DNA from: a virus
DNA length: 34,597 bases
Virus record (IMG/VR): IMGVR_UViG_3300042542_002720
Span: 1-34,597 of that record
Reading direction: 5' to 3' (one strand)
Shown here: positions 1-34,597 of the stretch, piece after piece
How positions within the stretch are numbered: the first letter of the stretch is position 1
How the letters are laid out: each line of letters opens with the position of its first letter
Program-made: the position numbers and the translations under genes
The notes under the pieces: generated by a model
What the model saw: only the letters and a program-made list of their open reading frames with translations
Told to the model about the DNA's origin: nothing
Databases searched by the model: none

Positions 1-3000
1 CGTTCTGGCTGGCGACGATATGAATACCCTCGGCGGTCTTCTCCCACGCGATCGTATCGACCTGCTTGCGCAGCGACGACCGCCACCGCTCGACCTGTTG
101 GGCACCGCTCGTCCAGACCACTTTGTCGAAGCCGTACTCGATGGCATGCGCGATCATGCGTTTCATTACCAGACCAGCCCACTGTGCGGTCTTCTCAATG
201 AAGGGTGCGGCGTCGGGTGTGTCACGGCGCAGGCTGTCGTACTCGCGCTGTAGGTCGCTATTCTGTCCGTAGACTTTCATCAGCTTGTCAGCAGCCGCCG
301 CTACATCGGACGACACTTCAGCAAGTGCTTGCGAACCTAGTTTTTCCACCTGCAGCCAGTCAGCACGGTTCCACCCGTTTACATCCGGCAACAAGTCGGC
401 CAGCACTACACGTGCGTCAGCTACCTCCTGCCGCTTCGCATCGATCTGCGCAATCAGTTTCTCAGCCTTCTCCTGCGCCTCCAACCCCTCACGCCGCTGC
501 TGGCCCCAATCACCCTGCACTTCCTGCAGCACCAGCACGCGCTTGCCGTCGCTGTCGATATGCTCGTCCCATCTGGCATGGCCGATGACATCTGCTTCCT
601 TCCAGTGCGTCGTGTAGTAAAAATCTTTGGTCGACATGCGTTCAGTCTGCGTGCGGTTATCCACACGCTCGTACCGACCGCCCATATTGTCTGAATATTC
701 TTTCGCACGTTCTTCTATCAGCGTCGAACCGACAAGCATGCCTTTGGCATCATAGTAGTTGTACGCCTCACCCTCGACGGTACGTGTCTTAGGCATACCA
801 AACGCACCGACCGGCAGCGTCAGTTGTACTTCGCGATACGACCCCGGCACCGCACGGCTCTTGTCGGTCGCGTAGTCGTCCCACTTGGTTGCACGGAACG
901 AGTCGCTGCCACCAGAGCTACCGGCAACCAGACCTTCCTCCATGACGTACTGACGGATCGCACCTTCAACGTCGGCATCGTCCGCACGGCGCGGCAGGGT
1001 CAGTTCCCGTCCGTCATAATATACCTGACGCTCACCATACGACGTGCTATCCCAAAACGTACCGTCAACGCCGTCGACCGTGATAGCGCGCGTCTGCGGC
1101 GATTCGTAATCGTCGTAATACCACGTGCGTTCCTGATCGGTCAGTTCTTCCAGTAGCTTGTCGTCGTCAATCTCGGCACGTGCGCGACGACGGGCTTCGG
1201 TTTCCAGTGCGTCCATATCACCGGACAGCACGGCAAACGCACGATCGACCGCTTCGGCCTGCACCGCTTCGTCGGTCATGTCGTTGCTGTCGTCTGTGTA
1301 TTCCTGCCACGTATCGCCGGCTACCTGTACCGCCGCAATACTACGAGCGGCTTGCTCAACCAGCGTTTCATCGACAGGGAACATGTCACCCATCTGACGC
1401 TGCACGTCGGCCGCAATGTCAGGCAGATTGACCTCTATCCGTGTGCGGGCTTCGTGCTCTATGTCGTCGTAAATGTCTTCCCACGACTGCTCGACGCGAT
1501 CATCAACAACCTCATCGAACCGATTATTCGCACGCTCGGCCAGCCAGTTCTCGTCAGGATCGTCCGTCTCCCAATCACCGACATTCAGTTCAATGTCATA
1601 GTCTTCATCTTCGGAATCCTGCGTCGTGTCCGTAACCGGGCTACGCTCGCCGCGCAGTATGGTTTCGATCTTCACGCCGAACTCGGACAGATACGCTTGC
1701 ATCTGCTCGCGTGTGACCTGCGCGTCACCCTGCGCGTCGAGCCATTCCTCAATACCGGACCACTTGATTTCATCCGGCTTGACACCCTTGGCTGCCAGCG
1801 ACTTGAGCCACGACTTCCAGCCCGATGCCGGCGCTTTCTTCATCTGTGCAGCGTCGGCCTGACGGGCGAGCGGGGAGTACCACCATGTAGCGGGACGGGA
1901 CTCGCTCATACGTGCCGGCTCGCTGCGCGGTATCAGTTCGTCGCGACGGTACATCTTGTTGTTGTCGAGCCAGCGCGGATCAAGCTCGGGCATCTCGCGC
2001 ATCAGGGCGCGCTTCCATTCCAGCCCGGTCATCTGTCCGGCCGGCAGTGCGCGGTTCTCGGCCAGTTTGCGCCGTAGCTTCTGCTCGTCGCTAAACTTCG
2101 GTGCAGGCATGGTCGGTACGTCAGGGCGCGCACGTTCCCCCTCGTATTGCACCGGCACACTGTGAGCGCCGAGCAGCACGACAGCACCACCCTTGCCGAA
2201 CTCGCGTGTCATATACCCGTCGAAACCGGCGTCAATGACACCAGACTCAAAGTCGTTCATCAGGTTGTCTGGTGACTGGTACGGATCGCCTTCAGCGAGG
2301 CGCTTGTATAGACGCTTTGGATCAACGTCCATGTCATAGACGTTGTTGAGCGTGACGCTATGTGCGTGGTGCCCGACATCCGACTCGGGCGCGATGCCCT
2401 TGCCGGTGTTGGCATAGAAGTACAACCGTTTCTTGATGCGGGGGTCTTTCGCTTCGGCAATACGGAACCGTTCTTGGGCCTTCATGCCCGTGCCGAAGAA
2501 CCCGCTACTTAGGGTGTCTCGCTGCTGTCGGGAGTAGTGGACTCCGACGACTTGCTCGCCGCTTCCTTCGCCGTAGCTAGGGCGCTGTTCGCTCTTGCGC
2601 GCAACGCCTGTTCGATCTGATCGATCGCCGGCTGCATCGGATCGGCCTCGGAGCTTGCGGGCTTCATCACGCCACTGATTAACGTCCCGCGCTTGAGCGC
2701 GCAGTCTGGCGGAAGACCCCTGATCACTTTGCATACCATAATCGTTCTCTCCTATCATTGCGCCGAAGCCTTCGTCGAAATAGACGGTAGCGACGCCTGC
2801 CTTGTCCAGAATGGACACGACTTGTTGCTCCAACTGATTCATGCGTTCGACAGGCAGACCGATATACATCTCGTTGTCCAGTGTCGAATGCCCTGATATT
2901 GCATCGCTGTCCAGCGCCCTGATCTGTGTGTAAATCTTATGCACCAGCGCACGGTCAGACGAATCAATATTGAAATGGATTATGCCGGTCTTTTCACCAC

Positions 3001-5986
3001 CTGTAAAGGGCTTTAATCCGAGCGCATATACCGCTTCCTGATCAAGCACATAGCCGACCGCGCGTGCAGCAACGGCAGGATCGCCACGTGTTACAACCAG
3101 CGCGAACGACGGATTCGTATCTTCCATCCAGCCGCCAAGCTGCGGTCGGATAGTTCCGGTAACGCCAAGGTCTTTCAGCAGACCCGGTATCACGCGAGAC
3201 TTTATATCCTCGCTGACAGCACGTTGCTGCTTGTCGCTGAGTTTGTTCCACGCGGCAGCTTCATTCGGTTTCGGTGCGACCTCAAAGAACAGGCGCTGGT
3301 CACGTTTGACACGCGCAGGCGACAGCGCAGCAAGCTCACGAGCCCGTGCGTCCGACAGTTCGTCATCTGTCTCTAGCACAGCGGGCTCACCCTCACCACC
3401 CTGCGAGCGGCTGTGCGTCCGCGACGTATTGATCCGATGCTCCGTGGTGTGCTCACCCTGATCCGGCTCGACAGTACGCTCGCCACGGATAAAAGCAGCA
3501 TACGCGCTGCTGATTGCGTCACGGGTCGCTTCGATCTGCTCGGGCGAGATGGTCGCGTAGTCGCCTTGTTTCTGCGCACTGACGACAGCGAGAAACTTGC
3601 CGAGCGTCTCGCGTATCGCCATCACCATCCGTTCGATGATGCCGCGAGCTTTATCGCCCTCCTGCTTCTCGATCTTTGCGAACACGTCGAGCCAGAACTT
3701 CTCATCCGACCAGTGCTGACCGCCAAGGTCGGACACCATCTCGTCCAGCAGGAACGCTTCGACGGTTTCGCTGGTATGGAACAACTCTTTCTGTTCGGGT
3801 GTGAGCGCCGCCGACCAGTCTGGCATGGCACGGGCTGCTGCGAGCTTGGCTTTATTCTCAGCATTGCCGCCCCAATAGTCAGAGGCGAATGCGTCCAGCG
3901 CCTTGCGCTTGTCCGGCATCGTGGCAACCAGCGCATCACGCACCGACGCCCATGCCTTTGCGTGCCGATCGCGCAGGACGTGCGTGACCTCATGGCCCAT
4001 GACCTGCATCGGATTGATCTGTGCGGCCGTGTTGATATGTACCGTGTTCTCCGACCGATTCGGTACGGCACCATCGCTGCTGCCCGGTGCGAACTCGAAG
4101 ACAACCTTCGTACCGGTGATCCGACCCATCAGCACAAGCACCTTGCGCATGTTGCGTGTGACCTTCTCACCCTTGATGTCCGGCCCGGTTTCGCTCCGTA
4201 GCTGGCTCTGCGGTCCGAAGATCGGTCGCGGCTGGCTAGAACGCTCCGCATCGGCCGCAGCTTGGTTGGCGGCAGTCTGCTCTGCGGTGAGCGGCGCGGC
4301 CGGCACAGCGAGGCGCGCAGCAGGTGCGGCGGGCATTGCCGTAGCAGGTGATTCTTCGTCAGTGAGACGTTGCTGCTCGGTTACGGCCGGTTGTGTCGAA
4401 AACACCCCACGGGCCGGGCCTGCTGCGCTGATAACAGGCACCACCTCGAAGCGACCAGCAACCTCGCGGTGCGGACGCATCTCCTGCGACGGGTCTTTGC
4501 TGACGATCTCCTGCGCGGCACGTTGCGTGTAGGCTGGCACGTTCGTCACGGCAGTACCTGCCACTGGTTGCACGCTGCTGGCGGCTACCGTGGCTTCGTT
4601 GGTGATACGCGCCGCTTCACCCTGACCGGGCTGCACACCAGCGTCAGGCGTGACGATACCGGACGGAACGGCAGGATCGAGCGCACGCATCGTCTGTACG
4701 ACGCGCTGGCGCATGTCGGCATCGAGACGCATCAACGCCTTGGTCTGTTCCCCGGCCGGAAGGATCGCAAGCTGTTCAGCCAGTGCGATCAGTGCGGGAC
4801 CAGCAGGGCGATCTGGTGTGACGATGATAGGTGCGGTAGCGACCGGCTGCTCGACAGGCTGTGCGGCAGTCGGCTGCTCGGGCATGCCGACCATCGGTAT
4901 CGCGCTGTCTGCCGGCACACGTGCAGCCTCGTCAGACCATTCGCTCTTGAACGCATCGATTGCCGGTGCGAGCGTATCGATCGGTGCAGCAAGCGCGGCA
5001 TCTGCAGCAGCAATGGCATCGTCAGTGGTCGGTGCGGCGGCAATGTCGTCGACGGTGGGTGCGGGACGTGCGAGCGATCCGAGCAGATTGCCACCACCGC
5101 CCATTGCTGCGCCGACGAGCATGCCTTGCGCCGCAGCCTTATCAACACCTTCCATCAGCGGTTTGCCGAGCGCTGCGTTCTGCCACACCTGTTCTTGCGC
5201 AGACTGCGGCAGTTCTTCAAAGACACCTTCGCTCAATCCGCCTTCAAGGATGCGACGAACGATACCTTTCTTGACAGTCGCAACGGCCGCGTCCTCGCTT
5301 GCATCAGCGGCGATGCCTTTGACCAGCATCGTATCAACGTCATCAACGCCGAGGCGTTTTGCAAGACGACCACCGATGGCACCGAGCGCACCTGTGCCGA
5401 TACCAGATGCAATGGACATAGCAGACTGTGCGGCGGTCAGATCGCCGGTTGTCTGGCGAGTGCTCTCAGCCATAGAGCCTGCCGTGATCGAACCTTCGCC
5501 GATCGCAGCCGCAATCCACGGAGCGACCTTCGGCGCGGCAGCAACTACACCACGACCGACGACGCCGCCTGCGCCCATCGACCCGAGCGATTCAATTGCG
5601 CCGTGCGCGATGACGCTAGGATTTGCAAGCAGCGCACCGATCGTCGGGAAGAAACCGTCCGCTTGATCGACTCGACGATTTGCCGCTTGTTGTGCCGGCG
5701 ATAGTTCTTCGTCGAGAATACGCTTGGCTTCTTTGAATCTGACGCCTGCGCTTTCAACCAGATTGCCGACCGCACCGCCAGTGGGAATGTCAGCAAGACC
5801 GACTGCTGCTTCCGGTACTGAGATTGCAGACTTTAGTGCGGATATACCGATGTCTTTTACGGTTCCGCCGAAGGTGCGTTCTGCCGGTTTGTCGGCAGAT
5901 ACAGGGTTGCCAGATTCGTCATAGTCAAATCCGCCATTGACGGCCGCACCAACAGGTGCTCCGTTATCGTCGTAATCAAAAGCCAT
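1..5986 (-). CDS. Giant polyvalent ejection-type virion protein, partial (runs off left edge)
   Basis: The frame stays open from an ATG at 5984-5986 to the window edge, giving 1,995 residues with no stop. The start has an AGGAG ribosome site about 8 nt upstream. The N-terminus repeats a decapeptide of type FDYDxxGxPV (residues 3-12 and 20-29). Residues about 100-310 are Ala/Gly-rich with hydrophobic helices. A zinc-peptidase motif HEVTH lies at residues 665-669. Around 1,145-1,285 is a segment starting HYS and ending VPVQYEGE, resembling the ADP-ribosyltransferase-like segment of phage polyvalent proteins. Residues about 1,450-1,530 are very acidic. A segment with QEVQGDWGQQ at about 1,821-1,830 and a conserved helix near 1,925-1,970 are typical of giant phage proteins such as those of Bcep22-like podoviruses. 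It lies last in a run of internal virion genes, so delivery into the host with the DNA is inferred. The C-terminus is outside the window. Confidence 0.85.
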   Translation of the reverse strand, partial: MAFDYDDNGAPVGAAVNGGFDYDESGNPVSADKPAERTFGGTVKDIGISALKSAISVPEAAVGLADIPTGGAVGNLVESAGVRFKEAKRILDEELSPAQQAANRRVDQADGFFPTIGALLANPSVIAHGAIESLGSMGAGGVVGRGVVAAAPKVAPWIAAAIGEGSITAGSMAESTRQTTGDLTAAQSAMSIASGIGTGALGAIGGRLAKRLGVDDVDTMLVKGIAADASEDAAVATVKKGIVRRILEGGLSEGVFEELPQSAQEQVWQNAALGKPLMEGVDKAAAQGMLVGAAMGGGGNLLGSLARPAPTVDDIAAAPTTDDAIAAADAALAAPIDTLAPAIDAFKSEWSDEAARVPADSAIPMVGMPEQPTAAQPVEQPVATAPIIVTPDRPAGPALIALAEQLAILPAGEQTKALMRLDADMRQRVVQTMRALDPAVPSGIVTPDAGVQPGQGEAARITNEATVAASSVQPVAGTAVTNVPAYTQRAAQEIVSKDPSQEMRPHREVAGRFEVVPVISAAGPARGVFSTQPAVTEQQRLTDEESPATAMPAAPAARLAVPAAPLTAEQTAANQAAADAERSSQPRPIFGPQSQLRSETGPDIKGEKVTRNMRKVLVLMGRITGTKVVFEFAPGSSDGAVPNRSENTVHINTAAQINPMQVMGHEVTHVLRDRHAKAWASVRDALVATMPDKRKALDAFASDYWGGNAENKAKLAAARAMPDWSAALTPEQKELFHTSETVEAFLLDEMVSDLGGQHWSDEKFWLDVFAKIEKQEGDKARGIIERMVMAIRETLGKFLAVVSAQKQGDYATISPEQIEATRDAISSAYAAFIRGERTVEPDQGEHTTEHRINTSRTHSRSQGGEGEPAVLETDDELSDARARELAALSPARVKRDQRLFFEVAPKPNEAAAWNKLSDKQQRAVSEDIKSRVIPGLLKDLGVTGTIRPQLGGWMEDTNPSFALVVTRGDPAVAARAVGYVLDQEAVYALGLKPFTGGEKTGIIHFNIDSSDRALVHKIYTQIRALDSDAISGHSTLDNEMYIGLPVERMNQLEQQVVSILDKAGVATVYFDEGFGAMIGENDYGMQSDQGSSARLRAQARDVNQWRDEARKLRGRSDAAGDRSDRTGVARKSEQRPSYGEGSGEQVVGVHYSRQQRDTLSSGFFGTGMKAQERFRIAEAKDPRIKKRLYFYANTGKGIAPESDVGHHAHSVTLNNVYDMDVDPKRLYKRLAEGDPYQSPDNLMNDFESGVIDAGFDGYMTREFGKGGAVVLLGAHSVPVQYEGERARPDVPTMPAPKFSDEQKLRRKLAENRALPAGQMTGLEWKRALMREMPELDPRWLDNNKMYRRDELIPRSEPARMSESRPATWWYSPLARQADAAQMKKAPASGWKSWLKSLAAKGVKPDEIKWSGIEEWLDAQGDAQVTREQMQAYLSEFGVKIETILRGERSPVTDTTQDSEDEDYDIELNVGDWETDDPDENWLAERANNRFDEVVDDRVEQSWEDIYDDIEHEARTRIEVNLPDIAADVQRQMGDMFPVDETLVEQAARSIAAVQVAGDTWQEYTDDSNDMTDEAVQAEAVDRAFAVLSGDMDALETEARRRARAEIDDDKLLEELTDQERTWYYDDYESPQTRAITVDGVDGTFWDSTSYGERQVYYDGRELTLPRRADDADVEGAIRQYVMEEGLVAGSSGGSDSFRATKWDDYATDKSRAVPGSYREVQLTLPVGAFGMPKTRTVEGEAYNYYDAKGMLVGSTLIEERAKEYSDNMGGRYERVDNRTQTERMSTKDFYYTTHWKEADVIGHARWDEHIDSDGKRVLVLQEVQGDWGQQRREGLEAQEKAEKLIAQIDAKRQEVADARVVLADLLPDVNGWNRADWLQVEKLGSQALAEVSSDVAAAADKLMKVYGQNSDLQREYDSLRRDTPDAAPFIEKTAQWAGLVMKRMIAHAIEYGFDKVVWTSGAQQVERWRSSLRKQVDTIAWEKTAEGIHIVASQN

Positions 5987-5995
5987 TTTTGGCCT

Positions 5996-6008
5996 CTCCT
6001 AACAGGAG
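5996..6008 (-). promoter_or_regulatory. Hairpin overlapping the ribosome site of the giant gene
   Basis: On the minus strand the sequence CTCCT-GTT-AGGAG forms a perfect 5-bp stem with a 3-nt loop. Its right arm is the Shine-Dalgarno sequence of the giant gene. Folding would hide the ribosome site, so it could lower or time translation of the giant protein. The stem is short, so its stability is uncertain. Confidence 0.4.
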
Positions 6009-6020
6009 GTTAAAGGGGTG

Positions 6021-6995
6021 CTACAGTGTTTCGCGCGTTTGAATCATACCGTTTTTACCGTACTCGGGCTGAAGGAGGTTGGCTGTTACACCTGTAAATG
6101 CCGGTTTCTGTGTAGGGGCTGCGGCAGCAGGCTTCTTGCCAGCTTTATGAGCAGCAACCAGTGCGTCAGCTTCTGCGCGGGTTGTAGCCTGCCCGATCAC
6201 CTTGCCGCCGACACGTACATCCTGTGGCGCACCACCAGCAGCCGGCGCAGCCGCCGTCTCGACCTTCTTCCATTTATCGCCGAAATGGGCGGCACCGATC
6301 TGATCGTATTGCTTGAGTGCACTCGCGGTAGCTGCCTTGCTCAACTTGTATTCAGATTCAGCGGCGGCCAGTTGTGCAGGATCGGCAGCTACGTTCTTGC
6401 GAACAGCATCGAACGCCTTCGCTGCTTCAGCTTCGGCTCTATGTGCAGAACTCACATATGTCGATGCCATTTCAAGTTGCGCCCGTGCGGCCGGACTGAT
6501 ACGTTCTGCACCAGCCTTAGCTTCCAGTGCCTTGTTATGACGAACGGTTTCTTCCCACACCTTGTCCTGTCGAGCTTCGGTAGTCTTCCACTTCTCGTCG
6601 GCAGACTTCTGCGCGGCAGCGGCCGTATCGCGCCGCTCCGTCTTGTCCTCGTGCCGATCGGCACGATCGTAGAATTTACCGGCGTCGGTGATCAAGCCCT
6701 TCTGCGTCAGCGCATCACCAACCTCACGACTGTACTCGTGCTCGGCCTTCGGTTGCTGCATCGTACCGAGCGACGAGCCGTCTTCGGTCGGACCCGATAT
6801 CGGCACATCCTTGGTGCGAGACACACCCCGAACGATATCGGCAATACGCGCCTGCTTCTCCTGTTCGACCTTCGACTTCAATGCCTCAAGGTTTGTCGCG
6901 TCTTCCAGATTTCGCTCGCGCTTGATCGAGTCGCCGATAAGACCGGCACCAGCACCGGCCGCCGCTGCTACACCTGCTCCAAAGTCCCAAGGCAT
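6021..6995 (-). CDS. Internal virion protein, coiled-coil rich (unknown family)
   Basis: 324 aa. It begins with a small Ala/Gly-rich segment (about residues 5-20), followed by a long charged, helical region (about 25-230) with many Glu, Lys, Arg and Ala residues, typical of coiled coils. The C-terminus is Ala/Pro/Lys-rich. The ATG lies one base after the stop of the upstream gene, with GGAG five bases before it. It lies directly upstream of the giant gene and after three other internal-type proteins, a position that in podoviruses belongs to internal core or ejection proteins. No enzymatic motif was seen. The role is inferred from position and composition. Confidence 0.75.
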   Translation of the reverse strand: MPWDFGAGVAAAAGAGAGLIGDSIKRERNLEDATNLEALKSKVEQEKQARIADIVRGVSRTKDVPISGPTEDGSSLGTMQQPKAEHEYSREVGDALTQKGLITDAGKFYDRADRHEDKTERRDTAAAAQKSADEKWKTTEARQDKVWEETVRHNKALEAKAGAERISPAARAQLEMASTYVSSAHRAEAEAAKAFDAVRKNVAADPAQLAAAESEYKLSKAATASALKQYDQIGAAHFGDKWKKVETAAAPAAGGAPQDVRVGGKVIGQATTRAEADALVAAHKAGKKPAAAAPTQKPAFTGVTANLLQPEYGKNGMIQTRETL

Positions 6996-6996
6996 G

Positions 6997-7494
6997 TTAT
7001 GCTCCTTGCATGTGTTGCTGCATCTTGGCGGCGATAGCGGGGTCTTTCATCGCCTCCGAGGTCTTGCCGAGAATCTGGTCGAAGTTTCCGCCAGAACCCT
7101 TCATCACAGTTTCCGACATGGCCCGAGTCGCGGTTTCCAGATCGGCGGCCGATCCTTCGATACGACCCGTCTGTTTCATGTAGTCGAGAATCTCAGTCAG
7201 CAAGACACCGGTTGCCGGCCCGATGAGCGCCTTTGGCAGCGTGCCGCGACTCTCGCGCATGAGCACGCTCAACAACTCGGCAGCGCCGGCACCTGCAGCC
7301 TCTGCAGGATTGTCGGACGATTGCAGCCGCTTCTCGACGACGCTGTTGGTCGTCTTGTCGTACAGAATCTTCTGGCCCGCCAGAACGATCCGCTGCAACG
7401 CTGCTTGCTGATCTGCCGGCACCTTCTGCTCGAAGGCGGCACGAGTCTTTGCGATTACATCTTCGGCTGCAGTGCCTTCGTCGATAAGTCCCAT
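6997..7494 (-). CDS. Small internal virion protein (unknown family)
   Basis: 165 aa, mostly helical by composition, with an Ala/Gly-rich stretch (about residues 64-100) and a Met/Gln-rich end. An in-frame GTG one codon earlier is possible. The ATG at 7494 was chosen because it shares its A with the stop of the upstream gene (TGATG), the coupling used repeatedly in this operon. It sits among the ejection-type proteins, so a role inside the capsid is inferred. No catalytic motif is visible. Confidence 0.72.
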   Translation of the reverse strand: MGLIDEGTAAEDVIAKTRAAFEQKVPADQQAALQRIVLAGQKILYDKTTNSVVEKRLQSSDNPAEAAGAGAAELLSVLMRESRGTLPKALIGPATGVLLTEILDYMKQTGRIEGSAADLETATRAMSETVMKGSGGNFDQILGKTSEAMKDPAIAAKMQQHMQGA

Positions 7495-8549
7495 CACATG
7501 CTCCTTGATTGAATTAACCCTGCCGGCCGAACGCCGGATGCTGTGACCGGCGTTTGTTTGTACGGCGACGCACCGGTGGCCTGTATGCCACGCACCGACG
7601 GTATTGCATTGGCATTGGCTGCCTGTGCCTGCATCTCGGCAGTGCGTGCATCGTACAGTGCCGCCGTCGAGTTGCTTGCATTGGTGGATGCCTTCAATGC
7701 GTCAGCTTTTTCGGACGACTGGTACATGCCGGCAATACCCGTCAGCGCAACCTGCGACAGTTCTTTATTCTCTTTGCCGAATTTCAGAATCTTGTCGAAC
7801 AGACTGGCACCCGTGTCGATGCCGGTGCTGGCAGCAGCCTTGACAGCACTTAAATTACCACCTTGCTGCGCAGCCGCTGACATCGCATTGACGGGCTCAC
7901 CTGCCGATGCGATATTGAGTGCAGAATTGGATGACGGACCTGCTGCGGCTGCCGTGTCAGCAAGTGGCGATGCGCCGGCCGCCGAACCATCAGCAGCCAA
8001 CATGGTCGGCCCTGTATCGGGACCGGTAACGACGCCATCGACACCTAGTGTCGGTTGTTCGATCAAACCGGGCGCTGCTGTATTGACAGACGCGGCATCT
8101 GCCAGATTGAGACTGCCAGCATCGACAGGTGCGCTCATGTCGGCAACTTGACTGGATGTCATACCATCGACCATCGTGGCACCGTCAGCAGGTATCGCCG
8201 CCGAACTGATGTTGCTTGACGTAGATGATGCCCATGATGTATTGACTTCACCAGCCCATGACTTGAGCCCCTCGCCAAACATACCACCCTGCGCCATCGT
8301 GCCGAAACCACCGACAAGTCCCATGACGCCGCCGATCTTTGCAAGGTCGGAATTGCCCGTCACCATACCGACGACGCTGACAACCGCACCGATGGCCGCG
8401 ATCGTTTCAAAGGCTGTTGCCACCGCAAAGAACGCAGTTACCGGCTCATTGCGCTCACCAAACGCAGGACCGCCGAACGGATCACCTATCGGTGCGTCAA
8501 GTGACCATGCTCGCGTCATGGCGCGTGACAGGTAGGTTTTCTTAAACAT
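7494..8549 (-). CDS. Internal virion protein with hydrophobic N-terminal helices
   Basis: 351 aa. Residues about 37-90 are strongly hydrophobic with Ala, Gly, Val and Ile and include two candidate membrane helices. A long low-complexity Ala/Ser/Thr/Gly region follows (about 105-260), then a more charged helical region (about 265-320). The ATG overlaps the end of the preceding gene by 8 bp. A membrane-active N-terminus followed by a flexible stretch suits a protein ejected to help DNA cross the envelope, but this is inferred from composition and neighbours. Confidence 0.72.
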   Translation of the reverse strand: MFKKTYLSRAMTRAWSLDAPIGDPFGGPAFGERNEPVTAFFAVATAFETIAAIGAVVSVVGMVTGNSDLAKIGGVMGLVGGFGTMAQGGMFGEGLKSWAGEVNTSWASSTSSNISSAAIPADGATMVDGMTSSQVADMSAPVDAGSLNLADAASVNTAAPGLIEQPTLGVDGVVTGPDTGPTMLAADGSAAGASPLADTAAAAGPSSNSALNIASAGEPVNAMSAAAQQGGNLSAVKAAASTGIDTGASLFDKILKFGKENKELSQVALTGIAGMYQSSEKADALKASTNASNSTAALYDARTAEMQAQAANANAIPSVRGIQATGASPYKQTPVTASGVRPAGLIQSRSM

Positions 8550-8901
8550 GGTTCATCCTTTCGATCCGATAGTAAATGTCGTTGGTGTCACGACCTGACT
8601 CAACAAACCCTAACCGTGCAACAAACTCCTGACTTGCCGTTCGCCACGTCGGGACACGAGTTACCGCATGCCCGTATTGCTCAATCAGCCCACCGAGATG
8701 CTTCAGCAACAACCGTCGCGTTCCTGCCATCCCCGGTGTCCATGCTACGTGAATCTCGTTGCCCCGGATCAGCACGACTCCGATCAACACCCCGTCACGT
8801 ACAACTGCATGTCGGGTAAAACTGGACAGCGCCTGCAGATACTCTTCCTTCGTGCAAAACAAAAAGCCCGACACCTGCGACCACAGCAGGTCGTCCATCA
8901 C
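8542..8901 (-). CDS. DUF2824/GNAT-like phage protein
   Basis: 119 aa. The pattern is that of a small GNAT-like fold: a central strand pair (about residues 33-54), a helix after GTRRLLLKHL (about 60-76), and a late FVARLGFV motif (about 92-99). Such proteins are common in podovirus morphogenesis clusters, next to internal virion proteins, where they are often called DUF2824 or internal virion protein A. The canonical acetyl-CoA loop (R/QxxGxG/A) is not clear, so enzymatic activity is doubtful. The start overlaps the upstream stop as ATGA. Confidence 0.65.
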   Translation of the reverse strand: MMDDLLWSQVSGFLFCTKEEYLQALSSFTRHAVVRDGVLIGVVLIRGNEIHVAWTPGMAGTRRLLLKHLGGLIEQYGHAVTRVPTWRTASQEFVARLGFVESGRDTNDIYYRIERMNHV

Positions 8902-9650
8902 ACGACAGCCGGTGCCGCACTGAAGTTAAGCAACTCGCCGAGATTCATGTTACCGATCGCGCCGGCAATCTCGAAGCCCTGCTTCATCAGGTAGAACTGG
9001 TTATCGACCGCAGCCTGCTTTGCTGCCAGTGTCATATCCTTGTTCGCCTGAATGTCCGAAATATTTTTTACGGTCTGCTTATACATCTCGCTGGCCGTTG
9101 CCGAGTTCTGCATGGTCGTCTTGTAGTCAGCTTCGATTGTGGCAAGCTGCGTCTTCATTGCCGCGTCCATGTTTGACTTCATCGCATCGACGGTTGCTGA
9201 CAGATTTTTGCCTGTCATATCGTTGATGCCGGCCGTGTTGGTCTTGAGCGCCTCGTTCTGGTACGCGAGGTTTTGCTTTGCATTCGTGTCATAGACCGAC
9301 GCGTCAGCCTGTGCGATTGGCAGCGCAGCCGCGTATGCTGCTTGGTCACTGGCCGTCACCGCGAGAGACGAATTGAACAGGCCGCGCGAGTTCATCTGCT
9401 GGTTCGCGCTGGTGCGGGCCATCTGCATTGTCGGCGAGTTCTCGTCGATCAAGCCTTTCATCTGACCGGCGACAGTTTCCTTCGTCGGATCGACGGTGCG
9501 CTGTGCCGAGTTGTACGTGGCAGCCTGACCGACAGGCGGGGTGACGGCAGGAAAGGTCGTGCCGTCCGTATTGGCGACGGTGCCGGGTACGGCATTGACT
9601 GCCGGTATGACAGGCGCGTCGATCATGCCGGGGATAATGTTGTTTGCCAT
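8898..9650 (-). CDS. Internal virion protein, helical (unknown family)
   Basis: 250 aa. The N-terminus (about 1-55) is rich in Pro, Val, Ala and Thr. The rest is helical, with many Ala, Gln, Asn and Met residues and a hydrophobic stretch near the C-terminus (about 225-248). No cysteine or catalytic motif was seen. It is the first of five successive genes with this type of composition that lead into the giant gene, and I read it as an ejection or internal core protein. It starts with ATG after an intergenic stretch of about 300 bp. Confidence 0.72.
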   Translation of the reverse strand: MANNIIPGMIDAPVIPAVNAVPGTVANTDGTTFPAVTPPVGQAATYNSAQRTVDPTKETVAGQMKGLIDENSPTMQMARTSANQQMNSRGLFNSSLAVTASDQAAYAAALPIAQADASVYDTNAKQNLAYQNEALKTNTAGINDMTGKNLSATVDAMKSNMDAAMKTQLATIEADYKTTMQNSATASEMYKQTVKNISDIQANKDMTLAAKQAAVDNQFYLMKQGFEIAGAIGNMNLGELLNFSAAPAVV

Positions 9651-9958
9651 TTGTCAGTCTCCTATTGAGAATTGTATCGCTTGTGATCCATCAACAGTGA
9701 TCTAGGTCGAACGGGTTCAGCCAGTGCTCGCACAAATACACAGCCACATCTCCGCGCCAGCCCATGTCGTCTCTGCGCAGCCGCTTGCACTTTTGGCTCA
9801 GGGTGAGGTCTCGCGTGACTCCGGGGATCGGTCGCTCCGAAGTCCTTGGAACGACCCCGCCGAAACCAGTTAATTTGACGGCACCCAATGTCAGCCCCTC
9901 AGAACAAGCTCTCGCTCGCCCTCGTCATCCTCGATGCACCGCTGGCGGTGATCCATCA
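9651..9958 (-). other. 308-bp stretch without a confident gene
   Basis: This is the longest gene-poor stretch in the structural block. It holds the weak ORF at 9691-9888 and the short ORF at 9891-9959. A ribosome site precedes the ATG of the internal protein gene downstream (AGGAGACTGACAA before 9650). I see no clear promoter, terminator with a T-run, or tRNA. Confidence 0.5.
9691..9888 (-). CDS. Possible small ORF, TTG start, unknown
   Basis: 65 codons read from a TTG with GAGGGG six bases upstream. The product has clustered Arg/Lys and a more protein-like end (DDMGWRGDVAVYLCEHWL). It resembles no family I know. A separate 22-codon ORF (9891-9959) begins at the stop of the upstream gene as TGATG and ends just before this TTG, so the two might be remnants of one gene split by a frameshift. 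It may also be chance. Confidence 0.3.
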   Translation of the reverse strand: MGAVKLTGFGGVVPRTSERPIPGVTRDLTLSQKCKRLRRDDMGWRGDVAVYLCEHWLNPFDLDHC

Positions 9959-10402
9959 TCAATCCCCGATCTTCAGGCGGCCTGAAAACTGAATAGCCTG
10001 CGAGCCTTCGTAGACGTCTTCTGCGGCCATCCAGTTCTTGTACTCAGGAGCATCTGCCCCGTAGAATTTCGCGCCGAGATACCCGCGCCAGCCGAACAAA
10101 TTCCACGACACAAACGCACCGGGGATCAGAAGGTATGCCGGCAGCGCGAGCAGCGCCCACCACTCGACGTTTACCGCCAGCAACACCAACGCGATAAGCC
10201 ATGCGACAAAGCACAGCACAGGGGCTGCCATTGGTAGACAGAACCGCAGCATCTTCGTGAAGTAGGGTTCCTTGAACCAGTTGCCCTCAGACCCGAGCGG
10301 ATGCAGCACGTCGCCCCATCGCAGCGCGAAGGTGATGCCGAAAGTGCTGCGCTTCGGATTGGTGATGCCTTCGTCGCAGGTGGTGATCTGGTGGACTTTC
10401 AT
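9959..10402 (-). CDS. Membrane protein of structural operon (unknown)
   Basis: 147 aa with two adjacent hydrophobic segments (about residues 55-95, rich in Leu, Ala, Val and Trp) in the middle. A conserved-looking C-terminal block follows, with WRGYLGAKFYGADAPEY and AAEDVYEGSQA. Proteins with this GxKFYGxDxPEY pattern occur in podovirus genomes near tail genes, without known function. The start at 10402 gives an ATGA overlap with the preceding stop. An ATG two codons earlier (10408) is equally readable. It is likely an inner-membrane protein made late in infection. Confidence 0.72.
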   Translation of the reverse strand: MKVHQITTCDEGITNPKRSTFGITFALRWGDVLHPLGSEGNWFKEPYFTKMLRFCLPMAAPVLCFVAWLIALVLLAVNVEWWALLALPAYLLIPGAFVSWNLFGWRGYLGAKFYGADAPEYKNWMAAEDVYEGSQAIQFSGRLKIGD

Positions 10403-11082
10403 CGCCATGCCGCCGATACTGCGCTGTTCCGCGAATAAGATGTCCAGGCCAGACTGAGAGTACGAGGCGATTCTGCTGTAGTCGCTACATGGTCTGCACC
10501 CGATTCATTGGCGCCTTCAAGCGAAGCGTCGAAGCGTTCCGTTGCACCAGTCCATGAGACCGATGATGCGGTGTTGTTGAAGCCGACTCCTACAACAATA
10601 TCGCCGGCCTGTGTATTGATATTGAGGACAGACGGATTAGCATTGTTTGACTGGTTGGTTGTCACGGCAGTCGGAGAAGTTAGATCGTAGGCAGCCCATA
10701 CGCCAATCCGTAGTCGCGCCTGCGTTGTCGTCATATTGACAACAACATCACCTGTCGTCCCGGTCGGGACGGCAGCAATTACCAACGCAGAGAATGACCC
10801 TGTCGCCGTGTCATTGACAGCTACCTGAGTAGTCGCGGTTACGCCTCCGATTGTGACTGACGAGATTCCTGTTACGCCAAGATTATCAGCAAGCGACATG
10901 ATCCCTACAATAACGTGGCGATTCGCTCTGGCAGTCCCAATGCTCACGCCGCTGAAGGTGTAGGTGGAGAGGTCGGACGCACTTCCGGGGGCGTCCCGAT
11001 AGCTGATAGAGGGGGCCGCAGGCGCACCGCTCAGATGCCGAGCAATCGGGTTCTGCCCACCAATACGTGAAAGTAGCGGCAT
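10399..11082 (-). CDS. Beta-rich virion or fibre-associated protein
   Basis: 227 aa, rich in Thr, Ser, Ala, Val and Gly with alternating hydrophobic residues, as in beta-sandwich virion proteins. Recognisable blocks are SSVTIGGVTAT, AAVPTGTTGDVVVN and SWTGATERFD. Genes with these blocks occur in many phage tail regions and have no assigned function. The ATG lies 2 bp after the stop of the fibre gene, so it is probably co-translated with it. Longer in-frame starts lie inside the fibre gene and were rejected. Confidence 0.7.
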   Translation of the reverse strand: MPLLSRIGGQNPIARHLSGAPAAPSISYRDAPGSASDLSTYTFSGVSIGTARANRHVIVGIMSLADNLGVTGISSVTIGGVTATTQVAVNDTATGSFSALVIAAVPTGTTGDVVVNMTTTQARLRIGVWAAYDLTSPTAVTTNQSNNANPSVLNINTQAGDIVVGVGFNNTASSVSWTGATERFDASLEGANESGADHVATTAESPRTLSLAWTSYSRNSAVSAAWR

Positions 11083-11084
11083 GG

Positions 11085-12188
11085 TCAGGTCGTCTTTCCC
11101 TTGGAGGCGATGACCGTGAAGGTCGCTGTCGCTGTCTTGACGATGGTGTAGGTGTAGAGGTTGATGCAGGAAGCATCGCCTGAAGTCGGCGCTGTTCCGC
11201 CTACCCACTTCGGCGTCACTGCGCTGCCGTCAATGTTCATGGCGCTGGCGTAGTACGGCGTCCCGGTCATGGTCGCCATCACCGTCAGCGTGATCGACTC
11301 GCCCACCGCCATCAACGAATCCAACGTCGTGCCGCTGTTGCCGCGCACGTTCAGCGTCCAGTTGTTCGCGCCGGCTGTGGTGAAGTATTGGATCGCCTGC
11401 GTGAGCCAGTCGAAGTGCTGTGTGGCGGCTGGCGCGGCAGCAGTGATCGTGATCTTTTCGAGGGCTTGCTGGACTTTCATCGTGCCGGTGAAGATTTGCT
11501 TCGCCGTCCATGTATGGATGGTGGCAACCAGCGTTGCTTTCAGGTTCGCCCAAGTCAGCTTCTTGGTCGCAGCCGAGGCCGCGCTGTCGCAGATCGCTAC
11601 CGAATCGGCATCAACCGGCGTGGTCTTGCTGGTGCCGGCTGTGGTCAGCGCGCCCCATGCGGCGAAGATCGTCGCCTTGATGTTCGCCCAAGTCAGCTTC
11701 TTGGTCGCATCCGAGGCCGCGCTGTCGCAGATCGCTACCGAATCGGCATCAACCGGCGTGGTCTTGCTGGTGCCGGCTGTGGTCAGCGCGCCCCATGCGG
11801 CGAAGATCGTCGCCTTGATGTTCGCCCACGTCAGCTTCTTCAACGCACCGGCAACTGACGTTTGCACGAACGATACGTTGTCCGTGTCAGCAATTGCAGC
11901 CGCAGATGCCGCAGTGATTGACGCCTCTACCGACGTAACATAATCCGTACCAGCCACAGCAACACTCGGAACACCGGTCGTGCTCAACTTCAACAAGCCA
12001 TCGCCGCCGACCGATGCCATTGCCGTGCCGGACGCATTGATGTACGTAATCTCGTAAGCATTGCCGGTCAGCGCCGGCAGCTTGTCGAACCCGGCACCGA
12101 TCGCGGCAAACTCAGCACGCACGTTTGGCGACACGATCGAACTGCTTTGCGCCGGAGTCCCGCTCGCATTAAAGAAATCGTTTGACAT
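11085..12188 (-). CDS. Tail fibre protein with tandem shaft repeats
   Basis: 367 aa. The N-terminal part (residues 1-60) is typical of a virion-attachment region. A 46-residue repeat follows twice (about 124-169 and 170-215), built on KKLTWANIKAT and TPVDADSVAICDSAA. Partial copies lie on both sides. The 'xKKLTWANIKAT' unit is a well-known element of podovirus tail fibre shafts. The C-terminal region (about 225-367) is a Thr/Ala-rich beta domain that could carry receptor binding. The ATG lies at the stop of the nozzle-like gene (12188). Confidence 0.8.
   Translation of the reverse strand: MSNDFFNASGTPAQSSSIVSPNVRAEFAAIGAGFDKLPALTGNAYEITYINASGTAMASVGGDGLLKLSTTGVPSVAVAGTDYVTSVEASITAASAAAIADTDNVSFVQTSVAGALKKLTWANIKATIFAAWGALTTAGTSKTTPVDADSVAICDSAASDATKKLTWANIKATIFAAWGALTTAGTSKTTPVDADSVAICDSAASAATKKLTWANLKATLVATIHTWTAKQIFTGTMKVQQALEKITITAAAPAATQHFDWLTQAIQYFTTAGANNWTLNVRGNSGTTLDSLMAVGESITLTVMATMTGTPYYASAMNIDGSAVTPKWVGGTAPTSGDASCINLYTYTIVKTATATFTVIASKGKTT
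11544..11819 (-). repeat. Two tandem 138-bp repeats in the fibre gene
   Basis: Copy one is 11544-11681 and copy two 11682-11819. I find a single base difference between them (position 11572 versus 11710), giving one Ala/Asp change. A further partial copy starts at 11820. The length is a multiple of three, so copies can be gained or lost without breaking the frame. The near-identity points to a recent duplication or ongoing gene conversion. Confidence 0.92.
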
Positions 12189-14242
12189 TATCGTAGCCCT
12201 CGTCTCGGGGTGTAGTGAATGATCAGACTGTTGATCGTGAATTGCCCGGTGTAATCGGTATTGTTTGCAAACGTCATTGCGATGTTTTCGGCAGACCCCA
12301 TCAATTCAATCTCGCTTGGCATTAACGTCTGTCCGTCCCACACCAAACCGCTATCCCAAAACAAACCGCTGTCCCAATTACCGACTGTGAAGTTCGAGGC
12401 GTAGTTGACCTGCGCCTGCGGAGCGATGTCGGTCTTTCCGTACCCGAGCGAATAGCTGACGGTGAGCGGCGCATACGTCGAGCCGGTGATTTCCGCCGAC
12501 GCCTTGCGGAACCGCTTGATGAGGCGCGGCCCACGGATCGCATCGTAGTTGAGAGTGATATAAGAATTGATCGCCGTTCCGTCAAAGCTGGTGCCTACGT
12601 CAAGCTGATGCACATAGCCGTCGTTCGATCCGAAGTACGTGACCTCATTGCCACTACTGTCTTCGCCTTCCCACGTGCAGAACACCGGATCAGGGAAATA
12701 AACAGGCAACGATCCGATGAATTTGTCGTTAATGATAGTGGCATACAACCCGTAGCCGTTGGAGAAGAACAGACGGTACTGGCTGCGCTCACGATTGGCG
12801 CAGCACGCCTGACCGAACTGCCGGTTGCTGACGATAAACGGACGGATGTTTGCAGACAGCGACGCCTGATCGAAGTTGCCGTATGCCAGTGTCGCGTTGA
12901 GCCCCATGATGCCGCGATCGTCCAGCGAATAAACACCAGCCATGTTGGCGGCCGTGTAGTCCAGTGCGCCGACGCCATTGTTGTACGTGACAAGGTTAAA
13001 GTCCGCTGTCGAGGAGCCGTACAAGATGAGCGTGTTGTTACGGGTCTGCACCAGCAATGCCCCGCCACTCTGTGAGCCGGGCAACAGGATCAGATTGGTA
13101 ATTCGTTCGCTGGCTGATATTTCAGCCGCACCAAGAATTGCCGTCCATCCGAACGGATCACCAATTGCGCTGTTCTGCAGACTGGCAACGAATGCAAGGA
13201 ACAGATGATTCTTGAACACGGCGATATGCTTCGGCGCATCGCTCGGCATTCCCGTCGTGATAGGAGCCAGAACGTCACCGTCGAACTCGAAGGCCTTGTT
13301 GATCCCATCGCATCCGTAGATACGGGTCTGCCCGGCAGCACCGCCGAAGTTGCCAGATACAAACTCGAAGTGCCCGCTCGGTGCAAGACCAATGGTAGTC
13401 TGCACGCCGGAAAGCGTTACTGTGGCACCACCAGAGAGGGTTGCAGCGCCTGCCGCGAAGTTTCCGCCACCACCGCTAGGCGTCGTGATAACAAACGTGC
13501 CAGCGGCCGTTCCTGACCACGCACCGGATTGCTTGCAGACCCGCTTGACCGTAGCTGTTACGGCACCCTGCGTAAGCGTCTCGCCATCGACAGGTGTAGC
13601 TGTGCCACCAACCGTAAAACTGACGGTCTTGTAGAACGGCACGGCGACCCATCCTGCCGCGCTCGACTTCCAGATATCAACGGCCGTACCACCTGCATTG
13701 TTGCGGAAGGCATAGACGCTGCTGCCGTACTGCACGACGCCACGCACCGGACCTGATCCGGTTGGGCGGGAGATTGCAGCACGATATGTATTGGCAGCCA
13801 ACGCGCTGTATGCAGCAGCGAGCGATGCCGTTCCGCTCTGGCCGATCGTGCTGTTGCACACCGCAACGACGGTTATACCTACACGCAAGTTCTCGCCGTT
13901 GGTGAAGGCACCAGTCGTCGCAGTCAACACAAGCTGTCCGGTTGGTGTTGCGAGGAGCACGCCGGTCGTTCCAGAGGTCTGCCCGTTGATCGTATCGCCA
14001 AGGCTGACACTACCGCCCATCGTAACGCCAAGGATGGTATAGACCGCAGTAGACGGCGAGGTGTGGCCGTCGAATCGTTCGTAGCCGGCAATGCGGGTGT
14101 AGCCACCTGTGACGTTGCACTCATAGTTGAGTGCATCGCGGGCGACACCGGGCTTCAAGGACAGCGTAGGCGTGACGAGGTCAAGACCACCCTTGAGGGC
14201 GATCATCTCGTACATCACGCGAGGCATGTCCATCGGCTTCAT
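12188..14242 (-). CDS. Nozzle-like tail protein
   Basis: 684 aa. The N-terminal block (MPRVMYEMIALKGGLD, then LSLKPGVARDALNYEC and GGYTRIAGYERFDG) is a pattern shared by large podovirus tail proteins that follow the adaptor gene. The middle is beta-rich with many Gly and Thr residues, and blocks such as FEFDGDVLAPITTGMPSDAP suggest a propeller-like fold, as in phage nozzles (P22 gp10 and T7 gp12 relatives). It would form the distal tail tube through which DNA leaves. Starts at codons 1, 4 and 6 are possible. The first was chosen because it overlaps the adaptor stop as ATGA. Confidence 0.72.
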   Translation of the reverse strand: MKPMDMPRVMYEMIALKGGLDLVTPTLSLKPGVARDALNYECNVTGGYTRIAGYERFDGHTSPSTAVYTILGVTMGGSVSLGDTINGQTSGTTGVLLATPTGQLVLTATTGAFTNGENLRVGITVVAVCNSTIGQSGTASLAAAYSALAANTYRAAISRPTGSGPVRGVVQYGSSVYAFRNNAGGTAVDIWKSSAAGWVAVPFYKTVSFTVGGTATPVDGETLTQGAVTATVKRVCKQSGAWSGTAAGTFVITTPSGGGGNFAAGAATLSGGATVTLSGVQTTIGLAPSGHFEFVSGNFGGAAGQTRIYGCDGINKAFEFDGDVLAPITTGMPSDAPKHIAVFKNHLFLAFVASLQNSAIGDPFGWTAILGAAEISASERITNLILLPGSQSGGALLVQTRNNTLILYGSSTADFNLVTYNNGVGALDYTAANMAGVYSLDDRGIMGLNATLAYGNFDQASLSANIRPFIVSNRQFGQACCANRERSQYRLFFSNGYGLYATIINDKFIGSLPVYFPDPVFCTWEGEDSSGNEVTYFGSNDGYVHQLDVGTSFDGTAINSYITLNYDAIRGPRLIKRFRKASAEITGSTYAPLTVSYSLGYGKTDIAPQAQVNYASNFTVGNWDSGLFWDSGLVWDGQTLMPSEIELMGSAENIAMTFANNTDYTGQFTINSLIIHYTPRRGLR

Positions 14243-14910
14243 GCCAACGGTCCTCCCATCTGGATCATCGGCAACTGATTGACTTCGAGCTTGTCGAGGA
14301 CGATGCCGTATTCGTTCATGCCCCGGTTATACGCTTCGCCGGCAGCCTCATAGCCACCGTAGAACATCAGCGCCCGCCACACGATACCCATGTGGAACGT
14401 CGCGGGCATGTCGGGCTCTGCGCTATCACCGGACAACTCGGCAGGTTTCTTGTAGTAGTCGTTCGTCACGGTATGGTCGCCGTTCGGTACAGGGCCGAAT
14501 GACAACGTGTTGTCTGGATTTATCGTGAAGACCAGCGGGCGGGACTGTGCGTACCGTAGCGCCCCGTACAGGTAGGAATTGCGAAAGTCGTCGTACTCGA
14601 CGAAGTTCATAAAGATTTCTGTGGTCAGACCCTGCGATGTCACGTAGTTCCGTGCAGCATCAAGTGTCCATGTTGCCACGTCATTTGCCACTGCCGTGTA
14701 AGCACCAGACTGACCGGCGACAGTGACGATGGTTGCCGACTTGCGCATCCACCGCCACGTCGTATGGGCTGACTGGATGTCGAGCCACGCCTGCTGAATC
14801 CAGTTGACAACTCTCCCCAACTCGCCCGTTTGATTGACGGTGGTCGTCATCGGCTGCGCCGTAATTCCTGCCTCGGCGATCAGACGGTTGCATAACTGTA
14901 AAAGTGTCAT
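14239..14910 (-). CDS. Head-to-tail adaptor protein (SU10/P22 type)
   Basis: 223 aa. It starts TLLQLCNRLIAEAGIT and includes VVNWIQQAWLDIQSAHTTWRW (near 35-55), a signature of podovirus adaptor proteins that bind under the portal. The end carries a helical segment (about 175-215). The family forms a dodecameric ring linking portal and nozzle, which fits its place directly before the nozzle-like gene. Its start overlaps the stop of the homing endonuclease as ATGA. Confidence 0.8.
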   Translation of the reverse strand: MTLLQLCNRLIAEAGITAQPMTTTVNQTGELGRVVNWIQQAWLDIQSAHTTWRWMRKSATIVTVAGQSGAYTAVANDVATWTLDAARNYVTSQGLTTEIFMNFVEYDDFRNSYLYGALRYAQSRPLVFTINPDNTLSFGPVPNGDHTVTNDYYKKPAELSGDSAEPDMPATFHMGIVWRALMFYGGYEAAGEAYNRGMNEYGIVLDKLEVNQLPMIQMGGPLA

Positions 14911-15434
14911 GGTGTAAGCACCTGTTCAATCGACAGACCACGTTTGATGCGCATCGAAATTGTACTTCTGGCAAGACCTAGCTCATCAGCCCATTCAGCT
15001 TGTGTCATCGTTTTTCCAGAAAACGTAATGCGAGGGGCGCGACCGACCTCTTTGTTTAACGCAATACCGTGAGTCAGTCTGTAATGAACAGTATCGTATT
15101 TGATACCTGAGCGTGCACTTATTTCGCGCATTGTTTCACCATCAACAACACGCACATTTCTTTTGTTTCGTCCTTGCTGAGACAACGGAATCCATACGCA
15201 ATTCCACGGTGAGTAGTTGCCGTTTACATCAAGTCGTTCTAACGAGTAGCCGGATGGACACAACCCCATATGTGATAGGAAGGTCGAAAAGGAATCGATC
15301 CATTCTTGACAGACCGAAATACCACGACCTCCATAATGAGGGTATGCACGCACGTTAGGATTGGAACATCTATTTTTCATGTTATTCCACGCCCTGTATT
15401 CAACAGAATCTGTCATCCCGTGCGTGCGTGCCAT
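14907..15434 (-). CDS. HNH-like (His-Me finger) homing endonuclease
   Basis: 175 aa. The N-terminal half carries the pattern of phage free-standing endonucleases: EYRAWNNMKNRCSNP, YGGRGISVCQEW, then SLERLDVNGNYSPWNCVW (about residues 12-85). The C-terminal half has two helix-turn-helix-like DNA-binding modules (about 98-128, starting GETMREISARSGI, and about 139-173, starting GKTMTQAEWADELG). The family nicks or cuts a DNA site near its insertion point, spreading the gene among related phages. It lies between two structural genes, 4 bp after one stop and overlapping the next start. By eye its DNA is more AT-rich than its neighbours, supporting recent arrival. Confidence 0.82.
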   Translation of the reverse strand: MARTHGMTDSVEYRAWNNMKNRCSNPNVRAYPHYGGRGISVCQEWIDSFSTFLSHMGLCPSGYSLERLDVNGNYSPWNCVWIPLSQQGRNKRNVRVVDGETMREISARSGIKYDTVHYRLTHGIALNKEVGRAPRITFSGKTMTQAEWADELGLARSTISMRIKRGLSIEQVLTP

Positions 15435-15438
15435 TGCA

Positions 15439-15909
15439 TTAACCCTCGGCCATCAATCGATTGAGCCACTCGATGCCGCGCTGCGTGTCTTCCAGAACCG
15501 AGAACGGAAACTGCGAAGAGGTCGTGCGGATAACTTCGTTCTGCGGGTTGAGCGACTCTTCGGCCGACTCGTGTTTGGTCTGTACGCTCATCGGTTTCGA
15601 GCGGGCCAGCACCTCAACGTACTTGCGGCGCATGATCCACGGACGACCGACTGGTACCCACTCGGCCTTGCCATTGACATAGAGGTCGATCATCTTGCGC
15701 GGATTCTTTTCGTTCAGCGGCTCGACGCGAATCTTGACCAGTTCTTCCATGAACATCATTTCGGCAAAGTCGTTCTTAGTCAGCGACGATACGACCGGCT
15801 CGATCGCAATCGATTCGCGATCGATCGGCATGTCAAGCGGCGGAAGAATGAAATTGCCGGCAGTTTGCTGGCCGACTTCCATGTCGGCGGTATGAGCAAG
15901 TTCTTGCAT
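15439..15909 (-). CDS. Conserved structural-cluster protein (unknown function)
   Basis: 156 aa, charged, with a core IRVEPLNEKNPRKMIDLYVNG (about 60-80), a basic stretch IMRRKYVEVLARSKP (about 92-106) and an end near PFSVLEDTQRGIEWL. Proteins with the VEPLNEKNP block travel with N4-gp56 capsid genes in podoviruses and have no assigned role. It sits after the head-fibre-like genes, with AAGGAG before its ATG. A head or neck component, or an assembly factor, is possible. Confidence 0.7.
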   Translation of the reverse strand: MQELAHTADMEVGQQTAGNFILPPLDMPIDRESIAIEPVVSSLTKNDFAEMMFMEELVKIRVEPLNEKNPRKMIDLYVNGKAEWVPVGRPWIMRRKYVEVLARSKPMSVQTKHESAEESLNPQNEVIRTTSSQFPFSVLEDTQRGIEWLNRLMAEG

Positions 15910-15937
15910 GTGATACTCCTTGTGTGGTTGGTACAGG

Positions 15938-15963
15938 ACAACCCCCTGTTGCCAAGGGGCTGT
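15938..15963 (-). terminator. Hairpin after the second head-fibre-like gene
   Basis: On the minus strand ACAGCCCC pairs with GGGGTTGT (8 bp including one G-U) across a 10-nt loop, starting five bases after the stop codon. No T-run follows, so it is not a standard intrinsic terminator. It may instead protect the upstream mRNA from 3' decay or partly reduce read-through. Confidence 0.4.
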
Positions 15964-15967
15964 GGTG

Positions 15968-16453
15968 TTAGGCCACTTGCGGACGGTCAGGCAGGGTCAT
16001 GCAATCCACCAGAACCTTCGTGATGCCGGTCTGTGAGGCTTGATTGCTGACACCCATCGTCCATGCCGAACCGGTCGAGATGACCTTCGTCAACTGATAG
16101 CCAATCGGGCAAAGCGTGTCGGGAATGCCGGGGAACTGCGGAGCGTTGGCAAACACACCAGCGTCCGAGTAATCCACGATCTGACCCTGCACGACCTTGA
16201 GTGCTGCGCTGGTGTCGAGACACCAGACGAATACGCCGGCCTTGTTGACAGCGATCGGCAGGAATGCGGCACCGGTCACTGCGTCAGTCGTCGGCGTCGC
16301 GCCGTTGCTGGCACCCGTGAAGGTGTACATCTTGCCCTTGATGCTGTAGTACATGACGAGCGCATTGGTGGTCGTGGTGGTCGTGGTAGTACCGACAGCC
16401 AGACCTGCCTTGGTGAGCATCGCAGTCAGCGGGGTTTGCTGAAGATTATCCAT
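15968..16453 (-). CDS. Head-fibre-like virion protein, paralogue 2
   Basis: 161 aa. It contains a run of eight Thr residues (about 22-29), then a beta-rich domain. The order of elements (AGVFVWCLD, an Ala-Leu-Lys-Val strand, PGIPDTLCPIGYQLTKV) matches that of the preceding gene's product, so the two are paralogues. Such small beta proteins placed directly after the capsid gene are often capsid decoration or head-fibre proteins. The ATG is well spaced from a GGAAC-type site. Confidence 0.68.
   Translation of the reverse strand: MDNLQQTPLTAMLTKAGLAVGTTTTTTTTNALVMYYSIKGKMYTFTGASNGATPTTDAVTGAAFLPIAVNKAGVFVWCLDTSAALKVVQGQIVDYSDAGVFANAPQFPGIPDTLCPIGYQLTKVISTGSAWTMGVSNQASQTGITKVLVDCMTLPDRPQVA
16367..16390 (-). 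repeat. Threonine-codon microsatellite (8 Thr codons)
   Basis: Eight consecutive Thr codons are built largely from a repeated 9-bp unit, ACCACGACC. The tract lies near the N-terminus of a head-fibre-like protein and could change length in frame by slippage. Confidence 0.75.
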
Positions 16454-16480
16454 GGTGCTTGTTCCTTTCGTTGTGTAGAG

Positions 16481-16984
16481 TTAGCCGAGCGAAATGCTCG
16501 GATCGAATGCGCCTACCGGACTGACATAAATCGTCGTTGCGGTATCAAGCGCCGTCGAGTTGCCTGTGAATGCTGAAGCATAGGTAATCATCAGATAACC
16601 GATGATGGCCTTACCCTCGGGTGTTTGCGGAAACTTGACCGCAGCCGCCGTAGCGCCCTCAGTGCCGAAGCCAACGGTCTTGGTACCCGCCGAATCGACA
16701 TAGAAAACAGCAACGTTGAACTTGCCTGCGCCGATCGAAAGACCGGTAAGTGCGGGCATGTCCGTCGAGGCAGCGATCGTGACATGCTTGCCATTGGCGA
16801 CGGCTTGAAAATCGGTAGCACCGACTTTGGCAAGCACACCGCCACCGGCCTTGATGACAAGGCCGGCAGTAGCAAGCGCCTGACTCGACATCCGATCGGC
16901 CAGCGCGTTGAGCAAGGGGCGAAGAGCCTCCCGGTCACCGCTGGCCGCAACGGCGGCGAGTTGTTGTGCAACTGTGTTTTGCAT
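16481..16984 (-). CDS. Head-fibre-like virion protein, paralogue 1
   Basis: 167 aa. An N-terminal helix (residues 1-45, Ala/Leu-rich) precedes a beta domain with FNVAVFYVDSAGTKT, a Gly-Thr-Glu-Gly-Ala stretch and IIGYLMITYASAFTGN, ending at VGAFDPSI. This pattern is common in the gene directly after N4-gp56 capsids and is usually thought to be a head fibre or decoration protein. It shows the same order of elements as the next gene. AAGGAG precedes its ATG. Confidence 0.7.
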   Translation of the reverse strand: MQNTVAQQLAAVAASGDREALRPLLNALADRMSSQALATAGLVIKAGGGVLAKVGATDFQAVANGKHVTIAASTDMPALTGLSIGAGKFNVAVFYVDSAGTKTVGFGTEGATAAAVKFPQTPEGKAIIGYLMITYASAFTGNSTALDTATTIYVSPVGAFDPSISLG

Positions 16985-17000
16985 AATGATCTCCTTGAAC

Positions 17001-17024
17001 GGAGCCGCTGAACTAGCCGGCCCC
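17001..17024 (-). terminator. Hairpin after the capsid gene
   Basis: On the minus strand GGGGCCG pairs with CGGCTCC (7 bp including one G-U) across a 10-nt loop, beginning a few bases after the capsid stop. No T-run follows. A stabilising 3' structure for the capsid message, or a weak attenuator, is more likely than a full terminator. Confidence 0.4.
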
Positions 17025-17030
17025 TATGGC

Positions 17031-18092
17031 TTACAGGTTGGTCACGCCAACGTTGGCGACAGCCAGCCAGCCGTAGTTCTCGACCATCGCTGCCTTCCAC
17101 CAGATCGTGCCGGCGTAGCCACGCTGACCGAAGGGATCGCTCTTCGACTTCTGGCCGGGCGGCAGGAAGGTCGGATCGAGAGACTCCTTGCCGCGCACCG
17201 CGACTTGCGACCATGCATCTTCGGCAGCCACGATCAGCGGATACACGTCGATGCTGGAGCCGGTCGTCGAGTACAGGCCGAGCGTGCCGATTGCCGCACC
17301 AGCGTCCTGATAGGACGGCAGGTCAGGCGATGTGACAAAGCGGAAGCGTTCGCACTTGCCGACTTCGTTTGCCATCGGCGTGCCGCTGGCATACTTCTCG
17401 ACAGGGGTGAAGCCGGGCAGATCGCGAATGTCCGGTTCCAGATCGGTATGGCAATACACGATGAAGCCGGAGGCCACAGCGTCGGTGCCGTACTGGTTGG
17501 AAGCCGACAGCACGCGCGTCACGCTCTTGCCGTGGTTCGCCTGCAGGGACTTGACGATCTTGCGGATCAGCGGCAGCGTGAGCTTGCCGTTGACGGTCGC
17601 GCGGCTGGTACCGGTGCCGCCGTACCACTGATTGGTACTGGCCTTGACGATGCCATAAACGATCATCTCGTTCACCAGTGCAACACGCTCGCCGATCTGC
17701 TCCTGCATGGCCTGTGGGATGTCATCCTCGTACAGGTCGTAGGTCTTGTCGCTGAAGCCATACAGGCAGGAATACTGCTGCATGACGACAGAGATGTCCA
17801 TCGGAGTGATGGACTCGGGCAGCACGGTCACGCCTTCCTGAGTCAGGTGCGCATTGACCAGCGTGTTTGCACGGTCGCCGGTTGCGTTCTGGAAGAACTG
17901 GTTCGGGTTGGTCGTAGTCGCACCGTAGGGCACCCAACGACGGGCGACATACGTGTCCGAGTTGTTCTTCGGGAACTTGACCTGACGGCCACCTTTGGCG
18001 AGGACTTCCACCGGTACAGCGTGCTTCAGAATCTGACCCTTGAACTTATTGATTCGGCCGGGGGTCAAGCCGAAAGTTTGCATCTGGCCCAT
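17031..18092 (-). CDS. Major capsid protein, N4-gp56 family
   Basis: 353 aa, the usual length for this family. Recognisable blocks are FPKNNSDTYVARRWVPYG (about 45-62), LTQEGVTVLPESITPMDISV (about 104-123), an L-Y-E-D-D-I-P segment, AVNGKLTLP-like and FIVYCHTDLEPDIRDLPGF (about 215-233), and GYAGTIWWKAAMVENYGWLAV near the end. It forms the icosahedral shell with an HK97-type fold (known for the family). The ATG has AGGAG seven bases upstream. It follows the scaffold gene directly, as expected. The product should be the most abundant of the window. Confidence 0.93.
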   Translation of the reverse strand: MGQMQTFGLTPGRINKFKGQILKHAVPVEVLAKGGRQVKFPKNNSDTYVARRWVPYGATTTNPNQFFQNATGDRANTLVNAHLTQEGVTVLPESITPMDISVVMQQYSCLYGFSDKTYDLYEDDIPQAMQEQIGERVALVNEMIVYGIVKASTNQWYGGTGTSRATVNGKLTLPLIRKIVKSLQANHGKSVTRVLSASNQYGTDAVASGFIVYCHTDLEPDIRDLPGFTPVEKYASGTPMANEVGKCERFRFVTSPDLPSYQDAGAAIGTLGLYSTTGSSIDVYPLIVAAEDAWSQVAVRGKESLDPTFLPPGQKSKSDPFGQRGYAGTIWWKAAMVENYGWLAVANVGVTNL

Positions 18093-18117
18093 GAGAGGCT
18101 CCTATAAAAGAATGACG

Positions 18118-18924
18118 TTATGACGACTTGAATCCAGAATTGAAATCATCGTCGTCACTAGCAGCAGCATTGGGCGCTTGCCCTCCGCTACCCGTTACTT
18201 CAACTGCGGCGTCGAGAACTTCCCTTCGCCCTTGCGCCTTCGTCTGCGCTGCCCTGAACTTGGTCAGCGCGTCCGTAAGGACCGTGGCGCTATACGTTGA
18301 TCGGACGCGTGTCTGGTATTCCTTCGGCTGTTTGACAAGCCATTGCCTGAATGGTGTATCGGGAATTACCCCTTTGTCATCAGGCAGACCGATGGTTTCC
18401 TTCCACTTCTCGTCGAATTCGTTCAACGTCTCTTCAGTGATCGCACGACGGACTCGGCGCTCGATGGCCTCCTCGTCAATGACAGGCGCTGAAGGTTGGG
18501 CGGCTTCTTGCGGAGCCGGGGTGACTGTGCGAGTGGTGTTCAGCACGTCGACCAGTTTCTGCAAGGTCTTGTACTGAAGCTCGGCCATCTCGGGAAACTC
18601 GGCTGCCAGATCGGCAACGACTTCCTTCGACAGTTCGATTTTTCCACCAGCGGGAGCCGACTCTTTCAATTGATCAAGCACACGCTCAATGCCGCCGATC
18701 TTGCCAAAGGCTGTACCAAATTGCTTTTCCAGCGCGCCTTCGATCCCTTCGATCTTCGCCACGCTATCAAGCAGCTTCCGGTATTCGTCTTCGGGAATCT
18801 GCGCCATTTTCTGTTCGTCAGCCGGCGCGGCAACAATAGCTACATCGTCACCAAACCCGCCATCAAACTCAGCAGCTTCCTGCTCTGCTGTCGGTGCTAC
18901 AACTTCTTCAATTTCAGGGTCCAT
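18118..18924 (-). CDS. Capsid scaffolding protein
   Basis: 268 aa, strongly acidic at the N-terminus (MDPEIEEVV) and at the end (DDDDFNSGF), with helical, charged stretches between (about 40-130) and a central region with EEAIERRVRRAITEETLNEF. Composition, length and position immediately before the major capsid gene fit the internal scaffold that guides shell assembly. The ATG at 18924 was chosen because GGAG lies six bases upstream. An earlier in-frame TTG (18936) is less likely. Confidence 0.78.
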   Translation of the reverse strand: MDPEIEEVVAPTAEQEAAEFDGGFGDDVAIVAAPADEQKMAQIPEDEYRKLLDSVAKIEGIEGALEKQFGTAFGKIGGIERVLDQLKESAPAGGKIELSKEVVADLAAEFPEMAELQYKTLQKLVDVLNTTRTVTPAPQEAAQPSAPVIDEEAIERRVRRAITEETLNEFDEKWKETIGLPDDKGVIPDTPFRQWLVKQPKEYQTRVRSTYSATVLTDALTKFRAAQTKAQGRREVLDAAVEVTGSGGQAPNAAASDDDDFNSGFKSS

Positions 18925-19010
18925 ATCAGGCTCCAATCAACTGCTGCTCATCGACGACCGGCGTTTCCGTGGGTCGTCATCCTTGCCGTGGACCTCTCGG
19001 TCGGCGGCAC

Positions 19011-19223
19011 CTACATTCCCTGAACCGTAATTGCTTCCGGCTCGGGTGAATCCATATCCAATATCGCACGGCACTCAGCGATGCGACCGCGCAGCACAGC
19101 AGTCTCCTTCTCGCTCAGTGCGGTGTTGTCGTTGTCCATGCGAAGCTGCGCGAGACGTGTCGTGTAGTGAGCACGCAGCGCCTGCCACAAGGGGTTCAGT
19201 GCTTGGGCGTCGTTGAGTCTCAT
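19011..19223 (-). CDS. Small helical protein of head cluster (unknown)
   Basis: 70 aa, helical and charged: MRLNDAQALNPLWQALRAHY, then LSEKETAVLRGRIAECRAIL. Similar short proteins sit between portal and scaffold in several podoviruses, without known function. The start overlaps the previous stop as ATGA. Confidence 0.7.
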   Translation of the reverse strand: MRLNDAQALNPLWQALRAHYTTRLAQLRMDNDNTALSEKETAVLRGRIAECRAILDMDSPEPEAITVQGM

Positions 19224-19576
19224 GCCAGCCTCTTCAGCTTGTAGAGCGTCTTCTGATACAGCGCCACAACATCATCCAGTAGCGCGAGCAGCGACGGGTC
19301 TTCCTGACACGTATCGTCGCGAGTGGCCTGCAGCCAGTCGATGTCGTCCTGCATCTGTGACTCGATGTCGTACTTGCCGCTCGGCAGCGTCACGTCGAAG
19401 TCGCCGACCAGATCAAACATACCTTGGTACGCTTCGACCAGCGCATCAACCGCACCGGGCAGTGCCTCGTAGAACGCACCGAGCGCCATGTGCCGAGCGT
19501 AGCTGTCCGTGCGGAAGTGCTCGCGGTGAGCAGCGTCACGCATGGCGAAGGTGCGGGAAACCAGTTCGTCGATCAT
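19220..19576 (-). CDS. DUF5856-like helical protein
   Basis: 118 aa. The pattern 'SRTFAMRDAAHREHFRTDSY-ARHMALGAFYEALPGAVDALVEAYQG' (residues about 7-52) matches the four-helix, ferritin-like phage family DUF5856. Its His and Glu residues are placed as in that family, but no metal site can be proved here. The role in the phage is unknown. It lies between the homing endonuclease and the head genes, with an ATGA overlap at its start. Confidence 0.65.
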   Translation of the reverse strand: MIDELVSRTFAMRDAAHREHFRTDSYARHMALGAFYEALPGAVDALVEAYQGMFDLVGDFDVTLPSGKYDIESQMQDDIDWLQATRDDTCQEDPSLLALLDDVVALYQKTLYKLKRLA

Positions 19577-20205
19577 GCTGGTTGCTCCTGTAATACAGCT
19601 TCCCGGTTGCGCTTTCTCGTCGCTACCATTCTGGCAACAACATCTGCCGGACGCTTCTTCCCGACAAAATGCGACACTCGATTTGCTATACGCTCGGCGG
19701 TTTGTTTTTTCCCGACAAGATGAGCCACTCGTTTTGACACATGCTCGGCGGTTTGCTTGCGACCGATGTTTGCATCTAGCAATGCTTTCTTCACATGATC
19801 AGGGCGAGCCTTTCCGATCTTCGACGCAGCAATACGTGCCTTGGCTTCGTCCGTGTGCCGGTAGTTCAACATCCTCTCACGCATTTGTTGTTTGGCTTCA
19901 TCGGTGTGTTTGTACCCTGCCGGACTGCCCGCAACCTTGTAGATATTGAAAGCAGGGGTAATCATATCTAACCAGAATTGTTCTCTTTGTAGCAGCAATG
20001 CTCTATCTTGAACGTGCTCAAGAATCACGAAGGTGAAATCAGCTTCGCCATATTTGACCCACGCATTCTGCAAAATCTGGTTGGCGTGTTGCCCCTTACG
20101 GAGTCGACTTCTATGACCTTGCCATCTGCTCGCGACATTAACAGCACTGCCAACGTAGTGCTTGCCGGTCGTGTTATTCGTTATCAAGTAGATGCCCGTG
20201 CTCAT
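19573..20205 (-). CDS. GIY-YIG homing endonuclease with NUMOD3-type repeats
   Basis: 210 aa. The N-terminal catalytic domain (about 1-92) shows GIY at residues 4-6, YVG at 17-19, Arg27 and Glu75 in LLQREQFW, the same numbers as the active-site Arg and Glu of I-TevI. From about 100 on are several NUMOD3-like DNA-binding modules (GYKHTDEAKQQM, HTDEAKARIAASKIGKA, GRKQTAEHVSKR, GKKQTAERIANR, GKKRPADVVARM). The enzyme cuts a DNA site and promotes its own spread. It is free-standing, between portal and the next gene, overlapping both neighbours by 4 bp (ATGA). Its DNA has more AT than its neighbours by eye. Confidence 0.93.
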   Translation of the reverse strand: MSTGIYLITNNTTGKHYVGSAVNVASRWQGHRSRLRKGQHANQILQNAWVKYGEADFTFVILEHVQDRALLLQREQFWLDMITPAFNIYKVAGSPAGYKHTDEAKQQMRERMLNYRHTDEAKARIAASKIGKARPDHVKKALLDANIGRKQTAEHVSKRVAHLVGKKQTAERIANRVSHFVGKKRPADVVARMVATRKRNREAVLQEQPA

Positions 20206-22580
20206 GCTTGAAACGCCTCCCCATTTGGAGCACGGCCCGGAACTTCAACTCCGGGGGTAGCCACCTGTGGAGTTGGGTTCCTGTGCTTATGAAGATCGAT
20301 CGTGGCGGCACCAAGAGCGAGTTCTTTCTGTGTACGTAAGCGAAGGACGGTATCAGCCAATTTCGCTTTAATGGTTTCTAAGGTTTGTTTCGTTTTATTC
20401 GCATATTCGATTAGCGCCAGTTCGCGACGCACGGCCAGTTCCTCACGACGTGATGTGAATTCAACCTGTGTCCGCTGCGTCTCGGCCTGCACATACACAG
20501 CATCACGATCTGTGTCTTTCTTGATGCGCAACTGAGCAGTCTGCTCACGCAACTTGTCGCTCTGCATCTGCGCCTGCGCTCTGATCTGTGCGGCCTGTAC
20601 TGCAGGCGGCGGGGGCGGCTGACGCTTCGCCATCTCTGCCTTCTCTTCGTCGGTCAGCTTCAGGCTGCGGTAGTCGATGCGCTTGCTCTTCAGGTACTCT
20701 TCCATCACGCGCGCCGGGCTCAACTCGAAGGCGGGATTAAGCGACGGCTCGACCAGTTGTTGAATGACCTGATCCTGAATCGCGCGCTCAACCAGAGCAG
20801 ACGAACCATGTGCATTGATGTTGAAGTCACCCTTCTCTTCGTTCGGTACATCGGGATCGAGCAGCAGCCACTCGTAGTAGTCGCGAATCAACGGCTCGGT
20901 GATGCAGTCGTCGCACGTCGTTGCGATGCTGCGCAGCAACTGGTTCGCGTTATTGTTCTGCAGCGCCGCAGCGCCATACGTGTCGGGCTGTGACGGACCG
21001 CTCTGCCCTTGGCTGATCAGCGGTATGTTTGTGCTCTCTTCGGCAATACGGAACGAGTACTCGATGATGTTCATCAACGACTGCTGCCGATCGGGAATCT
21101 CGACGGCAGTAAATGCCTTCGTCATGTCATCGATCGTTGCGTCGGATTTCTTGACCCACACCTTGTTCGGCGTGATGATCCACTTGCCATCGACAGGAAC
21201 GATCGACGTGCGGTCGATGATCAACTGCACACCGGCAGACTGACCAGCATTCGTCAGCATGGCGCGCGTGGCGCCGTTGCACATCACCTGTGCCGGCGAG
21301 CACTGCTCGCCAATACCGACACCAGTCCAATGACCGGAGCGACGACGCCACGGGAACACACGGTACGGCATGCGGCCAGTATCGAGAGGATTCAGCACGA
21401 CGCGCACGACGCGCTCGTTGATCAGCGTGGCAGTGACGTGATACGTCTCGCGTTTGGCAACCTTGCTGGCGAGGTTCTCGTTCGCCACCATCAAATCTTC
21501 GGCGCTGATCTCACCGTAGAAGTGATAAAGCTCAAACCGCTTCGCCTTGATCTTCGGGTCATCGACCGCGCTCGGATTGCGCTGCCCGTCTTCAGTCAAA
21601 TAGCATTTCGACGGGCCTTCATCGAGAACCAATTCGATCTGATCCGGCAGGTAGCTACCGACAGCAGGCAGCTTCTTGACTTGTGCCGGCGACATGTAGT
21701 CGCGTTCGAAGCAGTACGACCCCTTCGTTACATCCTCGCCACACGCCGGATCGGGAAAGAAATTCCATGGATCAACCTGACGCTCGCCGGGCTTGCGTTC
21801 CTTCTTGATCTCGATCGCGACGTTACCTGCTTCATCACGCGTCAGCGCAGTAGAGGTACGTGACTCAACGAACGGTCCCTTCAGGATGCCGACGCCGATA
21901 CGTGCTGAATCGAACAGCACCTTGCGCATCTCAACCGCATGCTTCGCTTCGACGATCCAATCGTAGATGCGTTTCTCTGCGGCTTTGGCTGAAGTCGTGG
22001 CACGGGCCACAGCGTCCTTGGCAGCGGCAAACGCATCCTGTGGGGTCTGCGGTACCGGCTGCATCGACGCGGCCGGCTGCTGCGTCATCAGGCTATCTGG
22101 CGCGACAGCAGCGGCCATCGGCTGCGGTTGCTGCGGCGGAAACTCACCACCGTTCTGCATGACCTGCTTGAGCATGTCCCGAGCAGCAATCAACTCAGGC
22201 ACCGGAGTCGGATCGAACGCAAAGGGTTTGTCGTCCATCGGCAGCAGAAGCTCAGACACCTTTGCGTGCCCCGCATCGACGTAGCGTGCGGTCAGCGGGA
22301 TGAACACCGTACTGCGGTTGTCCGTGCCGTCACCAGTCGTTGCGCGAGTCAGCGGCCCCTGCATTGAGGTCGGCTTCGCCCACTGTGCTTTTTCCCACTG
22401 CGCGCGATTGACATCGTCAATGCCAAGGTACGCCTCTTCGGCAGCCTTCCAGACATCCTCGATACCTGACGACTTGCGCCCCTCGACGGCTTCCTTGCGA
22501 AGCTCGACAAGACGCCCTGCCAGCGCGGCTAGACGCTTGGTCTTTTCCTCATCGGCAGGCTGCTGTTGCTGGTCGTCCAT
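20202..22580 (-). CDS. Portal protein
   Basis: 792 aa, the size of long podovirus portals. The region around 395-480 (GHWTGVGIGEQCSPAQVMCN, then a Met-Leu-Thr-Asn-Ala segment) and the stretch with SQGQSGPSQPDTYGAAALQN (about 535) are typical. The C-terminal part (about 640-760) is a long Gln/Arg/Lys/Glu-rich helix, as in P22-type portals with a barrel. It forms the ring at one vertex through which DNA is packaged by the terminase and ejected. It is the first gene after the promoter at about 22.6 kb. GGAG lies 8 bases before the ATG. Confidence 0.9.
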   Translation of the reverse strand: MDDQQQQPADEEKTKRLAALAGRLVELRKEAVEGRKSSGIEDVWKAAEEAYLGIDDVNRAQWEKAQWAKPTSMQGPLTRATTGDGTDNRSTVFIPLTARYVDAGHAKVSELLLPMDDKPFAFDPTPVPELIAARDMLKQVMQNGGEFPPQQPQPMAAAVAPDSLMTQQPAASMQPVPQTPQDAFAAAKDAVARATTSAKAAEKRIYDWIVEAKHAVEMRKVLFDSARIGVGILKGPFVESRTSTALTRDEAGNVAIEIKKERKPGERQVDPWNFFPDPACGEDVTKGSYCFERDYMSPAQVKKLPAVGSYLPDQIELVLDEGPSKCYLTEDGQRNPSAVDDPKIKAKRFELYHFYGEISAEDLMVANENLASKVAKRETYHVTATLINERVVRVVLNPLDTGRMPYRVFPWRRRSGHWTGVGIGEQCSPAQVMCNGATRAMLTNAGQSAGVQLIIDRTSIVPVDGKWIITPNKVWVKKSDATIDDMTKAFTAVEIPDRQQSLMNIIEYSFRIAEESTNIPLISQGQSGPSQPDTYGAAALQNNNANQLLRSIATTCDDCITEPLIRDYYEWLLLDPDVPNEEKGDFNINAHGSSALVERAIQDQVIQQLVEPSLNPAFELSPARVMEEYLKSKRIDYRSLKLTDEEKAEMAKRQPPPPPAVQAAQIRAQAQMQSDKLREQTAQLRIKKDTDRDAVYVQAETQRTQVEFTSRREELAVRRELALIEYANKTKQTLETIKAKLADTVLRLRTQKELALGAATIDLHKHRNPTPQVATPGVEVPGRAPNGEAFQA

Positions 22581-22605
22581 TAGGGGCGCTCCAAAACTGT
22601 TGATA

Positions 22606-22634
22606 GTTATAAACTATTAAGGCAGGACGGTCAA
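22606..22634 (-). promoter_or_regulatory. Sigma70-like promoter for the head gene block
   Basis: On the minus strand TTGACC (22629-22634) and TATAAC (22606-22611) are separated by 17 bp, each matching five of six consensus bases. Start of transcription would be near 22599, about 20 nt before the portal ATG. It lies in the AT-rich part of a 64-bp intergenic gap. An inverted repeat (ATAGTT, 3 bp, AACTAT at 22603-22617) overlaps the -10 box and could be an operator. Confidence 0.65.
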
Positions 22635-22644
22635 TAGGTTCCGG

Positions 22645-22773
22645 CTATCGCCGGCAATGACGGCGGGCACGGACGATGTAGTCCTGCATCACCTCGACGA
22701 AGCCGCGCTCCCCGGCCAGCGCGATGAACTGTCTAGCGCCGAAGTGCAAGGCGGCAAAATGACTAAGTGCCAT
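22645..22773 (-). CDS. Small conserved phage protein (42 aa)
   Basis: 42 aa: starts MALSHFAALHFGARQFIALA and ends in a basic tail (RARRHCRR). It begins inside the last codons of the preceding gene (11-bp overlap). Very short proteins with an 'HFAALHFxARQF' block recur in this place in related phages, so I take it as real. No function is known. Codon use is like that of the neighbours. Confidence 0.6.
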   Translation of the reverse strand: MALSHFAALHFGARQFIALAGERGFVEVMQDYIVRARRHCRR

Positions 22774-23638
22774 CAACAACCACCGACGATCGGTTACCGC
22801 TGGCATCCACTGTGCTGACGATACGGTTCGTCGTGCCGTCAAGGCCGACGAAGGTTTCTGTTCCGGTACCAGCGCCGCTGACCTTGCCAGCAAGTGCGGC
22901 AGCGACGATGCGCAGAATTTCTTCAGCCGTCAGCCCGCTCTCGATGATTGCCGACCACGGGTTTCCGCCCGCACCAGCATTCGTCAGTGCAAGACCTGCC
23001 GTGCCAGCATCCGGGTAGTTCGCCAGCACAGCAGTCCACACAGCATCGCGCACACCTTCCGGCGTCAGGTCGCCGTAACCACGGATGGTCGCCGTTATGT
23101 CCATCAGTGCGGTGTTGCCGGCAACGACAACGCCAGCACCCGTGAGCGCCGCGCCAAGATCAGCAAGGCCAGCCGCTGCTGCTGCAATGTCACCAGAACC
23201 AGTGATGGTCGCTACCATTGTCGCCAGTGCCGTTGCGTCTGCCGAACTGATGTCACCGCTGGCTGTAAGCACCGCCGCGATAGATACGATCAGGCCGATG
23301 TCGCAACCGGGAATGTCACCAGCACCAGAGATGCCTGCGGCGATGTTATAGCCAGACTGCATAGTGGCGCTGGACACACCACCGCTACCGATGGCCGTGT
23401 TGCGAGCGGCCAGTAGCCCCGGTTTCTGCGGCATCATCCATGCGGCAGGGTGACGGTAGCCGGAAGGGATACCAACCAGTCCGCTAGTGATTCCCTCCCC
23501 CGCCGTGATGTTCCTGATCCGACCGGTCTGCGAGAAGTTCCTCTGTAGCGCAGACGGGTAGGCGCTCAACACAGCAGCCGCCCCGGCGTACTGCATGCCG
23601 CAAGAGGCAAACTGATAGCCGTTGCAGCGCAGGGCCAT
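22763..23638 (-). CDS. Virion surface or fibre-like protein with repeats
   Basis: 291 aa. The N-terminus has Cys residues and an Ala/Tyr-rich stretch. The middle (about 110-205) is a chain of imperfect Ala/Gly-rich repeats with units like ASGDISSADATALATM, GSGDIAAAAAGLADL and GAGVVVAGNTALMDI. The C-terminal block (PWSAIIESGLTAEEILRIVA, then GKVSGAGTGTETF and a TNRIVSTVDASGNR segment) is a widespread phage tail-protein ending. The start shares its A with the preceding stop (TGATG). It is probably a fibre or tail tip component. Confidence 0.7.
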   Translation of the reverse strand: MALRCNGYQFASCGMQYAGAAAVLSAYPSALQRNFSQTGRIRNITAGEGITSGLVGIPSGYRHPAAWMMPQKPGLLAARNTAIGSGGVSSATMQSGYNIAAGISGAGDIPGCDIGLIVSIAAVLTASGDISSADATALATMVATITGSGDIAAAAAGLADLGAALTGAGVVVAGNTALMDITATIRGYGDLTPEGVRDAVWTAVLANYPDAGTAGLALTNAGAGGNPWSAIIESGLTAEEILRIVAAALAGKVSGAGTGTETFVGLDGTTNRIVSTVDASGNRSSVVVDGT

Positions 23639-23790
23639 CAGAGCAACTCCGCAGCCTCGGGGAAGCCGGCGTCGGTCAGCTTCTGCCGGTCCAGTTCTTT
23701 CTGTGCTTCCACGATCAGATTGGCAAGGGTGAACGTGTTGCCCTGCCACTGCGCGAAGTCCTTGACCAAATCCAGTATCCGCCTATCCAC
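23638..23790 (-). CDS. Small protein, GTG start (50 aa)
   Basis: 50 aa, read from a GTG with GGAGG six bases upstream. The product DRRILDLVKDFAQWQGNTF..LIVEAQKELDRQKL is helical and charged. A longer ATG-started frame extends far into the preceding gene and was rejected as a read-through of another frame. Its stop overlaps the next start as TGATG, which supports it. Function unknown. Confidence 0.6.
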   Translation of the reverse strand: MDRRILDLVKDFAQWQGNTFTLANLIVEAQKELDRQKLTDAGFPEAAELL

Positions 23791-23792
23791 AA

Positions 23793-24689
23793 TCAGCCTC
23801 CGTAGCCGTAGTCGAAGTCGACATTGACCGTACCTGCCGAAGTCGTCGCGCCCGTCTGGAACAGCAGGAATTGGATGTTCGCTCCGTCCTTGATCTGACG
23901 CATCGACGGCATGGCATTCACCAAGTCCATCTTGTTGTAAAGGCCTGTCGCCGGCAGCGGCAGCGTCCAGAGCGGCTTGCACAGGCCGATGATGACCGTA
24001 CCCGACGCGTGAGCAGTACCGGCCCATGTCAGCGTTTCAATGTCGGACACGCCGGTATCGCCAGCGGCCAGCGGCAGGAACGGGTTGTACTTGTTCGCCG
24101 CCGCCCCGGTATTCAACAATCCACCCACCGGAACCGATGCGGTAGAAGTAAATGTCGTCGTGTTGTGTGAGACGCCTGCCGTGTTCTTGTACGCAACGAC
24201 GCAAGTCGGGGCATTCGCGCCGAGCGCCGTATCTGCCGCAACGAACATCCTGAGTCCGGCACCTGCGGCGTACCGATCGCCTTTGCCAGCGCCGGAACCG
24301 ATGGCCGTCATAGTCACTGTCTTCGCACCCGTGCTCGATACGTTCGCACCGGACAGCGGGACGAAACCCACAAGGTCAATCGCCATGATGTACCACGGCG
24401 CACCCGCCGCAGCGACAGCACAACCACCGGCAGTCAGGAAATGTTTGGTCGCCGTCGAGACATCACCGCCCGTATAGATCGTACCTTCCGACCACGTGTC
24501 GTCCGTCGGTACGTAAGTCAGGTCTGCGCCGGTAAAGGTCGCAGCAGGTGGATACCCTGCGTGTCCTGCCAGCAGAGTCCATGCGCCGGCCAACTGCGCA
24601 GCAGCGAGCGTCTTGGTCGTTGTGACTGTATCACCCTTGCCATTGACGGTCAGTTGCGTGATCAGGTCGTCTTGACTGGAGAACCCCAT
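23793..24689 (-). CDS. Virion protein, paralogue B
   Basis: 298 aa, rich in Thr, Ala, Gly and Val, probably beta-structured. The ATG at 24689 has AAGGAG nine bases before it. The ATG eight codons earlier lies in the end of the upstream gene. It shares with the next upstream gene the blocks YNPFLPLAAGDTGV, a CKPLW strand and RQIKDGANIQF, in the same order and at similar spacing, so the two are diverged paralogues. Position between lysis and head genes suggests a virion surface or tail-associated protein. Confidence 0.7.
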   Translation of the reverse strand: MGFSSQDDLITQLTVNGKGDTVTTTKTLAAAQLAGAWTLLAGHAGYPPAATFTGADLTYVPTDDTWSEGTIYTGGDVSTATKHFLTAGGCAVAAAGAPWYIMAIDLVGFVPLSGANVSSTGAKTVTMTAIGSGAGKGDRYAAGAGLRMFVAADTALGANAPTCVVAYKNTAGVSHNTTTFTSTASVPVGGLLNTGAAANKYNPFLPLAAGDTGVSDIETLTWAGTAHASGTVIIGLCKPLWTLPLPATGLYNKMDLVNAMPSMRQIKDGANIQFLLFQTGATTSAGTVNVDFDYGYGG

Positions 24690-24703
24690 TTTATAATACT
24701 CCT

Positions 24704-25588
24704 TCAGTTCCATACAGTTTCGAGGGTGCCGACCAACATGGACGACGCGAGTGATCCCGCTGTTCCCTCGGCAAAGAAATTCAGCACCGCACCGTCCTTG
24801 ATCTGCGGAGCGCCTGCTGCGTGAATCAACGACATGAATTCGTCTGCTGCACCGTAAGCGACACCGGTTGTCGTTCGACATTCCTGCGTGACATATCCGT
24901 TGAACAGTGGCTTGACAATTACCAGCGCCATCAACCCGCCGCCTGCCGCAGTGAAGGTCACGGACTCGATAGACCTGACGCCCGTGTCTCCGAGTTGCAA
25001 CGGCAGGTATGGGTTGTAGCTCGCACCGACACCATCAGCCGACACGACCTGTCCGCCACCGGCCACCGCAAAGGTGAATTCGTTCTGGCTCACCCTGCCA
25101 GCCACACCGTCTTGATTGGTGTAGGTGAAGGTGAATTGCCCTATGGTCGAAGCGGCAGACTGAGCAACCGCAATCACCCGTCCGCTGGTGTATCGCGGCA
25201 GCGGGACTGTGTTGTCCATCAACTGCTCTTCGCCGATAGCATCCGTGTCGATGAACGGGTAGTACAGCAGGTAGTCGCACAGCACCAACCGCTGCCGCGC
25301 ATTGACCGCTGTGGATGTGTTTGCTGTCATCACCATCATGGATTTCAGGTGCTGCGTCATGGGTGAAACATTCGGCACGTAGATACCACGAGAGGCTTCA
25401 ACGAGTGCAGCGACAGATGGCGACGACGCATAGAAGTTTGCAGCAGGACTGCCCGCAAAATAGCTGTAGTCGATCCACGCATTCGTCGTAGTGGCCGCAG
25501 ACGCTACAGCCTTGCGAAATTGCGTGATCCAACACTGACCGAGCAGATCAGCGTTGGCGAACTCTCCGACAGTGCGGAAACCTCTCAT
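24704..25588 (-). CDS. Virion protein, paralogue A
   Basis: 294 aa. The N-terminus (GFRTVGEFANADLLGQCWIT) is followed by an Ala/Thr-rich region, a Tyr/Leu-rich strand (LCDYLLYYPFID, about 104-115) and a C-terminal part with YNPYLPLQLGDTGV, VIVKPLF and PQIKDGAVLNFF. These blocks match the following gene. The gene ends about 15 bp before the next ATG. Role inferred as virion surface or tail protein. Confidence 0.7.
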   Translation of the reverse strand: MRGFRTVGEFANADLLGQCWITQFRKAVASAATTTNAWIDYSYFAGSPAANFYASSPSVAALVEASRGIYVPNVSPMTQHLKSMMVMTANTSTAVNARQRLVLCDYLLYYPFIDTDAIGEEQLMDNTVPLPRYTSGRVIAVAQSAASTIGQFTFTYTNQDGVAGRVSQNEFTFAVAGGGQVVSADGVGASYNPYLPLQLGDTGVRSIESVTFTAAGGGLMALVIVKPLFNGYVTQECRTTTGVAYGAADEFMSLIHAAGAPQIKDGAVLNFFAEGTAGSLASSMLVGTLETVWN

Positions 25589-25622
25589 CCCGCCGCCTTA
25601 CCGCTGCCGACCAACCGAGCGC

Positions 25623-25853
25623 TCAGACACACCGTCCCGTCAGCCGCGTCAGGAACCGCCGCAGGTGCCAGTCCAGTCGCACTGTCATCGGTACTCCGTT
25701 CAGTGTCCCGTCGCCCGTCAGCAGTACCTTCCGTGGCGCGTTGATCGTTGCTGTCGTGTGGTTGCATGTTCGTTTTACCTTGTCCTTGGTTACTCGGGCC
25801 TTCGCTCCGCATTCAGCGCAGGAGTAAAGATATGGGTATTGTGGGAACAGCAT
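25623..25853 (-). CDS. Small zinc-ribbon-like protein
   Basis: 76 aa. Cys12, Cys15 and Cys30 (CxxC, then TCNH) suggest a small zinc-binding module. A basic, Leu-rich end follows. Codon use is normal for the region and the ATG shares its A with the preceding stop (TGATG). Such proteins are often found beside virion genes, but the function is unknown. Confidence 0.68.
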   Translation of the reverse strand: MLFPQYPYLYSCAECGAKARVTKDKVKRTCNHTTATINAPRKVLLTGDGTLNGVPMTVRLDWHLRRFLTRLTGRCV

Positions 25854-26293
25854 CAGGTTTCCGTTATGACAAGCGCATTGGCGAGGAACTGCGGCGTGAT
25901 ACTTGCTGCTGCGCCGATGGTGATCGGACTGTTCAGCGCGCCGTAGTGCCAGACCGCCGTCGCGCCAGATACGGTCGTGCCGGTCGATACCGCTGCCAGC
26001 GTTGCGCCGGTTGCACCGGACTGGTCGAACTGAAGCAACGCGGCGTTGCTCGTCGAACCGCCTGAACCGGCGACCCATCCCGCGCCACGAGCGACCGGCT
26101 TCCGCACATAGTTGGTGTATGCGACCTCGTTCTCAGCCTGCGAGTTCGTTACCGCCGTCAGTGTCGCCGTGTGGAGCGCAACATAGACATCGGTAAGTGG
26201 AGCAGCAGAGGCGTTGTCCGCTACGTTTGCCCACGCGGTTGCTCGATACAGCAGGTTGAGGATTCGATTACAAGCATCGGTTGATTTTGGCAT
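25853..26293 (-). CDS. Gp80-like phage tail-region protein
   Basis: 146 aa, with 'NRILNLLYRATAWANVAD', VYVALHTATLTAV, a Tyr-Thr-Asn-Tyr-Val-Arg segment and an end near ITPQFLANALVITE. This order (LxxxYxATA, VSLHTADP-like, PxFxAGxLxI) is common in phage tail-region proteins. The ATG at 26293 has AAGGAG upstream. A longer in-frame start was rejected. Likely a virion component, role unknown. Confidence 0.7.
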   Translation of the reverse strand: MPKSTDACNRILNLLYRATAWANVADNASAAPLTDVYVALHTATLTAVTNSQAENEVAYTNYVRKPVARGAGWVAGSGGSTSNAALLQFDQSGATGATLAAVSTGTTVSGATAVWHYGALNSPITIGAAASITPQFLANALVITET

Positions 26294-26298
26294 GACGG

Positions 26299-26520
26299 TT
26301 ACTCCTTGGTTGTGCCTACAGCAGCGGTACGACATTTGAAATAGATACCGGTCACCTCGACCAGCTTATTGACTGTCGCGCCGAACGTAGCATCGACCAG
26401 TGGCGGCAGTCGTTCGGGACACGACGAGATAGCGACAGGATTGCCCGGATCAGGTTGTGTCGGGTTGCAGGCCGATCCACTCAGCATGACAGCCATGAGC
26501 AGCAGGAGCAGCGATTTCAT
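26299..26520 (-). CDS. o-spanin (Rz1-like lipoprotein)
   Basis: 73 aa. A lipoprotein-type signal (MKSLLLLLMAVMLSGSAC) ends at Cys18. The lipobox is weak at -3 (Gly). The mature part is about 55 residues and begins with a Pro-rich stretch (NPTQPDPGNP), then two more Cys residues. This is the layout of outer-membrane spanin subunits, which join the i-spanin to fuse the membranes at the end of lysis. The AGGAG is seven bases before the ATG. Confidence 0.8.
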   Translation of the reverse strand: MKSLLLLLMAVMLSGSACNPTQPDPGNPVAISSCPERLPPLVDATFGATVNKLVEVTGIYFKCRTAAVGTTKE

Positions 26521-26657
26521 TTCAGTCTCCTGTAACGATTCTCGACGGCGCGGTACCAGCCGGACGTACCTTCGCGCAGATCAGGGAACTTCGCGCGCAC
26601 CTGTCGTCTTGCCAGTTCTCGAAGGTTCGTACCATTGCTGTATCCAAATATCGGCAT
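26517..26657 (-). CDS. 46-aa basic protein between the spanin genes
   Basis: A short frame from ATG at 26657 with GGAGGT seven bases before it. The product is MPIFGYSNGTNLRELARRQV, then a Lys/Arg-rich part ending ENRYRRLK. It starts one base after the i-spanin stop and its stop overlaps the o-spanin ATG as ATGA, so it fills the gap exactly. Strong ribosome site and exact coupling support a real gene. No function is known, and its basic helix gives no clear clue. Confidence 0.7.
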   Translation of the reverse strand: MPIFGYSNGTNLRELARRQVRAKFPDLREGTSGWYRAVENRYRRLK

Positions 26658-26658
26658 G

Positions 26659-26949
26659 TCATTTACCTCCCGACAGAGCCTCGTTGATCGTCTTCATCAC
26701 AGCTTCTGTATTTTTACAGTCACGATACACAGGCACCTCACGAGTCTGTGTCTCAAGTGTCTGTCGTATCGTCACGTTGCGCACGTCGATCTTTGCGATC
26801 TCATGGGCCATGGCCGTCAGCGCATCGCTCTTGCTCTTGGCTTCTGCCAGTTCCAGCGCATCGCGCCGGTTGCTGCACGCTTCCCACCCGCCCCACGCGC
26901 CAGCAGCGAGCAGACCGACCATGACAAAAACATAGACCAGTGGATTCAT
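26659..26949 (-). CDS. i-spanin (Rz-like)
   Basis: 96 aa. One N-terminal membrane segment (about 4-22), then a helical periplasmic domain with Cys25, a Glu/Lys/Ala-rich coiled coil (about 28-70) and an end with EVPVYRDCKNTEAVM, typical of Rz-like proteins. It spans the inner membrane and pairs with the o-spanin. The ATG overlaps the holin-like stop as ATGA. Confidence 0.8.
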   Translation of the reverse strand: MNPLVYVFVMVGLLAAGAWGGWEACSNRRDALELAEAKSKSDALTAMAHEIAKIDVRNVTIRQTLETQTREVPVYRDCKNTEAVMKTINEALSGGK

Positions 26950-27203
26950 TCTGTTGTCTTCCCTTCCGTATAGACCTTAAATGCTGCCGCTTGCAATGCA
27001 GCGAACGGTGCGGTAATTGCAGCCAGAGTGGCCGCCACGTCATAACCGCCGACACCTGCCGTTGCGTTGGCAAAGTCAAATGCCCATGCCGTCACGCGCC
27101 ATGTCATCCACATCGTGACGACTAACACCAACCGGCTGAACGGACGGCGCGTCAGGTTCGACAGCAACCGCCAGCCCAATGACATGCGGCGCTCTTCTGT
27201 CAT
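26946..27203 (-). CDS. Holin-like membrane protein
   Basis: 85 aa with a basic N-terminus (MTEERRMSLG, RRPFSR) and two hydrophobic segments (about 24-45 and 55-77). Size, two membrane segments and position between the DUF5675 gene and the spanins fit a holin, the pore that starts lysis. No family-specific motif proves it. The start overlaps the preceding stop as ATGA. A longer in-frame start upstream was rejected for that reason. Confidence 0.65.
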   Translation of the reverse strand: MTEERRMSLGWRLLSNLTRRPFSRLVLVVTMWMTWRVTAWAFDFANATAGVGGYDVAATLAAITAPFAALQAAAFKVYTEGKTTE

Positions 27204-27676
27204 GGCTCGCACCCCGCGTCCCACACATAAATGAAGGTGTGCTGACCGGCACCAAGGTGCTCAACCAGCCGAGCCAGCGTATCCTTGCTCGACAGGATGC
27301 CGAACTGCTGCTCACCATCTTTGCGCTGGATCATGCCGTAACCCATGCCGACTGCGGTGCAACCATGCACCTGCGTGATCAGATCACCGGCATTGCCATC
27401 ACCGTCCAGATCAAGCGACACGTCACCTGCCCATGTAGCGTTGTGGATCAGACAGTCTTTGCGGCCATGCCTGTCTTCAAGACGAATGACCGGACGGCCC
27501 AATGTAGGCGAATGCCATATCCAGCCGACGTAGCTATCATCCTTAATGCACGACATGCCGCGCTGATTGTCTTTCCATGGCAATTCGAGGGTATCGCAAG
27601 CGAATCCACCCTCGGCGACTAGCCGACCGATCGTACCGGTCGGCATGCACTTGCTACGGCGAATGATGACCTTCAT
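27200..27676 (-). CDS. DUF5675-like protein, candidate endolysin
   Basis: 158 aa. It shows a DUF5675-type pattern: GWIWHSPTLGRPVIRLED (about 51-68), CLIHNATW with His78, and VHGCTAVG with His104 and Cys106. The His and His-Gly-Cys arrangement resembles the active site of L,D-transpeptidase-type enzymes. A short loop between them (D89, D91, D93, G94, N95) resembles a calcium-binding loop. No other muralytic gene is seen in the cassette, so it may cleave peptidoglycan; this is an inference, not established for the family. The ATG shares its A with the preceding stop (TGATG). Confidence 0.68.
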   Translation of the reverse strand: MKVIIRRSKCMPTGTIGRLVAEGGFACDTLELPWKDNQRGMSCIKDDSYVGWIWHSPTLGRPVIRLEDRHGRKDCLIHNATWAGDVSLDLDGDGNAGDLITQVHGCTAVGMGYGMIQRKDGEQQFGILSSKDTLARLVEHLGAGQHTFIYVWDAGCEP

Positions 27677-28020
27677 CACACGTGCCCCTTCGCCAGCGCC
27701 GGCCATACGACCTGCACCAACAGCCAGCCCAAGAAACCAAGCAGCCCCCACTTCACCAACTCGAAGCGCATCTTTTTCCAGAACTCGGTACGTGCCTTGC
27801 TCTCAGCAATGAACTGCTCATGCGCAGAGCGATGGCCGTCATAGTCGGGCTCGCCGGTATGCGCGTCCTTTGGAAACGCCACAGCAATGCTGGTCTGCTT
27901 ATCCATGTACGACGTTATGGATTGCGTCAGCGATGAAAGCTGCTGCTCGATGTGCGTCAGCCGCTCACCTACTGTATGTGACGGGCAGTCTGTAATTTCT
28001 GGAGAACACTTTATAACCAT
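27676..28020 (-). CDS. Small membrane protein of lysis region
   Basis: 114 aa. The N-terminal two thirds are soluble, with a short coiled coil (about 18-42) and the block EPDYDGHRSAHEQF, followed by one C-terminal membrane segment (about 90-109, GLLGFLGWLLVQVVWPAL). Proteins of this layout stand at the start of lysis regions in several phages without known function; a regulator or second holin is possible. The ATG at 28020 has GGGAGGG upstream. A start five codons earlier is less likely. Confidence 0.7.
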   Translation of the reverse strand: MVIKCSPEITDCPSHTVGERLTHIEQQLSSLTQSITSYMDKQTSIAVAFPKDAHTGEPDYDGHRSAHEQFIAESKARTEFWKKMRFELVKWGLLGFLGWLLVQVVWPALAKGHV

Positions 28021-28061
28021 GTCATTCCCTCCCACCCTCTTTGGGGTAGATGCGATTGTAA

Positions 28062-28589
28062 TTACCCGAGCAGCTTGACAACGGCCTCCCGTGCCGCTGC
28101 GAGCTTGGCCTCCACCGCCGCTAGGTCGGCACTGGCTGCAGCAACAGATGTGCGCAGTTCCGTTTCCTGATCACGCATCCGAACGAGTTGATCGCCGAGC
28201 GACACAACCTGCTCGGACAGCACGTCACGCTGCGACTGTACCGGAGCAAGGATCGACTCAGCTTGAGCACGCGCGACCTGTTGAGCAGCCTCGACAATAC
28301 CTGCAGCTTTGACTTCCGCTTCCGCTTCAATACCCGCCGCTTTGGCCTGCGCCGTTCGTGTGCTCGTAGCTGCCTTGGCGCGCACGTCAGCAAGTTCAGT
28401 CTGTGCAGCCTGCACCTGCGCCGTCACGTCAATCAGCGCCGCCTGTGCAGCCGACACGCGCTGCTCGGTAGCAAGGGCCGTCTCTTCCATGCTCTGCATC
28501 TGGTCGAGCGTATCGGCCGCAGCCGTCAGCCCCTGCACGAATGTAACGAAACGACGCAGATCGCTCGCCACTGTGGATTTGTTTGCCAT
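28062..28589 (-). CDS. Coiled-coil protein (unknown)
   Basis: 175 aa, almost entirely helical and rich in Ala, Gln, Glu, Val and Leu, with heptad-like stretches at about 30-75 and 115-172. No membrane segment or catalytic motif is seen. Position between a virion-type protein and the lysis region does not settle its role; an assembly or scaffold-type function is possible. GAGG precedes the ATG. Confidence 0.7.
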   Translation of the reverse strand: MANKSTVASDLRRFVTFVQGLTAAADTLDQMQSMEETALATEQRVSAAQAALIDVTAQVQAAQTELADVRAKAATSTRTAQAKAAGIEAEAEVKAAGIVEAAQQVARAQAESILAPVQSQRDVLSEQVVSLGDQLVRMRDQETELRTSVAAASADLAAVEAKLAAAREAVVKLLG

Positions 28590-28592
28590 GAT

Positions 28593-28967
28593 TTAAGTCC
28601 TCATCGGGTTAGCACGACGCATCAGCAGATACACGCCGATGCCGGTAGCAGCGCCGCCCGTAATCTTCGGACGGATGTAACGCGGACGCTCAACGATCTG
28701 CTTCATCGCATCAGTCAGCGCCGTGAAGCTCAGAGCAGCACCTTGCGCATTGTTCAGCGTGTTGTAGTTCGTGCCGTCATTGCTGCCTTCGATCACGACC
28801 GTTGCACCACCGATCGTGCCGATGATCTGCACGCAGTTGTCAGCCCATTCAGGCAACTCGACGGCAGTCGCCGCACCGTCAGCCGTTGCACCACCAGTCC
28901 ATGCGATCAGACGCGCGCTACCATCGCCCTCGCTGATCTGTGTCGGTCCTGTAATTGTCCAAGTCAT
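28593..28967 (-). CDS. Small beta-rich phage protein (possible virion component)
   Basis: 124 aa, starting MTWTITGPTQISEGDGSARL. Blocks VVIEGSNDGTNYNTLN and the RPRYIRPKITGG segment near the end are typical of short beta-sandwich proteins encoded close to terminase or tail genes. It may be a decoration or tail-tip component. AGAGGAG lies before the ATG. Confidence 0.68.
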   Translation of the reverse strand: MTWTITGPTQISEGDGSARLIAWTGGATADGAATAVELPEWADNCVQIIGTIGGATVVIEGSNDGTNYNTLNNAQGAALSFTALTDAMKQIVERPRYIRPKITGGAATGIGVYLLMRRANPMRT

Positions 28968-28984
28968 TTGTCATACTCCTCTGG

Positions 28985-30532
28985 TTACATGCCCGAGCCG
29001 GGCGAGTGTGGTTGATACGCGGGAACAGCAGGCATCCGGTCCTCAACCACAGGAGCCGGCGGTACAGCAAAAGTCAAAGCGAGCGAGTCGAAACGGTCAG
29101 GGCTCTTGATGCCGCGCCGCTTCGCATCGTCCTTGGATTCCAGCAGCAGTTCCCCGGCCCGATAGCCGTACTGCAGGGCCGTCAGGTCTGTCATCAGGTC
29201 AGGATCGTTCGGTATCGACGCACCGATCAGCCACTCACGGACACTGGTTGCCATCTTGGCGCGCAGGTTGTAGTTCTGGCCGTCGTCCATGCGGATTGCC
29301 GAATTGACATCGATCACAGTCTTTGTGATGCGGCCGGTACGATGGTCAGTCTTGTCGGGCCACCATGCTCGCATCATATCCGCCACACCGGCACCGATGC
29401 CGATCGTATCGACGGCGATCTGTTCCAATCGGATGTTATAGGCAGCGATCTCGTTGCGCGCTCTAGCCGCCGTCTGCACCAGATCATGCTTGGCCCACAC
29501 GACCTGCTTGAGCAGTACGCGACCACGACGCAACGTCAGCACCGTTTTGTCATCACCGAAGCGTGCCACATCCAGACCGGCCATCAGACCGCCAGTTGCT
29601 TGCACTTCCATCGGACCACGCGACATGGCGTTGCGCACCAGATCGCCGCTGATAAACGAGTTGGCGATCGAGCCTTCGTAGTTGCGGTCAATCTCTTGCG
29701 CAACGACAACCGGATCGAGCGTTGCACACTGGTTGCGATACCACGCTTCGTCCTTGCGCGGATCGTCATGCCAGTCGAATATAAAAATTTCAATCTTGCC
29801 GCCATGTCGCTTGCGATAGAACGGGTTGCCCGGCCCGTTCGGCGTGCTCACGTCGATTTTGCAGTTCGAGGTCTGCGACAGCGCAGCATCAACCGATTCG
29901 GCGTGCTCGTAGTGGGCCGACTCATCCTTGAAGTAGATGCTGGTCCGGTTGCCGCGTCCGATATTATCACCAGCCTCGCCGACGATCGCCGCTCCATTCT
30001 CCGGGTTCAGGATGCGCATGTGTGGCGCGTGCTGCTTCTCGTCGTAGCCGCGCGGCCGTAGCTCCTGCGGCAGCAGGCCGATGAACTGGCGAACCTTCCA
30101 GAACAGGCTTTTCGGGTCACCGAGCTTGTCGACGTATTCTTCCTTGCGTGAGCCGAAGCCGATCACCGTACCGGGATGAAATCGCCACATCCAGACAGCG
30201 AACGCAACGCACAGCCATGACACGCCCATGTCACGTGACTTTTCAACCAGTCCGTCCTTGCGGCCGCGCCAACGCTCAACCAACCAGTTAATGAACTCTA
30301 CCTGCTTCGGGAACAGCAGGAAGGGCACCATCGTCGGCTTGCCAATCTCTGCATTACGCGGATCAAACGTCATCCCGAAATCAGTGATGAACGCGACCGG
30401 ATTGTCCTTGTAGAACTCAAGCACGGCCGGCACCAGTTCTGGCTTTGCTCGCAGCCGCTCAATAGCTTCGATCCGTGACCTAAATACAAGGTCATAATCT
30501 GGATCAAGCCAGTTGAGTTCAGGTGCGCCCAT
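28985..30532 (-). CDS. terL: Terminase large subunit
   Basis: 515 aa. The ATPase part has a Walker A-like EKSRDMGVSW (near 97-106) and a Walker B strand with catalytic Asp-Glu, IYFKDES (about 199-205). The nuclease part shows GLDVARFGDD (Asp321), IAVDTIGIGAGV (Asp376) and PDRFDSLAL (Asp479), the acidic residues of an RNase H-like nuclease. It packages DNA into the capsid and cuts it, docking on the portal. The start is ATG at 30532, overlapping the small subunit gene by 14 bp; a GTG two codons earlier (30538) is also possible. Confidence 0.95.
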   Translation of the reverse strand: MGAPELNWLDPDYDLVFRSRIEAIERLRAKPELVPAVLEFYKDNPVAFITDFGMTFDPRNAEIGKPTMVPFLLFPKQVEFINWLVERWRGRKDGLVEKSRDMGVSWLCVAFAVWMWRFHPGTVIGFGSRKEEYVDKLGDPKSLFWKVRQFIGLLPQELRPRGYDEKQHAPHMRILNPENGAAIVGEAGDNIGRGNRTSIYFKDESAHYEHAESVDAALSQTSNCKIDVSTPNGPGNPFYRKRHGGKIEIFIFDWHDDPRKDEAWYRNQCATLDPVVVAQEIDRNYEGSIANSFISGDLVRNAMSRGPMEVQATGGLMAGLDVARFGDDKTVLTLRRGRVLLKQVVWAKHDLVQTAARARNEIAAYNIRLEQIAVDTIGIGAGVADMMRAWWPDKTDHRTGRITKTVIDVNSAIRMDDGQNYNLRAKMATSVREWLIGASIPNDPDLMTDLTALQYGYRAGELLLESKDDAKRRGIKSPDRFDSLALTFAVPPAPVVEDRMPAVPAYQPHSPGSGM

Positions 30533-31001
30533 TTCCACCGATCCCGATCATCTGTTTGTAGGCATCTTCAGGAGCGAGCGTCACGTCAGCTTTGCTCTGG
30601 ATAGGCGGCAGGTCATCAGCGCCACCAAGGGCGAGCTTGTCGCCGTACTGGCGGGCCTTGAGCTTGGACAGGAGCCACTTGCGGGACTCGACGCGCAGTC
30701 GGCGATGATCGGTCATGTCGCGCGTCTCGATCTCTCGACCGAGCATCTTGTCCTTGACGATCTGGCCGACGTGCTGCTCGTCCGATATCTCGACGATATC
30801 CTCTTCCCAGTGACGATACAAAGCACCGCGCGCTTCCTCATACTGTCCGAGCCAGACTGGATTTGCGTGGCACCAGTCCCACACCGACGAGATCGGTACG
30901 CCATGCATCGCTGCAGCCTTGCGTGCCGTCATTCCATCCTTCATGGAACGGCACACAAGCGCAACGTACATAGCCTTCTCGTCGTCGGTAAATGCAGCCA
31001 T
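30519..31001 (-). CDS. terS: Terminase small subunit (Sf6-like)
   Basis: 160 aa. It opens with a helix-turn-helix-like domain (about 25-45, DGMTARKAAAMHGVPISSVW), then a central region with EDIVEISDEQ and DHRRLRVESRKWLLSKLKARQYGDK (about 92-116), typical of the Sf6-type small subunit that recognises viral DNA and forms a ring. It lies directly before terL. The ATG at 31001 is one base away from the stop of the upstream gene. Longer upstream starts run through that gene and were rejected. Confidence 0.88.
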   Translation of the reverse strand: MAAFTDDEKAMYVALVCRSMKDGMTARKAAAMHGVPISSVWDWCHANPVWLGQYEEARGALYRHWEEDIVEISDEQHVGQIVKDKMLGREIETRDMTDHRRLRVESRKWLLSKLKARQYGDKLALGGADDLPPIQSKADVTLAPEDAYKQMIGIGGNGRT

Positions 31002-31002
31002 G

Positions 31003-31218
31003 CTAGGCAAAGCCGCTCGTGAAGTCTTTGTCACCCTGCGCTTCAGCAGCGGCCGGGTCTTCGCCTTGCTGCGAGTAGATCGCCTGCACTTGCTGCAGCG
31101 CCTCTTCGATTGACTTGACCGGCGTGCCCTGCGGCTCATCCATCTCTTCGGCTATCGGCTCCGTACCGACCGTGATGCCCTGCGGCGATACGCAAATCTT
31201 GATGCAGTAAGCGTCCAT
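31003..31218 (-). CDS. Small protein before TerS (unknown)
   Basis: 71 aa, MDAYCIKICVSPQGITVGTE, then an acidic, Gln/Ala-rich part ending GDKDFTSGFA. It is the first gene of the leftward block. Its family is not known to me. The ATG at 31218 was chosen because an earlier ATG (31308) would put the frame through the divergent promoter. A weak GAGAAA ribosome site is upstream. Confidence 0.68.
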   Translation of the reverse strand: MDAYCIKICVSPQGITVGTEPIAEEMDEPQGTPVKSIEEALQQVQAIYSQQGEDPAAAEAQGDKDFTSGFA

Positions 31219-31229
31219 AGTTTTTCTCA

Positions 31230-31305
31230 ATCGGTTAGGCGACGGCGATAGGGTGCCCACATTTTTAACCGATGTCAAAATAATCCTTGACAGCTCCAAT
31301 GGAGC
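31230..31305. promoter_or_regulatory. Divergent control region with inverted repeats
   Basis: Between the two operons are three perfect inverted repeats. ATCGGTTA (31230-31237) pairs with TAACCGAT (31266-31273). TGTCAA (31273-31278) pairs with TTGACA (31287-31292), the latter being the -35 box of the rightward promoter. GCTCC (31293-31297) pairs with GGAGC (31301-31305) inside its spacer. They are probably operator sites for a repressor or activator. I see no clear sigma70 promoter for the leftward block. Confidence 0.55.
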
Positions 31306-31315
31306 CATGTATAGT
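31287..31315 (+). promoter_or_regulatory. Strong sigma70 promoter for the rightward operon
   Basis: TTGACA (31287-31292), 17 bp, TATAGT (31310-31315): a perfect -35 and a five-of-six -10 at ideal spacing. Transcription would begin near 31322, giving a leader of about 186 nt before the first ATG. Two inverted repeats overlap it. Confidence 0.82.
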
Positions 31316-31344
31316 GGCGTCAGTTGGGTGCATCAGTGACCCGC

Positions 31345-31356
31345 CGCTCCTTAACA
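31345..31356 (+). promoter_or_regulatory. boxA-like antitermination element
   Basis: CGCTCCTTAACA matches the rRNA boxA consensus TGCTCTTTAACA at ten of twelve positions. It lies about 23 nt after the predicted transcription start, the usual place in rRNA and phage nut-type leaders. NusB-S10 binding there would prevent early termination. A short GGGT/ACCC stem (31326-31342) precedes it. Confidence 0.5.
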
Positions 31357-31507
31357 ATCCGATCGAAACACCCTAGCAACAAGCCGGCGCGAAGTGACGC
31401 TCACTCCCCGCTCAGTTGAAGTCCGGCCAGATAACCACAGACGCAGCGCCTGCACACGCGGACGCTGCTGCGGTGGAATTAACCACCACTCACAGGAGAT
31501 ACAGACC

Positions 31508-31741
31508 ATGAAGCTCAATCAAGTAGGGTCGAACCGCACCATCCTCACACTTAACAACGGCAACCAGATCGGCTTCTCGTATGAGACGCCAGTCGTCGCT
31601 GAAATCGATGGCGTGACGTACAAGACCGAGAAGAAATTCAGCGTGACCACCAGCAAGCACTGCGGGCAGTTGCTGAACGAAATGACCGGCAGCTTCGGCG
31701 GGCTCAAGCCGCAAGCGTTTTTTGAAGCGCTGCTGCCATGA
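31508..31741 (+). CDS. DUF8033-like small protein
   Basis: 77 aa: MKLNQVGSNRTILTLNNGNQ, then FSYETPVVAEIDG, a TTSKHCGQLL segment and an end at AFFEALLP. This pattern is a common small protein of phages and plasmids. No function is known. It is the first gene of the rightward operon, after a long leader, with AGGAG before its ATG. Confidence 0.72.
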   Translation: MKLNQVGSNRTILTLNNGNQIGFSYETPVVAEIDGVTYKTEKKFSVTTSKHCGQLLNEMTGSFGGLKPQAFFEALLP

Positions 31742-31974
31742 CCACCACCGTCCGTTACACCGGCCACGGCATCAATACAGGTGGCCTGCAAGGTCACAGC
31801 GTCGGTGCCGATTATCCGTACATGATCATCGGTATCGCCGACCGGATCGAACAGCCGACCGAATGGCAGGTCATGGATTGCCGCACCAGCAACCGCAGCG
31901 AACGCTTCCCGACCTACCAGCGCGCAGTGATTGAGATGACATCGCTGCGCACCCGCAACCTGATGCACTCTTAG
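31738..31974 (+). CDS. Small protein, unknown
   Basis: 78 aa, with YTGHGINTGGLQGHSVG, YPYMIIGIADRIEQ and an Arg/Thr-rich end. No family is recognised. It overlaps the preceding stop as ATGA, and the downstream gap holds a structured RNA element. Confidence 0.65.
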   Translation: MTTTVRYTGHGINTGGLQGHSVGADYPYMIIGIADRIEQPTEWQVMDCRTSNRSERFPTYQRAVIEMTSLRTRNLMHS

Positions 31975-31984
31975 AGTAGCAGCC

Positions 31985-32007
31985 ACAGCCGCGTGACAGG
32001 CGGCTGT
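31985..32007 (+). ncRNA. Hairpin with GTGACAG loop, copy 1
   Basis: ACAGCCGC (31985-31992) pairs perfectly with GCGGCTGT (32000-32007) around the 7-nt loop GTGACAG. It starts 11 nt after a stop codon and lies in the leader of the DUF932 gene. Two smaller stems follow (CGGCA/TGCCG and GCGGG/CCCGC). No T-run follows, so it is not an intrinsic terminator. A second copy lies after the DUF932 gene. Confidence 0.7.
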
Positions 32008-32061
32008 ACCGGCAACTCTGCCGTAACCGTAGCGGGCGGATACCCCGCATAGGAGAAGCAA

Positions 32062-33126
32062 ATGGGAACACTTATGCAAGCATCAAACCAATGGGCAACG
32101 CGCCCGGCCGACGAGCGTTACACGAATCTGAATGACATGCTCGATCACTTCCAGCAACAGCGCCTGCTGTCCGGCGAAAAAGTCGTGTCGTCGCGCAAGC
32201 TGATTGCATCGCCGACCGAAGACAACAAGGGGCTGCTGATCAACGGATATGCACCGACACACTGGTCGTTCGGGCAACTGGCACAACTGGCTGAAGCACC
32301 GGCCGGCTACCTGCGCACGCTACCGAGCCCGGTCGCTGCAGATTGCATCAACTACGGCCTGCAGTTCAAGCGCAACATCGAAGATGTCGGTGTCCTGCTC
32401 TACAAGAACGGCGACAGCGTACTGAAGGCAGCCACTGGCCCGCGCTACGGCCGTATCTGGAACGACGACATCACGCACTCGCTGGTTAATCACTTCGGCG
32501 ATGGCGTGACCGGCGACTTCAGGGTGCCGGGCGAGTTCGGCAAGCAGGTCGAAGTGACCAAGGAAAACACCACGCTGTTTGCAGGCGATCGCGACATGTT
32601 CGTGTTCCTCGCCGATGAGCAGCACCGCATCGAACTACCCAATCGCCGCAACGGCAAATCCGGCAGTCTCGCTCGTGGCTTTTTCTTCTGGAACAGCGAG
32701 GTCGGCGCACAGACTTTCGGCATGGCTTCGTTTCTCTTCGATTACGTCTGCTGCAACCGCATCGTATGGGGCGCGCAGGAGTTTCAAGAGGTCCGCATCC
32801 GTCACACGGCCAGCGCACCGGACAAGTGGCTCGGCGAGGTCATGCCAGCCCTCGAAGCGTACAGCCGCAGTAGCACCGGCAGCGTCATCGCCGCAATCGA
32901 GGATGCCCGCAAGGACAAGCTCGACGACAAGGTGAATGAATTCCTTGCGCAACGCTTCGGCAAGCGCATGGTCGATTCGCTGCAGGCCACGCACTACGCT
33001 GAAGAGGGTCGTCCGATCGAGTCCCGTTGGGATGTCATCACCGCCGTTACCGCACAGGCCCGCAACGTCCAGCATCAGGACGCACGGGTCGAACTGGAAC
33101 GGCAGGCCGGCGCGCTTCTGCAGTAA
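32062..33126 (+). CDS. DUF932 family protein
   Basis: 354 aa. The first third has SSRKLIASPTEDNKGLLING-type residues, then TGPRYGRIWNDDI (about 120-132), RDMFVFLADEQHRIELP (about 174-190), and a Ser-Glu-Val-Gly-Ala motif near 215-230 with TFGMASFLFDYVCCNRIVW. This series is typical of DUF932 proteins of phages and plasmids (also annotated TIGR03299), whose biochemical role is not settled. AGGAGAA precedes the ATG. Both flanking gaps carry GTGACAG hairpins. Confidence 0.88.
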   Translation: MGTLMQASNQWATRPADERYTNLNDMLDHFQQQRLLSGEKVVSSRKLIASPTEDNKGLLINGYAPTHWSFGQLAQLAEAPAGYLRTLPSPVAADCINYGLQFKRNIEDVGVLLYKNGDSVLKAATGPRYGRIWNDDITHSLVNHFGDGVTGDFRVPGEFGKQVEVTKENTTLFAGDRDMFVFLADEQHRIELPNRRNGKSGSLARGFFFWNSEVGAQTFGMASFLFDYVCCNRIVWGAQEFQEVRIRHTASAPDKWLGEVMPALEAYSRSSTGSVIAAIEDARKDKLDDKVNEFLAQRFGKRMVDSLQATHYAEEGRPIESRWDVITAVTAQARNVQHQDARVELERQAGALLQ

Positions 33127-33142
33127 GTGACAGTGACTCAGT

Positions 33143-33165
33143 GCAGCCCCGTGACAGGGGGCTGC
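33143..33165 (+). ncRNA. Hairpin with GTGACAG loop, copy 2
   Basis: GCAGCCCC (33143-33150) pairs with GGGGCTGC (33158-33165) around the loop GTGACAG (33151-33157). Stem pairs differ from copy 1 in two places by compensatory changes (A-U to G-C, and G-C to C-G), while the loop is identical. Another GTGACAG (33127-33133) lies just before it. The element precedes the next gene's ribosome site. Confidence 0.7.
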
Positions 33166-33195
33166 CATGTACTCACTCACACAAGGAGAACCGCA

Positions 33196-33537
33196 ATGAC
33201 AGACATCAACATCACCCGCTTCTACAACGAAGCCGCGCCGATGGATTACAGCGCGAGCGTCATGGAGATCGGCGCGAACGCCGGCCGCGATACGTGGCAG
33301 GCAGCAGTGGAAGACGCGCCCGATTACAACCTGCTGAACAACGACGACGATCGCGACGAATTCCGCGCGCACATCAAAGGCTTCGGCGCATGGTCGGACG
33401 AAGAGATTGCCGCATGGACCGACATGGAACTGAACGCACTGTTCATGCAACTGATCAGCGGCGACATCCGGTCAGGCGAAACCGATCGCATCTGGACGGA
33501 CGAAGCAGGACAAACCTTTTACACGATAGGAGACTGA
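33196..33537 (+). CDS. Phage/plasmid-type small protein (unknown)
   Basis: 113 aa, acidic. The block DEFRAHIKGFGAWSDEEIAA (about 55-75) and LMQLISGDI-like residues, then an end FYTIGD, occur in many short proteins of phages, plasmids and integrative elements, without a function. The ATG at 33196 has AAGGAG upstream; a longer in-frame start passes through the hairpin and was rejected. Confidence 0.75.
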   Translation: MTDINITRFYNEAAPMDYSASVMEIGANAGRDTWQAAVEDAPDYNLLNNDDDRDEFRAHIKGFGAWSDEEIAAWTDMELNALFMQLISGDIRSGETDRIWTDEAGQTFYTIGD

Positions 33538-33541
33538 TGAC

Positions 33542-33784
33542 ATGAAAACATTTCTAGCAAACCTGCAGCACGCCGCACGCACAGCAGAACATACCCGCAT
33601 CGGCGGCGGCGTATTCTCACCAGTCGAATGCCGGGCGGTGGCCGACCTGCTCCGCGACATGCAGGAAACGCTGGCGGCAATGGCATTCACCGTCGAAACC
33701 GTCGCGCACCTGCGCGGCATGGAGCAAGAACTACTGCCGGTCGCCGACAAGGCACGGGCATTACTAACCAGAATGGAGGCATGA
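33542..33784 (+). CDS. Small helical protein (unknown)
   Basis: 80 aa, helical with Arg, Ala and Leu: MKTFLANLQHAARTAEHTRI, then ECRAVADLLRDMQETLAAM. The family is not known. It lies 4 bp after the preceding stop, and its end overlaps the next start. Confidence 0.65.
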   Translation: MKTFLANLQHAARTAEHTRIGGGVFSPVECRAVADLLRDMQETLAAMAFTVETVAHLRGMEQELLPVADKARALLTRMEA

Positions 33785-34203
33785 CAACCATGTATAAAAT
33801 TGAAGTCACTGCAGCCGAAGCACCGCGCCTGCTCGACTGGCTGACCAATCGCGGTGGCATCGCGATATGGGAGTCGCTCGATCTGTCCCGTGCCGGCGAA
33901 CGCACCTTCACACCTGCCGATGCAGACCGCCCCGGCTGGCACTACAGCAACACACCTGTCGAGGTCGTCACCGACCGTGCCGACATCGGCGTCTATACCG
34001 AAACGCTCTACAAAGCGTTCGCTGTCGGCCTGCGTCGGTCCGGCATGACCCTGAAGCTGTCGGACGCAGCACAGCGCAAGCTGACGGCCACGATGGACGC
34101 CTGCATCGCCAAGCACGGCAACGCGCACCATCGCAAAGGCGTGCTGGAAGACAAGGCTGCCAGCGTCGGCGTGTATTATGCCAGCGAGGTACAACCGCTA
34201 TGA
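33781..34203 (+). CDS. Phage accessory protein (unknown)
   Basis: 140 aa: MYKIEVTAAEAPRLLDWLTN, then GGIAIWESLDLSRAG (about 29-43), WHYSNTPVEVVTDRADI and a Lys/Arg-rich helical part. This pattern recurs in phage genomes as a small conserved protein of unknown role. The start at 33781 overlaps the previous stop as ATGA. Longer starts in the same frame lie within the upstream gene. Confidence 0.7.
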   Translation: MTTMYKIEVTAAEAPRLLDWLTNRGGIAIWESLDLSRAGERTFTPADADRPGWHYSNTPVEVVTDRADIGVYTETLYKAFAVGLRRSGMTLKLSDAAQRKLTATMDACIAKHGNAHHRKGVLEDKAASVGVYYASEVQPL

Positions 34204-34475
34204 CAGCACGTATCATCAAGTACCGTCTCGATCCGGTCAGACGCCAGACGATCGAGGTGCCAGCCGGCGCATTCGTCTCGCACGTTCATGAACAGGACGG
34301 CGCGGCAACGCTCTGGCTGATACGACCAGCCGGCATGCTGCTGCTGCACAAATGGCAGGTCACCTGTCTCTCGACGGGCGACAGCATTCCTGACGACGCG
34401 GGCCGCCATGTCGGTACCGCACACATCCACGGCGGCCGGACGGTCGTCCATGTTTTTATAAAGGAGCCTACATAA
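34200..34475 (+). CDS. DUF7352-like small protein
   Basis: 91 aa: YRLDPVRRQTIEVPAGAFVS, then HVHEQDGAATLWLI and an end GTAHIHGGRTVVHVFIKEP. The order 'I-x-MPxGA..HV..Q...LWLI..GTxxxxx..VxHVF' matches a widespread phage family annotated DUF7352. No function is known. The ATG overlaps the preceding stop as ATGA. Confidence 0.72.
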   Translation: MTARIIKYRLDPVRRQTIEVPAGAFVSHVHEQDGAATLWLIRPAGMLLLHKWQVTCLSTGDSIPDDAGRHVGTAHIHGGRTVVHVFIKEPT

Positions 34476-34597
34476 TGCTGTTCAGATCACAAGTCACACC
34501 AAAAGGCAACAGCAGCTACAGCTGCTCATCACAGGCCGAAGCTGACGCACGCGCAGCAGCACTTGATACGAATAACTGCTATAACTGCTCGGACTGC
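34475..34597 (+). CDS. Cys-rich repeat protein, partial (runs off right edge)
   Basis: The frame runs from ATG at 34475 to the window end (41 residues). It has a short N-terminus MLFRSQVTPKGNSSYSCSSQ, then an Ala-rich part and the beginning of a Cys repeat (NCYNCSDC). Phage proteins with many 'xCxNC' or 'DCRNC' units look like pentapeptide-like repeat proteins and have no settled role. The ATG shares its A with the preceding stop (TAATG); GGAG is upstream. The rest is outside the window. Confidence 0.6.
   Translation, partial: MLFRSQVTPKGNSSYSCSSQAEADARAAALDTNNCYNCSDC

Follow-up and report, generated by a model that had tools for sequence, protein, structure and literature searches.

Lambdoid nut sites consist of a boxA approximately 10-15 nt upstream of a boxB hairpin, and the phage encodes an N-like arginine-rich antiterminator. 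REPs are palindromes that lie close behind stop codons inside operons, and those within approximately 15 nt of the stop affect translation; they are defined by a REP consensus and go with a RAYT transposase. Among the gene 43 and gene 32 operators of T4 and RB69, the gp43 operator, about 40 nt ahead of the start codon, is a hairpin with a specific loop, while the gp32 operator is a pseudoknot located 5′ of the ribosome binding site (PMC3014915). The put site of HK022 is about 70 nt long, lies near the early promoter and has two stems, with a bulged, triplex-forming stem I (PMC9378689). For the extended start-associated sequences (ESAS) of cluster K mycobacteriophages, the authors concluded that the sequence changes do not support RNA pairing (PMC3203893).

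Here, we describe a hairpin, P1, that occurs twice between genes in a 34.6-kb virus record from IMG/VR (the window, meaning this whole stretch of DNA), together with a second hairpin, P2, and a predicted pairing, P0, of the sequences flanking P1. Like REPs, P1 is a palindrome just past a stop codon within an operon; unlike REPs, it is phage-specific and has a fixed apical loop, and the stem and loop in the window are presumably unlike the REP sequence. Like the lambdoid nut site, it is a small hairpin of specific loop sequence in early RNA that is not translated, and its loop changes between related phages, but it differs in its many copies, second hairpin, flank pairing and lack of boxA. As in put, two hairpins are adjacent in early phage RNA (PMC9378689), but the element described here is shorter, lies between genes and has a perfect 8-bp P1. 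The ESAS are likewise repeated inverted repeats upstream of non-structural genes in one orientation (PMC3203893), whereas the changes found here do support RNA pairing. Each of nut, put and ESAS fails on at least one tested feature. The closest working analogues appear to be the T4 gp43 and gp32 operators, which also place a phage RNA structure in the leaders of replication genes; in those cases, a phage protein acts as repressor of the gene encoding it (PMC3014915), whereas one and the same P1 accompanies many different genes across unrelated phages and is anchored to the upstream stop codon.

Two hairpins with one loop in the window

The first-pass annotation of this DNA had reported two 8-bp hairpins closing the loop GTGACAG, with compensatory differences at two stem positions and no T-run behind either of them, and our analysis agreed on all three points (Table 1). 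Between copy 1 and copy 2, stem pair 1 changes from A-U to G-C and stem pair 7 from G-C to C-G, and the U-run directly 3′ of the hairpin that characterizes intrinsic terminators is absent at both copies. Only three perfect hairpins with a 7-nt loop and eight or more stem pairs occur in the whole window, two of which share GTGACAG; two same-loop hairpins of that kind were obtained in 0 of 200 dinucleotide-preserving shuffles of the window. The bare GTGACAG sequence is not enriched (four seen, seven expected).

Copy 1 sits between the 78-aa gene and the DUF932 gene, and copy 2 between the DUF932 gene and the 113-aa gene. These three genes are on the + strand, and the − strand carries the large structural genes of the window (terminase, portal). 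Both copies had initially been assigned to leaders of small genes beside DUF932, which is correct for copy 2, preceding the 113-aa gene after DUF932, but copy 1 is in the leader of DUF932 itself. A third GTGACAG, recorded before the second stem, is indeed present at 33127-33133, but it is stemless and is missing from the closest relatives. Further upstream, at 31286-31360, there is a promoter, TTGACA-N17-TATAGT, with the palindrome GCTCCAATGGAGC in its spacer, and a similar arrangement is found in a sister phage (G030).

Table 1. Features at the two copies of the element in the window and in the adjoining genes
Feature	Positions	Strand	Description
Upstream 78-aa gene	31738-31974	+	Stop TAG 31972-31974; phrog_29226; 85% identical in sister phage
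P0a, copy 1	31973-31977	+	AGAGT, overlaps stop codon; predicted pairing with 32015-32019
P1 hairpin, copy 1	31985-32007	+	ACAGCCGC[GTGACAG]GCGGCTGT; perfect 8-bp stem, loop GTGACAG
P2 hairpin, copy 1	32010-32023	+	CGGC[AACTCT]GCCG; loop contains P0b ACTCT, 32015-32019
DUF932 gene, 354 aa	32062-33126	+	Stop TAA 33124-33126
P0a, copy 2	33132-33136	+	AGTGA; predicted pairing with 33173-33177
P1 hairpin, copy 2	33143-33165	+	GCAGCCCC[GTGACAG]GGGGCTGC; perfect 8-bp stem, loop GTGACAG
P0b, copy 2	33173-33177	+	TCACT; predicted outer helix encloses P1; P2 weak here
Shine-Dalgarno of 113-aa gene	33184-33188	+	AGGAG
Downstream 113-aa gene	33196-33537	+	Open reading frame

Copies in other phages, stem covariation and position

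The pattern AGCCNSGTGACAGSNGGCT, in which the loop and four stem pairs are fixed and two inner pairs are free, matched 113 IMG/VR viral stretches, compared with 14 for an otherwise identical control pattern, the loop of which was permuted to GACAGTG with the same dinucleotides. Pairing at the free stem positions was seen in 50 of the 59 distinct contexts; the control loop gave 3 of 14. A pattern with a second stem, TGCCSN...NSGGCA, matched at least 120 stretches, and 81 of the 90 distinct contexts among the matches listed were paired. Over 80 distinct copies that remained after clustering, all eight stem pairs vary on both sides, and the covariation score was 0.738, compared with 0.156 when shuffled and at most 0.127 when slid; these 80 copies had been pre-filtered for at least six pairs, and the unfiltered pairing rates (50/59 and 81/90) are the cleaner evidence. 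At the site orthologous to copy 1, a single pair is found as C-G, U·G and U-A in 97%-identical backgrounds. The hairpins almost certainly belong to a real family of RNA elements. Selection on the RNA fold, already favoured from the two window copies, is strongly supported, because there are many further copies in other phages, covariation at 8/8 pairs and a bias to the sense strand. The annotation had staked this reading on further copies and on pairing in close relatives; such copies were found, with the pairing kept.

The carriers are many unrelated, mostly uncultured phages, most of which have one to three copies per genome; one of them (G016) has six, of which two have the loop GTGACAG and four have GTCAGAG. 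The 257 Gb of cellular genomes searched yielded 26 matches, about the level of chance, mostly unpaired and inside ORFs, which argues against prophages as carriers. Rfam 15 covariance models at the gathering threshold detected only tRNAs in the window and in 17 loci of carriers, BLAST searches started from four leader sequences detected no named isolate carrying the element, and the literature matches to the loop sequence were microRNA noise.

When the loop was left free (GCAGCCCG-N7-CGGGCTGC), nearly every place had a different loop, and the sole loops to recur behind stop codons were GTGACAG and GTCAGAG. GTGACAG is strongly favoured, but loop identity is not absolute, because one phage has other P1 loops and the sister phage has GGAACACG twice. 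In this sister phage, the DUF932 of which is 86% identical, both hairpins and their flanks are kept around the changed loops; we found no GGAACACG-loop hairpin in other phages, and a comparison of the loop-swapped sisters for a diverged gene yielded several weakly conserved genes, with no clear candidate. The phage with other P1 loops (G002, L008 4525-7875) has five to six early cassettes, in which a constant P2, GGGCGACTTGCCC, is combined with long P1 hairpins with the loops GCAA, GCGA, GACTA, GTGCA and GATTA.

Counting ORFs of at least 50 aa and measuring to the 8-bp stem, we found a stop codon 3-15 nt 5′ of P1 on the sense strand in 69 of 99 clusters, compared with 10 of 99 on the antisense strand and 5.8% of random positions. 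The gap from stop codon to P1 has a median of 10 nt (IQR 8-12), and that from P1 to the next start codon a median of 35 nt (SD 16). This spacing and the sense bias indicate an element that takes its position from the upstream stop codon and that acts as RNA. Since its position between stop and start codons is fixed, a free-standing small RNA, one of the roles first listed for it, is unlikely. Readthrough of the stop codon was also rejected: the downstream frame was open at 0.51, against 0.47 for other frames, and the start was in frame in 25 of 59 cases. The element is bordered by genes of early or replication functions (DUF932, DNA polymerase A, SSB, clamp, RusA and PAPS reductase), and these neighbours differ among carriers.

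A second hairpin and pairing of the P1 flanks

P2 starts 1-3 nt 3′ of P1 and is followed by the Shine-Dalgarno sequence of the next gene. The threshold P2 score was reached by 36 of 89 sites, compared with 7 on average and 11 at most in shuffles; P2 was detected at about half of the sites and a clear P0 at a smaller number. Folding revealed pairing of the two P1 flanks: own partners gave −9.65 kcal/mol and permuted partners −7.38, and 0 of 2000 permutations were as good. The mean duplex energy of own flanks is no better than that of random genome positions (−9.12), which differ in composition, and the flank pairing is claimed solely from the comparison of own with swapped partners. At the 46 sites with P2, pairing between the P2 loop and the 5′ flank was equalled in 0 of 5000 permutations (z 4.8-6.0), whereas the pairing of a control segment 3′ of P2 with this flank was no better than permuted (z −0.1).

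The paired 5′ segment overlaps a stop triplet in 18 of the 25 clear cases. At copy 1 of the window, AGAGU (inside UAGAGU, which is the stop codon plus the bases that follow it) is predicted to pair with ACUCU of the P2 loop. In two phages (G015 and G016), ten cassettes are almost identical outside the partner triplets, and within these both partners change together, UGA/UCA, UAA/UUA and UGU/ACA, in one register. Judging from these sequence comparisons, what appears to be new here is that the flanks pair across P1 and that the P2 loop pairs with the stop-codon segment. P0 across P1 and the P2 loop would form a pseudoknot-like layout, either a pseudoknot or two competing folds. Pairing of the GTGACAG loop with P2 or with itself was rejected, complementary k-mers not being enriched downstream, as was kissing between two loops of one genome, for which only G008 showed a complementary loop. 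In this phage (L091 4007, 5033), a GTGACAG hairpin precedes a DUF932 gene, and a hairpin whose loop is the exact antisense sequence, CTGTCAC, follows it.

Proposed function and rival explanations

The element is an unnamed conserved RNA that probably controls the neighbouring replication and early genes. Our main reading, with a probability of roughly 45%, is an intercistronic RNA operator that is sensitive to the terminating ribosome and whose loop would dock a trans-acting factor. This operator would act in cis in early phage mRNA, from a position between two genes of the same operon, with P1 kept free of ribosomes and its loop as the putative docking site. A ribosome terminating on the upstream stop codon would remodel P0/P2, and the early genes on either side would depend on both upstream translation and the bound factor for their own translation (or stability). 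In a more specific version, which we consider somewhat unlikely, the stop-codon segment would itself be a pseudoknot strand, closed by the downstream hairpin loop around the factor-binding hairpin, and the arrival of the ribosome at the stop would directly switch both the RNA and the gene that follows.

A binding site for an RNA-binding factor, as suggested in the first-pass annotation, is plausible, but the proteins shared by carriers include no candidate factor. Neither a protein family common to the carriers nor an N-like protein was identified, by a search in which very short peptides would be missed, and DUF932 is present in only 7 of the 37 records searched; for these reasons, the putative factor is more likely to be host-encoded than phage-encoded. 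DUF932 was accordingly rejected as the partner, as was a shared trans-acting phage protein, the largest shared clusters (terminase, polymerase and others) being present in 6 of 15 carrier groups. The element would represent a new family of structured phage RNA, present in dozens of unrelated early operons but rarely, if at all, in cellular genomes. The loop common to unrelated phages points to a common host partner that should be biochemically retrievable, and the pairing of the stop-codon segment with a downstream loop would provide a testable link from translation termination to the control of the next gene.

A role in mRNA processing or stability is unlikely. P1 would shield the upstream 3′ end and P2 the downstream 5′ end after nearby cleavage by host RNases or a phage RNase, and T7 RNase III sites and REP elements act as such protective elements. 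The location at 3′ ends of genes inside operons, the stable stem, the second hairpin directly after it and the varied P1 loops in the constant context of G002 are all consistent with protection. A generic protective hairpin, however, needs neither flank pairing nor a loop fixed across unrelated phages, and the tally of loops, at loci partly chosen by GTGACAG, was 94 for GTGACAG, 22 for GTCAGAG and 10 for the next.

It is quite improbable that the hairpin serves, like boxB or put RNA, as a loading site for an antiterminator and thereby sustains early transcription. The early operons, the untranslated position, the fixed apical loop and the presence of two hairpins, as in put, suggest such a role, and both loops are swapped in concert in the sister phage, as boxB loops differ between lambdoid phages. 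GTGACAG loops also occur in U-run intrinsic-terminator hairpins (L294 8015 and 8282, L334 11639 and L340 4700), which points in the same direction; these terminator-type hairpins are found only in these three related phages, which also have the usual P1/P2 element. On the other hand, up to six copies inside 4 kb exceed what antitermination needs, and boxA patterns within 70 nt upstream of 89 independent copies occur at the shuffled level only. The boxA-like CGCTCCTTAACAATC of the window, at 31345 after the promoter and approximately 640 nt 5′ of the first hairpin, is identical in G027-G029 and absent in the sister phage, which keeps both hairpins. The proposal of a nut-like site with this boxA is thus not upheld. 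Moreover, the bulges and triplex of the approximately 70-nt put RNA (PMC9378689) are not seen here.

A DNA-level element (a recombination linker at gene boundaries, a repressor site or a replication hairpin) is very improbable: the element is palindromic, repeated and located at gene junctions, and one phage has the antisense loop downstream of DUF932, but the sense-strand bias (69 vs 10), the fixed register to the stop codon and stem changes that are compensatory, not sequence identity, argue against it.

In one carrier (G029, L176 3953-4429), a gene for a cysteine-rich repeat protein (CSDCSRC units) adjoins the element-bearing operon. The named podovirus MW202483.1 (L256 3634-3691) has a hairpin with a related loop, GGGCGGCT[CGCGTGACAAC]AGCCGCCC, after the same 218-aa gene.
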